Shown here in pieces: positions 1 to 64,000 of a stretch of DNA of 64,000 nt. The stretch covers positions 124,001 to 188,000 of the forward strand of contig VZDP01000002.1 in the NCBI GenBank assembly GCA_009756935.1. Direction: 5' to 3'. Position 1 is the first letter of the stretch. Every line of letters begins with the position of its first letter. Below the pieces are notes generated by a model. That model was given only the letters and a program-made list of their open reading frames with translations. It had not been told where the DNA came from and ran no database searches. The stretch is from Mesomycoplasma ovipneumoniae (GTDB lineage: Bacteria; Bacillota_I; Bacilli_A; Mycoplasmatales; Metamycoplasmataceae). The position numbers were made by a program, and so were the translations under genes.

Positions 1-2103
1 GACGAAAAAGTGATTGATGCTTTGATTAGTCTTAGTTTTGAAGTTGATAAAATTTCAAAACTAAACGAAATTTCCGGCGTAAAATTTGGAAATATTCTAG
101 AAGTTAAAAAAAATGAAAATGCTGACAATTTACTGATTTGTCAAGTTCAATTTGACGACAAAATAAGACAAATTCAAACTGCAGCAAAAAATGTCCAAAA
201 AGACAAGCAAGTTTTAGCTTTTGTTCCTGGTTCAACAAATGGAAAAATAACTTTTGAAGCTAAAAAATTACGCGGTCACATTTCTGAAGGAATGCTAGTT
301 TCAGCTAGTGAATTAGGTTTTAGCACTAAACTTTTAAGTCCAGAACTAGACCAAGGAGTGCTTGTTTTTGATCCAATTTTTGATCTAAAACAAAATCCGC
401 TTGAAATTTTAGAATTATCTGACCTAATTTTAGATATCAAACTTTTATGAAACAGGCCTGATGCAAATTCTTATTTAGTAATAGCAATTGAACTTGCTGC
501 TTTTTTTGGCACAAAATTGGATTTGGAGTTTGACAAACTAAATTTTGACAGCAAAAGTAAATCAAATTTAGAAATTATTACTAAAAAAAATGAGTCAAAA
601 GTTGCTGCTATTGAGATTGAAAAAGTTCCTAATCTTGGCTTAGTAGATATTTTTTTACTTTTAAAATCAGGTGTTAAAATTGCTGATTTAAACCAAAATT
701 TTGCTAATTTTGTCTTAATTTACACAGGTCAGCCATCTTATTTTTTACAAACAAATAAAGATCAAAACCAAATTAAATTAACTTATCAAGAAACAAAATT
801 ACCTGAAATTCAAGACTCATTTGCTACTTTTCAATTTTGAAACAATGATGAATTAATACTAATTCCGGAAATATTCCAAAAACCAATAGAAAAAGATCAA
901 AATTTATACTTAATAATGCCTAAATTTGACTCAGCAAAAATTAGGCAAATTAATCATAATTTTAATTTAAGCAGTCCCTCAGCAAGACAATTGGCAAAAA
1001 ATTACAGTCAAGGAACAACACTTTTAAGCTTTATTTTTCTAGAATTTTTCCTTGAAAAACACGGAATTAATTTTTCTGCACCAATTAATTTTGACAAAAA
1101 TCAATTTGACCAAAGACCTAGCATTAATTTTGGACTTGAAGAAGTCCAAAATATTTTAGGAATTGAACTTGAGCAAAAAGATTTTGAAAAAATTAACTCA
1201 ATTCTTCAGAAAATCTATTATAATTTTAATTCTGACAGTTTTTTAGCACCGTTTTATCGTGTTGACATTGAATTTTTTGCCGATTATTCCGCTGATTTTC
1301 TTAGATTTTACGGACTTGAAAAATTAGGAAACAAAAAATTAGCTAAAGTAGAGCGATCAATTTCTGTTGTTGATCCAAAACCAATTCAACTAAAAACTTT
1401 AGGTTATTTTGAAGCTAATTCGTTCCTTTTAATTTCTCAGTCAGAAAATTTTAATCCATTAAATTTAAAAACTCAAACCTTAACAACTTATACATCCCAA
1501 GAACACACAACAATTAGATATTCACTCGCCTGACAGTTAGCAAAAATTGTAAAATATAATGTTAAGCGAAAAATGATTGATATTAGTCTTTATGAAACAG
1601 GTAGTGTCTCCGAGAAACATCAAGTTTTTGCCATGGCTTCGACAGTTTATAATCTTGAAACTCTAAAAGATCATTTAAAAATTTTATACAGTGATAACTT
1701 TAGTTTTAAGCCGGCCAAATCTGAATTTCTAAATCCTTCAGTGTCCCAATTTATTTATTGAAATAATACTTTAGTTGGCTGAGTTGGACAAATAAGTGAA
1801 AAATATGACTACCAAAACATCAATTTTCTTGAAATAATCGTTTCAAAAATTGATCTTGAACATAAAAATAAACTTGTTAAGTTCGAGCCATATGATAATT
1901 CGCAACTTAAATATCGAGATATTACGCTATCTTTAGATAAAAATGATATTCCTGACACTTATTTAGACGTTATTAAAAAAATTCCAGAAATTTTTTCAAT
2001 AAAATTAAAAGATTATGTTATAATTAATAATCGCCAGAAAATTACTTACAGAGTAACTGGAACTGACAAGGTTTGTCAGGAAATAGATAAATTTTATAAA
2101 TAA
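1..2103 (+). CDS. pheT: Phenylalanine--tRNA ligase beta subunit (5' end cut by window)
   Basis: Beta chain of the alpha2-beta2 enzyme that charges tRNA-Phe in the cytoplasm. The frame is open from base 1 to a TAA at 2101-2103 (700 residues visible) once TGA is read as Trp, for example at 448-450. The N-terminal part is the tRNA-binding OB fold (FGNILEVKKNENADNL), followed by the family signature WNRPDANSYL just after 448 and, at the C terminus, the region of the FDX anticodon-binding domain. Only a short N-terminal piece is missing compared with the usual 720-800 residues. pheS should lie upstream, outside the window. rpmF follows 25 bp downstream. Confidence 0.95.
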
Positions 2104-2128
2104 TTTCTTCTATTTTTAAAGGAAAAAA

Positions 2129-2326
2129 ATGGCTATAGTTCCGAAACGAAAAACCTCCAAACAAAGAAAACATAAGCGAAATTCTCATTCAGCATTAAAA
2201 TTGCCAAACCTTGTGAATTGCAGCAATTGTTCTAATAAACAATTACAACATCATGTTTGTCAATTTTGTGGATTTTATAAGAATCGTAAAGTTATAAATT
2301 TCCAAGCAATCAATGATAAACATTAA
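2129..2326 (+). CDS. rpmF: 50S ribosomal protein L32
   Basis: Small zinc-binding protein of the large ribosomal subunit, 65 residues. It starts MAIVPKRKTSKQRKHKRNSH, the typical basic L32 N terminus, and has the CxxC...CxxC zinc knuckle (CSNCSN, then CQFCGFY). The ATG at 2129 is preceded by AAAGGAAAA at 2118-2126. It lies between pheT and the tRNA cluster, and its stop codon falls inside a 12-bp inverted repeat. Confidence 0.96.
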   Translation: MAIVPKRKTSKQRKHKRNSHSALKLPNLVNCSNCSNKQLQHHVCQFCGFYKNRKVINFQAINDKH

Positions 2327-2359
2327 CAAGAAAAAAAATTTTAAAAATTTTCTTGTTAA
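2323..2359 (+). terminator. Hairpin at the rpmF stop codon, possible weak terminator
   Basis: A perfect 12-bp inverted repeat (TTAACAAGAAAA 2323-2334 and its complement 2348-2359) spans the rpmF stop codon. The downstream sequence is AT-rich but has no clean T-run, and the 3' arm overlaps the putative -35 of the tRNA promoter, so it could act as a weak terminator or as RNA 3'-end protection. Confidence 0.35.
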
Positions 2360-2380
2360 AATAAAATTTTATAGTATAAT
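2353..2380 (+). promoter_or_regulatory. Promoter of the tRNA cluster
   Basis: TATAAT at 2375-2380 with TTGTTA at 2353-2358 (16-bp spacer), about 19 bp before the first tRNA. Called by match to sigma-A consensus only. Confidence 0.55.
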
Positions 2381-2398
2381 TACTTTTGGTTTTATTTT

Positions 2399-2473
2399 GC
2401 CGATTTAGCTCAGCGGTAGAGCAGCTGGCTGTTAACCAGTTGGTCGCAGGTTCGATCCCCGCAATCGGCGCCA
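2399..2473 (+). tRNA. tRNA-Asn (anticodon GUU)
   Basis: Complete cloverleaf with a 7-bp acceptor stem (GCCGATT with AATCGGC), anticodon loop CTGTTAA giving GUU, T-arm GGTTCGATCC, discriminator G and encoded CCA. First of five tRNAs in one transcription unit. Confidence 0.96.
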
Positions 2474-2475
2474 TT

Positions 2476-2551
2476 GGCCCGTTGGTGAAGCGGTTAACAC
2501 ACATGGTTTTCATCCATGGATTCACGGGTTCGAGTCCCGTACGGGTCACCA
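2476..2551 (+). tRNA. tRNA-Glu (anticodon UUC)
   Basis: Acceptor GGCCCGT pairs with ACGGGTC (one G-U), the anticodon loop contains TTC, T-loop TTCGAGT, CCA encoded. Two bases separate it from tRNA-Asn. Confidence 0.96.
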
Positions 2552-2557
2552 AAGATT

Positions 2558-2633
2558 GGAAGATTAGCTCAGCTGGGAGAGCAACGCCCTTACAAGGCGA
2601 AGGTCAGGGGTTCAAGTCCCTTATCTTCCACCA
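2558..2633 (+). tRNA. tRNA-Val (anticodon UAC)
   Basis: Acceptor GGAAGAT pairs with ATCTTCC, anticodon loop CTTACAA gives UAC, T-loop TTCAAGT, CCA encoded. A mismatch at the top of the anticodon stem (A-A) is tolerated. Confidence 0.94.
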
Positions 2634-2636
2634 TTA

Positions 2637-2712
2637 GCCACTTTAGCTCAGCAGGCAGAGCAGTCGCCTTGTAAGCGAAAGGTCGTAGGTTCGATTCCTA
2701 TAAGTGGCACCA
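2637..2712 (+). tRNA. tRNA-Thr (anticodon UGU)
   Basis: Acceptor GCCACTT pairs with AAGTGGC, anticodon loop CTTGTAA gives UGU, T-loop TTCGATT, CCA encoded. Confidence 0.95.
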
Positions 2713-2741
2713 TCTTTTTAGATAGAGTTTCTAAGTTATGC

Positions 2742-2825
2742 GCGCAAGTGGTGAAATGGCAGACACGCTAGATTTAGGCTCTAGTGCCTTCGGGCGTAAG
2801 GGTTCAAGTCCCTTCTTGCGCACCA
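2742..2825 (+). tRNA. tRNA-Leu (anticodon UAG)
   Basis: Class II tRNA with a long variable arm (TGCCTTCGGGCG), acceptor GCGCAAG paired with CTTGCGC, anticodon TAG within ATTTAGG, CCA encoded. Last of the cluster and followed at once by a terminator. Confidence 0.95.
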
Positions 2826-2832
2826 GCTTAAG

Positions 2833-2855
2833 ATCAACTTTTAGTTGATTTTTTT
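2833..2855 (+). terminator. Rho-independent terminator of the tRNA cluster
   Basis: Stem ATCAACT (2833-2839) and AGTTGAT (2843-2849) with a 3-nt loop, extendable by two pairs, followed by a T-run. It ends 8 bases after the tRNA-Leu CCA and just before truB. Confidence 0.85.
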
Positions 2856-2867
2856 ATTTTTATAATA

Positions 2868-3710
2868 ATGGTTACATTCCTTTATAAGCCAAAAAATATT
2901 AGTTCTGCGACTTTTTTAAGAAAATGAGCAAAAATAAACTCAATCAAAAAAGCAGGTCACTCAGGAACTCTTGATCCTTTTGCATCTGGTTTGTTATTAG
3001 TCGCTACTGATGATGATACAAAATTATTGCCTTATTTAGATCAAGAAAACAAAACTTACATTGCCCAAGTCAATTTTGGTTTTTATTCAACAACTTTTGA
3101 TATAGATGGGGAAATTTTTGCCTGTAAATCCGCAACTTGAGTCACAAAAACAGCGCTCGAGTCCAAATTGCTAGAATTAGAGCAGCTAGAATTACAGGTT
3201 CCGCCAATTTTTTCAAGTAAAAAAATTAGTGGGAAACGTGCTTATGAATATGCGCGAAATGGTAAAGATATAGAATTAGCGCCTATTAAAATAAAAATAT
3301 CTAAAACCATTTTATTAGAATTTAATGAAGAAAAACAAATCGCAACAATACTCTGAGAAGTTTCAAAAGGTTGTTATATCCGTTCATTGGCTAATGATTT
3401 AGGTAAAATGCTAAAAACGGGTGGATATTTGTCCGAATTAGAGCGTGTTAAAATCGGTAATTTTGATTTTTCATTTGTTAATTTGCCTTTAAAAATACAG
3501 AATTTCCTTGATTTTCCACAAATTTTAGTCAATTCGGGTCAACTTATTGAACTTTTAAATGGTAAGAAAATTAATTATTTTACCAAAGACAACGAATTTA
3601 TTCAACTTGTTTTTGATGAACATTTAGTTGGTTTTGGCAAAATAATTAACAATGAACTAGTACCAAAAAAAATTTTTGGTAACAAAGTTAAAAACTTAAT
3701 AAAAATTTAG
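2868..3710 (+). CDS. truB: tRNA pseudouridine(55) synthase
   Basis: Makes pseudouridine 55 in the T-loop of tRNAs. 280 residues, MVTFLYKPKNISS to TAG. The catalytic block KAGHSGTLDPFASG holds the active-site Asp, followed by KTYIAQVNFG and the late motif GCYIRSLANDLG, all diagnostic for TruB. It is open only with TGA as Trp. It lies directly behind the tRNA terminator and 7 bp before the HAD phosphatase gene, so truB, the HAD gene and ribF probably form one operon; truB-ribF linkage is common in Firmicutes and Mollicutes. Confidence 0.94.
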
Positions 3711-3717
3711 GCTTATA

Positions 3718-4530
3718 ATGAATAAATTTAAAATTTTTGCAACAGATATTGATGATACAATTGTGCCTCATGGTGGTCAAGAAATTCCCGAAAAAATAGA
3801 CTTGCTTTTTGCAAAATTAAAAGAGAAAAATATTATCACAACTTTTGTAACTGGGCGTGATTTTGTGACAATAGGGCAATTAATTAATGCAAAAAATGTT
3901 GATTACTTCATTGGCGCCAATGGTGCTTTCATTTTTGATTTCAAAAAAAAGCGAATGATTTACGAAAATCCTATTAGAATCAGTGATTTTTTAAAAATTG
4001 TTGAGTTTTTCGATCAGCACAAAATTCGTTACATAATTATGGACTCTGAGTGAATTTATACCTCAAATTACTTTCCACAACATTCTTCAAAGTTTTTAAG
4101 TCCGTATCATGATAGAATGAAGCCATTAAAAATGTGTAATTTTAAGAATAATTTCCACATTTTTACAGTTGTTGATGATCAAGATACAACTTCTGAAATA
4201 CAGTTAAAATTTGAAGAATTTGCCCAAAAAAATAATCTAAATGTTAGTGTTAGCTCAAGGTGGTCATGAGGATTTTTCATTGGTGCAAAAAACGTTGACA
4301 AAATGCAAACTTTGGAAATTCTTGCAAAAATGCATAATGTTGAAATTCACGAAATTATTGCCTTTGGTGATTCGCGAAATGACACTAAAATGTTAAAAAA
4401 TGTTGGCTTTGGTGTTGCAATGGAAAACTCAACAGTTCCAGAGGTAAAAGAAGCTGCAAAAGATATTGCCCCACCTGTAGATTCTTTTGGCGTTTATCTT
4501 AAGGCAATAGAATTAAACATAATTGATTAA
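3718..4530 (+). CDS. Cof-type HAD-superfamily phosphatase
   Basis: Predicted Mg-dependent sugar-phosphate or nucleotide phosphatase of the Cof/YidA type, 270 residues. Motif I is IFATDIDDTIVP (nucleophile D and acid/base D, residues ~9-11), motif II TFVTGRD, and motif IV AFGDSRNDTKML near residue 220, with a C2-type cap between. The substrate cannot be inferred from sequence. It starts with ATG 7 bp after truB and ends 1 bp before the ribF ATG. One or more in-frame TGA codons are read as Trp. Confidence 0.88.
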
Positions 4531-4531
4531 A

Positions 4532-5377
4532 ATGACAAAAGTCTTTTATTATCCAAGCTCAAAATTTGATTTTGCTGACCCTGTTTTTGTTCTAGGCGGA
4601 TTTGAATCTTTTCATTTAGGTCATCTTGAACTTCTTAAAAATGCAAAAATTTTAGGGCAAAACGTTATCTTAATGCTGATTAGAGACCCATCAAAACTGC
4701 CAAAAAATACAGGAAAAAATTTCACTGATCTTGATGCTCGTATTCAAATGATGGCTAATTCTGGCGTTAAAAATATTTTGATTTTTGACTTTGACTCCAA
4801 AATGCAAGAACTTGATGGCCAAGAATTTATTGAAATTTTTTTAAATTATGGTGCTAAATTTTTTGTTGTTGGCAAAAATTTTAGTTTTGGCAAAAACGCT
4901 AGTTGAAATTCGAAGAAATTGCAAAATTTCTTCCCCAAAACTAAAATTATTGATCATTTAGCCGAAAACAATAAAAAAATTTCAACAAAAAATTTAAAAC
5001 TTTTCCTTGAATTTGGTGACTTTGAAAATTTAAATAAGTTTTTAGCTTCTAATTTTTTAGTTAGCACAACCATTAGTCCAGAAGGAAATTTTACTTGAGA
5101 TCCAGCATTAATTTGTCCTGCTCCTGGTATTTATCTTGGCTATTTTGTTAATATAAAAGAAAATATAAAATTTCCGGTCATTATTCATATAGAATTTGAT
5201 AGCACAACCGGAAAAGTTCATTTTTTTGAACAGCCAAATACACATTCAGGTTTCCTTGAAATTATCAAACAGATTCGCCTTATTTATTCACAAAAAAACA
5301 ATGTCTTGAAAAATCAAGACATTGAAAATGCAAAACAATTATTTAAAGAACAGCATAGAAAAACTAGTCAAATTTAG
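4532..5377 (+). CDS. ribF: Riboflavin kinase / FAD synthetase
   Basis: Bifunctional enzyme turning riboflavin into FMN and FAD, 281 residues. The adenylyltransferase domain has GGFESFHLGHLELL (the HxGH nucleotide-binding motif), and the C-terminal half resembles the riboflavin kinase barrel (CPAPGIYLGYFVN). The ATG at 4532 was preferred over an in-frame TTG at 4523 because it is canonical and avoids overlap with the HAD stop. A perfect 11-bp inverted repeat (5299-5309 / 5314-5324, loop AAAA) lies in the coding region near the 3' end, and the stop codon is part of the shared bidirectional terminator with the convergent regulator gene. Confidence 0.88.
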
Positions 5378-5387
5378 TTTTTCTATG
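5354..5387. terminator. Bidirectional terminator containing both convergent stop codons
   Basis: Perfect 13-bp inverted repeat CATAGAAAAACTA (5354-5366) and TAGTTTTTCTATG (5375-5387) with an 8-nt loop. The ribF TAG (5375-5377) and the RpiR-type TAG (5364-5366, minus strand) are both within it, so the two genes overlap tail to tail by 14 bp. Each arm gives a short U-run in the outgoing transcript. Confidence 0.7.
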
Positions 5388-6179
5388 TCAAACACGCATA
5401 AATTCGGTATATAAATCTGAGCGGTTAACGTTGAGTTCTCTTTGAAGTTTTGTAGTTAATAAGTCTGCCACAAAAAGTTGGGATATTTTTGCACCTATTG
5501 AAAAAAGACTATTATTTTGCTCTAAATTATCAACATAAACAACTTCTGAATATTGAGTCGGCTCGAGTGAAATATTAGAAGTAATAAAAATAGTATAAAT
5601 TTGTTGTTGCTTTAATAGTTTAGCAATCGCAAGTGCACTTTTTGAAGTCATAGAAGTTGAAAAAATAAATAAACAAGTATTCATAGGTGAATCAACTCAG
5701 GCAGCAATATCAGTGATTGAATTAGCCCTAAAAGCATTTAAGTGTAAATTTCTTAAATTATGTGTAAATTCAGTTGCGGCAATTAAGGATGCACCAGCAC
5801 CAAAAACAATAATTTTATCCATTTTTAACATCAAATTAGCAATTCGATTGATTTGATTAACATCTAAAATTGCCAAAGTTTTTTCAATACTGTGAGCATA
5901 AAGAAGATTTATGTTCTCAATTTCATCATTTTCATTATATAAATTGTTATCTTTATCGATTTTTAGTCATTCAATTACGAATTTTTTTAGTTCTTTAAAG
6001 TTATTAAAGCCAAGTTTTTTAGTTAATTGAGTAATTGTTCCGACGCTAATAAATAAAATTGCAGCAAGTTCGTTAATTGTCAGTTCCACAAACTTTTGTG
6101 GTTTTGTTTCTATGAAACGAATTATTAGTTTTTCAATATGTGTTAATTTAAAATTTTTCGAAATAGTAAGTACACTCAT
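5364..6179 (-). CDS. RpiR/MurR-family transcriptional regulator (HTH plus SIS)
   Basis: 271 residues. The N-terminal ~75 residues form the RpiR-type helix-turn-helix (ELAAILFISVGTITQLTKKLGF), and the C-terminal part is a SIS sugar-phosphate-binding domain with IIVFGAGASLIAATEF. Members sense phosphorylated sugars and control catabolic or uptake genes; the ligand here is unknown. It needs TGA-Trp codons, including one three codons after the conserved fold; the real stop is TAG at 5364. It sits at the edge of an IS-rich patch, so its targets may lie elsewhere. Confidence 0.82.
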
Positions 6180-6188
6180 AATAATTTA

Positions 6189-6194
6189 ATTATA
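6189..6194 (-). promoter_or_regulatory. -10 box of the RpiR-type gene
   Basis: TATAAT on the minus strand only ~10 bp before the ATG at 6179, which would give an almost leaderless transcript. Consensus match only. Confidence 0.4.
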
Positions 6195-6356
6195 CTAAAA
6201 AAATAAAAAAAAATATATAAATTTTATAAATTTTTATACTATTAAAAAAATTTATAAAATCAAGGGCTAAAACTCCGAAAAAATTATTTTCAAACATAAT
6301 TATAAAGTAAATTTAGGACATATTTTTTTATATTTCATTAAAGTTTGCCTCACATT

Positions 6357-7186
6357 TTATGATTCAACCTTAATTTTTATAAATTTAATATTAGCAGGGC
6401 ATTTTTCACCGAAATTTTCTGAGCTAAATTCACCTTTGATATGATCTTCAGCCCAAATTCGCGTAAACTTTTTCTCTTTTGGTGCTGGTTTTCCTTGCTT
6501 TTTATAAGCAATTGATTTTAATCCTAAAAATTCGTAGTGTTTTTGAAACACGTACGTGGATACATAATTTCCCTGATTTATGTAAATATTATATAGGATG
6601 TCGCGGCCTTTTACCTTTCGATTTAAAATGAAATTTTCACGAATTCACTCAAGTAATTTTTCATCATAAATCATTTTCTTTGGTGGTTTTTTCACCCTTA
6701 TTTTCTCATAAATAGAAGTGCGATTAACGTTAAAAACGCTACAAATTCTAGTGCAATTTTCGATTTTATCTTTATCTTTCTCTTGTTCTTGTTTTCGTTT
6801 TTTGAGCTCCTCAAGAATAATTGCGGGGTCAATTCCGGATCTTCTAAGAACACTCTCCACTATTTCTTGATAAATTCCACGATCATTTTCAGAAAGATCG
6901 TTAATTGTATATTTCTTTTTTGGTTTGCGTGGAGATTTGATTTTCCCACGAGTACTTATTAAACTTTTCATATCATTATTATAAAACTTTTTTTGCCAAT
7001 TTCTTATCAAATTATTAGCATATATATGCAACATTCATTCTTTATCCGCTTTTTTACTTTTAGATTTGTTTTTTAAATTTCTCTAAATTCTTCTGCAAAA
7101 TGCAAAATTGCGTTTTTTAGCCCTTTAGATTCGGCAATTTTGATGTATTTAAATTTGTCTTCAATTGTAAATTTGTATTGTTTCAT
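6357..7186 (-). pseudogene. Broken IS3-family transposase
   Basis: Reading down from an ATG at 7186, a helix-turn-helix-like start (MKQYKFTIEDKFKYIKIAES) runs 37 codons into a TAA at ~7073. The rest continues in another frame, ~7070-6357, with OrfA-like features (HTH, lysine-rich coiled-coil with EELKKRKQEQEKDK) and the OrfB pre-core (DILYNIYINQGNYVS, then FQKHYEFLGLKSIAYKK). It ends at a TAA exactly where the DDE core should begin: the position of the WxTDIT motif reads KCPANIKFI, so the first catalytic Asp is lost and the integrase core is missing. Decayed fragment, surely inactive. Confidence 0.75.
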
Positions 7187-7388
7187 TTTTACACACCTTT
7201 TTTGAATGTGTCTGAAATTAATATACTAACTTAAACTTACAAACTTACTTTTTTTTTTTTTTATTGTACAATTTATTATTAGAATAAAACAAAATAATAC
7301 TGACGTTGCATTTTTACACTTATAGATTTAAGCTATAAATTAGTAAAAAAAATGAACAATTTCATAATTTGGAGGACTTAACTAAATA
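7187..7388. other. Intergenic stretch with T14 tract and an IS30-like end
   Basis: Holds a 14-T homopolymer at 7249-7262 and the segment ACGTTGCATTTTTA around 7303-7316, which matches the right end of the IS30 element at 49643-49656. It also contains the upstream region of the 142-aa gene, with GGAGGA at 7372-7377. Confidence 0.4.
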
Positions 7389-7817
7389 ATGAAAACATTT
7401 AAAATAAACGAGCGATTATATCTTAAACCTACAGACTCATATAAAGTTGCTTATGAACAATGGTATGCATTCGAAAAAAAAGTTATCGTATTAAAACCTT
7501 ACAACCTTACTTATCAACAATTACAAAGTACACCTATTAGAATAGTATTTTGCAGCATTTATTTTAATGCACTTATTGCCGAAGTTAGAATTACCCGCCA
7601 AACCCAAATTATCGAACTTTTTAAAATACTTCAACGCTTAAATTTTTCTGGAAATTTAATTACTAATATTTTAAACGCAATACTAAAGAATTGAGAAGAT
7701 CAATTTAAAAATAAAGACCTAGAACTTGTAACTTTCGCAGATACACCAGGTGAATTTTACAAATCAGTATTTAATGACAAACACGAACCTTTTCCAAAAG
7801 GTCGTATTGTTTTCTAA
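7389..7817 (+). CDS. Hypothetical protein, 142 aa
   Basis: Not recognised. Open from ATG 7389 (GGAGGA 12 bp upstream) to TAA, with one TGA-Trp. No signal peptide or membrane segment is apparent. The sequence starts MKTFKINERLYLKPTDSYK, has a mixed alpha/beta look and a basic C-terminal half, and ends FADTPGEFYKSVF...KGRIVF. It is alone between a broken IS3 fragment and a broken IS256 copy, so it is probably cargo or a survivor of accessory DNA. Codon use is like its neighbours. Confidence 0.6.
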
Positions 7818-7833
7818 TTCTAACGAGTTGGGA

Positions 7834-9191
7834 GTGTTCATAATTTTGTGTTTTAAATTTTATGGATTTTTTCTGATAAAATCTAATTTAATTTTGCATT
7901 ATTTAATCGATTAGGGAAAATAATTCCTAACTGTTTTTTAATATCTGCCAATTTCTTAGCTGCATTTGTCATTTTTTAGATGCGTTTTGGAGTGTTAAAT
8001 AAGTTATTTTTGAAAGGTAATTCACACTTTGAATTCCGGATTTTATTTTTGTATTTTTGCTAATTAATTTATTCACTGATTTAATTGAATTTATCGTATA
8101 AATTGCTTGCCTTAATTCATATGGACATTTAAAAAATGTCGTTAATTCAATGAAATTTCCATACCAAGATTTGATAATTAAAGGATGTTTTTAGCCTCAT
8201 TTTTTCGCAAATTAATCAAGATTTTGCATTGCAGATTCTTGATAAATCTTTTTCATTTCATAGGCAAACTGTTTTTTGACCTTGTTAGAAATTTTTAAAA
8301 GCGAGTTTCTAATTTGGCGAACAACACATTTTTAAACATCTGTTTTCGGGAAAAGTGCTTCAATTGCTTGACTAATTCCGCTTAGATTATCACAAGAAAT
8401 TACTAGAACATCTTGTAGCCCGCGATTTTTTAGTTCACTAAAAACATCAACTCAATTAATTGCTGATTCGCTATTTTTAATCCAAAATCCCAGTACTTTT
8501 TTAATGTCCTGCCAATCAATTGCAAGAATAAGATAAAGTGATTTTTTGACAAAAACACCGTTTTCTTTAACATTAAAAAACATCCCATCAATGTACAAAA
8601 TTGGATAGGAATTCTCAATTTTTCGCGATTTTCACTTTTCAATTTCAGGCAATAATTTGTCAGTAACTGAAGAAATTCAGGCATTACTTATTTCTTTTTT
8701 ATAGATACTTTTTATTGTGTTAACAATATTTTCATATGACATTCCTGATGCAAAAAGTGAAAACACTTGCTCTTCGATATCGCCTAAATTTGTTTCGTAT
8801 TTACCGAGTAATTTGTTCTCAAAAGTGCCATTTCGATCTCTTGGTATTTTTAGATGAAAATTATTACTATTAAAATTCACAGTTTTACCCGAAAATCCGT
8901 TTCGCTTATTTGGCCTATGCACGCCTTTTTTGCTTCGGTTACTTTTTTCATAGCCTAAATGTTGGCTTAATTCCGCCCTTAAGAGCGCCTCAGTAAAAGT
9001 TTTAAACATATGCGAAATTTCGTTGTGAAAATCTTCTTTTTTTATTTTTTTATAATCAGCGTATTTGTCAACAAGTTTTTTAGCTTCTAACTCAAATGGG
9101 GATAATGTTTTTTGCTGTTTTTTCATATTTTGGTCCTTCATAATAAATTTTATCAAAATAAATTTACTTTAAAACACAAAATATTTAACAT
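7834..9191 (-). mobile_element. IS256-family element, copy 1 (decayed)
   Basis: Ends are inferred from comparison with the second copy at 21784-23019. The left end GTGTTCATAATTTTGTGTT and the right end, read on the minus strand, share a ~23-bp imperfect inverted repeat with TTTTGTGTTTTAA in common. The transposase is broken (next entry). Confidence 0.7.
7883..9156 (-). pseudogene. IS256-family transposase pseudogene
   Basis: Homologous to the intact copy at 21839-22954. The N-terminal DNA-binding part is complete here (KKGVHRPNKRNGFSG, FHLKIPRDRNGTFEN), followed by the DDE core with YIDGMFFNVKENG and ISCDNLSG. A CAA codon of the other copy is TAA here (near 8332-8334), a 12-bp segment between CTTGA repeats is missing at ~8240, and the reading frame differs between the two ends, so there is also net frameshifting. 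Inactive. The ~210 bp at 8470-8680 are nearly identical to the second copy. Confidence 0.85.
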
Positions 9192-9267
9192 TACCGAAAT
9201 TGATGGGCAAAAAGCTTGTTTTTTGCTGCTAAGGTAAAAATTTTTTTATTTTTGTACATTGTCATTT

Positions 9268-10845
9268 TTAAAATTTTAGACAAAAATCGAATTTTTCAGC
9301 TAAATTTTGGTCTAAATTATGCAAAACTAACAAGAGGGTAACATCTTGCTCAAGTAGTCAATTTATAAGATTATTAATATTTGATTTGTCAAGATTTGAA
9401 AAACCTTCATCGATAATTAATATTTTTTTTGTTTCAAAAACATGACTTGCAAAATTAATTAACTGTTTTTGTCCAACTGATAGATCTGTTTTTTCTTGGT
9501 AATTAATTAAGTTTTTGTCTTTTAGGTCATTTAAATTAATTAAATTAATTAATTCATTGATTTTTTCAAGATCAGTTTTTGAATAAAAACTGATATTTTC
9601 AGCTAAATTACCTTCAATTAAGGCCGGATTATTATCAATAAAACTTATATTTTGAATAATATTTTTATCAGAAATTGTTTTTAAATTAGTTGAATTGAAA
9701 AAAATCTCACCTTTATAATCGCGCTCAATACCCATTAAAATCTTTAAAAACGTCGATTTTCCAGAGCCATTATCACCTTGAAGCAAATATTTTTTACCAA
9801 CTATAATTTCAAAATTAATATTTTCTAGCACTTTTTTATTTTCATAGTCAAAATTCAAGTTTTTGACGCTAATTTTATGAATTTTTTCTGTAAAATCTTC
9901 AAAATTCAAATTTGTTTTAGGTTTATTTTCATTTAATTTAGAATCTTTAAATTGTTTTTTCAGTGATAAATATTGAACTCCCACAACAATAAAAGTATTA
10001 AAATTACTGATAAGTAACTGGTTGGCACTATTGATAGTTACCAAAGCAATTATTGTTGATGCTGGATTTTCATAATAAATTCCTAAAAAAATGATTGCTA
10101 AATCCGTTAAAATTAAAAATAATTTGCGAATTGTTAAATTTATATTTGTATTAAATTGATCCCACAATCTATATTTTCTTTGCATAAAACTGGCGTTTTT
10201 TGATGTTGGTGTTAGGATTTTTTTTAGCAAATGAATTTTACCGAAAAATAAAAATGCCTCAAATTTATTTAATTTTTCGCTAAATTCGCTGTTTAAATTT
10301 TCAAGTGAATCTAGTTGTTGTCTAATTTTTTCACTAAAAAATTTTCTAAAAAAAATGGGAAAAGTAATTCAAGCCAAAGTCAAACCAAAAACTATTGATC
10401 CAATTATTGGATTTATATAAAAAATAGTTGCCAAAATTGCAATAATTGGAAAAATTAAAGAAATAATATAAAATAAAAATGCAAAAAGTGTCTCGCCTTT
10501 TGTGAAAGCCTCGTTAAAAAACAATGAAAAATAGTTTCCAGGGGTATTTTTAACATATTCTTTATATGATAAATTGTTAAAAATACTCAATTTTTCTTTA
10601 ATTAATTTTAGCGCGCTTAATTGTCCAAAAATTCTTGAAAAAAGTGAATTATAAATAACAGATAAAAGAGAACTAATTATAATTGCAAACATATCTAACC
10701 CTAACCAAATTCACATTTTAATTTGATTATTGTCTGATAAAGCCTGGTATAAAAATCTTTTTGTAACTACTGAAAGACCAACGATACAAAATATAAAAAG
10801 TGAATAAAAAATATTAAAAATATGCAATTTAACTATTTTTTTCAT
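9268..10845 (-). CDS. ABC exporter, fused membrane and ATPase domains (lanthipeptide locus, second subunit)
   Basis: 525 residues in code 4. The N-terminal half has about six hydrophobic segments (ABC type 1 exporter domain); the ATPase half has Walker A GDNGSGKST (residues ~357-365), signature LSVGQKQ, Walker B KILIIDEGF and an H-loop His (LVLHNLD). No N-terminal C39 peptidase domain is present, so it would not remove a leader peptide. The ATG at 10845 lies inside the 3' end of the preceding exporter gene (17-bp overlap, GGAG-type site upstream), implying translational coupling and a heterodimer. Last gene of the minus-strand operon that begins with the precursor peptide at 14864. Confidence 0.85.
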
Positions 10846-12436
10846 GATTATTTTTCTCCAGGTTAATTATTTCATCAAAGCCTAATTTTTGCAAATCACT
10901 TATATGATGACTAACAAAAATAATAGTTAATTCGGGGTTTTTTAACAATTGACCTATTAAAATATTTGAATAATCCTTCTGAATATTGTCAAAAGCTTCA
11001 TCAATTAGTCAAAATTTAATAGGAGAATATTGGAGCCGTGCAAAAACAATTTTTTGTTTTTGGCCTTCTGAAAGACTATTAGTACTAATTTGGGCTTCGA
11101 GGTCAAAGTCAATTTCTAGTGATTTAAGAATTGAATTTAACTTTTGATAATCTGGATTTTCTGCAAATAAAGTAATGTTGTTTTTGAGGGTTGTATTAAA
11201 AATTAAATTTTGATTATCTATAAGTCCAATTTGATCTCTTAGATATTTTTGGTTCAATTCTTTCTGCTCATAGTTATTATTTATTAAGATTTTGCCTTCG
11301 TAGGTGTCATAAACTCCGGAAATTATTTTAATTAGGGTGGATTTTCCGGCGCCATTTCGCGCTGAAATCAAGTATTTTTTATTTTTTTCGAAAATAAAAT
11401 TGAAATTATCTACGATAGTTTTATCTTCAAATTTAAAATTAACATTTTGAAATTTAATACTATTGATAGGTTCTTGAATCATTACTTTTTGTTCTGACAA
11501 ATTATTATCTTCAACAATTTTGTCATACAAAAATGACGATTGTTTGAATGAAAATAATCCGAGGACAATTTCTCCAATGTCAGAATGCAATTGATTTGAG
11601 TATAAAAGTAGTGATAGAAAAATCGTCAAACTATAAAAATTATAAAATGTTAAAACTGATATTTCCATTATAATAAATGCTACTGAAATACTAAATAAAA
11701 AATTTAATCAAACATTTAACTTTGTCAGTTTTTTATACTCTTTTATTTGTTTTTTGGAAAAATTTTTATAACTTGTGTAAAATAATTGTTTAAATCTTTC
11801 TATTTTATTGTGAAAATAGAAAGATTTAAATGAATTAAGAAGTCCTAAATTATACTGTGAAAAAATTTCGCTATCTCTTGATAGATTCATGACAGGTTCT
11901 GATGCAAAATTGTTAATTTTTTGTTGAAAAAATAGCAAAACTAAACTTAAAATCATGGTCGATAAAATTAAAATTCAACTTCAATTTAATGACAAAACTA
12001 TCATTAATGAGATTCCGCCAAAAATTGATATAAGTGGAGTTATTATGTTTAAAAAGTTACCAATTATTTCTAAGGCAAGTCTAAGATCATAATTAAACCA
12101 CGAAATCATAGAATTTCTGTTAAATTTCAAGTGAAAATAGGAGCTGTTTTGAATTTTTTTAATAATAATATCGCTTAATTTATTTCTAATATCCATTTCT
12201 AAAAGACTGAAAATCCAACCTTTTAGAAATGAAAAAATGATAAAAATTCCAAGCGGTACTATTAACATAACCAAGGTCAAACCTAAATTAAGAGTAGGTT
12301 TTTCTTCAACAAAAAATTCAACAACAAATTTATAGCTAAAAATGTGAACTAAAAGTCCTGCTTCTTTTATTAATATTATAAAAATTATTAGTATGAATTT
12401 TGGTCTTGCTAAGTTGAATAATTTGAAAATGTTCAT
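10829..12436 (-). CDS. ABC exporter, fused membrane and ATPase domains (lanthipeptide locus, first subunit)
   Basis: 535 residues. Six predicted membrane segments (for example LILIIFIILIKEAGLL-like hydrophobic stretches) are followed by an ATPase with Walker A RNGAGKST (residues ~360-367), signature SLSEGQKQ, Walker B WLIDEAF and H-loop FVSHHISD. ATG 12436 is chosen because GAGGAG lies 5 bp upstream; an in-frame TTG at 12448 overlaps that site. It follows the synthetase gene by 54 bp. Together with the next gene it probably forms a heterodimeric peptide exporter or immunity pump. The family includes drug exporters too, so the substrate is inferred from context. Confidence 0.86.
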
Positions 12437-12490
12437 TTTTCTCCTCAATTATTCTAATTAAGATAGTATAAACTAATTTAGGAAAAGTAA

Positions 12491-14683
12491 TTAAGTGAAT
12501 AATTCTGAAATTATTATTATAGAGGCGTAAATTTTTGGCTTATAATTATTAATTTTTAAATTTTTTTGATAGCAATAATTTAAAAATTTTTCATTCTTAA
12601 CAACTTTGTAAATAGTATTAATTATCAAATAATTCAAAATTTTAAATTCTTTATGATGAAAGAGAATATCTACAAAAAATTTTTTTTCTTCATCTCAAAA
12701 ACTTAAAACAAAAATTACTCATTTTAAAACTTGTTCATAATAGTTTTTTTCATTAATTTTTTGACCGAAATAATGTATTAATCCTGTAACACCATGGAAA
12801 AAATTAATTTTGGTGGAAATCATACCTTCTAATGATTTCTCGAGTAATGTAATTCGCTTGTAATATTTATTGTATTTTCCTTTTAAAACTAAGTAACACA
12901 AACCAAGAGAGCCATCTCAAATGTATGGTGATAAATATTTTTTGTTTTTAACAAGAATTTGGTTATTATGTTTTTCTACGCGCTTATCGAAAATATAATC
13001 AATTATTTTTTGATAATAAAAATTGCTTGAAAAATCGTTATATAACTTGCTCTTCAATAAAAACCAATGCCCCCAAAATAGTAGATTTGAAGTAGTAAAA
13101 TTACCTAAATTAGTAAATTTGAAAAATTTTTCATATTTTTGTAACTTTTCTATTAAATAGGAAGGTATTTCAATATCATTAATTATTTTATATAGAAAAT
13201 CTTCTTTAAAATTACTAAATTTTAATGGTTTATTTGAATTACAAATTTTATAAATATATTCAACCTTTTCAACTAAATCACTAAAGGTTGATGTTGATGG
13301 TTTAACAAATGTTTTATTTAAAAATTCAAAATTAGACCTAGTGCCAATATATTTGCTTTTTTTAAATACATCACAAATATCTGTTATTAACCATAATGGG
13401 AAATTGTAAAACAAAATAAAATTATATAAGGATAGCAGTAATCATTTAATTTGGAATTGATTTTTAAGTACTAAAGTTTCTCCTATTAATGATTCAATAA
13501 AAATATAGTTTAATTTCAAAATATCAATTAGGAAAGCGGGGGTTTTATTAGGAAACTTGTCATTAAATAATGAAATTTTACTTAATATTTTTTCTGTTTT
13601 AGAGCCTAAAACATACGAAGTTTCTAGATCAATAAAAAAACACTTTATATTATTACAAATAAAATTTTTTGGATTAACATCATTCAATATTATGTTCTCA
13701 TTGTGAAAATTATAAATACAGTCAAATGCTTTTCTAAAATTATCTCTATATTTTTTTCTATCGTTAGAATTGAATCAATTTCTTCTATGAAAGTTTATGC
13801 TATTTAATATGAACTTTAAATCTTTACCATTGATAAAACTTTTGGATAGATAAAAATTATTTTGAAAAACAAAACTATCAATATATTGGTGAGAATATTG
13901 AAAATTTTTATTTGATAACTGAAATAACAATTTTGCTTCATTGCGTCTAAAAAAAATTAGCTGAATATTTTTAGTAGTTATCGCATAAAGTGGAGATGAT
14001 TTCAGGATGATATACTTTTTACTATGAATATCTTGTGCAAAAAATATAGTTGAAATAGTGTTTCTATGAACAAAATATAGGATTAGAAACCGATTATTCA
14101 ATATAACTTTTTCAAAATTAAACAATGAGTTATTACGCGGGAATGGTTCGTTTATAAAAACAGGCAGAAAATACTCCGCCTGTTTTCTATCTAATATTTT
14201 TTGGTTATTTGGACCAATTAAATAAGGTTTATGCGAATAATTTGATCCATAACGATAAAAAACATTTGTTGAATCAAAAAAGATTCTACTAGAATTTATG
14301 TTAACACCTATAAATTTTTTTAAAGCATTGTATAGGTACATTACATAAATTTTAAATTTTTCTTCAGACTCGCAATAAATAGTTATAAATTTACCAAATG
14401 AAAAAATGTCGATATTAATTGATTGATTATTTAGCAATAATTGTTCATTCTTTATAAACTTAAAGTTTATTTCATTTTCAAAACAATAATCAAAAACTAT
14501 TTGTAAAACATTAATAGCATGTTTTGCAATGGATGAAATATGGATTTTTCACCCGTAATCTGGTATTTTAGTAGAAGAAAAATTTGCAGAGATAAAAATT
14601 TTATCTTCATTAAAAATAACATTCTGCTTTATGAATTTTATTTTGTCAAGATAAAAAATATCTCTAACTTTTAGAAATTTCAT
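12491..14683 (-). CDS. Class III (LanKC-type) lanthionine synthetase
   Basis: 730 residues, MKFLKVRDIF to TAA, continuous once TGA is Trp. It reads as the three-domain class III synthetase. (1) Lyase: GWKIHIS (residues ~44-50), GKFITIY (~97-103), YRYG (~143-146), then a DRK within ILDRKQAEYFLPVF (~163-176), matching the usual order in LanKC proteins. (2) Ser/Thr kinase: catalytic loop ILNDVNPKNF (D335, N340) and metal-binding FIDLET (D352). (3) LanC-like cyclase from ~400 with alpha-barrel motifs WDGSLGL (~589) and FFHGVTGLIHYF (~628), but no Cys-Cys-His zinc ligands, as in class III enzymes. Slightly short for the family (~800-900). The precursor gene lies 37 bp upstream and the exporters downstream. 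Alternative: a class IV enzyme, less likely given the N-terminal motifs and missing zinc site. Confidence 0.87.
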
Positions 14684-14692
14684 AAATAATTT

Positions 14693-14721
14693 AAATTATT
14701 GCAAAAAGCATGCAATAATTT
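14693..14721 (-). promoter_or_regulatory. Hairpin between precursor and synthetase genes
   Basis: Perfect 11-bp inverted repeat (AAATTATTGCA 14693-14703 and its complement 14711-14721) with a 7-nt loop, starting at the precursor stop codon and ending 10 bp before the synthetase ATG. No long T-run follows, so it fits partial termination or mRNA protection, the common way RiPP operons make more precursor than enzyme. Confidence 0.6.
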
Positions 14722-14864
14722 TATTTATTAATTATAATAACGCATCTTCAAGTTATATTTAAAATAGCGAAATTAACAATTTCATTTTTAGAAAAACTGT
14801 CTAACTCAGTCAAAGATGTTGTTGTGTCTAATTCAGGTAATAAATTTAAATCTAGGAATTTCAT
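14721..14864 (-). CDS. Putative lanthipeptide precursor peptide, 47 aa
   Basis: ATG at 14864 with an excellent site (GGAGGT, 7 bp spacing) and TAA at 14721; one TGA-Trp. Residues 3-12 are FLDLNLLPEL, close to the class III leader signature (I/F)LxL(Q/N) recognised by LanKC enzymes. The rest is rich in Ser/Thr (T14-T16, S17, T19, S23, S25, T38) and has a single Cys, C41, in NITWRCVIIINK. T38-W-R-C41 has the spacing for one methyllanthionine ring. It lies directly in front of the synthetase. Length, leader motif and position all fit LanA; the modification itself is inferred. It lacks the classic Ser-x2-Ser-x(2-5)-Cys labionin pattern. Confidence 0.75.
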
Positions 14865-14891
14865 TATACACCTCCACTATATTTTTTTACA

Positions 14892-14900
14892 ATTATAGCA
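14892..14900 (-). promoter_or_regulatory. Extended -10 promoter of the lanthipeptide operon
   Basis: Minus-strand TGCTATAAT, an extended -10 element, ~28 bp before the precursor ATG. It is the only good promoter match seen upstream of the five-gene-length unit, which suggests one transcript from 14885 to 9268. Confidence 0.6.
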
Positions 14901-15276
14901 TTTAATAAAATTTTAAAAAGAAAAAACTAATAAAATTTTTTATGTTTTTTTATTGGTCGTAGGCATTAAATAAAACTAGGTGAATCAAAAAAACTATGAT
15001 TCTCTTGCATGCAATTAATCTTTCAATATTTCAAATTAAAAAAAATAATAAATAATATTTAATTTACTAAAAAAATCAAAACATTTTTTCTTGGTTTCAA
15101 TAGTAATAATATTTTTTAATCTTTAGTGGTTGAAGAAAATCGCCTTTTGTTTAAAAAATTAAAAAGTTGAATTTTTTGTGCTAATTTAACATAGAATTTT
15201 CCTATTAACTTAAAAATGTTTTCTTACAAATTATTATGCTAATTTTTTAGCAATTTGTAGGAAAAAATCAAATTTA
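14901..15276. other. Intergenic region between lanthipeptide operon and pyrG
   Basis: No gene seen; only very short frames without ribosome binding sites. Near the pyrG end lies a nested inverted repeat: outer arms TCTTACAAATT (15222-15232) and AATTTGTAGGA (15252-15262), inner arms TGCTAA / TTAGCA. It sits just upstream of the pyrG -10 and could be an operator. Confidence 0.45.
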
Positions 15277-15285
15277 TGGTATAAT
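15277..15285 (+). promoter_or_regulatory. pyrG promoter, extended -10
   Basis: TGGTATAAT at 15277-15285 (TGn-TATAAT), 20 bp before the ATG; AAAGGA at 15294-15299 is the ribosome binding site. Confidence 0.65.
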
Positions 15286-15305
15286 TTGTTATCAAAGGAA
15301 AAATT

Positions 15306-16910
15306 ATGCCAAAATATATTTTTGTCAGCGGTGGAGTTTTATCCGGGATTGGCAAAGGTGTTTCAGTTGCTTCAGTTGCTAATTTATTAAAAAATTGCGG
15401 CTATTCGGTTTATATTTTGAAACTGGATCCATATTTAAATGTTGATCCAGGGGTTTTATCACCTTATGAACATGGTGAAGTTTTTGTAACCGCCGATGGT
15501 GGTGAAACTGATTTAGATTTAGGTCATTACGAGCGATTTGTTGGTCAAAATTTTTCAAAAGATTCAAATCACACAAGTGGTAAAATTTTACTTTCAATTA
15601 TTAAGAAAGAAAGAAAAGGTTTTTATCAAGGAAAAACTGTCCAAATAATTCCGCATGTAATTGATGAAATTATTTCACGAATCAAAAGTGTTGGCAATAA
15701 ATACCAAAGTGATTTTATTTTAGTTGAAATTGGTGGGACTGTTGGTGATATGGAATCAAATCCGTTTTTCTTTGCAGCCTCACAGATGGCCGCTGAGTCA
15801 AATTTTAAAAATGTGTTTTTTATTCACACAACCTACATTCCTTTTTTGAATGCTTCTAATGAATTTAAAACTAAACCGGCTCAGTTTTCTATAGCTGAAT
15901 TAAATTCGCGTGGAATTCGTGCAAATGCGATTTTTTTGCGACTTGAACATGATCAAATTGATGATCATGTTGCAAAAAAAGTTGCAAAAAGTGCCTTTTT
16001 GCCATTAGAAAATGTTATTGTTATTCCAAATCTTAAAAATATCTACCAACTTCCGTTGTTATTAGAAAAAAGTAACCTATTAAATGCTATTTTTTCCCAT
16101 TTTGAATTAGAACATAGACAACCTAAATTAGACAAATGGAGAGATTTTACTAATTTATTATTAAAAAAATGAGATAAAACAATAAAAATAGGCGCACTTG
16201 GAAAATACACACAATTTTTAGATGCTTATAAGTCAATTTTAGAAGCCCTTAAAATAACAGCCGCCTACCAAAAAATAAATTTAGAATTAGAATTTATTAA
16301 TACCGCTGATCTAAACTTTTCAACTAGTCAGTTAGAAAAATTTGATGGAATAATAATTTTACCAGGTTTTGGTTTTCGTGGATTTGAAAATAAAGTAGAA
16401 TCTGCTATTTTTACTTATCAAAATAATATTCCAACATTTGGAATTTGCCTTGGAATGCAAGCAATGACAGTTGCAATTGCGCGTCTAAATGGGATTAAAA
16501 ACGCACATTCAGCTGAATTTTTAGCAGAAAAACCTAACCAAACAAGTGTTCTTGATTATAATAAAATTGATGGTTCTAAACTTCAAATTGGTGGAACTCT
16601 CAGACTTGGTGAGTATAAGGTTGTTTTTGCGCAAAATTCCAGAATTGCCCAAATTTATGGAACTTCTTTTGCATATGAAAGACACCGTCATCGATTTGAA
16701 GTTGTTCAAAAATATGTTGACCAACTTGAGAATTCTGACTTTAGTTTTACTGGCCGAGATTCAGTTTCTAATTTAATTGAAGTTTGTGAATCTAAATCTC
16801 ATATTTTTTATATTGGTGTCCAATATCATCCTGAATTTGTAACAAGACCTCTAGAGTCTCACCCACTTTTTAACAGTTTTTTTGAAACTATTATTAAAAA
16901 TAAGTACTAA
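15306..16910 (+). CDS. pyrG: CTP synthase
   Basis: Converts UTP to CTP using glutamine and ATP. 534 residues. The synthase domain starts MPKYIFVSGGVLSGIGKG with the P-loop, followed by KLDPYLNVDPG and EHGEVFVTADGGETDLDLGHYERF. The class I glutamine amidotransferase domain has the nucleophile elbow FGICLGMQAM and the late HPEF His-Glu pair (YHPEF). Needs TGA-Trp at 16170. Single gene with its own promoter, convergent with pgsA (1-bp gap). Confidence 0.97.
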
Positions 16911-16911
16911 A

Positions 16912-17496
16912 TTATTGTTTTTTTACTAATTTAAAAACAGGGGCAACATAATAAATACCAGAAATTACTGATATAATTGCTGCAAAAATAGTTGTTAAAT
17001 TAAATAAATAATAGTGTTTTATAAAAATTTCAGTACTAATTGAGTATCCAAGGAAAATAATAACAATTGCTAAAATTTGTAAAACTGTCTTTAGTTTTCC
17101 TAAAAAATTAGCAGCTACGTTAATGTTTTTTTTGGCAAGAAAAATACGAAAGCCATCAACAATAATGTCGCGCAAAACAAAAACCAAAACAAGATATCAC
17201 GGCGTTAATTCTAAATAGGATAAGAGAAAAAAGGTCGTTGTAGTCAGTATTTTATCAGTTATTGGGTCAAAAATTTTGCCTAATTCTGACTCAAGTCTAA
17301 ATTTTCGGGCAAGGTAACCATCAAGAAAATCGGTCAAACTTGAAGCAACAAAAAAGAAAAACGCTATATAAAATAGCGAAAAATAATTATATTTGGAAAA
17401 AAGAAAGAGTAAAATAAAAATTATTAAGCCGCCAAGAAGACGAAAAAAAGTTAAAAAATTAATAAAATAAAATAAAATATCTATTTTTTTCTTCAT
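16912..17496 (-). CDS. pgsA: CDP-diacylglycerol--glycerol-3-phosphate 3-phosphatidyltransferase
   Basis: Membrane enzyme of phosphatidylglycerol synthesis, 194 residues. The CDP-alcohol phosphatidyltransferase signature is complete: [21 protein letters not shown] followed by DP and TDK, and several hydrophobic segments surround it. ATG 17496 is chosen over an in-frame TTG at 17505. The start overlaps the 3' end of the upstream membrane-protein gene by 16 bp, suggesting coupling. Confidence 0.92.
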
Positions 17497-18125
17497 TTTT
17501 TTCAAAAAGGTAGCTTAATCGGTTTTGTCGGAATGCGATTTTGATCAAAATATTGCTGACTTAATGTTGAGAGATCGTCAATTTTAACTTTTTTTTGTTT
17601 TAAATTAGCAATTAAATGACTATAGTATTTCAAAAAGCGGATTTTTTCGTCATTATATAATCCAAGGATAGTTTTGTCATATTTTTTCAAATAACTAGCA
17701 AAATCAGTAAAATAATTAAGTTCCTTAGTATTATGTTTTGCTCATAAATTTGATTTACTTTTGGATAAAATATTTATATTATTGAAAAAAATTTTTTCAG
17801 TTTCATACCCTGTTTGAATAATTTGGGACACAACTTGATCATTTTGGAGAACCTCAAGGTGAACGCGTGCTAAATTGTTTACATCTGACATTTTAAGATT
17901 AGCGCCAACAACAAAATTTGATACTAAATCAATATTTTTTTCAATTATTACAATAATTCGTGCTAAAAAAATTGCTAAGGTTTTGTTGCTTAATTCCTTA
18001 AGTTCAGCTTTTTCTATCTTTAGTCGCCTTAATTTAAGACGATTTGAAATAAAACCATAGGCTAAAAATCCTATGATTAGCGTTGTGAGCAGTGCAATTA
18101 CGACTATTAAATTAGTATCAACCAT
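17481..18125 (-). CDS. Hypothetical membrane-anchored protein, 214 aa
   Basis: Not recognised by function. One N-terminal membrane helix ([20 protein letters not shown], residues ~6-25) is followed by a charged, helical cytoplasmic part of ~185 residues. In code 4 the frame runs on through TGA codons to TAG at 17481. It lies between topA (26 bp downstream of the topA stop) and pgsA (overlap), so it is co-transcribed with them. Single-helix anchoring and coiled-coil character are the only visible clues. Confidence 0.75.
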
Positions 18126-18151
18126 AAATAAAAATTAAAAAATATAGCTAT

Positions 18152-20056
18152 CTATTTTGTTTTTTTCTTAAATTTTGCCTTAAAATTATAGGTATTTTTG
18201 CTTTCAGGATCAGGTTTTAGAAAGCGACATTTAGGAAAACCACTACATGCAATAAAACGCTGTGAAGTTTTTCGATTGTAACGGTAAACCAAATCCATAC
18301 TGCATTCAGGACATTTTTCACCAGTTGTTTCAATTTCCATAACTATTTTTTCAAGCGGTTTTGATGAATCTGTAATTTGCTCTATTTTTGTCCAAAAATT
18401 ATCAAGAAATTCTTTATAATCTTGTTTTCCTTGAGCAATCAAATCAAGTTCTTCTTCAATTTTAGCAGTAAAATTAGTATTAATAATGTCTGGTGAAATT
18501 TTTAAAAGATTTTCCAAAACTACTCGCCCAAATTCACTCGGAATTAACGCTTTTGACTCGCTTTGAACATATAAGTGATCTTTAAGTTTTTTAACTGAGA
18601 TTGCAAAAGTTGATGGACGGCCAACTTTAATATCATCTAACTTTTCAATTAAAGTACCATCATTAAATCTTGCCGGTGGTTGGGTTTCGTGCCTGGATTC
18701 TTTAATAGTTTTTTCAAAATTTGACTCAACTTCAAATTTTGAGTCAACTAAATTATCTAACGATTCAAATTCAGGTTTAAATTTTAATTCCGGAAGTTCT
18801 GTTGCCTTGAAGTATCCATCAAATACAAATTCTGAAAATGAATAAGTAAAATTGTGTTTTTTTGAGGATGTTTTAAATAATAGACGGGTAATTTTCCGAA
18901 CAGGAACTTCCATCATTGCTGCAAGTGTTGTATTATAAACTAATTGGTAAATTTGGAAATCTAGTTGACTTAAAGGATATTTTTCTTTTGCTTCTTCAGG
19001 GCTAAGTTCTAAATCTGTTGGTCTAATGGCCTCGTGGGCATCTTGATCACCAGCAAAACCTTTGATTGATTTAGCTATATAATCTTTACCAAAATTTTTT
19101 GAAATAAATTCGCGTCCTTTTTGAAGAAAAGTTTCACTAAGACGAGTTGAATCAGTTCTTGGATAGGAAATTAAACCATGATCGCCAAAACCTTCATAAA
19201 GTTTTTGGAGCGATAATGAGACAGAAGAAGACGAATACTGCGACATCTTTTTAAAAACAGTCGCTTGTTTTAAAGGTGAAATTTTAGCATCCTTTTTTTG
19301 AGAAATCTTAAATTCATCAAGAATTAAAAACGGATTAGTTTTAATTTCATCAGTGATTTCTGTCAAAGATTCCTGGGAAAAAATCCAGTCAGATTTTTTG
19401 GACTCATTTTCAGGATTATAATAATTAACCTCAAAGGAATTGTGTTTTTCGTCTTTTAGTAGAACTGAAAGATTGAAATAAACCTCGGGAATAAAGGCTT
19501 TAATTTCTTCTTCCCTTTCAACAACTAACTTTAGGCCAATAGATTGAACACGTCCGGCAGCAGGAATTTTAGGTGCATTTTGAATTTTAGTTTTTAACAA
19601 CGAAGAAAGACGAAAGCCAATAATTCGATCAAGCATTCGCCTAGTTTGCTGCGAATTCACCAAATCTTGATTTAGACGACCTGGATTTTCAAGAGCAGAA
19701 ATAATTGCTGGTTTTGTAATTTCGTTATATTTTATCCGTTCATATTTATCAACGACATCAAGATATTCAACAAGTGAAGCGCCAATTGCTTCACCTTCGC
19801 GATCAGCATCGGTTGCTATAATGACTGTTTTAGCTTTTTTTGCTAATTTTTTTAATTCAGTTACAGTTTTTCTCTTAGTTTTATCAATTACATAAGAAGG
19901 TGTTCAGGTTTTTAAATTAATTCCAAGCCCAAATTCACCGGTTTTAGCCAAATTTGTAATGTGACCAACACAAGATGTTACTGTATAAGATGAATCTAGA
20001 TAAGATGAAATCGTATTGATTTTATTTGGAGATTCAACAATTATTAGCTTTTCCAC
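18152..20056 (-). CDS. topA: DNA topoisomerase I
   Basis: Type IA topoisomerase that relaxes negative supercoils, 634 residues. Toprim domain at the N terminus (KLIIVESPNKINTISS and IATDADREGEAIG), active-site Tyr ~298 in LISYPRTDSTRL, and one C-terminal CxxC zinc ribbon (CPECSMDL...CSGFPKC). The start is GTG at 20056, since the preceding in-frame codons reach a stop (TAA) two codons upstream and no ATG fits. One zinc ribbon rather than three is normal in mycoplasmas. Confidence 0.94.
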
Positions 20057-20071
20057 GATTTAAGGACTATT

Positions 20072-20434
20072 TTAACTTTTTAATTCTTTTCTTTTAATTT
20101 CTTTAAGACGTGCAGATTTTCCAGAACGTTCCTTCATATAATATAATTTTGCACGACGAACTTTGTTTGAACGGACAACTTCAATTTTGTCAACAAGTGG
20201 AGAATGAAGTAAAAATGTTCTCTCAACACCAACACCGTGAGAAATTTTACGAACTACAAAGCTTGAAGATAGCCCATTTTTCTTAAATTTAATTACTAAA
20301 CCTTCAAAAATTTGAATTCTACTTTTATTACCTTCTTGAATTTTAACGTGAACACGAACGTTATCACCTGGCTGAAAAGTTTGGAAATCACGTATTTGGG
20401 TTGCTTCAACAATTTGCATTAATCTTGTTTGCAT
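20072..20434 (-). CDS. rplS: 50S ribosomal protein L19
   Basis: 120 residues with the L19 core [31 protein letters not shown] and the basic tail [21 protein letters not shown]. It follows trmD by ~57 bp in the conserved rpsP-trmD-rplS order, with AAGGAG upstream of ATG 20434. Confidence 0.97.
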
Positions 20435-20491
20435 GTCTTACTCCTTAAAAATTTTTTTGTTGATTTATAAATTATAATAAAAAAAATTTAT

Positions 20492-21178
20492 TTAACTATT
20501 TTTTTCTTTAAATTTTATATACTTCTCTCATAAATCAGGGCGTTTTTTTTGGGTATTAATTTCTCTTTGCTTTTGACGCCAGGATTCAATTTCTTTATGA
20601 TTGCCTGAAATTAAAACTTCAGGAACTAATAACCCACGAAAATTTGCTGGTCGAGAATATTGAGGATAATCTAATAAAAAATTATTAAAAGTTTCATTAT
20701 CTAAAGAATTTGGGTTTATTACGTTTGGCTGTAAACGCGAAATTGCATCAATTATTGCCATTGCAGCTATTTCGCCCCCAGTTAAAACAAAATCACCTAA
20801 AGACAATTCAAAATCGATGAAATTATCAATAATTCTTTGATCAAAACCTTCATAATGACCACATAAAAGAGTTATTTCTGGCTCTTTTGCTAGTTTTTTT
20901 GCAATATTTTGGTCAAATTTTTTACCTTGAGGGCTCAAGGCTATTTTTATGCCTCCAACCTTTTCAAGAGCATCAACAACTGGCTGAATTTGCAAAAGTA
21001 AGCCAGGGCCACCGCCATAAACATAATCATCTACTTTTTGATGCTTATTTTGACTAAAATCGCGAAAATTAATAATATTAACTGATATATCTCCTCTTTG
21101 AATTGCCTTTCCAATGATTGATTCAGAAGTAAAGGTTTCAAAATAGCGGGGAAACAATGTTAAAACATTAATTTTCAT
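20492..21178 (-). CDS. trmD: tRNA (guanine-N1-)-methyltransferase
   Basis: Methylates G37 of tRNAs using SAM and prevents +1 frameshifting. 228 residues with the SPOUT trefoil-knot motifs LLCGHYEGFDQRI and ELSLGDFVLTGGEIAAM plus the N-terminal LTLFPRYFETF and YGGGPGLLLQ. In code 4 it continues through a TGA at 20528 to TAA at 20492. Starts 21 bp after rpsP. Confidence 0.96.
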
Positions 21179-21199
21179 CTTTTAAGTTTTGAAAGAACT

Positions 21200-21463
21200 T
21201 TATGCTGAATGTTTTTGTTCTAAAAAAGTTTCAAAAATACCTTTTTTAGAAAAAATAGTTCGCACAGTGTTTGTTGTTTGAGCACCTATATGCAATCAAC
21301 GATATGTTTTTTCTAAATTAACCCTAGCAACTTTTTTTTGAGGATCATAAAATCCAAGTGATTCAATAAAACGACCATCACGAGGTGCGCGCGCATCTGC
21401 GACAACTATTTTATAAATTGGACTAAATTTAGAGCCCATTCTTTGAAGACGAATTTTTACCAT
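21200..21463 (-). CDS. rpsP: 30S ribosomal protein S16
   Basis: 87 residues, [20 protein letters not shown] at the N terminus, then [20 protein letters not shown] and the TYRWLHIGAQ motif, whose Trp is a TGA. AAAGGAA precedes ATG 21463. First gene of the rpsP-trmD-rplS-topA run. Confidence 0.96.
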
Positions 21464-21514
21464 TTTAGTTCCTTTACTAGCTTTTTTGGGTTATTTTCAT
21501 TAAGCAATTAAATA

Positions 21515-21520
21515 ATTATA
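21515..21520 (-). promoter_or_regulatory. -10 box of the rpsP-trmD-rplS operon
   Basis: Minus-strand TATAAT ~52 bp before rpsP. The rest of 21464-21783 is AT-rich with no gene seen. Confidence 0.45.
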
Positions 21521-21783
21521 TCATAAAATAATAAAAAAACAAATTTTTAAATAATTTTTGAGCGTGAAAAATCTAAAAAGATTAGCAAACACAGTTAATT
21601 TTATTGTTTCTTGAAATATATTAAATATTTAGTTAAAATATTCTCTAAGAAAAGTGGTTCTAATTTTTTTTAACAGTTGATTGTTGCCTTATATAACGAT
21701 AAATTTTGTTTTTTTATGGTTATTTACTAAAACAAAGGAACTTTTTTCGAAGCTTTTCATCATAGGATTGATGTGGCTAGGGT

Positions 21784-23019
21784 GTGTTCATAATCTTGTG
21801 TTTTAAATTTTTATGGATTTTTCAAATAGAAATGTAATCTAATTTAATTTTACATTATTTAACCGATTAGGGAAAATAATTTCTAATTGTTTTTTAATCA
21901 TGAATCAATTTCTTACCTTTTGTCATTTTGTAGATGCGTTTTGGAGAGTTAAATAAGTTATTTTTGAAAGGTAATTTACACTTTGAATTCCGCCTTTTGT
22001 TTTTGTATTTTTCCTAATTATTCTATTCATTGACTCAATTAAATTTGTCGTATAAATTGCTTGCCTCAATTCATATGGATATTTAAAAAATGTCGTTAGT
22101 TCAACGAAATTTGTATACCAAGACTTGATAATTGAAGGATATTTTTGGCCTCATTTTTCCGCAAATTTATCAAGATTTTGCATTGCAAATTCTTGATTAG
22201 CCGCTTGATAAATCTTTTTCATATCAAGGACAAACTCTTTTTTGTCTTTGTTAGAAACTTTTAAAAGCGAGTTTCTAATTTGGTGAACAACACATTTTTG
22301 AACATCTGTTTGCGGGAAAACCGCTTCAATTGCTTGAGTAATTCCACTTAGATTATCGCAAGAAATTATTAGAACATCTTCCAGCCCGCGAGTTTTTAGT
22401 TCGCTAAAAACATCAAGTCAATTACTTGCTGATTCGGTATTTTTAATCCAAAATCCCAGTGCTTTTTTATTTCCGTCCCAATCAATTGCAAGAATAAGAT
22501 AAAGTGATTTTTTGACAAAAACACCGTTTTCTTTAACATTAAAAAACATCCCATCAATGTACAAAATTGGATAGGAATTCTCAATTTTTCGCGATTTTCA
22601 CTTTTCAATTTCAGGCAATAATTTGTCAGTAACTGAAGAAATTCAGGCATTACTTATTTCTTTTTTATAGATACTTTTTATTGTGTTAACAATATTTTGA
22701 TATGGTAACCCTGATGCAAAAAGCGAAATTACTTGCTCTTCGATATGACCTAAATTTTTGCTTTGGCTGCTTTTTTCATAGTCTAAATGTTGGTTTAATT
22801 CCACTTTTGATAGTTCTTGAATAAAAGTTTCAAATATAACCGAAATTTTGTTGCGAGAATCTTCTTTTTTGTATTCTTCAGAATCAACGTATTTTTTAGC
22901 AAATTTTTCAATTTCTAACTCAAATGGGGATAATTGTTTTTGCTTTTTTTTCATATTTTAGTCCCTTATGATAAATTTTATCAAAACAGATTTACCTTAA
23001 AACACAAAATATTTAATAT
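21784..23019 (-). mobile_element. IS256-family element, copy 2
   Basis: Bounded by the same ends as copy 1: GTGTTCATAATCTTGTGTT on the left and, inverted, ...TTTTGTGTTTTAA on the right. Contains one open transposase gene. Outer limits are estimated from the match between the two copies. Confidence 0.75.
21839..22954 (-). CDS. IS256-family transposase, open but internally deleted
   Basis: Continuous for 371 residues in code 4 (checked codon by codon through the catalytic domain). The DDE residues are present: D134 in YIDGMFFNV, D200 in ISCDNLSG and E307 in TNLIESMNRIIR, and the C terminus is typical. Compared with copy 1, roughly 55 residues of the N-terminal DNA-binding part are missing (YEKSSQSK joins directly to NLGHIEEQV). 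The frame was kept, so the protein may be made but could bind its ends poorly. ATG 22954. Confidence 0.88.
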
Positions 23020-23238
23020 TCCCAATTTTTCGATAAATCAGATAATTATAGAGAAAATTCGATTATTAATTTATTTATTTATTATACATTATTTATGGTT
23101 ATTTTTTTAACTTTTTTAGCGTTTCTAGCTTACTTTTTTACTTTTTTTGAATTGTCCAAGAATTATTTTGAAAGATAAAATGGATCTAAACTAGAAATAA
23201 TAAAAAATGGCTGATTTATCACATTATTTTTAGAATCA

Positions 23239-24153
23239 TTAGCTCATACTTTTAAAAATGGCATCATAACCCAAAGGTTTTATAAAATATACAATTGCTA
23301 AAAAAGCAAGTTGAACAATATGTGGGAAAGAAGAAATCAATAAAAATCTTTTAAATTCAAGATCAACTATTATAGTGGCTCTAAAAAATTCAACACCTAA
23401 TCAAAATATGAATAAAAGTAAACCATAATCAATGACAAAGTATATAAAATGGATAAAAAGAAAAACTTTTCAGTATTTTTCATCAATTTTTAATGTTTGA
23501 TGTTGACTATTAAATAAAAAAACTTGCAAAACTATTTGGGCATAATATCTAGAAAAAATTCTACCAGGAATAAATATGTTAACTCTACTTTCAAATGTTG
23601 CGAGAATATTTTTTATTATTTTGTTAGGATCATTTTTATCAGTTTTACTTACCCCAGATCTAAAGTAAGTTACACGCCCTACAGCGAAATTATAATATTT
23701 ATTATAATCAAGGTCTGTTATAAAATCAAATTTATTTTGCGGGTTTAGACTACCTAATTTTTGTTTTACTTTTTTGGCTAAATAAAAATGGAATACTTTT
23801 TGCAGAAAGCCACAAAAATACGAATATGGAATATAAAAAATTAAATAAGTACTTATTTCAAAAGCCAGTGTAATCAAATAATTATCAAAAATTTTAAGAT
23901 ATGGCGCTCTTAAAAAATCAATATTAGGACTTAAAATTAATGCTAAAATAACTACAAAAAAAGGTAGCGAAAAACTTATCAAGTAAAGCAGTACAAGTAA
24001 AAAATAATGCTTTTTTTCCTTATTAGGATTAAATTTAAAAACTAAAAAAGAAAAAAGTTTAAAATACAAAGTATTAGACAAAAACGGGATTATTGAAAAT
24101 TTTTTTGGTATTTTAAGATTTAGAAATTTTTCAACTCTTGATCAAAAGTTCAT
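23239..24153 (-). CDS. Multi-pass membrane protein of unknown function (paralogue A)
   Basis: 304 residues with an amphipathic N terminus NFWSRVEKFLNLKIPKKFS and at least five hydrophobic segments. A middle stretch, KKVKQKLGSLNPQNKFDFIT, is shared with paralogue B at 24265-25185, and the two N termini are nearly identical for 28 residues. AAGGAAA lies 6 bp before ATG 24153. No family was recognised and no ATPase gene is near. It is the third gene of a minus-strand trio next to an IS256 copy. Confidence 0.72.
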
Positions 24154-24264
24154 TTTAAATTTCCTTGAATAATGTAGCTAATTTATATAAAAAAGTCTAA
24201 AAACTATATTGATTTATTTATAATTTGCCTTTTTTAAGCCGCTTAAAATTCAATTAAAGTAATT

Positions 24265-25185
24265 TTAACTTTCAAATAGTCGATATGTTACTCACGTCTT
24301 TGGATAATAAAAAAGTTGAGGAATAAAAGTAAAACCCATCCCAAGAAACATTAATGGTATAACAAAAACAGCATCACTTTCAAAAAGTTCTTTATAAAGA
24401 TCATCAGTATTTGACTTGCTTCAAAGAAAATATCCATAAAACAGTCATATAGAGTATCATGAAAATATGAAATGTAGTGTTGTAAAAATAAAATAGATTA
24501 TTAAAAAATATTTTCAGTTTTTTTGATTGATTTTTAATTCTGAATTTTCAGAATTAAACAAAAAAATTTGCAAGATTATATGAGAATAATATCTGGCTAC
24601 ATAGCCTTGTTGTCAGTCATAATTGTTTATTGACTTAATAATATTTTCAACATTTTGATCAGGTTTATATCAATTTTGCTGTTCAAAATAACGATCATAA
24701 AGTTTTCTTTGACACGCAAATTTATAATATTTATCATAATCAAAGTTAGTTAAAAAATCGAATTTATTTTCTGGATTTAGTCGACCTAATTTTTGTTTCA
24801 CTTTTTTTGTTAAATAAAAACGGAATATTTTTTGTAAAAAACTACAAACATATGAATAAGGGAAATAAAAAATTAAGTAAGTAATTATTTCAAACAAATG
24901 CATTAAAAAATACTTGTTAAAAATTTTTAAATAAAAAAATCTTAAAAAATCACCATTATGACTTAAACTCAGTACTAAAACAAGCACAAAAAAAGGAAAG
25001 GGGTAGCTTATTAAGTAAAGTAAAACAAGAAAAAAATAATGTCTTCTTTGCTTGTTAGGGTTCAAACGATAAACTAAATAATAAAAAAGTCAAAAATACA
25101 CAAGATTAGACAAAAACGGAATTATTGAAAATTTTTTTGGTATTTTAAGATTTATAAATTTTTCAACCCTTGACCAAAAGTTCAT
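24265..25185 (-). CDS. Multi-pass membrane protein of unknown function (paralogue B)
   Basis: 306 residues, clearly a tandem duplicate of paralogue A (same N terminus ending IPKKFSIIPFLSN, same NKFDFLTNFDYDKYYKF block). Several membrane segments. ATG 25185 follows the stop of the upstream gene after a single base, so translation is coupled. In code 4 the frame is open to TAA at 24265. Function unknown. Confidence 0.72.
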
Positions 25186-25186
25186 T

Positions 25187-26098
25187 TTATTGATTACCTA
25201 AGGAAATAATTGTTTGAAAAACATCTATTGCAGATAATATAATTATAATTTGGGGACTTACCCATTTTACACTATTTAGAGTAGCGGCTGCCGCTGCTTG
25301 CACACCTCTTAATTTGTTTATTTGCTTTCCTATTTCTTTAAACGACAATGCAAGCCCAACATACGATAATCCTCTGGAACCAAGCCTGAGTCCATATTGA
25401 TAGTCTGTTTCTTTAATAGCATCTCAATTTTTGTCATACACAAGAGAATTATAAGTATTTTTGTATTCAACTGAAAGCATTGTTGAGGCAGTGCCAGCCG
25501 CCGCACTAGCTAATGCTGATCACCACATTAAAATAACTCCATAAGCCACTGCAAGACCGTAATTTATAGCAGCAAATGCGGCATTGGAAACGTGTTGATT
25601 CCAAAGTTTATTCGCAAATTCTTTCATTTTTAAATTAGGAGTGCTCTTAGAAGAAAAGGATTGAGGCTTAATAAATAATTCTTGATTTTGAATTTTGTTA
25701 TTTTTTGAATTTTTTGAAGCAAATATTTTTTCTATATTATCGGCGGTAACACCTTTTTTTAGTAATTTTTCTTTAGCTATTTTTTCAAAGTTTAAATTTG
25801 GGTTTTCTGCAACTTCATCAATATAATCTTGAAAATCTTTTTCAAATTTTGAAAAATCCTTAATCTGTGCTTCAGTATTCTCGTTAGTAGAAGAAAAGGA
25901 CTCGGCATTTTTTTGTTTTAAAGCTGAAATTACTTTTAGAGATTCGGATTTTAATGTTTTAGAGAAGGTTGTCTCAGATATATTTTTATCATTTTTGACA
26001 GTTTTTTCATTAATACTTAATATTAAAAAAGGTAAAGTAACAGCTGTCGCAAAAGTTGTTATTCCAAAAATGATTTTAAATCTGGATAATTTAAGCAT
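25187..26098 (-). CDS. Secreted or membrane-anchored protein of unknown function
   Basis: 303 residues. A hydrophobic signal/anchor (IIFGITTFATAVTLPFLIL, residues ~9-27) has no lipobox Cys. Residues ~30-170 are polar and lysine-rich; residues ~175-300 are hydrophobic and Ala/Gly-rich (AFAAINYGLAVAYGVILMWW, SALASAAAGTA), as if forming helices in the membrane. First gene of the trio with the two paralogous membrane proteins. The composition of the C-terminal part recalls pore-forming or holin-like proteins, but that is only an impression. Confidence 0.7.
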
Positions 26099-26363
26099 TT
26101 AAAGTCTCCTTAAATTTATCATTAGATATAAAAGTAGCTAATTATATTATACTATATTATATTAAGAAGCCATGATCAACTCGATGTTACTTGGGTTAGA
26201 TTTAAAATTTAGTGTTTTTGCTTTTATAGTTATTTTCCGGGTTTGCCAGTTTGATTGCAAAAATTAAGACAAAGGGTTGAGTTTAACACATTAGATAAGC
26301 AAATAATATTTAAAAATTGCTTGGTATTCCTAGTGATCCAAATATTTGACATAGATATAATTT

Positions 26364-26834
26364 TTACTTTGATTTTTTAATAAATCGGTAAATTAGGTAA
26401 TAAGGTCAGAAATAAACTTTTACCAAAATAGTTAAAAAATTGCCTAAAACACGAGACTTTTTTAAGATTATCTCATTAAACTGGGAAAGTCGGGTGATTT
26501 TATTTCTAAACTTAGACTCAGAATTTATTTGCTCCTGGCATAATTTTTGTAGATTTTTAAATCCCGATTGAGTTTCTAAAAGATGTTCGACTTCATTGTA
26601 GTAAATTACTCTACGGCTATCTGAAAGTGATGCTTTCTTGTTAAAATGAGAAATTGTCTCAATTTTTAAAATAAGTTGTTGGCCTATTTGGTAATAATTA
26701 TCAATTTTTCGACCATTTGTTAGTTGTTTTGCATCTAAAAAAACAACGCCATCATAGCCATCAGGCATTGAAACCCAAAAATATTTTTTATGTAGAGATT
26801 TGATTTTACATAGTACTTTGTCACCGATATCCAT
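26364..26834 (-). CDS. S1-domain RNA-binding protein
   Basis: 156 residues. The N-terminal ~75 residues form an S1 OB fold (DIGDKVLCKIKSLHKKYFWV, then GYDGVVFLDAKQL); the rest is a basic helical tail. Similar small S1 proteins in Firmicutes are general stress or ribosome-associated proteins. In code 4 the frame runs through a TGA at 26406 to TAA 26364. It ends the minus-strand run behind polC (28 bp gap). The 3' end and flank have a decayed copy near 41800-41945. Confidence 0.75.
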
Positions 26835-26862
26835 AATTTTACTCGCTTTTTATTGTTTTTGT

Positions 26863-29800
26863 TTAATCAAATAAATTTACTTGTGTTGTCTTAGAAATTT
26901 TATCAAAAACTCCCAGTTGTATTAATTTTTTTAGCGCAGTATTATTTGTTTCTGTCCGGGTTTGAAAATCTTCAATTGACGAAAAAGGCCGTAAATTACG
27001 GGCTTGAATGATTTTTCGGGCATTAATATCACCAATTCCATCAACTGAAATAAATGGTGGAATTAATGAATTATTTTCCTTATTAACAATTCAATTTTGG
27101 GCGTCTGACATTAAAAGATTAACATTTTCAATTTCAAATCCTCGCAATTTTAGTTCAAGACTGATTTCTAAAAAGGGAATTAAATCCTTTTCTTTTGGGG
27201 TTAAACCTTGGCCTGATCCGTTTTGATTTGTTTGCCTCTGTTGTAATGTCAGAATTTTAGCCTCAATTTTGTCCGCCGGTTGAATTAATGTATCAATATC
27301 TTTAACATCAGGTCTGATAGAAAAATATGATGAATAAAATGCAAGTGGGTGATATAGTTTAAAATATGCAATTTTTCAAGCTTTCATTGCATAAGCAACC
27401 GCGTGGGCTTTTGGAAACATATAGCCAATTTTTTGCAATGAGTCAATATACCAAGTTGGCACCTTTTTTTCAGTTAAAATATCAATTTCGCCTTGTGTAA
27501 GTCCTTTTCCTTTTCGAACTTTTTCCATAATATTAAAAGCATCAAGATGATCTAGTTTCATTCTTAAAAGATAAATCATAATATCATCACGACAGGAAAT
27601 TACCTCGTCAATTGCGTGGTTTTTTTTGGAAATTAGCACTTCAGCATTATTTTGCCAAACTCCACCTCCGTGGGCCAGACCACAAACTGCAACAATATCA
27701 GCAAAAGATTTTACTTTTGCAACTTGAAGCATTCTTCTAACAAAAGGAGTCCCAAATTCTGGAATTCCAATTGTTCCTGTCTGTTCGCCAAGCATTTGAC
27801 CTGGTTGAATACCTAATTCTTTTGCAGTCGTAAAAAGTGATAAGATTTTATGGTCACTTTTTGGAATTTGATCCGATTTTACTCCAGTAATTTCCTCTAA
27901 ATGAAGCAAAATTGTTGGATCATCATGCCCTAAAATATCTAGTTTCAAAAGGTTATCATGAAGCGCATTATAATCAAAATGCGTTGTTTTTCAGTCAGAT
28001 TTTTCATTATTTGCCGGAAAATTAATAGGGGTAAAATCTTCAATTTCACGGTTTTGAGGAATGACTATAATTCCACCAGCGTGTTTTCCTGATGTTCGTT
28101 TTACACCTTGGGCTTTTGTAGCCAAAAAATCGAGAAATGTATTTGTAAAATATGAAACTTCACGGTTAAGATCAAATTTTGAGTCATACATTGCCTTAAA
28201 TTCGCCAAGTTTTCTTCCTAAACCAAAAACAGTTTTTTCGGCATTTGTCAAAATAGTTCCGGCACGAAATGTTTTATCTTTTCCAAAAAGGTCACGAACA
28301 AAATCGTGCATTTTAAGTTGTGTCTCACCTGAAAAATTTAGATCAATGTCAGGAACTTTTTCGGCATTAAATCCTAAAAAAGTCTCAAAAGGGATGTTAT
28401 GACCGTCTTTATCCATAAGTTGACCACAATTTTGACATTCTTTGTCTAGCAAATCGTAACCTGATAAAAATTCTTGTGAGTCAAAAAATTCCACTTTAGA
28501 ACATTTTTGGCACAAATAATGCGGTAAAAGTGGGTTTACATCTGTAATTCCGGTCAAATATGCAACAATAGAAGAACCTACTGACCCACGAGAATCGACA
28601 ATTGCTCCTTGAGATTTAGCCTCATCGACTATTCGCTTTGAAATCCAATAAACAACGTGAAAACCGTGCTGAATTATTGGAATAAGTTCCTTTTCTATTC
28701 TAGTTTTGATTATTTCTGGCAACGGATTTCCGTATTTTTTATATGCATTTTTGTAAACATTTTCTTTTAAATTAACTTCAGAATTATCAAATTCTGGCGG
28801 GTGAAGTCCGGGTTTAATAATTTCAATGCTATCTGAAATTGAATTAGCAATTAAATTAGAGTTTTTTACCACAAATTCATCAACTAATTCAGGATTTTGT
28901 AAAAATTCAAACTGTTTTTTTAACTCATCAGTTGTAAAAAAATGTTTATCGGGAAAAATATGACTGTTTTTAGGGTCTTTTCGTTCTTTTTCTTGATGAT
29001 CGAACAAATGATGGTTGACTCCGCCGACACCTTTTGCATAAATATAAAGTTCATGAAAAATTTTTTCACGAGACTGGCAATAACGAACATCACCAATTGC
29101 AACAGCTGGAATTTTTAATTTTTTTGCCAAATTCAACAGGTTTTTTATCAAATCTTCAATCTGATTTTGTGTAAAAATTTCGCGTTTTACTAAATGAACA
29201 AACGCAGTTGGAGGTGGAACTTCGATAAAATCGAATATTTTTTCAAATTTTTCAACACTGTCAGGTCCAAAATAGAGTAAATTCTGGATCAAAAGCGAAT
29301 CGATTCCTCCTGAACCTACCAATAAATCAGGGTCTTTTTCCATTTTGTCATAAAAAATTAGCGGACGAGAAATTAAATTTTCTGTGTTTGCTAGCGATAC
29401 TAATTTATAAAGTTTTTTTAGCCCGATTTGATTTTTGGCTAATATTGTCAACTGTTTTGGGAAAACTTTTTCTGGACGAATATCAAAAATTGAGTTTTTT
29501 ACTGATGAAAGTTGCTCTAAATCATGAATATTTTGGTTTTGTAATGTATTAAGAAAATTTCTCCAAACATTGGATAAAATTTGAGCATCATAATCTGCCC
29601 GGTGAGCTACCTCATCATCATAGTAAATTTCAAATCTTTTTGCAACATTTTTAAGACTATGACTTTTTTCAGAAGGATTCAAAAAACGACTTACTTCGAG
29701 CGTATCAATAATCGGATTTTCTACTGATTTTTGTGCATGTTTTTTAAAAAATTGATTTAAAAAATTAAAGTCAAAATTTGCATTATGGGCCACTAGAACA

Positions 29801-31254
29801 GAATTTTTAATAATTTTTTCTATTTTCTCAACAGCATCGCCTGGCAAAATCGCAAATTCATCAATCATTTCCTGGGTAATTCCAGTAATTTTCGTAATTA
29901 AATGTGGTATTTTTTGTGATGGTTTAATAAAAAACTGATGTTTTTCAATTTCAATTCCATCTTGAAAAACAAGCGCACCAAACTCAATAATTTCATTATA
30001 ATATGATGAAAGTCCGGTTGTTTCTAAGTCGAAAATGACAAATCTTGCTGAACTTAGTGACTGATTTTTACCGTTAAAATTTAAAACTTTTTCAATTTTT
30101 GATGGATATGTTGAAAAAGTTGAACCGTAAATAGGCTTAATATTTGTCGATTTAATAGCAGCGTAAAACTCAGGAAAAGCTTGGACTGAATCTAAATCAG
30201 CTATTCCAATTGCCGAATATCCATTTTTTAATGCATGACGAACATATGCACTTGCACTTGCGATTCCGTCCATAGTTGATTTTCAAGTTCTAGCGGCAAT
30301 TTCGACTCTTTTTTCATTAGCTCTGTCAATATTCTGCTCAGGAAAAAATTCAGATGTTTCTATTTTAGTAATGTCACACAAATCTAGATCAATATTTGAC
30401 TTATATCGCGAAGTTGCGTCTTTAATTTCAGCGCGAATTTTTACTAAATCGCCAACTTTTAAGTCAAGATTTTGATTTGTTCGCAAAAATTTATCAACAA
30501 CAACTGCTTCTGTGTATTCATAGTCATTTACATAAACTTTTAAAATTTGACCACCGTTTTTTGATTTTATTGTTGAAATTTTATAAATTTCACCGTGGAA
30601 TTCGACATTAGAATTCTTATGTGAACGAATGAATTTTAAATTAATAAGCTCAAAATTATTGCATTTTTTCGAGGTTTTTTTCTTGCGAACAGAAGTTTGA
30701 GATGTTGAAGGGTGCAAAACTCTTTCTATGGGTAAATTTAATTCTTTTTGAGGTGGTAATTGCCTGTCTTCAAGTATAAATTCTAGATCTAAATGAATTA
30801 GACCAATTTTTTTTATTATTTTCAGCAATTTATTTTCGTGCTCTTTAAAAAGGTGATAGCTTTCTGAGTCTGAAAAAAAAATTTTAAATTTAGCAGGACC
30901 GGCTTTTACGATTTCTTTATCTTTAAAAAAATTCTTAGATTTTGAAATAATTTCCATTAAGCCGTTTAGATATTCTAATAATTCATGATCATAAAAATAA
31001 TTCTGTTCAATTTCATAATCAAAATTAATTTTGCAACTTGAAATTGAGGATTTTTTATTAATTGTTGAAATTAACTTAATAAATGAATATAAGTCAAAAA
31101 ATTTTGGTAGGGTAGTTTTTTTAAATATTGCGGAAAATTCATTTGGGGCATTATCATTGTTTGAATTTTCGTTTTGAATTATTCGAACATCTTCTCAATC
31201 TAGCGGTATTTGCCAATTAATTCACTCACAAAATTTTTTGAATCTTACATTCAT
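26863..31254 (-). CDS. polC: DNA polymerase III alpha subunit, PolC type
   Basis: Replicative polymerase of low-GC Gram-positives and mollicutes, 1463 residues. Order: N-terminal domain, OB fold, PHP domain around residues 320-400, 3'-5' exonuclease starting FVIFDLETTGLS (~405), then the polymerase core (VDSRGSVGSSIVAYLTG, zinc site CQKC...CQNC, PDIDLNFSG, GIPEFGTPFVRRML) and C-terminal helix-hairpin-helix (VDGIGDINARKI). The PHP metal ligands look lost: where other PolCs have HLHT and TDH, this protein has AART and ADL. The frame is intact with several TGA-Trp codons. ATG 31254. Confidence 0.96.
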
Positions 31255-31287
31255 AGCCACCCTCATTCTTTTTAAAAAAAGAAAAAA

Positions 31288-32211
31288 CTAAATTATCAGA
31301 ATAATTGTAAAAAATAATAGAAAAACAAAACTAATAGAGTCAAGACGGTCAAAAATTCCACCATGACCCTTAATAATTTGCGAAAAATCCTTTATATTCA
31401 AATATCTTTTTATAACAGAAAAAAATATGTCACCAAAAATAGCTACAATTGGCAGAAAAATTATTGCCAAAATTTTAAATAGTAGTCAATTATCCAAATT
31501 AATTCCGAAATTTAGATTTAAAAAAATTAATAAAGTAAAAATTAATGAAAAAATGAAGGAAAAAATGAAACCTTCCATTGATTTTTTGGGAGAAAAATCA
31601 AATTTTCAAGGAAATATTTTTCTTCCAAAAATTGAACCAAAAATATAACCAGAAATGTCGGAAATTACGGCAATTAAAGCCAAGGAAATAACTAAAAACA
31701 CATTAAATGTGTTTAATAACCACAAAAATTTAAAAAATAATGTAACTATAAAAATAATTATAAATTTAAGTAAAATATCAGAAAAAAAACGCGAATTAGT
31801 TTTTTGTTTAGAATCCATAAATCTGATAACTATTAAAAAAGGTAAGGTAAAAAAAATATGATAGTCTAAAACTTGTTCTCTTGCAAAAAATTCTATTGAA
31901 CTTCAGCTAAACTCGACGTCTTTAGAAAAATAGATTTGATTTAAATTAAAATTTGAAGGAAATAAAAATAGCAAAAAACCTAATGATGCAGATATTGCAG
32001 CAAAAATTTTTCTGGATTGAAAGTGAAAAAAAATTTCGTACAAACTATAAAATAAAATAAACGCTAAAACACCAAAAGAAATTATTCGTCCCCAAAAATG
32101 TCAATAATAACCTACAAATAAAATTGGGGCAATTATTGCGATAATAAAAACTGAGGATAAAAAGCGATATAAAAATTCCTTAGATGTAAAATTTGGGAAA
32201 AATGCCCGCAT
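31288..32211 (-). CDS. cdsA: Phosphatidate cytidylyltransferase
   Basis: Membrane enzyme making CDP-diacylglycerol, the precursor that pgsA uses. 307 residues, many hydrophobic segments and the C-terminal signature SVIKRYLNIKDFSQIIKGHG followed by GIFDRLDSISF. ATG 32211 is 3 bp after the frr stop, and polC follows 33 bp downstream, giving a pyrH-frr-cdsA-polC operon. Confidence 0.93.
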
Positions 32212-32214
32212 TTT

Positions 32215-32775
32215 TTAAAGAGTTTGAATTTCTTTTACTTTTTTTTCGTAAATTTCATCAATTTTTTCTATTTGTGAATTAATTGTTTTTTGAACCTGGT
32301 TGAGATAATCTTTTTCTTGATCCTCGGAAAGTTCTTCTTTTTTTATTAATTTATTAACATCTTGACGAATTAGACGTATTTTAACTTTTGCTTCTTCGTG
32401 AATTTTTTTCAATAAATGAACGCTTTCCTGACGTTTTTGCTGTGTTGGTTCAGGAAAAATTATACGGACTTGGTTAGCTTCTTTTTGAACTTGAGCATCA
32501 ATTTTTGATGCAACTATTGCAGTTGCAATTTCCTTTACAAGTGACATTTCATACGGTCTTACTAAAAGTTGTAAGGGTACAGGGGTTGAAATTGATGCAA
32601 TTTCATTAATTGGGGTTAGCGTCCCGTAAAAACTAACTTTAATATGGGAAATTAATTGGGGATTTGGTGCGCCAACGCTTACTTTTTGGAAACTTTTTTC
32701 CAAATAGGAATAAACATCTTGTGCTTTTTGTTCTAGAATTTCTTTATAAAAATTGAATTCAATTTCAGATTTCAT
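32215..32775 (-). CDS. frr: Ribosome recycling factor
   Basis: 186 residues. Splits post-termination ribosomes together with EF-G. It shows the conserved GAPNPQLISHIKVSFYGTLT block, IRLIRQDVNKLIKK and a C-terminal helix. Starts 1 bp after the pyrH stop, the usual pyrH-frr pair. Confidence 0.96.
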   Translation of the reverse strand: MKSEIEFNFYKEILEQKAQDVYSYLEKSFQKVSVGAPNPQLISHIKVSFYGTLTPINEIASISTPVPLQLLVRPYEMSLVKEIATAIVASKIDAQVQKEANQVRIIFPEPTQQKRQESVHLLKKIHEEAKVKIRLIRQDVNKLIKKEELSEDQEKDYLNQVQKTINSQIEKIDEIYEKKVKEIQTL

Positions 32776-32776
32776 T

Positions 32777-33487
32777 TTAATAGACCTCCGTATGTTTGAT
32801 TTGACCTTTTATTAATTTTACAATACTGTTTTCTTCTTTAATGTCGAAAATTAATAATCTAATCTTGTTATCGCGCGCCATCGAAAAGGCTGTTGAATCC
32901 ATTACTTTTAGATTTTTTTCAATAACTTGATCATAAGTAATTTTATCATATCTAATCGCATTTGGATTAATTTTAGGATCAGAATCGAAAACCCCATTTA
33001 CATTATTTTTTCCAACTAGAATTAAATTTGCATCCATTTCAGAGGCAAAAAGGGTAGCGGCGCTGTCTGTTGTAAAAAATGGGCGACCTGTTCCACCGAC
33101 AAGAATTAAAACATGACCATCTGAGAGATATTTAATAGCTTTTTCTCGAACAAAATACTCACAAATTCGAGGATCTAGGCTCATTGAAGACAAAACGCGA
33201 GTTTTAATTTGCAAATCGCGAAAGACTGAATCAAGGGCCAGTCCATTCATTACCGTCCCAAGCATGCCGATATAATCGGCAGTATTTCGATTTATTCCGT
33301 TTTTTGCAGCGGAAGTTCCACGCCAAAAATTTCCACCGCCAATCACAATTAAAATTTTATAACCTAATGCTTGAATTTCTTTAAGTTGATGGCCAATTCG
33401 ACCGACAAGTTCATAATCAATTGCGAGTGATTTTTGTTTGTTAGCTAGACTTTCACCTGAAAGTTTAATTAGAATAGTTGACTTCAT
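32777..33487 (-). CDS. pyrH: UMP kinase
   Basis: 236 residues of the amino acid kinase fold: ILIKLSGESLANKQ at the N terminus, VIGGGNFWRGTSA, RNTADYIGMLGTVMNGLAL, and GGTGRPFFTTDSAATL. It phosphorylates UMP to UDP and thus feeds CTP synthase encoded at 15306. First gene of the pyrH-frr-cdsA-polC run. Confidence 0.96.
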   Translation of the reverse strand: MKSTILIKLSGESLANKQKSLAIDYELVGRIGHQLKEIQALGYKILIVIGGGNFWRGTSAAKNGINRNTADYIGMLGTVMNGLALDSVFRDLQIKTRVLSSMSLDPRICEYFVREKAIKYLSDGHVLILVGGTGRPFFTTDSAATLFASEMDANLILVGKNNVNGVFDSDPKINPNAIRYDKITYDQVIEKNLKVMDSTAFSMARDNKIRLLIFDIKEENSIVKLIKGQIKHTEVY

Positions 33488-33642
33488 GTTATCTCAAAAA
33501 ATTTTATTTAATTATACTTTATTTTAATCGATTATTTACAAAAAAGGAAAAATTTAGGAAAAAAGTGTCGATTTTACTTTTTTTAGTCAAAAAGTAGCCT
33601 GATTATTTAATTATGCGTGAAGAAAAAGAAGAGGTGATCATG

Positions 33643-34995
33643 ATGAAAATTAAGGGAATTTTTAAGCGACTTATTTTGCCCAGTTTGACAGTATTAAGTC
33701 CTTTTTTGCTTTTTAGCCAAAAATCTGGTGATTTTCACCAGTATCAAAACTCAAGTTTTGATTTTAAAAAGCTTGCTTCAAACTTAAATTTTGATGCAAA
33801 TTTAAATAAAGTAAATAGAAATGTTAAAGTTGGAGTTTTTGTTGAAGAAAACGGGGACGAAAATAACAATGATTTTAATAATTTACAGGCAATTTTTCAG
33901 TTTTTTGCACCTAATTCAAATTTAATTATTTACCGTTTTAAAACAGGTGAGCAATGAAATAAAGGTCTTTCACATTTTGAAACTGTTGGGGTAGAGATGA
34001 TTTTGCACTTGTATAAAGAAAAAAGAACCTTTTTAAATGAATATTTTTCAAATGGGAGAGACTTATTAAAATTAGGAGATTTTCTTGATTATTGAAGCGG
34101 CAAAACTGGAATAATAAATTTTTTTGACGGAAGCAGAGTTGTAGGCGATGAAATTAATAGTAATTTCAGCTTTTTTGCAAAACAAGACGACAGATTTAAG
34201 AAAGATTCGCGACTTTTTAACTATGTCAAAAATTTTGGCAATAGCGCTGGAGTGGTAAAATCAAACCACTTTATACTTCCAGAATTAAAATTTGCCTATC
34301 AGTTAAATATTCGTGATTCAAACATAAAATTTTACTCAACTTTTCTACTTTCCGCTATTTTTAGCGCTCTTTCCTCAAGTTTTGACTCTTATGAAGGTTT
34401 AAAAGAAAGGAATCTAAAAATAATTTCGGCTTTATCATTAACGGGTCAACCTTCAGAAAATAGCAATTTAGGATTCAATGGTGCCCATTCAAGTGAAGGT
34501 TTTGGATTTATAAATTACAAAGATGCCTATTTTACTCTAGAACAAAGTAATTATTTATACAATAATTATGATGGAAATGAGTATGTAAGCGAGCCTTTTG
34601 AGCTTTTAAAAGGTCAAAAATTTTCAGCTCTTGTTTTTAATGATAGATTTTCTGAAAAAGAAGTGGTGGGAGAATACTTATCGGGATTTAGCGGTTTTTT
34701 TTATAATTTTGGTAAAACAGTCCGTGATGGAGTGAGTAATTTGCTTTATGGTCAGCCAAATTATAAAACAAATGATTTTGATATTTCAATCGAAATTTAC
34801 CGTGGAAGTTGACAAAAAATTATTGAAGCAAACTCAGATATAAGCCCGTTTGACAAAATCAGCTTTAAAGCTTTTGAAGACGGTTCATACCGAATTAGAG
34901 TTTCTAATGTAAATTTTCAACCTGATAAGCCAAAAAAATACTTTCTGACATGAAGAAGATACCCTGCAGAATTTCGTTCTAATGTTTATAGTTAA
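33643..34995 (+). CDS. Secreted protein, possible degenerate subtilisin-like (S8) protease
   Basis: 450 residues with a signal-like N terminus (FKRLILPSLTVLSPFLLF) but no lipobox Cys. ATG 33643 is chosen because GAGGTG lies 7 bp upstream. Pieces resemble the subtilase fold in order: NVKVGVFVEEN (strand of the catalytic Asp, here not clearly Asp), SHFETVGVEMI (like HGTHVAGII), FYSTFLLSAIFSAL (like GTSxAxPxVAG) and GFGFINYKDAY (like GYGxVNAxxA). Two of three catalytic positions are unclear, so it may be inactive. The gene stands alone before tsaB, divergent from pyrH. Function uncertain. Confidence 0.55.
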
Positions 34996-35029
34996 AAACA
35001 AAATTTTGTATTAAAATATATTTTTAATT

Positions 35030-35557
35030 ATGAAATTTTTTATTGATAGTGTAAGTCAAGATTTAGTTTTAGCAATTTTTGACAAAAATTTCGACCTTGT
35101 TGATTCTAATATAGTTGAAATTAAAAATAAAGCTGATTTGCTTCCCGAATTAGTTCGTAATATTTTGTCAAAAAATAATCTAAAAATTACAGATTTTAGT
35201 GATTTTTACATTAATTTAGGCCCAGGCACATTTACAGGATGCAGGGTTGGACTGACATTTTTTAGAACTCTTGCACAATTAGGCAATATAAATCTCTGAA
35301 CTTGTTCGACTTTTAACCTTTTATCTTTTGAAAAAAAGGAAAAAAGGCAATATTTTATTAGTTACAGTAAAAATTCACAGTTTAGTGCCTTTGCTAATGA
35401 CGGCCAATTAATCTCTGAAATTTCAGATATTAAGATCAAAAATAGGCCAGATGATCAAGTTGATTACCGACTAATTTTAAATAATTTTGCTCAAGCCCAA
35501 AAATTATTTAAAAAAGAGGAAAACTTAGTTAATGTTTTCCCATTATATAATAATTAG
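35030..35557 (+). CDS. tsaB: tRNA threonylcarbamoyladenosine biosynthesis protein TsaB
   Basis: 175 residues with the ASKHA-fold signature INLGPGTFTGCRVGLTFFRT. Partner of TsaD, TsaE and TsaC in making t6A37 on ANN-decoding tRNAs; TsaB is the scaffold that stabilises TsaD. Shorter than the E. coli protein (231) because the C-terminal part is reduced. It ends 12 bp from the convergent lipoprotein gene. Confidence 0.85.
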
Positions 35558-35569
35558 TTTAAAAAAAAA

Positions 35570-36409
35570 TTAATTAAATGGTGAATTAAGAGAACTTAAT
35601 TCAGGAAGGTTCTCGAAATTTTCGTTAGTTTTTATAACATTTTCTTTAAAAGCTGATGTTCCGATTGTAACTGGTTTTGCACTTTTGTTGAATTTTACGG
35701 TTTCAATTTTGTTAGATTCAAAAGCGCTAGTGAAAATCTCGATTAATTTAGTATTTTGACTAAAATCGAGATGTTTAATTTTATTATCAAAAAAAGCACC
35801 AGTTTGAATAATCTCTAAATTCTTGGAGTTTGAAAAATCGACCTGTTCTAGGTTATTTTTAGCAAAAGCTTGCTTACCTATTGAAACTAAAGATGAAGGT
35901 AAAACTAATTTTGTTATATTATTTCCTTGAAAAGCAAAATCACCAATTTTTTTCAAATTTGTAGCCTTTGAAAAATCAAGTTCCTGAATTTTTTCTTTAT
36001 CAGTCAAATTTGCGCTATCGGCATAAAATGCATAATCTTCAATTTCAGTTAGCGTTTCTGGAAAAATTATTTTTGACAAAAAATAAAAATTTACCTTTGT
36101 TTCTTGAGGTTTTTGCGCATTTTCGCCATTAGTTTGATTAGTTTGATTCTGATTTTGAAGAGTAGTTTTTTGATAAATCCGTGATTTTAGACTAAAAAAT
36201 GCAGATTTGTCAATTTTTGTTAGCCCAGAATCTGTCAGGTCAAGCACAAAAGAATTTGTTGACTCATCAATTTTTACATATTTAGAATCAGTTTTATCTA
36301 TCGAAGCAAGAAGTTGTTCTGCCTGAGATGGGGTTTGGCCGCATGCAGAAAGTGCAATCACTGGTGAAAGCAATGCTAATGTTTTTAATATTTTTTTAAA
36401 CTTGAACAT
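35570..36409 (-). CDS. BspA-like leucine-rich repeat lipoprotein
   Basis: 279 residues. Signal peptide with lipobox LSAC (Cys ~23), then repeats of the LRR_5/BspA type: KIIFPETLTEIEDYAFY, KIGDFAFQGNNITKLVLP, SLVSIGKQAFAKNNLEQVDF, IIQTGAFFDNKIKHLDF. Each repeat is ~23 residues (I-x-x-x-A-F core). Such surface proteins usually bind host matrix or other cells. Single gene, convergent with tsaB. Confidence 0.85.
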   Translation of the reverse strand: MFKFKKILKTLALLSPVIALSACGQTPSQAEQLLASIDKTDSKYVKIDESTNSFVLDLTDSGLTKIDKSAFFSLKSRIYQKTTLQNQNQTNQTNGENAQKPQETKVNFYFLSKIIFPETLTEIEDYAFYADSANLTDKEKIQELDFSKATNLKKIGDFAFQGNNITKLVLPSSLVSIGKQAFAKNNLEQVDFSNSKNLEIIQTGAFFDNKIKHLDFSQNTKLIEIFTSAFESNKIETVKFNKSAKPVTIGTSAFKENVIKTNENFENLPELSSLNSPFN

Positions 36410-36473
36410 AAGTTAAATTTTACAATAATATTTAGTAAAAATGTTAAATTAGAAACTTTTATCGATAAAAGTG

Positions 36474-38189
36474 CTAATTTTTTGTCTTTAAATTATAGTA
36501 AGTGCGAATTTGAGAAGCAAGTCTTTCATCCAAAGGCATTAAAAAAGTGTAATTTATCGGATATCTGCCCTCGTCAGTGTTATTTTCGGTTGGCATATTC
36601 CCATAAAGAGTTTGCTCAGATTGTTGAGAAAGGTACATATTTAAAGCTCGAAGTGATCTGTTTGATGAAGTTTCAGATTTTATATTGTTGTAATTTAAAT
36701 TTTTCTCATCATCAATAATTTTATCATTAAGGTCAACAAAAACTGATTGGTCTTCGCCATCAAGAGTTTCGCGAACAGTTTCAACTGCATCATTAAAGTA
36801 GAATTTCTTAAAGAATTCAAAGGATTTTTTAAATGTTGGGGTGTAATTTATATAGTCAAAATTTGCTGAAAAAGGAATAGACTCATAGTCAAAATAGAAA
36901 CCTTTTCCCTTTTTAGGTTCAAATTTTTCTGTCTGGCTATTTTGGACAAAAGCAAAATCAACCTCGATTTTTGCTTTTTGGACAATTTCTTCTAAGTCAA
37001 AATCTTCGCCTTTATAAATTCCTTCATAAAGCGAATTATAAATCTTGTCAGTCAATTCAGACGAAGTGTCTTTCAAAATAATTCAGCCATCAAGTAAAGT
37101 TAAATTATTTTTTGGACGGATAATTGCAATTGTATTTTCTTCTTCGAGTTCTTCATAATTATCTTTAGAATAATGGGCATCAAGAGAGTCGCCATTATAT
37201 AAAAAGCCAACATCTTGATTCAAAGAAGGATCGATTACTGAATTGGCTAAGTCAAGACCTGAAGTTTTAAAAACATTATGCCTTAAATTAAAATAGTCAA
37301 AACCAGAAATTTCGCCGATATAGTCAATAAAACCATCAACAAAAGATTTATAGTTATTTTCAGCTAATACTTGGCCATATTGATTAGTTTTTTCAGCCCC
37401 AATTAGCAAATTATCTCTCATAGCTTCAGTTCATTCAAAAAAACTGTAGCCATTTTTTCTCAAGGTTTTGCCAATTCCGCTAAGACTTTGATCTTCAAAT
37501 TTAAGGCCTTTTTCTTGAATTTGTTCTTTTTGCTCAGCGCTTCAATTGTTCTGAAATTTACGGAGATTTTTTCTTTTACCATTAACATCATAATCACCAA
37601 TTGTGTAGGCAATTACTTTGTCTTGGGTGTAATAAGGTATGAAAAATTCTCAAAAACGGTCCTGAATTCCGTCATTATCAGTATCAAGATTTTTTTGGGG
37701 ATCATAGGCGTCTTTCATAAATTGGTCATATTTATCAACATGCTCAACAATTTCAGGGCGAAACATTTCTTCAAAAGCAGCCCTTTTTTTATTGATAAAT
37801 TCTTGCTTTTGGGCTAATGAAAAACTGGCATAATTTTGCGGTTTTTGAAAAACTTTAGTTAGCTGTCAATTTGGAAAAAGTTTTGAATAGTCTATTTTTT
37901 GTAAAAGACCTTTTTGAGCCAAACGTGCAATTTGAAAATCTGAACCCACGCCAGCAATTGTGCGGTTGTCTTCAATTGCTTTTGTAAATTCGCTAACATC
38001 ACCAAACTCGCGATAATTAAAATCTTTGTTAATTACATCGCGACCAAAATCAGAAATGTAAGCTTCAAAATTATAGACAACCGGTTTAAAAGGGAAGCTT
38101 GATTTTGAAAAAGATGCAATAAAAACAACACTAACTACTGAAAGTGCGAGTGCTACTTTGGCAAAAAAATTGACTAAATTCTTTTTCAT
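36474..38189 (-). CDS. potD: Spermidine/putrescine-binding protein
   Basis: 571 residues, extracytoplasmic solute-binding protein of the Pot system. N-terminal membrane anchor (FFAKVALALSVVSVVFIASF, no Cys), then a PotD-like domain: VVYNFEAYISDF early and AGVGSDFQIARLAQKGLLQKI (the GxxxxSD ligand-loop region). It is larger than E. coli PotD (348) through insertions and a C-terminal extension, as in related mycoplasmas. Last gene of potA-potB-potC-potD; its start overlaps potC by 16 bp. Confidence 0.85.
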
Positions 38190-38998
38190 GTTTTTTCCTT
38201 TTTATTTTTATAATAAAGTCAAATTAAGTTAGAAATCACGGAAATAAAGAGCATAATTGTTCCCAACATTAGTGCTCAAGTTTTAAAAGTTCCTTGATAC
38301 AAAAGCGTTCCAACTGTTTGGGTGTTTGATGTAATTTTTGTGATTATAAAATCATCAAAAGAAAGAAAAACAACAACCGGAAAAACCGAAATTATCGCTG
38401 GCGACATGTGTTTTAAATAAACCAAAAATCATGCCTTCATTTTTGAATAGCCTAAATCTTGGGCTGCTTCATATAAGCTCAGCGAAAATTTTTCACTTCT
38501 TGGATACATTATCAAAATTCCGTAAGGTAAAGTCATGACAATATGGGAAATAATTGCCCGATAAAGACCTTCATAAGCCGCCGAAAGTGAACCAAAAATG
38601 AAGCCTAAAATAATTGCAAGCGAAACTGCGGTGATAGCATCTGGATTAATTAAAGGAATATTTGAGGTGACATTTACATAAATTTTCACAGATTTATTTT
38701 TTTGTCTTCAGAGGGCAAAAACTGTTAAAAGTGAAAGGAAAACAACGGTTACTGCAGCAAAAAATGCAATAATTAATGAGTTAATTAGTGCTGATGCAAA
38801 AGTATCTTTTGCAAATTCGTCAAATGCTTGCAGACTAAATTTGTTTCATGTTGAAGAGACAAAACCTTTTTTTGACGGACTGTTAAATGAAAAAATAGAG
38901 CCAAAAATTATTGGAATGTAAAAAATAATTATCAAAAATCAAACATAAGTTTTTTTCAAAATCTCGTGTTTTTGAAAAAAATCAATAATTTTAGTCAT
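38174..38998 (-). CDS. potC: Spermidine/putrescine ABC transporter permease PotC
   Basis: 274 residues, about six membrane segments. The EAA loop reads YEAAQDLGYSKMKAWFLVYL, the contact site for the PotA ATPase. Order and overlap (8 bp with potB, 16 bp with potD) show tight coupling. Confidence 0.88.
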
Positions 38999-39851
38999 AT
39001 TTAAATCCTTTAAGTTTCATGATAACAATCGGCGTAAAATGAATTAGTGTATAAATTCCAATAAAAACTAAAAGTGTGACTAAAACAAGTGAGGAAACTC
39101 GAGCTAGATCAAAAGGGTTTGTTGTGTTTGCAGAATTATTAATTAAATTTCCAATTAGTTGATTTTGTGATCCATTTGGTAGCAATTTATCTGAGACAAC
39201 TATTGAAGTTGCTGCCATTAAAAAAACAATCGCAAATCCAGAGCTAATTGCCCGAAAACTATAAGGAAGAACCACTTTAATCAAAACTCAAAATTTTGAG
39301 TATCCTAAATCAGTGCCAGCTTCAATTAAGTTTTTAGGCATGTCTCTAAAAATTGTATAAAGCGGAATTACCATAAAAGGAAAATTGAGAAAAATTAGAC
39401 CAAGAATCATAAAAGAGTTATTATTTAGCGATCCTTCGTCAAACATTGCCAAAAATAAAGCCCGTAATGAGAAAACTTTTGCAATTGTAAAAATAATTAA
39501 AGGGGTAATTATTAATGATAAAGAATAAATTTTAAAAATTCTTGATTTTGAATTTGCAACAATAAAAGCATAAGGAAAAGCTAAAATTAAGCAAATAAAA
39601 GCGCTAACTAAACCAACAAAAATTGAACGGGCAATAATTTGCCAGGTTGTTTGCTCTTTTACTAAAAGATGGTTGTCAAATGGACTGCCGTTTGTCGAAA
39701 GTGGACTTACAGATTTAACAAAAAGTAAAATAAGTGGAATAACTATTAAAATTAGGGCAAATACAAAATAAGGGAGAACAAGACTGATGCGTGGATTTAA
39801 ATTTTTTTTGAAATTTTGTCAAAATTTATCAAAAAAGCTAAGAGTTTCCAC
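38991..39851 (-). CDS. potB: Spermidine/putrescine ABC transporter permease PotB
   Basis: 286 residues with six membrane segments and the EAA loop IEAGTDLGYSKFWVLIKVVL. The start is a GTG at 39851 with GGAG 7 bp upstream; no in-frame ATG fits. It overlaps potA by 14 bp. Confidence 0.87.
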
Positions 39852-41172
39852 TTTCAATCTCCATTAAGTGAATTGCATCATCATCTCATTTTAGATAAAC
39901 TTGCGTATTAAGATCGTAAAAATCGTTAGTTTCAACGTAAATAATTTTAGAACCAACTTGAATATCTAGTCAATAATATGACCCTTTATAAATATTTTGA
40001 ACCACTTTACCCTTAAAATATCCAGAATTTAGGTCAATATCGATGTCTTCAGGACGAATAAGTGCATCCAGTTTTTGCCCATAATTAAATTCTGTGTGAA
40101 TTGTGTAGAGCTCAGTCCCCAGAATTTCAACCTTATTTTTTCCAATAAATGTTGCTTCAAAAAAATTTGAATCGCCAATGAAATTAGCAACTCATTTATT
40201 GGCAGGATAGTCATAAATTTTCTTTGGCACGTCATATTGAGCGATTTTTCCGTTACGAATTACAGCGATTTTATCTGATAATTGAAGGGCTTCATCTTGA
40301 TCATGAGTTACAAAAATGAAAGTTAGACCTAATTTTTGCTGAATTTTTTTGAGAAAAACTTGCATTTTTTGTCTAATTTTTGCATCTAAAGCTGATAAAG
40401 GTTCATCTAATAAAACTATTTCAGGTTCAATAACAAGCGATCTAGCCAGTGCGACTCGCTGTTTCATTCCACCAGATAACTCTGAAATTGCACGGTTTTC
40501 GTTGCCACTTAGACCAACAAGGTCGATAATATCTTTAATTTCGGTATCAATTTCCGTTTTTGTTATTTTACGAGTAAGGTATTTTTTTTCAAAAGTTACA
40601 GATTTATAAAAAACATAATTTTCCCAGTTAGAATATTTAAAATCTGAATCATCAAGTTTTTCCTGTAATTTTTTACGGGTTTTGCTGTCTAAATTAGGAT
40701 TTTCAAGCTGTTTTTCTAGGTTTGCTTGCAAATTATTAAGTTCTGCAATTTTTTTGTCCTGTTTTGCTTGCCATTTTTGCTTTAATTCTTCAAATTTTTT
40801 CCAAATTGACTGTGGAATTTCAGAGTCACTTTTCTTAATTCTTTTTAATTTTAGGCCAAATTCAATATTTCCTCTAACTGACAAATGTGGAAAAAGTGCA
40901 TAATCTTGAAAAATAGTCGCTGTATCTCGTTTATGGGCTGGAACGTCTTTAATATCAACCCCGTTAAATTTAATTTCGCCTCGGGTTGTTCATTCAAAAC
41001 CACCAATTAGGCGTAAAATTGTAGTTTTTCCAGATCCAGATGGACCTAAAAGAGTGACAAAATCACCTTTTTTGATGTCCAAATTTATTTGATTTAAAAC
41101 TTTCTTATCACCAAATTCCTTATCAACATCAACAAGCGAGATTATTGTTTCACTTTTGTGAAATTTTTGCAT
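39838..41172 (-). CDS. potA: Spermidine/putrescine ABC transporter ATPase PotA
   Basis: 444 residues. Walker [10 protein letters not shown] (~43-51), Q-loop [12 protein letters not shown], signature LSGGMKQR, Walker [14 protein letters not shown]-loop VTHDQDEA, and a C-terminal TOBE regulatory domain. Between the Q-loop and the signature lies an extra ~90-residue charged coiled-coil segment ([20 protein letters not shown]), an insertion seen in mycoplasma PotA. First gene of the pot operon. Confidence 0.93.
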
Positions 41173-41254
41173 TTTATAATTCCCTCTTGAGTAGATAAAA
41201 TTAAAAACAATATCTAATTTAAATAAAAAAATGTAATTTTATTCTAAAAAAAAT

Positions 41255-41674
41255 ATGAAAACTTCATCTTTGAAGAAAAAAATCTTCTCTAATGAAGAGT
41301 GGTGGGGAATTTATCAAAAATATCTTCTGATGCAGATTCATGGAAAAAAGCAGCATCATCAAAGAGAGATGCCGCAAACATGTAATATTTTAGTAAATAT
41401 AAATAGTATTTTCCAAAATCCATGATTATTTGAAAATTATACTATATTTTTAGCTTTTCAAAAAAATTTAGCAAAAATAAAATTTTGTACTGTTATTACA
41501 AGAACTTTTAAACGACATTTTCCTAAAATTTTCCAATTTTGGTCCTTTATAGACTTCGTTTTTTGCAAAACTGTTGTAACATGACCAATTTTTGCGATTT
41601 TAGCAAAAATAAAATTTTATGCTGTTGTCCCAAGAACTTTTAAAGGACTTTTTCCTAAAATTTTCCAATTTTAG
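41255..41674 (+). CDS. Doubtful ORF with an in-frame 44-residue repeat
   Basis: In code 4 the frame is open for 139 codons from ATG 41255 to TAG 41672. It has no ribosome binding site and no recognised domain. Residues ~72-95 and ~116-139 repeat each other (LAKIKFCTVITRTFK and LAKIKFYAVVPRTFK, both ending FPKIFQF), encoded by a DNA repeat with a 132-bp period. Because TGA is not a stop here, open frames of this length can occur by chance in AT-rich DNA, so this may simply be a repeat region. Confidence 0.25.
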
Positions 41675-41695
41675 TTCTTTATAGACTCCATTTTT
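41468..41695. repeat. Tandem imperfect direct repeat, 132-bp period
   Basis: Copy 1 (~41468-41563) and copy 2 (~41600-41695) share TTAGCAAAAATAAAATTTT, AAGAACTTTTAAA and CCTAAAATTTTCCAATTTT with few differences. Nothing else in the window matches it. Confidence 0.7.
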
Positions 41696-41789
41696 GAAGT
41701 TCAAAAGGATTTAAATTTTGCCAACTTATTGGTAGTTTGTTTCTGTTGTTTAGTCATTTTAAGTGCTTTTTAAAAGGATTTTTATGAGT

Positions 41790-42066
41790 TTTCTAGCGGT
41801 CCAAATATTTAAAATAGGTATGATTTTTTCTTTGACATCTTAATAAAACAGTAAAAAAATTGTAATTAACTTTTGCAAAAAAAATGAAAAAAGTGCCTAA
41901 AACCAGGCACTTCTTTAAGATTATATTATCAAACTGGGAAACTCAAGAAAAAGAAAAAGAAAAATGCAAAATTGACACAATGAATCAATTTTGCATGTAT
42001 TATATTAAACAATTTAATAAGAAATTGGCAAAAAAGTTTAATAAATCTATGAAAAATATATATGTA
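41790..42066. other. Decayed copy of the S1-gene 3' flank and non-coding remainder
   Basis: About 41799-41945 resembles ~26330-26490 (for example GTCCAAATATTTAAAATAGG against ATCCAAATATTTGACATAGA, and GCCTAAAACCAGGCACTTCT against GCCTAAAACACGAGACTTTT). That source lies at the 3' end of and behind the S1-domain gene, so this is an ectopic duplicated fragment. An open frame at 41884-42099 across it is not considered a gene. Confidence 0.5.
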
Positions 42067-43572
42067 CTAACCCGTTTTTTCCATTTTTCATTGTGGTAAA
42101 TAATTTTTTATTACTGATTCGAGTGTTTTAAGGTGATTAATGTTTTTATTAAAAACAATATTTTTTTCTTTTGGAACTACCAAAATTTGAAAAGCAACTT
42201 TATTAAATTTTGATAAGGGGTAAAAACCCGAAAAAGCATTAAAACTATAATCTGAATGGCTAATAGGTTCTAAAAAAATATTGTTATTTTCTTCCTTTGT
42301 AATGATTATGTTCTCAAATTCTACTGTTGCTGATTTATTATCAGAATTTTTATTATCAGAATTTAAATAATAAGATTGCGGAGAACCATAGACAAATTTT
42401 TCTCATGTTTCATATATAAAAATATTTGAATTTTTAAAGATATTCTCAAGCTTTTCCCCTTTAAATACTTTTGTTTCAAAATCGTTTATAAACTCATTTT
42501 CATCTATTTTTAAACTTGAGTCCAATTTTGAAATACGATTGATTATTTTATCTTTAAATTCTTCTAAATTTTTAATTATCGCATGTTTGTTTTCAAAAAA
42601 ATTATTGGCTCAAGGGTCGAGTTTTTCAGCAACTTTATCGTACGGTTGCTTTAATTTAAAAAATTGAATTTTATTTTTCTTTTGGATAGACTTAATTTCA
42701 TCGAAAATATCATAAAATGCTTTATTTTTTAAATAATTCGGAAGTAAATACCTTTTTTCAAGATCATGATAAATTTTTCTAGTTTTAGTTACTAAAGTTT
42801 CTTCGTCAGCTTTCTTAAAATCATAGTGAAAATAAATTTTTTTGTCTTTAGGATACAAAACAACGGTAAAATATGGATTAAACACTGGCACAATCCCCAA
42901 ATTCGTATACCGATTATAATGAATATCATCTGCTCGAAAAGGAGTCATATTTATATAAGCATCGACTTTATCGTCAAAATAATAATGTCTAGACGATAAT
43001 AGACTTTTTTCGCCAAAATGCTCCATAATTAAAATATTATTGTTGTTAAGCGTTTCTTCTATTGTTATACCATTTAGAAATTTTTCTCCAAATTCTTTTT
43101 TTTGGATTGTACATCCATTTTTCTTTATTAATTGAAGTACCCAGTTCATTTTTTCCAAGTCAACTTCGCACAAATAGTGATAAGAAATTTTAAAATCATC
43201 AACCAAACTAAGATTTAAGACTTCAATTGCCGCTTTTTTGTAACTATTTTGTAATAAACCTAGCCCTAATTTGGCCCCGTACATATATCTGACAACAATA
43301 ATTAATGAATTAGTAATTTTTTTTGTTCTTAAAATGTTAAAAATTTGTCACCCTGCCGAACCTTTTGGCTCGTTTGCATCACTAAATTTACAATTATATA
43401 AATCAAAACAAACTGCATAAACAATATGACTTGCATGCTTATTTTCTTGTTGAATTTTGGTTAGTAGCGCTTCTGAGTGTTCCTTTGATTCTACTAGAAA
43501 ACTATAAGAAATAAATTTAGATTTTTTGATTTCTAATTCAAAAACAGCTTCTTTTGTGATAATTTTTTGCAT
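42067..43572 (-). CDS. YigZ/IMPACT-family protein with a long unknown C-terminal domain
   Basis: 501 residues in one frame. Residues ~1-165 are a YigZ/IMPACT domain: KKSKFISYSFLVESKEHS, HASHIVYAVCF, DANEPKGSAG (equivalent of DGEPxGTAG) and VVRYMYGAKLGLGLLQNSY (equivalent of VRYFGGxxLGxGGLxxAY). Normal YigZ proteins stop near residue 200; this one continues ~330 residues with no recognised fold and a 15-bp tandem duplication (coding SDNKNSDNK). It starts 10 bp after the permease stop, so it is in the ABC operon. IMPACT-type proteins are linked to translation control; the extra domain is unexplained. Confidence 0.75.
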
Positions 43573-43581
43573 TTTTCAAAA

Positions 43582-44421
43582 TTATTTAATATTGTTTGCC
43601 GTTGCATTATTAATAAATTTGGAAAAAATTATATAAGAAAATAACGGAACAATTATTGTAAAAAGCGAGCCTGCTGCTTGAATGTTTTGCAAAAATCCAA
43701 GGCTACTTTGACCTGAATACTGAAATCAAGTTGAAATTGTCTGGTATGAGCGGTTTGAAAAAATGTAATTTGGTCATAAAAAGTCGTTTCAAGCTTGAAT
43801 TGTTGTAAAAATAATTAATAAATAATAGGAAATTTTTATTTTTGGAAAAATTATCAATTTAATCTTTGAAAACAGAGATAAATTATCAATTCTTGCAAGT
43901 AAAAGTTGCTTTTTATCAATTTTGTTAATGCTTTTATAAAGGTAAAAAAAGTTAAAAAAGGAAAAAATTTGGTTAACTGTCAGTGCAAAAACTGGCGAAT
44001 TTGTTACTAATTGATTGCTGTTTAAAATTCTTGCAAGGGGAATATAAGTGCTAATTTCTGGAATAAAAGAAATTGCTACAAAAAGAGAAATGAACGTTAA
44101 TTTCAGTCGTTTTTTTGCCATTCAAAGTCCAAAAGAAGCTAGCGAATAGAGAAGAATTCTAAAAAAATTAATGAGCATAATTACAAAAATTGAAGTGGTA
44201 ATTCCAATTCAAAAATTATCATTAATGGAATTTTTAAAGTTTTCAAGTAAATTTGAGCCTATTTTCAAAGTCAAATTAGGATTATCTTGCAATTCATTAG
44301 GCAGCGAAGCATTTACAATTAAATAATATAATGGAAACAGGAAAAAAATAAGTACTATTATTAAAAAGGAAAATAGTAAAAACTGTAGAAAAAAACTATT
44401 TAGATTAAATTTTAATGACAT
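43582..44421 (-). CDS. Sugar/glycerol-phosphate ABC transporter permease (MalG/UgpE type)
   Basis: 279 residues with six hydrophobic segments. The C-terminal membrane part ends with WNDFLWPNYIFSN, the typical end of the CUT1 MalG/UgpE family. The N terminus overlaps the partner permease by 17 bp. Pairs with the permease at 44405 and the ATPase at 45321; the binding protein is at 46620. Confidence 0.82.
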
Positions 44422-45328
44422 TTTTACTCCTTTTATTTTTAATAAGTTTTGCTATTTTTTTCCATGTTTTTGGCCTAAAAATAATAAAGGTTGAAAAAAC
44501 TGCTAAAAGATAAAAGAAAGTCATTAAACTTACGGCAGATTGGAGTCCTGAATTATCGCTTGAAGATAAAATATATGAAGCAAGAGTGTGGCCTCTATTT
44601 AGATCCAAATTTATGTCGCCTGTAATAACATTTGGGTATAGCATTGTTGCAAAAATGAAGTTTGTGTAGGCAATGACTAAAAATTGATTACCAATTTCCT
44701 TAAAATAAAGGTTAAAAATCTTATCTTTTAGGTTAATTCTGTCAATTTCTAAGTTTTTTTGATATTTTGTGTGAATGCTTGAAATTGCAAAGAAAAAAAG
44801 CACTGAATTAAACGGGATTGCCCTTCAGAGTTGATAAATTAAATATAGTCAAATTAAATCAATTTTATTATCTCCACCGACAAATGAAAAATTTAGATTA
44901 AGCATTTTTGCAAAAACATTTTTTTGACCAAAAAGGAAAGAAAAAGCGGTTCCAATTGCAAAAGATGAAATAAAAAATTGTGAATAAAGTCCGGTTATTA
45001 TTAACATTCTAAGAAATTTAATCTTAAGTTTTGAGAGCAAAATTGCAACAATAAATCCTAGAAAAAGTGCAATCGGCGAGCTAATAAAAAATAATAAAGT
45101 ACTGTTTCTTAGTGCGTCATTAAAATTTGATTTTGCAAATAATTGTCTAAAATTGTCAAATCCTAAATGTGTGTTTTGTCCAGATCCAACATTAAAAGAG
45201 TTAAATAAGGAATCCAGAATCGGGTAGACTGAAAAAATAAAAAGAAAAATAAAAAGTGGACCTATAAGTAAGATTGCTTTTGTATTTTTGTGAAAAAACA
45301 CTGATTTTATGGACTCTTTATTAACCAT
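44405..45328 (-). CDS. Sugar/glycerol-phosphate ABC transporter permease (MalF/UgpA type)
   Basis: 307 residues. Starts [15 protein letters not shown] with a first membrane segment AILLIGPLFIFLFIFSVYP typical of UgpA/MalF proteins; GFDNFRQLF follows. ATG 45328 is chosen over upstream near-start codons because it overlaps the ATPase stop by 8 bp, the usual arrangement in this operon. Confidence 0.84.
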
Positions 45329-46481
45329 TAACACGATTTCCGCCTTTATCAAAAGCAAAAATTTTATCTTTATTATATTCTATTTTTACATTTTGGCCTT
45401 GAATATCAATAGGACTTATAATTTCAAGGTCAATATTTTTTTCAGTATCATGAATTTGGTAATAAAAATTATCTGCAATATTTTTTTTATAAAAAACTTT
45501 TCCGTTGGTTGTTTCAGGTGTGCTTGAAATTTTAATGTATTTAGAACGGATGTAATATTCAATATCTCCTTTTTTTTCAATAAAATTGATTTCTGGCATT
45601 CCGATAAATTTAGCGGCAAAAATAGACTGAGGATTTTCAAAAAGTTCTTCTGGATTAGAATATTGCAAAATTTCCCCTTTATTTAAAAGAATAATTTTGT
45701 CACTAATTTTCATTGCATCAGTTTGGTCGTGAGTTACTAAAACGATTGTCATGTTAAATTCTTGTTTGATTTTAAGTAATAATTTAATAGTTGATTCCTT
45801 AATTTTTGCATCAAGTGATGAAAAAGGTTCGTCCATTAAAACTAAATTATCCCCTTTTATTATTGATTTTGCAAAAGCCACGCGTTGTTGCTGACCCCCA
45901 CTGATATTTTTGGCCTTTTTTAAAAAAATATCGTCAATTTCTAAGGCTTTTAACACATTTAGGACTTCTTTTTCAAAATATTTTTTTCTGAATTTCATGA
46001 AAAAAATATAAAATTTTATATTTTTCAATATATAAAAGTAAAATTTGAATTTTTTTATAACCTTTTCTACGCCTAAAGTAGATTTGTTTGAAAGCAAATT
46101 TCCAATAGATTCGCTAAAATCTTGACTATTTTTATCATTTTTGAAATTTTCCCAGCTTAATTTTCATACTTTTGAGGTTCATTCAGGCGAATTTTTAGCA
46201 CTAATCCAAAGATTTTTCTTTACCGAAATTTCTTCATATAAGTTGTTTTTTTGCATTATATAGCCAAAGTTTTTGAATTTTTCATGGTATTCAATACCTG
46301 TCTTTACTGGCAAAAAACCGGCTAAAATATTAAGGAAAGTGGACTTCCCTGCGCCTGATGGTCCTAAAATTGTAATAATATTATTTGCTGGTATTTCAAG
46401 GTCATTAATTTTAAGAAAAGCTTTTTTATCATACGAAAATATAAGGTGTTTAATACTTATAGCAATTGTTAAGTGGTTCAT
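45321..46481 (-). CDS. Sugar/glycerol-phosphate ABC transporter ATPase (UgpC/MsmK type)
   Basis: 386 residues. Walker [10 protein letters not shown] (~40-48), Q-loop [13 protein letters not shown], signature ISGGQQQR, Walker [14 protein letters not shown]-loop VTHDQTDA, and a C-terminal TOBE-like domain ([11 protein letters not shown]). An extra ~70-residue basic helical stretch lies between the Q-loop and the signature, similar to the PotA insertion. First gene of the minus-strand operon. Confidence 0.88.
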
Positions 46482-46619
46482 ATTAAAAAATTTTACCTTT
46501 TTTTCAAAATTTTTTTATAAATGTTGTATAGTTATTTTTATTAAAATTATAAATAACTAATATTTAATTATTAATATTTCTGAAAAAAATTTCATAAAAT
46601 TAGAAAAAGTGAGAAATAT

Positions 46620-48452
46620 ATGAATTTTAAAAAATTTTTTAAACCTTTGTTACTTACCTCACCAAGTCTTTTCTTAATTGCGAGTGCTTGTGGAGTAAGC
46701 GAGAATACAATTGATCCAAAAACTCAAGTTGTTATGACAACAAGTCAAGGTCCTTTTTGACCATTAATTTTTGGACTTAATGTTTATGGTAAAAATCAAA
46801 AAGGATTAATCCCTTATTACAACCAAAAGTTTAAAGATGATCCTGATTTTGCGCCAGTTAGACTTGTTTTGGATTTTGAGTCAAAAGCAAAAACTCAACA
46901 ACAAACAACCGAAAACATTAAAAAATTACTAGACACAAATTCAGATCAACTTCCGTCAATTGTTTTAGGAGATTCTTCAACTGCGAGTGTTTTACAAGAA
47001 CGTAATCGACTTTTAGAAATACAAAGTGATAAATTGAAGCCAGGAATATTCACTGATCAAATTGTAGGAAAATACAATTCATTTAATTTTGGTGAAAATA
47101 AATTTTATAACATTCCTTTTAACGTAAATGATGTTGATGCACTTGGATTTAATCTTGATAATTTACGAATTATTTTTGATTTAGTAAAAAAAGGTGGCGG
47201 AAAAGTTGATGAGAACGCCGAAATTTACAAAAAAGCACAAGAATCGGCTCAAAAAGGAAACTCGACTCCTGAAAACAGTTTTTTTAGCAATCTTGAAGTA
47301 AAATCTGTCGATGTTTTCAAAGATTTAAACGTAACTTATGATACTTTTTCCAATATTGAAGAAGCACTTGAATTTTCAACTAAATTTATTGACGGTGTCA
47401 AATTAAAAGCAGATGCAAAACTTGATGAAAATACAGAAAATGCCTCTATTTTTGATATTGACTATTCAGGTCTAATTTTTCACAAAAATATTATTTCAAA
47501 ATCAGGTAAAAAATTCTGAGAAGCAAAAGGTAAAGATTTAACTTTTAATATTGCCACAGATACATCCTTGCAAGATGAATTTAAAAAAACTTACGAAAAA
47601 TTTACAAAAACTAACAAAAAAATCGAACACAAAGTAGGCAATAATAGCAAAATTTTGCAAGCATTTCAGTTTAAAAACTTTAAGAAAAAAGACAGCATTG
47701 GTGAATGAGGAAGTCATGATATTCTTCAATATCGTACCGTTTTTGGCTATGTTCCTGGAGTTGGAATTAAGCAATCAATTGACACAGCAACAACCCGTAG
47801 CTTATTCGCAAAAAGCAACCCTGAACTTGCCAAAGGTTTTGCAACATTTAATGATGTCTTTACAACAAACCAACCATTAAAGTCACGCAAGGATTCTCAA
47901 TTTTTTGTCTATAATTCAGGTGGATCATCCCTAATTCCAATTAAAACTGACACAGAAAAAATTAATAAAGCAGCAATTAAATTTTTAGAATGACTCTTCA
48001 CTGGTCAAAATGATATTGACAAACCCGGAACAATGGTGGATAATGCTGATTATTTAATGGAAAATACCGGTTATTTCCTTCCTACAAAAGCGGTTGTAAC
48101 TCAGGAAAAATTGGAACAGCTAAAGAAAAAATATAAAGAATACTATGATAAAATTGTCGAATTTGAATCTAATAACAGAAAAAGTATTGAACTAGTTGGC
48201 GAAGATGCCAAAAAAATCGACTGAAGTTTGTATGAAAAAATGGCAAACTTAAGATCAGTTATAATTTCAATGGAATCAATGCTTAATGCTTTCAAAGAAG
48301 ATGCTTCCAAAGTTAAAATTTTAAGTGATAATGGTAATTTTAAAGAAGCAAAAATTTCTGCAACAATTACAGATTCACTAATTGAATCAACAAAATTCGA
48401 AAATAGTAAAGCCGAAAGTTCTGATAAATTACTAACATTAATTAACCAATAA
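46620..48452 (+). CDS. ABC transporter substrate-binding lipoprotein
   Basis: 610 residues. Lipobox LIASAC (Cys ~24), then a type 1 solute-binding fold: LVLDFESKAKTQQQTTENIK, PSIVLGDSSTASVL, FYNIPFNVNDVDALGFN. It is divergent from the ATPase and permease genes and most likely delivers sugar or glycerol-phosphate to them. Weak ribosome binding site. The C-terminal ~100 residues are helical and charged. Longer than typical binding proteins, as often in mycoplasmas. Confidence 0.82.
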
Positions 48453-48570
48453 AACTTAAATTAGCGGTAATTTTAAAAAATTAGAAATTCTGCTGTTTAT
48501 AAAAACTAAAAATTCTCAATATTTTTAGTTCCCAAATTAAAAACATAAATGCAACACATAGATATTTTTG

Positions 48571-48595
48571 AAATCGCCGTTTGGCGATTTTTTTT
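48571..48595 (+). terminator. Rho-independent terminator
   Basis: Stem AAATCGCC / GGCGATTT, loop GTTT, T8 run. Terminates plus-strand transcripts coming from the binding lipoprotein. It lies inside the left end of the IS30 element, shielding the transposase 3' end from antisense read-through. Confidence 0.85.
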
Positions 48596-48600
48596 AAATC

Positions 48601-49596
48601 TTAAATAACTAAGTTATCATTAAAGACCTCTAAAGCGGATTTTCAATTAAAAATTTCCCTAGGCATTGAGTTAATTTTACTTATAGTATTTTGTAAATCA
48701 TCATCACTAATTAGGTTAAAATCAAAACCTTTTGGATAAAACCTTCTAATTAATCCGTTGGCATGCTCATTGGAACCTCTTTGAAATGAAGCATATGGTT
48801 CTGCTTTATAAATTATTACTTTTAATCAATATGCCAATATCGCAATTTCCTCAAATTCAATCCCATTGTCACAAGTGATAGTTTTGATATGTAAATTATT
48901 TTCATTTGCAAGATCTTTGATGGCTTTATTGATGGTTCTGGGATTTTTGTTTCGCACTTTTTTAGCAAATAATTTTCTAGTTTTTCTTTCTACTAAAGTT
49001 AAGATATTATCATGTCCGCTAGCCTTTTTGCCAACTACTAAATCTAGCTCTCAATGTCCAAAATCTTGCCTAGAATCTATGGATTTATCACGTGCTCAAA
49101 TGGGTTTTACATAACCTTCTGGAACTAATCTTTGCACGGCATTTCTGGTTCTTTTTCCGCCTTTTTTGTAATATTTTCTGAGTCTGTCACTCCTAACTAA
49201 TACCCATTTATTAGTTTTAATTCAGTTAAAAACAGTCTTTAAAGATGGTCTTTCAATGTCGGGAAAATTTTCTGCTATATAAAAATATGTCGCCTTAACT
49301 CCGTGGACTTTTTTGTCATATTTTACTGCAAAAATTTTGCTAAATTCCTCATATTTTCCTAACACAACAAATCTAAAATAATACCTATGATAATATCTTT
49401 TTCGCCTTTTTGTTATTGCCAAATTAGCTTCATAAATTCCATATTCATTTAAATTTCTTTTAATTTCTCTTGAGACAGTTGAGGGTGCAACATTAAGTTG
49501 CTTAGCAATAAATCTAATACTTTTGTTCTGCTGCAATAAAAACTCAATTTTTACTAAATCTTCAAAACTAAAATGTTTAAATTTTCTTTTTTCCAT
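48601..49596 (-). CDS. IS30-family transposase
   Basis: 331 residues, complete. N-terminal helix-turn-helix FEDLVKIEFLLQQNKSIR and IAKQLNVAPSTVSREIKRN; DDE core with GHWELDLVVGKK, ITCDNGIEFEE and the late block QRGSNEHANGLIRRFYPKG. Intact catalytic residues suggest it can be active. ATG 49596, TAA 48601. Confidence 0.93.
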
Positions 49597-49658
49597 GATA
49601 CTCCAAGAATAAAAAAATGCAAGTATAATATTATTATACCATACGTTGCATTTTTATC

Positions 49659-49996
49659 TTCGATTTAGGAAATCTGTAAATCTTAATTTTTTGTGTATTT
49701 ATATTCAATTAAAAGTGAATTTTTGCCATCAAACTGTCAAACTCAGGAGTTAAAAATTTAGGCTGATCTAACTAATTTTTTTAGATTTTTACTCTAAAAA
49801 ATAAACAAAATTAAAAAATAAGCTCGGACAAAAAAGCCAACTCCTTACTGTCAACTTTTTTTGGCCTGGTTTTTTTAAAAATTTGCTATAAATTTATACA
49901 CTTTTTGTAAAATTTACGATTTCTATAGTCTTTGAATTTACTTTAAGTTTTTATTACGCGTTATAATATAAAGTAATTTTTGAAGAAAGGTTATTT
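49659..49996. repeat. Intergenic region with IS-like repeats B1 and A1
   Basis: B1 (~49692-49748, TATTTATATTCA... CAAACTCAGGA) and A1 (~49822-49876, GGACAAAAAAGCCAAC... GGCCTGGTTTTTT) recur downstream of the restriction-modification genes as A2 and B2 in the other order. Together they flank the cassette. No gene lies here. Confidence 0.55.
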
Positions 49997-51207
49997 ATGA
50001 AAAAAATAACTATTTTTGAAGCTTTTGCTGGTCTAGGATCGCAATTGCGTGCACTGAAATTGGTAGGAAAAACTCTAAATTTTGAAGTTGAATCATTAGG
50101 AATTATTGAGTGATATATTCACGCTATTATTTCTTATCAAATTATTAATTATGAAGTCTTACCAGCAGATACAAAAACGCCAATAGAAGTAATTATTGAT
50201 CAACTTTCTTCATTAAGCCTTTCAATAGATAGCAAAAATTTAGTGTCTAAAAATTATTTTCAAAAAATGAAGGAAGATAAATTGCGTAAAATTTATCCTT
50301 ATTTTTTAAAAATGCTCAATAATCCGTCTCTCTCTCTCTCTCTCTCATCTCTAAGAACAGCAAAAATAATTATTATCCTTGATATTCAGATATTCATCAA
50401 GTTAATCAAATACCTAAAAATATAGATATTTTTACTTATTCTTTTCCTTGCCAAGACTTATCGACACAAGGATTGCAAAAAGGTCTTAATCCTTCAACAA
50501 GAAGCGGGCTACTTTGGCAAATTAAAAGAATTTTAGAAAATAATTTAGATAATTTACCTAAAGTTTTGTTGATGGAAAATGTAAAAAATTTAGCTAGTCA
50601 AAAATTTCGTGCTGAATTTAATAATTGAATTAATTTTTTAAAAACTTTAGGCTACCAAAGTAAATGAAAAATTTTAAACTCTACTGATTTTGGTTCATCT
50701 CAAAATAGACAAAGAGTTTTCATGGTTTCTTGGTTGACTAATAAAAAATTTGAATGACCAACCCCAATAAAACATAACAATAATTTAAAGAAGATTTTAG
50801 ATTTTACTCATCTACCAAATGAAGAAAATCTAGCTAGCAAAATTTTTAAATATCAACTAACAACCCCTAGAATAACAAACTCAAGAATTAAGAAAAGGGA
50901 AATTATTAATTTTACTAAATTTAATTCTGAAAACTATATTTATTATCCTGACTTTTTCGGACCAACACTTACAGCATCAGGGGCTAACTCTAGACTTAAA
51001 TTTTGGATTCAAGAAAACTACATAAGAGAAATAAATTTTTACGAGTCCTTTAAATATATGGGTTTTACAGAATGTGATGCTCATAAAATTTATAAAACAA
51101 ATTTAGTTCCACCAAAATCTATAATATTTTTAGCTGGTAATTCAATATCTATCGAAGTTCTAAAAGCACTATTTGAAAAAATTGTTTTGCTTTTAGAAAA
51201 GGAGTAA
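49997..51207 (+). pseudogene. C5-cytosine DNA methyltransferase, SssI-like, phase-variable and OFF
   Basis: Open from ATG 49997 (GAAAGG upstream) as far as a (TC)10 tract at 50327-50346; beyond it the conserved frame is shifted and the current frame stops at 50423-50425. Total 1211 nt is two more than a multiple of three, so 9 or 12 TC units would restore ~402 residues. All C5-MTase motifs are present: EAFAGLGSQLRALK (I), SFPCQDLS with catalytic Cys (IV), MENVKNL (VI), SSQNRQRVFMVS (VIII), GPTLTASGANSR (IX) and GNSISIEVL (X). EWYIHAI and the motif IX-X blocks resemble Spiroplasma M.SssI as I recall it, but specificity is unknown. Partner nuclease starts 4 bp after. Confidence 0.88.
50327..50346 (+). 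repeat. (TC)10 dinucleotide tract inside the methyltransferase gene
   Basis: Uninterrupted TC x10 in the coding region. Slipped-strand pairing changes the frame; 10 units is the OFF state here. Confidence 0.95.
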
Positions 51208-51210
51208 TAG

Positions 51211-52422
51211 ATGAGTGCAACTTTGAGATGAAGTAAATTAAAAATTCAAAGCAAACACTTTTCAGAAAACAAAGATAAACCACAATTTAAAGGGGAAATA
51301 TTTTTTGTTTATGATATTGAAAGTTTAGTAATTCATCATTTTTATATTCAAATTAATAGTTGTGTCATGTCTAAATTAGTAACTCAAAGTCATAGAGAAA
51401 AACATGAAGACCATGAACAAAAGCAAATTAATAAAACAAGTTGTTGCTATTATAAAAAAAGGGAAGAGTTTTTTAATAGTCTTGAGCAAAAAGTTGTTCA
51501 AAAAGATAGACCACCTAGATCTAAAATTTATAATCAAGATGATTTACAAATATTAAATAATGATGAAATTGTACACTTAAATAAACTATTACGAGAACCA
51601 AATTTTTTAACCACAATTAAAAATTTATATAAATTTATCTATGGTTCCAACCCAGGCGGAGAATTATTTATACCTAAAAATGCTCCTATTATTTTAGATG
51701 ATGAGAAAAATTTTGATAAAAATATCAGTTATTTTGCACTCTTTTTCACATATTATTCTGATTTTAAAAATAATAATGATGAATATGATGAATATGATGA
51801 ATATGATGGTATTTATAAGGATGATGATTTATTAGATGATAAAAATTATTTTGATAGATTTAAAGATGCTCCTAAAAATTCAAAACTTTACAAAGTTTAT
51901 CAATCATTAGAAAAACTCATTAGCAATAAACACAGTATTGAAAGTGGTAAGAAAGTTTTAGCAGAAATTAAAAAGTATTTATCATTAGATCAAATTAATT
52001 CTTTAGTAGAAAAAGAAAGAACAAAAATTCAAAAAATTAAGATAGATTCTATTAATATTCTTGATTTGGATAAACAAATTTATTTAGACAGGGCACATAT
52101 TTTCCCAGTTGAAAGAATTAAAGAAAAAATAGTAAAACTAGTAAATAGGGAAAGCTATAATCTTACCAGTGATCAAGTGCAACGCTTTGTTAAAAAAATC
52201 ACAGAAGCTCATAATTTAATAGCTTTAGATAAAAACTCACATACTCAGTTTGATAGAAATAAATTTACATGAGATTCCAAAAATGGAAAATTGGTGGTTA
52301 AGTGTTGCAACTCACCACAAACATGCGAGCATATATCTAATCAAATTACCGATCTTCCAAAAGAAAAAATTACTGATGATATTTTAGATAATCTCTATTT
52401 AAGAAATTCTGGGAATATTTAG
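51211..52422 (+). CDS. HNH-type restriction endonuclease (partner of the SssI-like methyltransferase)
   Basis: 403 residues, intact. ATG 51211 with AAAAGGAG upstream, 3 bp after the methyltransferase stop. The C-terminal part has an HNH-like nuclease motif: DRAHIFPVERI (His ~295) and AHNLIALDKNSHTQFDRNKF (Asn and His ~332-351). The middle contains DEYDEYDEYDG from three 9-bp GATGAATAT repeats near 51777-51805, an in-frame length-variable tract. Recognition site cannot be deduced. If the methyltransferase is off, this nuclease should be toxic unless regulated, inactive or backed by another methylase. Confidence 0.7.
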
Positions 52423-52445
52423 TTTTTTGGTTCAATAAGTTTTCC

Positions 52446-52778
52446 TTATTCTGATTTATCTTTAGTTATTTCGTAATATCTCTTAGCTATTTCTATTAAT
52501 TCTTCTATTGTAAATTCGTTTCAATCGGGTTCAATTTGTTTTTTAGGTTTGCCACTCCCTGGCTTTCTGCTGGCACCCTTTTTATCTAATAATTGGTCTT
52601 GCATACCATTATTATAGCATCGAATAATTTTTTTGATTCTTCGAACTAGTTGATCTCTGGTTATAAAATTTGTATCTGGCGAAATATCATTTATATAATT
52701 TATTGTTTTTTTTAATCCAAATTCATTGTAAATTTTATAAATCATATCAAACTCGTCTTTTTTAAAGTGTCTTGACAT
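52446..52778 (-). CDS. IS3-family OrfA (IS1221/IS1138-like), orphan
   Basis: 110 residues from ATG 52778 (GGAG 8 bp upstream) to TAA 52446. It reads MSRHFKKDEFDMIYKIYNEF at the start, a helix-turn-helix, then KPGSGKPKKQIEPDWNEFTI and EELIEIAKRYYEITKDKSE, the typical end of mycoplasma IS3 OrfA just before the OrfB frameshift. No OrfB follows (the stop falls 24 bp after the nuclease stop), so this is an OrfA remnant. Confidence 0.7.
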
Positions 52779-52808
52779 TAGTATTCTCCGTTTTCTTGCA
52801 TTTGAAAA

Positions 52809-52841
52809 TTTAAAAAAGCTAACACTTTGGGTGTTAGCTTT
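52809..52841 (-). terminator. Terminator upstream of orphan OrfA
   Basis: Minus-strand stem AAAGCTAACAC / GTGTTAGCTTT (52831-52841 and 52815-52825), 5-nt loop, followed by a T-run. It would block outside transcription from entering the transposase gene, a common IS feature. Confidence 0.65.
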
Positions 52842-52842
52842 C

Positions 52843-53210
52843 TCCTTAAACTCAGACAAAAAAGCCAACACCTTAGTGTTAATTTTCTCTGTCCTGGTTT
52901 ATTTACCGGTATTTTTGCGTATTTATATTCACTAAAAAGCGATTTTTGGCATCAAACTGGTAAACTCAGGAAAATAATCGGTGGGATTTAAATTTTTGAA
53001 ATATTAGATCATTTTTTTATTAGTCGTCAAAAACGGTGATTAGTTTTTTGACTAAAGCATTTTTTTAGACTAAATTTTTTACAGGTAGATTCACTAAACG
53101 ATAAACTTAAAAAATAGCATATATATAATTTATATTTATTATATATGTATCTAGATTTTATTAATTAACAAAAAAAATATTTTTTTGTTTGTTTATTTTT
53201 AAAAAAAGTG
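52843..53210. repeat. Repeats A2 and B2, then AT-rich spacer
   Basis: A2 (~52850-52898) and B2 (~52914-52972) match A1 and B1 on the other side of the restriction-modification cassette. From ~52980 to 53210 nothing coding is seen. Confidence 0.5.
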
Positions 53211-53216
53211 TATAAT
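53211..53216 (+). promoter_or_regulatory. -10 box of the opp operon leader
   Basis: TATAAT at 53211-53216, 18 bp before the leader ORF start; AAGGA at 53224-53228 is the ribosome binding site of that ORF. Confidence 0.55.
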
Positions 53217-53234
53217 TTCTAGCAAGGAAAAATA

Positions 53235-53354
53235 ATGCAATCAAAAAACTCTATTAAAAAAGCATGAGAAAACAAAATTAACATTATTAATAATTTTAAT
53301 GTTAAGTTTTCCATTTTCTTTGAAATAGTAGTTTTTGACACAATTTGTTCATAA
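53235..53354 (+). CDS. Putative leader peptide of the opp operon, 39 aa
   Basis: ATG 53235 with AAGGA 6 bp upstream, TAA 53352-53354. The peptide starts MQSKNSIKKAWENKINIINN and ends FEIVVFDTICS, with one TGA-Trp. It is Asn/Ile/Lys-rich with no domain. The last third of the ORF covers the antiterminator arm (53325-53337), so a ribosome translating it would decide which hairpin forms. Confidence 0.5.
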
Positions 53355-53418
53355 CATTAAGTTATATAGGATAAAAAAACAAAAACTACTATCGAAAAAG
53401 ATAGTAGTTTTTGTTTTT
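53325..53418 (+). promoter_or_regulatory. Transcription attenuator (antiterminator/terminator) before oppA
   Basis: Three segments: A, ATAGTAGTTTTTG (53325-53337); B, CAAAAACTACTAT (53380-53392); C, GATAGTAGTTTTTG (53400-53413). A pairs with B over 13 bp without mismatch; B pairs with C over 14 bp, extendable to ~19, followed by a T5 run and the oppA GGAGGG site 7 bp later. A-B and B-C exclude each other, so this has the form of a classical attenuator. Confidence 0.65.
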
Positions 53419-53432
53419 AAAAAAGGAGGGAA

Positions 53433-56243
53433 ATGAAAAAACTTTTTATCGGTTCAGTACTTAGTGTTTTTAGCACGGCAGTTTTTGTTTCATGTTCAAT
53501 TCAGCCCGCTTGAGAAAGGCAAGAATGAATTACGACTGTTAATTCTGACACTTCGGCTCCTGGTGCTTTTAAAACTTGAACTAACACTTTTACCTCGCCT
53601 TCAGTCCCTAGTTCGTATTATACAGCTTCTTATTTAGTCCAAACTGTTTATGAAAATAGCGTTGAGATCAAACAAGATGGAATTAGTGATGAATCAAAAG
53701 AAAAACAAGACAAAAGTTTCAATTATTCTATTACAAAGCCAACATATAGTTATGAGTCTTTTGTTAATGCCGCCGCGATTGTAGTACGAAAAAAAGACGG
53801 CAGCGAGCTAGTTTTTGACAGTGATGCTCATGAAAAAGGTTATCTTGAGCCTGGTCAGACAACCAATTCACTTGTTATTAAATTAAAGTCAGACCAAAAA
53901 AATTCAATTAATTCTGACTTTTTTGTTCAAGCACTTGATGAGGCTGAATCAATTCATTTTTTCTTAAAAAATGATGTAAAATGAGTAGACTATCAAGGCA
54001 ATCCGACGCAATATACGCTAAAACCTGAGGATTATTACTACGGATTTAAAGCCCAAAGACTCTCAGATCCAGAATATCGGGCAAGTGTTGGCGGAAGCAA
54101 AAAAATTGACGAAGAAGCTCAGAAAAAAATTCCTAATTTTGATCCAAAGTCAACATATTTTACAAATACTGTTATTAACTGGTATTTATTAGATCTTTTT
54201 GGACTAGATTTGGCTGATTTGGACGATGAAAACAAATATATTGAACAATACAAAGGCAAAAACGCTAATTTTCAAGGACAAAAATCGGTAAGTTTTTACA
54301 AAGGAGCTTCAAAAGAAAAAGTATTTTTTAACGGATTTTACCAAAAGTCAATACTTGGAGCGATGATTTTCCCGGCGCCTTCTGAATTTATCGACAAACG
54401 CAACAGCGAAATTCAAACTATAAAAGACGGTAAACCATCAGGCCGTTTTGGCGAAACTGGTGAGGCACTTAAATATGGAGCCTACTGGTATGGCGAAGAT
54501 TTCCGTAAAGATCAGCTTTTTGTCTCACCATATACCCAAATTAGTCAGGAAACTCATCGGGAAACTTGGAAAATCAATAAATATTACCCACGAACTGGCT
54601 GAAAAGAGCAATTACCTTATGTTTTTAATAAAATTACGACTCTTTATTCTAAATATAGCAGTCCTTCGGCTTTTGAAAATGCAAAATTCAACTCTTATCG
54701 CGAACAGACACTATTGGCTACCAGTTTTGATCAGCTAAATGATTCAATTAAAAATTTAGTCTCAAGTGATCAAGAAAAATATGGTTGAAAACTCAAAAAA
54801 GCAGAAGATAAAGACGAATTGCACAAATGATATTATTCTGTGCTTGTCCCAGGTTCGCTAAAACAAGAATTTAGACCGGAAGTTGGCGTGGCTTTTGATG
54901 AAAAATACTATGGATTCAATGATAATTTTGCAAAATTAAATTTTGGCGTTTCACTTGCTGATATTGCAAAAGGAAATGCCAAAATTGTTGAAAATCTCAT
55001 TTCAGGTCCAAGTCTTGAATTTCGGCAAATAATTGCAAATGCCTGAAATTTATACACAACAGCCCAGTCAATTTCTAACTCAAGTTTGGCTTGATACAAT
55101 TTTGTTTCTGCTGACAACAAAATTACCTCAAAGCCAGATTCAAAAACACCCCGCGATTTTTACCAAGAAGCTAACACAATTAAACTCGTTGATCAAACAG
55201 GGGAAATATATTATACCAAAACTCCTGAAGATGAGAAGAAAAAAAATTTTGAAAATGTCAATGATGCCGCAAAACAGTTCCAGGCGCCTCAATTTGAAGT
55301 GCTAAAAGCACGCATGAAAGCCCTACTTGATGATTTTTATGCCAAAAATAACATCCCTGCTGACCAAAAAGTTGAATGAACTAACCACAGTTTTTATGTA
55401 AATTCTTCCAACAAGCAAATTGCCGCAATAAATAGCGGTGTAAAAGCGATAATGGATCTTGATCCGCGGCTAAAAATTAAGGTAGTTTGGCCAGTGACAG
55501 ACAGAACTCGCCGTTTAAATTATTTACTAACACGAACTGGCGGGCTTGATTTTGGCGGTTGGCATTATGATTATGACGGAATTGGCACAGTTTTAGATGG
55601 TAAAATTCAGCGAAATGGTGTGGGTTATGCAATGCTCTCAGCTATTTATGCCCTAGGTCCAGAGTCCAAAATTGCAAAATCTTACCCACATATTTATCGT
55701 TATGCTCTTGCTGTTAAAGATTTTTTTGACAAATTTGCAAAAAAAGGCTACATAAGAGAATTTAAAGACTGAAAAGATGCGCCAAATTCACCAGATTTTG
55801 GCGCAACCGATCAGCATTTGGCTCCTGATCTTACTTATTTTTTCACTGGTGAAGTCAAAGAAGGTCCAGATCCAAAAGATGCAACTAAAAAAGTTATGAA
55901 ATACAAGACTTTTGTTGACCAAATTAATGAACAAAAAGACGACAAAAACAAGGTTTCTTTTGATTTTAGCGCCCAGTCAGCAATTTTTAACCTGTCCTAC
56001 CAAGAAGAAAATTCTGACGAAGAACTGATTAAATTAAGTGCAGAATTAACCTCACTTTTAGGATTTGGACTTAATGATCTTTTGAATGTCGCATCCTCAA
56101 CTCCATATGCATTTTTAGAAAATCCAAATATTTCAATTCCATATTCAAACAATACCTATTCAGGTTTTGTTCCGCCGGACATGATCACAATTAAGCCACT
56201 CAAAGAAAAATTCCAAAACCTTAATAAAAAAGGAACAAATTAA
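53433..56243 (+). CDS. oppA: Oligopeptide ABC transporter substrate-binding lipoprotein OppA
   Basis: 936 residues. Lipobox FVSC (Cys ~21), then a large SBP_bac_5-type protein, with FFLKNDVKWVDYQGNPTQYT near 165 and GVGYAMLSAIYALGP late. Length and composition fit the mycoplasma OppA. GGAGGG 3-8 bp upstream of ATG 53433. First gene of oppABCDF. It contains several TGA-Trp codons, all in frame. Confidence 0.88.
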
Positions 56244-56245
56244 AA

Positions 56246-57292
56246 ATGATATTAAAATATTCTCTCAAACGGTTAGGACTTGCGCTTTTAACTTTTGTGG
56301 CAATTTATATTTTAGTTTTTGTTTTACTTGCTAATTTTTCGCCTGATCCTTTTGGTGATGTTATTGACAAAGGTGCAAAAGGTTCTGACCAGGCCAAAAA
56401 AATCGCTGATTTACACGCAAAATATTATTTTGACCAGCCGACTCTGACAAGACTAGCTTATTATACGGCCGATATTTTTCAAGGAAACTTTGGTGCCCGT
56501 TTTAAAACTGGTGAAGATGGAAAAATTCCTGAATTATTTTTTATGCCACTGCGCTATACAATTTTAGTGTCTTTGCCTTCTTTTTTAATAAGTAGCACTT
56601 TAGGACTAGTTCTTGGAACAATTGCTGCTTACCGGCGTGATCGACTTGAAGATGCGGCAATTTCGGGAATTTCAACTTTTTTTGTTGCAATTCCTTCGTT
56701 TGTCCTAGCGCCTTTTGTTGTTTTAATTGCAATTAAAATTGGACTTCCTTTTGAATTTAAAGATGCCGAAACCTACGGGAGTCTAACGTCATTTGCCTCA
56801 CTTTTGCCGCCAATTTTTGTCTTTACGATTACTTCAATTGCCGGCTATGTTTTTTTAGTTCGCAACCAAGTTATTAGTGTGCTGTCGTCTGAATACATTT
56901 TGATTGCAAAAGCAAAAGGCCTTTCAAAACTAGACATTTTTTTCAAATATGTCCTAAAAAACGCAGCAATTCCGCTTGTAAGATCTTTGATTTTTTCTTA
57001 TATTATTCTCCTTTCAGGTTCAATTGTGCTCGAGCAGTTCTTCAGAATTCCTGGTAGTTCGACTATTTTGGTTAGTGCTGCCTTTGATGGTGAGATTAAT
57101 ATTTCAATGTTTTCAATTATTTTCTTTACTTCACTTTCATTAGTTGTTGATATTATTGGTGATTTAAGTTATGTTTTTATGGATCCGCGAATTTCTTTTG
57201 GTCAGGATTCACCAGTAAGTTACTGAGCGCGAATTAAAAATTGAAAAGCACGTAATTATCGACCTGCGGAGGAAAAAAATGCTCGATCCTAA
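56246..57292 (+). CDS. oppB: Oligopeptide ABC transporter permease OppB
   Basis: 348 residues, six membrane segments, N-terminal KYSLKRLGLALLTFVAIYIL and the permease loop LIAKAKGLSKLDIFFKYVLK. Starts 2 bp after oppA. In code 4 it runs past TGA at 57224 to TAA 57290-57292, overlapping oppC by 14 bp. Confidence 0.93.
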
Positions 57293-58436
57293 AGAATTTA
57301 ACCAAAAATATAATCTCAAAGAAAACCAGATAAAACTCCTTAAATTAGCCAGTTTTTCGGAAAAAAACTACCAAGTAACAGGAAAAATTGTTGAACTCTG
57401 AAAAGATACAGTCCAAAAATTTTTTAAGTCAAAAATCTCACTTATTTCCACACTTTTATTTCTTAGTGTTTTAATTATTGCGATTTTTACAATAATTTTT
57501 AGTCCGTATAGTGTCAATAAGCCAATTTCAAATGCCGATCCTTCGCTAGTTTATGAACAGCTGCCAAGCACTTTAGGGACAATAAAAACAACAATTTCAA
57601 CGGATATTCTTGAAAAAATCCGGGCAATTGAAGTTGAAAAAAATATCACTCTTATCCAAGGTTCGACAAAAGAATTATTCCCTAACCGTTGAGAAATTAA
57701 CGTCAATCCTTATCAAGTTATGAGCGCCCTTGAAAATGGTAAAAATTTTATTTCACTAGTTGGAACTGACCAATTTGGGCGAGATATTTGACTTAGAACT
57801 TGACAAGGAACTCTGAATGCACTTGGAATTTCAGTACTTATTGCTTTAATTCAATTTTTAATCGGAATTGTACTAGGAACTTACCTTGGTTATCACATTG
57901 GAAGCTGAATTGACAATATTGTCCTTAGAATTATTGACATTTTTGGCGCAATTCCTTGAATTATAATCTTTATTATTTTCATTGCAATCTGAGGACCCTA
58001 TACAATCACAATTATTGTTCTTTTATCTCTTACAGGCTGGACAATTCCAACTTATCAAGCCCGTTCTTATACTGTTATTGTCAAAGACGAAGAGTATATT
58101 TATGCCGCAAAAGTAATTGGCGCTTCAAAATTCAGACAAATTTATTCACACATTTTGCCAAATATTCTCGGAAAATTACTCTCAACTTTTATTGCAAGTA
58201 TTTTTTCATCAATTTCAACAATCGCATCACTTGCTTTCCTTGGATTTTTACAAGAAGGACCAGAGTCATCCGCAAATTTAGGACTAATTATTAACTCTTC
58301 AGTTCCGCTGGCTGACAAAAATCCAATTGCACTGCTTTTACCTTCAATGGTTTTGGTTGCCTTAGCAGTTACAAGTCGATTTATTGCCAACGGAATTCAT
58401 GATGCACTTGACCCTCGTGTTGGAGGTAGAAAATAA
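57279..58436 (+). CDS. oppC: Oligopeptide ABC transporter permease OppC
   Basis: 385 residues. N-terminal cytoplasmic stretch, a membrane segment, GTDQFGRDIWLRTWQGT (the characteristic OppC/DppC block) and the coupling loop YAAKVIGASKFRQIYSHILP. ATG 57279 has GAGGAA upstream and overlaps oppB. Confidence 0.93.
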
Positions 58437-59475
58437 TGAAAAAAAACGTATTTTAGACGTAAAAAATCTTCGTGTTAGTTTCAAAACCGGCAAAAAACAG
58501 TATCTTGAAGTGATCAGAGGCATTGATCTTAGCGTCTATTCGGGTCAAATTGTTGCCTTTGTTGGCGAGTCAGGTTCAGGAAAGTCTGTCTGCTCAAGAT
58601 CACTTTTAGGAATCAATAACTTTGCAAAAACTACTGCTACAAAAATGGAAATTGACGGTGTTGATGTCGCAAATTTCAAAAAAGACTATCAGTGACGCCA
58701 AATTCGTGGTCACAAAATTGGCTATATTCCTCAAGACCCCTTGGTTGCCCTAAATCCAACTCGGACAATCGGCAAACAATTGCTCGACGGACTCAAAAAC
58801 GACAAGCGCTTTAAAAATAAACAAGAAAAAATTGACTTTTTAATTAAGCTGCTTGAGTCTTTTGGACTTGAAAATGCAAAAGACCGCTTTTATTCTTATC
58901 CGCATACCTTATCTGGCGGAATGAAACAACGGGTAGTAATTGCAATGGTAGTCGCCGCTCAGCCTTCAATTATTATTGCTGATGAGCCAACCACGGCCCT
59001 TGATCCAACAGTTCAGTCATCTGTTTTAGCACTTTTAGATAAAATTCGCCATCAATATAAAGTTTCAATTATTTTTATTTCCCATAATATTTCAATAGTT
59101 GCGAAATTTTGTGACTATATTTATGTAATGTATGCTGGTCGGGTTGTTGAAAAAGGAACTCGCCAAGATATTTTTACAAACCCAAAACACCCTTATACCT
59201 GAGCGCTAATTTCGGCAATTCCTGAGGGTTCAAAAAAAGAAGAACTCTATACAATTAGTGGATCTCCGCCTGATTTAAGACACCTAACAGCCGGAGATCC
59301 TTTTGCACCCCGAAATGAATATGCTTTGCAACTTGATTTTGAAAAAGAGCCACCACTTATTAAAATTTCTGAAAGCCACTATGCCGCCACTTGACTTTTA
59401 CATCCTCAAGCGCCAAAAGTTGAACTAAATCCTGAATTAAAAATGAGAATAAAATTATTTAAAGAAGTATTATAA
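58417..59475 (+). CDS. oppD: Oligopeptide ABC transporter ATPase OppD (start uncertain)
   Basis: 352 residues in the conserved frame: VRG...GQIVAFVGESGSGKS (Walker A), IGYIPQDPLVALNP (Q-loop), [22 protein letters not shown] (Walker B), FISHN (H-loop), and HPYTWALISAIPEG. There is no good ATG in frame: the ATG at 58436, ideally placed 8 bp after GGAGGT, opens another frame because of A8 and stops after 6 codons. With 9 A the ATG would read MKKKRILDVKNL. The start given is the in-frame GTG 58417. Either the A-tract varies, slippage occurs, or a non-ATG start is used. Confidence 0.82.
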
Positions 59476-61805
59476 TGGAAATTGCATTACAGACAAAAAA
59501 ATTAGAAAAATATTTTATAAACAAATTTGCAACCGTCAAAGCTGTTGATGGAATTAATTTATTGTTAAAAAAAGGCCAGATTTTAGGCATAATTGGCGAG
59601 TCAGGTTCAGGAAAAACCACAATTGGTCGCTGTCTTGTTCGGCTTTATGAAAACTTTGGTGGTCAAGTTCAACTTTTGGGTCAAATTATTTCCGGTAAAA
59701 AACTCTCGCGCAAACAAAACCTGTTTTTACGAAAAAACATGCAAATGATTTTTCAAGATCCTTTTTCTTCACTTAATAAGCAAAAAAATATTTACTCAAT
59801 TTTAAAAGAAACACTCGTAATTAACGGCATAATTAAATCCAAAATGAAAGATATTTTTCTTGACTGAAATGATTTAATTTTTCACTTTAAGCGAACTCTT
59901 GAAAAAAAATACCTTGAAATTGAGCTTTTAATGCTCCAAGGCCAAAATCACGAAATGGAGCAATTTTTTGCCTACTGACAAGAGCAAATCAAACTAATTG
60001 AAAATGAACTTGAAAAATTTAGTCCAGAAAGTGGCAATCAAAATTTAAATAACGAATTTTTTGGCCAATATTTGCTTTATTTTGAACGCAAACAAAAACT
60101 TTTGGCAAGCATTTATAACTTAGCTTACGAAAATGTGGCCAAATTACACGATTATTTTTACGAAATTCAAAAAATTTACCGTAAAAAAGAGCAGGCAAAA
60201 GTCGAGGCCGAATATCGCCAGGCACTAAAAGATGTTGAAGATCTAAGATCACTAATTAAGTCCCAAAAGTCATTTTTCAAAAAAACACTCAATGAATCAG
60301 GGATTAATTTAAAAAAAGAGGCCAGTCAAGAGCTCTTTAAATTCACAAATCAAAACAACTTAGTCTCATCTTATATTGCCGAATTTTTCTACGAGTACAA
60401 AATTGCAAATAATAACGCCCTAACTTCAAGGGATTTGCAAAAATATTCTTTTTATAAAAAACAGGCAATAATTAACCGTCAAATTAGCAAGTTTTTAGCT
60501 CATCACGCCCGAAAAATCTGAGAAAAAAATTTATTTTCCTTTTTGGAAATCAGCCAAATTGAGCAAATTATTGAAATTTTGAATAATTTCAAAAAAACGA
60601 TGTCAGAAACTTATAAAAACGTAATTTTTGACAAAACTAATGCCAAAAATTACATGAGCACAAAAGATTTTCGTGCTAAAATTTCTGAGCATCTTTTGAA
60701 AATTCAGTTAAATAGCTTCCTTGAAAGTGCAAGGAAAAATAAACAAATTTTTGTTCAAAAAGTCAACTTTAGAACAAAATATCTCCAATTTAAAAATATT
60801 TACACTGTTAATAAACAAAGAACAAATTCCAGCACTGAAAATATTGAAAAACTTGCAAAATTAGAAGAAATTTTGGCCAAAAAACAAGTCGAATATGATA
60901 CAATTAAAAACGAATTTATTCAAAATTACAACAACTGACTTAGCGAGCAAATCAAAGAAATAAACTTTCAAAAACAGGCTCAGACTGATTTTTTTAGCAA
61001 AATTTCGCTCTTAGAGAAAAAAGTTCTTGCAATTCACCAAAAATTTATTGAAAAAATTAAATCTACTGGTCAATTCAGCGACCAAATTAGGAACATAGAC
61101 AACCGTTTTAATGAAAAAATTGCCATAATTAAGACGCTTAATGTTGAAAAAATCAACATTAGGAATGTTTATAAAAACATTCAACTTTTTTATGGAATCA
61201 AAAAAGCGCCTTCATTTTTCTTACTAAAGCGCTCAATTAAGAAATTTATTCTCAGCGAACTAATCTATGAAGCACTTGAAAATGTTGGACTTTTACGCTC
61301 ATTTGCCTACCGTTATCCGCACGAGTTTTCTGGTGGTCAGCGTCAGCGGATTGCAATTGCCCGGGCTTTAATAGTTGAGCCAAAAGTTATAATTGCTGAT
61401 GAGCCAATTGCTTCACTTGACATTTCAATTCAGGCACAAATTATTAACTTGTTAAAAAAATTAGTTAAAGAAAAAAATCTTTCCTTAATTTTTATAGCCC
61501 ACGATCTTTCTGTTGTTGAATATCTCGCTGATGAAGTTTTAATTATGCATGCTGGCAAAATTGTCGAAAAAGGTAAAACTGACGAAATTTTCCAAAATCC
61601 AACTCATCCTTATACAATTAATTTATTAAATTCAATTCCGAAAATTTCAAACGCGCATATTCCGTTTAGCCCAATTTTATTTAATAATGTTTATCTTGAA
61701 GAACAAAAATTCCCTAATGTTATTGAAGAATTAAAACTAACCCAAAACCATTTTGTCTATGGCACAAAAAAACAACTTGATAGCTGAACTTTGAAAAAAA
61801 GTTAA
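59475..61805 (+). CDS. oppF: Oligopeptide ABC transporter ATPase OppF with a giant insertion
   Basis: 776 residues. Walker A GESGSGKTT (~40-48), Q-loop MIFQDPFSSLN (~97-107), then ~510 residues instead of the usual ~45 before the signature FSGGQRQR (~618), Walker B VIIADEPIASLD and H-loop FIAHDLSV. The insertion is charged, helical and coiled-coil-like (KKEQAKVEAEYRQALKDVED), without recognised domain. Such long OppF insertions occur in this mycoplasma group. It shares one base with the oppD stop and ends the operon. Confidence 0.9.
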
Positions 61806-61857
61806 AACTAACCAAAAATAAGTGATTTTTAGTCTAAAAATTTAAAATCTAAACTTT
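61801..61857. repeat. Direct repeat behind oppF, copy 1
   Basis: GTTAAAACTAACCAAAAATA... TTTTTAGTCTAAAAATTTAA; repeated almost exactly at 62453-62509. Copy 1 covers the oppF stop codon. Confidence 0.75.
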
Positions 61858-61965
61858 GGCAATATTATCTTTGATCCTTTTGATCTTAAAAAAACCCGCG
61901 ACCGTAATTTACTAACAGTGCTTTTGGAAAAATCTTCAAAGAATTCAACATTCACAAAAAAGTAA
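61852..61965 (+). pseudogene. Coding-like remnant behind oppF
   Basis: Open frame without start codon ending TAA 61965, encoding NFGNIIFDPFDLKKTRDRNL and then TVLLEKSSKN. Codon choice and lack of A/T monotony look protein-coding, so it may be the lost C terminus of another gene. Family not recognised. Confidence 0.35.
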
Positions 61966-62000
61966 GCTTAAATAAACAGATTAATCAAACAAATAAATTA

Positions 62001-62030
62001 CCCCTTGAGTTTTAACCAAGGGGATTTTTA
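62001..62030 (+). terminator. Terminator of the opp operon
   Basis: Stem CCCCTTG (62001-62007) and CAAGGGG (62017-62023) with a 9-nt loop and ATTTTTATT after it. Confidence 0.85.
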
Positions 62031-62052
62031 TTATTTTAAAATTAACCCTTTG

Positions 62053-62098
62053 AAAAAAAAAAAAAAATGTTTGGTCTAAGAAAAAAATATGTTATAAT
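62053..62098 (+). promoter_or_regulatory. Strong orphan promoter with upstream A15 tract
   Basis: A15 at 62053-62067, TTGGTC at 62071-62076, 16-bp spacer, then TGTTATAAT (extended -10, TATAAT 62093-62098). The only nearby start is a 7-codon ORF; pdhC begins ~570 bp downstream. The region 62178-62671 has no gene. Confidence 0.6.
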
Positions 62099-62153
62099 AA
62101 ACAACACTAAGAATGAATTGATAAATTGATATTGAATTAGGGAGGATTTGATT

Positions 62154-62177
62154 ATGTTTTTAGTCTGAAAAAATTAA
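62154..62177 (+). CDS. Tiny ORF, 7 codons, with a strong ribosome binding site
   Basis: ATG 62154 preceded by GGGAGGA (62140-62146), sequence MFLVWKN, TAA 62175-62177. Too short to judge as a gene. It could be a leader peptide for a long 5' region of pdhCD, or chance. Confidence 0.3.
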
Positions 62178-62452
62178 ATATTGCGAATTATCCATTATAT
62201 TTTTAAATATGATGGAATGCCTTAAATTTACCCGTTTAGAAATCTTCAAATTTAGGGCTTTTGGTTATTGTTCTTTCAAAACTTCATATGTTTTTTTATG
62301 CTCGCTGCAAATAAAAACGAGTTTTCTATTTGCATTGAGTTTAAATAGTAGATGTATTTTTTCATGATTTTGTTATTTTGTCCATAAATTGATTTTTGTG
62401 AGTGTTTTAGCTAAAAAAGGTAGTTTAAATATTTCATAATTTTGCTTTTTAA

Positions 62453-62509
62453 GTTAAAACTAGCCAAAACAAGTAATTTTTAGTCTAAAAATTTAAAATA
62501 CTAAACTTT
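62453..62509. repeat. Direct repeat, copy 2
   Basis: GTTAAAACTAGCCAAAACAA... TTTTTAGTCTAAAAATTTAA; same as 61801-61857 with a few changes. Confidence 0.75.
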
Positions 62510-62671
62510 TTTGTTAATAAAAAACTTTTATGCTGGAAAATTTGAAAAAATTCTTTTTTTTGCCAATTTTTAATGTATAATTAATTGTTGTATTTTTAAT
62601 TAAGTATCTTTATTTTTTTATCTAGACAACCCGAAAATCTTTATATTTTAAATTATTAGTTTGGAAATTAT

Positions 62672-63601
62672 ATGTCAAAAATTTTAGCAACCCCAAAAGC
62701 AAGAGCGATGGCTAAGCAAGCAAATATCGATCTTGCTGACCTTAAAATTGAAGGACGAAAAATTGAGTCATCCGATGTTGAGAATTATCTAAATTCTCTA
62801 AAATCTTCGCCTGCTCCTGCAGTCGAAGCTCCAAAAGTTGAGGCTCCTACTCCAAAAACCCAACCAGCCTCAACAACCACAGTAAGTCCAACATCAAAAC
62901 TAGATGGAAGACGCGAAAAAATTGCTCCAATCCGTAAAGCGATTGCAAGAGCAATGACAAATTCATGAAATTCTGTGGCTTACGTTAATTTAGTAAACCA
63001 AATTGACGTAACAGATCTTTGAAAACTTCGTAAATCTGTTTTAGAATCAGTGCAAAAAACAACTGGGATAAAACTAACATTTTTAGCTTTTATTGCAAAA
63101 GCAATTTTAATAGCGCTTAGTGAATTCCCAATTATTGCTGCAAAATACGACGAAGCTGCAAATGAAATTGTCTATCCTGATACTATAAACTTAGGTTTGG
63201 CCGTTGATACTGAAGCTGGTCTTATGGTTCCAGTAATAAAAAATGCCCAAACTCTTTCAATCGTTGAAATTGCTAGTGAAATTGTTCGACTAGCCAAAGC
63301 AGCTCGTGAGCGTAAAATCAAACCAAGCGAAATGCAAGGCGGATCATTCACTATTACTAATTATGGATCTGTTGGTTCTCTTTATGGTGTTCCGGTAATT
63401 AACTATCCAGAACTAGCAATTGCTGGAGTTGGTGCAATTATTGATTCAGCCGAAGTTAAAGACGGACAAATTGTTGCAGCCAAAATTATGCACCTAACAG
63501 TTGCAGCCGATCACCGTTGAATTGATGGAGCTACAATTGGTCGTTTTGCCGCAAGAGTTAAAGAATTATTAGAAAAACCAGAAATTTTAGGAATTTTATA
63601 A
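62672..63601 (+). CDS. pdhC: Pyruvate dehydrogenase E2, dihydrolipoamide acetyltransferase
   Basis: 309 residues. Starts with the peripheral subunit-binding (E3-binding) domain (ATPKARAMAKQANIDLADLK), a Pro/Ala linker (SSPAPAVEAPKVEAPTPKTQ) and the catalytic domain with KLTFLAFIAKAILIALSEFP and the active-site HRWIDGATIGRF. The usual N-terminal lipoyl domain is absent; it is found instead on the next protein. One TGA-Trp is in the active-site motif. Overlaps the pdhD start by 1 bp. Confidence 0.93.
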
Positions 63602-64000
63602 TGTATAAATTTAAATTTGCTGACATTGGAGAAGGGCTCCATGAAGGAGTAGTCGCCCAAATTTACAAAAAAGAAGGCGACCAAGTTAATGAAGGTGATT
63701 CGTTGTTTTCAGTTGAAACTGACAAAATTACCGCTGACATACCTTCGCCAAAATCCGGAAAAATTGTTAAAGTTTTAATGGCTGAAGGTGACACAATTCA
63801 CGTTGGTCAAGAAATTTATTATATTGATGATGGATCAGGTGATAGCGATGTTGCCGAAGTTAAAACTGAAGAGAAAAAGGAAGAAGAAGCAAGCGGAGCA
63901 AGTGTTGTTGGTGAAGTAAAAGTAAGCAATGATCTTTTAAGTTTTGATTTTGGTCCAAAAAAATCAACAGCAAAACCAGCTAAAACTCCTGCCCCAAAAG
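63601..64000 (+). CDS. pdhD: Dihydrolipoamide dehydrogenase (E3) with N-terminal lipoyl domain, 3' end cut
   Basis: First 133 residues are visible. Residues 1-80 are a lipoyl domain (FKFADIGEGLHEGVV, with the lipoylated Lys in VETDKITADIPS), followed by a charged linker. The enzyme part lies beyond the window. Order after pdhC and the extra lipoyl domain match mycoplasma PdhD; a second E2-like protein remains possible until the rest is seen. Confidence 0.8.
   Translation, partial: MYKFKFADIGEGLHEGVVAQIYKKEGDQVNEGDSLFSVETDKITADIPSPKSGKIVKVLMAEGDTIHVGQEIYYIDDGSGDSDVAEVKTEEKKEEEASGASVVGEVKVSNDLLSFDFGPKKSTAKPAKTPAPK

Follow-up and report, generated by a model that had tools for sequence, protein, structure and literature searches.

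Mollicutes have no cell wall and few genes, and a natural-product pathway is not expected to be kept in them. Does a group of four genes in Mesomycoplasma ovipneumoniae, lying within the 64,000-nt stretch of DNA analyzed here (the window), make a lanthipeptide, as an initial annotation had proposed, and what would such a peptide be for? We consider it probable that these genes are a lanthipeptide unit of class III type, which makes and exports a peptide with one methyllanthionine ring for rivalry among mycoplasmas.

The gene unit

The genes and their order can be read directly (Table 1). All four open reading frames were found as annotated, in frame under code 4 and tightly spaced. The gap between the precursor gene and LanKC is 37 nt, and that between LanKC and ABC1 is 42 nt (54 nt from the ATG); ABC1 and ABC2 overlap by 17 nt.

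Table 1. Features of the probable lanthipeptide unit, in window positions
Feature	Position	Strand	Remarks
Whole unit, precursor + LanKC + ABC1 + ABC2	9268-14864	minus	open only under code 4
Precursor gene, 47 aa	14721..14864	minus	leader MKFLDLNLLPEL..., C-terminal ...NITWRCVIIINK
LanKC, 730 aa	12491..14683	minus	6 TGA codons
LanKC regions (residues)			lyase ~20-185; kinase ~195-445; shortened LanC-like part ~460-730
ABC1 half-exporter, 539 aa from TTG	10829..12448	minus	alternative ATG at 12436 stands behind ribosome-binding site
ABC2 half-exporter, 525 aa	9268..10845	minus	
Candidate -10 box TATAAT upstream of precursor gene	14892..14897	minus	read from sequence
Precursor ribosome-binding site GTGGAGG	14871..14877	minus	read from sequence; 6-nt match to AAGGAGGT
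Codons T38-W39-R40-C41, predicted methyllanthionine ring	14742..14753	minus	T-x-x-C pattern; putative ring
RNA hairpin, 11 pairs, between precursor and LanKC	14693..14721	minus	folding energy vs shuffles

The hairpin between precursor and LanKC has a folding energy of -10.4 kcal/mol (z -3.75), which is equalled by one of 200 shuffles, and it may set the ratio of precursor to enzyme. The promoter scan gave no excess above shuffles (27 found, 27.1 expected). The TATAAT box is changed in seven near genomes that lack an intact LanKC. No terminator was found within 12400-15400, the ORFs of the unit include no regulator gene, and a protease gene is absent from the unit.

The LanKC enzyme

The window LanKC matches Pfam RamC_N with E=3.3e-29; its PF25816 score is 102.2 bits against a cut-off of 27. 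It also matches the NCBIfam LanKC model NF038151 (E=5.7e-50), yet its 170.6 bits do not reach the curated cut-off of 575. The proteins of M. hyopneumoniae, M. dispar, plasmid pMRC01, S. pluranimalium and S. delphini likewise stay below it, showing that this cut-off shuts out the short LanKCs as a group. A profile search against solved LanKC structures gives E=1.7e-89. Fold comparison (Foldseek/VIA) matched LanKC chains, the further rows being protein kinases that match the kinase part only, and the central Ser/Thr kinase fold is present. HMM, profile and fold comparison thus all agree with the annotation of a class III, LanKC-type locus in a mycoplasma.

Residues K46, H48, K98, R144, D335, N340 and D352 are invariant in alignment A1 (18 rows including the window), and K228 and E249 are nearly so. 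This bears out the annotated kinase residues D335-N340-D352. Of the annotated motifs, GWKIHIS and YRYG vary slightly and DRK is not conserved throughout. According to the available text of PMC10604976, ThurKC residues important by mutation are K65, K117 and R163, K257 and E279 of the kinase, and E384 of the DFE motif. They align with window K46, K98, R144, K228, E249 and E354, the placement of K228 coming from the profile alignment (a single-sequence alignment is one residue off). The window protein is ~63-64% identical to the M. hyopneumoniae protein, with catalytic residues kept; other close proteins are P0003 (59%) and that of M. dispar (38%). P0002, an M. hyopneumoniae relative, is already named class III lanthionine synthetase in one source.

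The C-terminal part was annotated as a degenerate LanC-like domain, and indeed the window protein shows nothing against PF05147 up to E=1; none of the six mollicute LanKCs scanned reaches the PF05147 cut-off. In alignment with ThurKC this part lacks the zinc ligands, and at ~280 residues it is ~90 shorter than the 372 of ThurKC. The whole-length fold match to ThurKC nevertheless extends to model residue 697, and the PY..G and F.G..G pieces align. Window W589, F629 and H630 occupy the places of S726, F770 and D771 in the ThurKC cyclase, the last position being variable among mollicutes. On this alignment, catalyzed ring closure is doubtful. The shortened, zinc-ligand-free part raises the alternative of a dead LanC-like region and a different chemistry, in which Thr is dehydrated, yet no Thr-x-x-Cys thioether forms and the product is a linear dehydropeptide, a disulfide or another cross-link. 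A precedent is the class III enzyme NorKC, which makes a His-dehydrobutyrine cross-link as described in the available part of PMC11002830. The precursors argue against this chemistry, as described below.

Precursor peptides and the T-x-x-C pattern

Precursors were picked as ORFs of 25-90 aa with an ATG and a Shine-Dalgarno match of at least 4 nt, ending at most 250 nt upstream of LanKC, with no residue criterion; the placement rule was drawn up after a looser scan had been viewed. It picks an ORF in 13 of 25 loci. L070 (an ORF like a ribosomal protein, next to a broken LanKC) and L058 (a near copy of L057) were left out of the Cys count. In the remaining 11 peptides, Ser or Thr stands at -3 of every Cys (18/18; 17 Thr, 1 Ser). 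None of 100,000 shuffles reaches 18, and other offsets give 0 to 4. The count is 20/20 with L058 included and 18/22 with L070 included. As a control, the rule was applied upstream of 162 other large ORFs; it made 14 picks. Three of their 12 Cys had Ser or Thr at -3, and one of these three comes from a second-unit precursor in L052. Five peptides, the window's among them, have one T-x-x-C and six have two.

The fixed spacing, Cys at +3 from Thr (17/18) or Ser (1/18), is what a short thioether ring needs, whereas a free dehydrobutyrine or a disulfide would leave the Thr-Cys distance unfixed. We therefore regard the different chemistry as unlikely and favor the methyllanthionine ring.

Further precursor candidates were found by motif in L049, L052, L053 and L068. 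Motif-found peptides were kept out of the statistics; a 15-peptide set (23/23 Cys) contains four such and is not counted as evidence. No precursor was found in six of the 25 loci (L050, L055, L059, L067, L069 and L070).

Database relatives of the window precursor in M. ovipneumoniae are P0166 (79%) and P0167 (96%), both annotated just as "hypothetical protein", and the precursor occurs as two variants in this species, on 16 contigs in total. P0166 differs from the window precursor by two changes in the first 33 residues and by eight in the last 14, with T38, W39 and C41 retained. This contrast of kept leader and varied core has a Fisher p of 3e-4, in one comparison with the border set by eye. 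A 13-precursor profile matches "hypothetical protein" entries of M. felis, M. leonicaptivi, M. gallopavonis and M. gallinacea, and entries of the same name in M. conjunctivae, Mycoplasma sp. NEAQ87857, Mesoplasma entomophilum and M. ovipneumoniae; several of the peptides matched were themselves in the query.

SapB/RamC, labyrinthopeptin and other class III systems have S-x2-S-x(n)-C cores and a short leader with an L-D-L-type motif. The window system shares with SapB/RamC and labyrinthopeptin the enzyme family and the L-D-L-type leader, and differs by its single-Thr, single-Cys core. The S-x2-S-x(n)-C motif is absent from the window precursor, whose core is a single T-x-x-C. A labionin product was rejected for want of this motif; with one Thr and one Cys in the core, labionin is impossible.

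Several other small ORFs were seen. G013 has a second unit (L052 52-3505), in which a precursor ending FTILCVIIQQ lies immediately upstream of another ABC pair. A broken RamC_N fragment stands some kilobases off (G013:C1:399018-399155). In L054 (G003) a kindred ORF without Cys lies upstream of an ABC pair. L051 (M. conjunctivae) carries, at -544..-347 upstream of LanKC, a second small ORF containing SSFTYICVISSGKKTKKENVKKRKKD, which may be an additional precursor whose tail is long and basic. A small ORF with HFTHVCRIV at L068 15790-15945 (minus) has four exporter halves in tandem nearby.

The exporter pair

ABC1 and ABC2 match PF00005 with E=6.6e-22 and E=3.8e-23. The best NCBIfam match of both is NF045998, the "Mbov_0121 family" of mycoplasma peptidase-domain ABC transporters, aligned over model positions 144-659 of 673 for ABC1 and 152-646 for ABC2; at 149.8 and 134.1 bits, both halves are below its cut-off of 500. 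The N-terminal peptidase domain of this family presumably lies in the first ~145 model positions, which both window halves lack. Neither the Pfam matches nor the NF045998 alignments, which begin only at 144 and 152, contain a peptidase domain. ABC1 is 92% identical to P0034 of M. ovipneumoniae; this value and the 96% between the precursor and P0167 point to M. ovipneumoniae, or a close relative, as the source.

Where a mollicute locus has a LanKC ORF of at least 590 aa (15 loci), at least one exporter half similar to those of the window is always present, and in 13 of these loci two or more full-length halves lie near LanKC. Both exporter genes are also open in the seven near genomes lacking an intact LanKC (7/7; 508-547 and 519-525 aa). 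Among these genomes dN/dS is 0.18 for ABC1, 0.21 for ABC2 and 0.04 for pyrG; the exporters are therefore kept by selection, less strictly than pyrG (a fivefold difference). Retention without LanKC is as self-protection would give, but another cargo would fit equally well.

Distribution and history

A first distribution scan with NF038151 gave matches in 86 of 97 genomes and also in 12 of 14 control genomes. Because this model matched the controls through the kinase part, RamC_N (1/14 controls) was chosen for the counts. Across the genus, where the initial annotation had named presence and absence as a check, the RamC_N cut-off is reached in four of 15 genomes, in one of them in pieces. It is found in 19 of the 135 family genomes (five of 14 genera) and in 6 of 395 genomes of the class (an even sample). 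A contig search for LanKC with alignment A2 kept 80 loci, all outside Mollicutes, and a single-protein query gave none.

The nearest genome compared shares 36% of sampled words with the window. All seven near genomes (G001, G005, G008, G009, G010, G014 and G015) have the exporter pair and LanKC wreckage at the same site. Two deletions interrupt their LanKC, at ~12568/13520 and ~13628/14785, and the deletion ends match or nearly match between genomes; the precursor start leads into 7-39 codons lacking Cys. A LanKC remnant of residues 551-729 only is found in G011, and LanKC is in pieces in G003. With RamC_N reaching its cut-off in four of 15 genomes, loss of the unit is commoner than retention within the genus.

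Such losses suggest that the window unit could itself be a dying relic without a product, intact by chance in this strain, and transposases within units L062 and L063 point the same way. But the 730-aa frame is open, its catalytic residues are conserved and it shares 64% identity with the M. hyopneumoniae protein. The precursor and its ribosome-binding site are intact, and the precursor occurs in the two M. ovipneumoniae variants on the 16 contigs. A relic is thus quite improbable, and a working unit is preferred. The transposase-like ORFs lie at L062 9170-10444 and L063 3883-5097, the latter splitting an exporter half. Extra enzymes in the LanKC-exporter gaps of these two loci were rejected, as the ORFs, read from sequence, resemble transposases.

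IS remnants do lie beside the unit, as annotated: an IS256-type transposase fragment at 8332-9156 and a weak IS3-transposase match at 6357-7034. Between them is a 142-aa plus-strand ORF (7389-7817) for which Pfam and NCBIfam give nothing up to E=1, and a 371-aa IS256-type copy is found elsewhere in the window (21839-22954). The proposal drawn from these remnants, of recent horizontal gain through the neighboring IS elements, does not hold up. The exporters, LanKC wreckage and IS remnants occupy one site in near genomes, one of which (L089) aligns unbroken to the window across the remnants. In the LanKC tree 15 of 16 mollicute sequences fall in one cluster (97/92), which also takes in P0012. 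The exception, L048, stands apart on a long branch, as a transfer might leave it; the deep forks of the tree are weak, and the tree puts the mollicute cluster beside no named donor. Recent gain is very improbable, and ancient presence with repeated loss fits the distribution best.

Comparison with known systems

The ThurKC/andalusicin system of Bacillus thuringiensis is a class III system with solved structures (8sam, 8sao and 8sap). ThurKC has ~860 aa with a full cyclase, as the accessible text of PMC10604976 gives it, compared with the 730 aa of the window LanKC. ThurA1 undergoes up to 11 dehydrations and forms labionin, whereas the window core holds a single Cys, as part of a T-x-x-C.

A closer likeness is found on the Lactococcus lactis plasmid pMRC01 (NC_001949, L190), whose LanKC of 614 aa is annotated only as "hypothetical protein". 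At L190 2915-5842 stand, in a row, an Rgg-type regulator gene, a 32-aa T-x-x-C peptide, the short LanKC and an MFS transporter. The 32-aa ORF, MKEQVIELNLLPKEVDNEEDIVITFMCPVTGS, has a strong ribosome-binding site; its leader IELNLLPKE compares with LDLNLLPEL in the window, and its core ITFMCPV likewise holds a T-x-x-C. This unit has the regulator and MFS transporter rather than an ABC pair, and in the tree the pMRC01 LanKC groups with P0007 and P0008, outside the mollicute cluster. A Staphylococcus simulans plasmid carries ordinary class III precursors, and the peptide found on L. kefiranofaciens pWW2 lacks T-x-x-C. T-x-x-C thus marks some short LanKCs, not class III overall.

Proposed pathway and role

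We infer the following pathway from the genes. The 47-aa precursor would bind LanKC through its amphipathic leader (FLDLNLL), the kinase domain would phosphorylate Thr38 and perhaps other Thr or Ser, and the lyase would eliminate the phosphate to give dehydrobutyrine. Cys41 would then add to it, closing the ring T38-W-x-C41, with little or no help from the worn LanC-like part. The leader would be removed by a protease encoded elsewhere in the cell; class III units are often without their own protease, as the available texts of PMC10604976 and PMC10885120 report. The ABC1/ABC2 pair would export the product and may also protect the producer cell. That the unit makes and exports a small ring-bearing peptide of lantibiotic type is, to judge by its sequence, very likely.

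A role toward other mycoplasmas is the least certain part of this reading. It is suggested, with the exporter as immunity, by the variable core, the patchy presence and the kept exporters. The product may instead be a signal or act on the host, the exporters being kept for other cargo. The kindred Lactococcus unit stands behind an Rgg-type regulator gene and has an MFS transporter, and the class III products SapB and AmfS are morphogenetic or signaling according to the available part of PMC13380574. On the other hand, the mycoplasma unit has no regulator, and its fast-varying core, patchy presence and kept exporters seem closer to bacteriocin systems. We hold a signal or host-acting peptide to be a real possibility, short of likely, and retain rivalry as the preferred role.

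Significance

Among the literature matches listed (titles and abstract starts, with subscription papers outside the scope), none describes a lanthipeptide locus in Mollicutes. The annotated novelty stands to that extent, but the unit is not unique, given the RamC_N matches elsewhere in the family. LanKCs are a known enzyme family; what the matches listed leave undescribed is the combination of this host group with a minimal T-x-x-C core and a cut-down LanC part. In a 2020 survey of more than 100,000 genomes a class III call depended on matches to both PF05147 and PF00069, and its main text, in the part available, leaves mycoplasma, Tenericutes and Mollicutes unmentioned (PMC7268733). Since the window protein matches neither PF05147 nor PF00069, it falls in a blind spot of that survey as so described.

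Fewer than half of the mycoplasma species searched carry related units. The present one supplies a defined enzyme and a defined substrate of 47 aa, and the prediction is sharp: a change of -18 Da and a ring from T38 to C41. Its LanKC is worn down to near the minimum that may still form a ring. More tentatively, Mollicutes may have minimal lanthipeptides in general: bacteriocins acting among mycoplasmas, with one or two Thr-x-x-Cys methyllanthionine rings, made by a metal-free, cut-down LanKC with little or no working cyclase, whose exporters would also serve as immunity kept by related non-producers after loss of the costly synthetase. Producer and non-producer pairs within one species offer natural material for asking what the product does.
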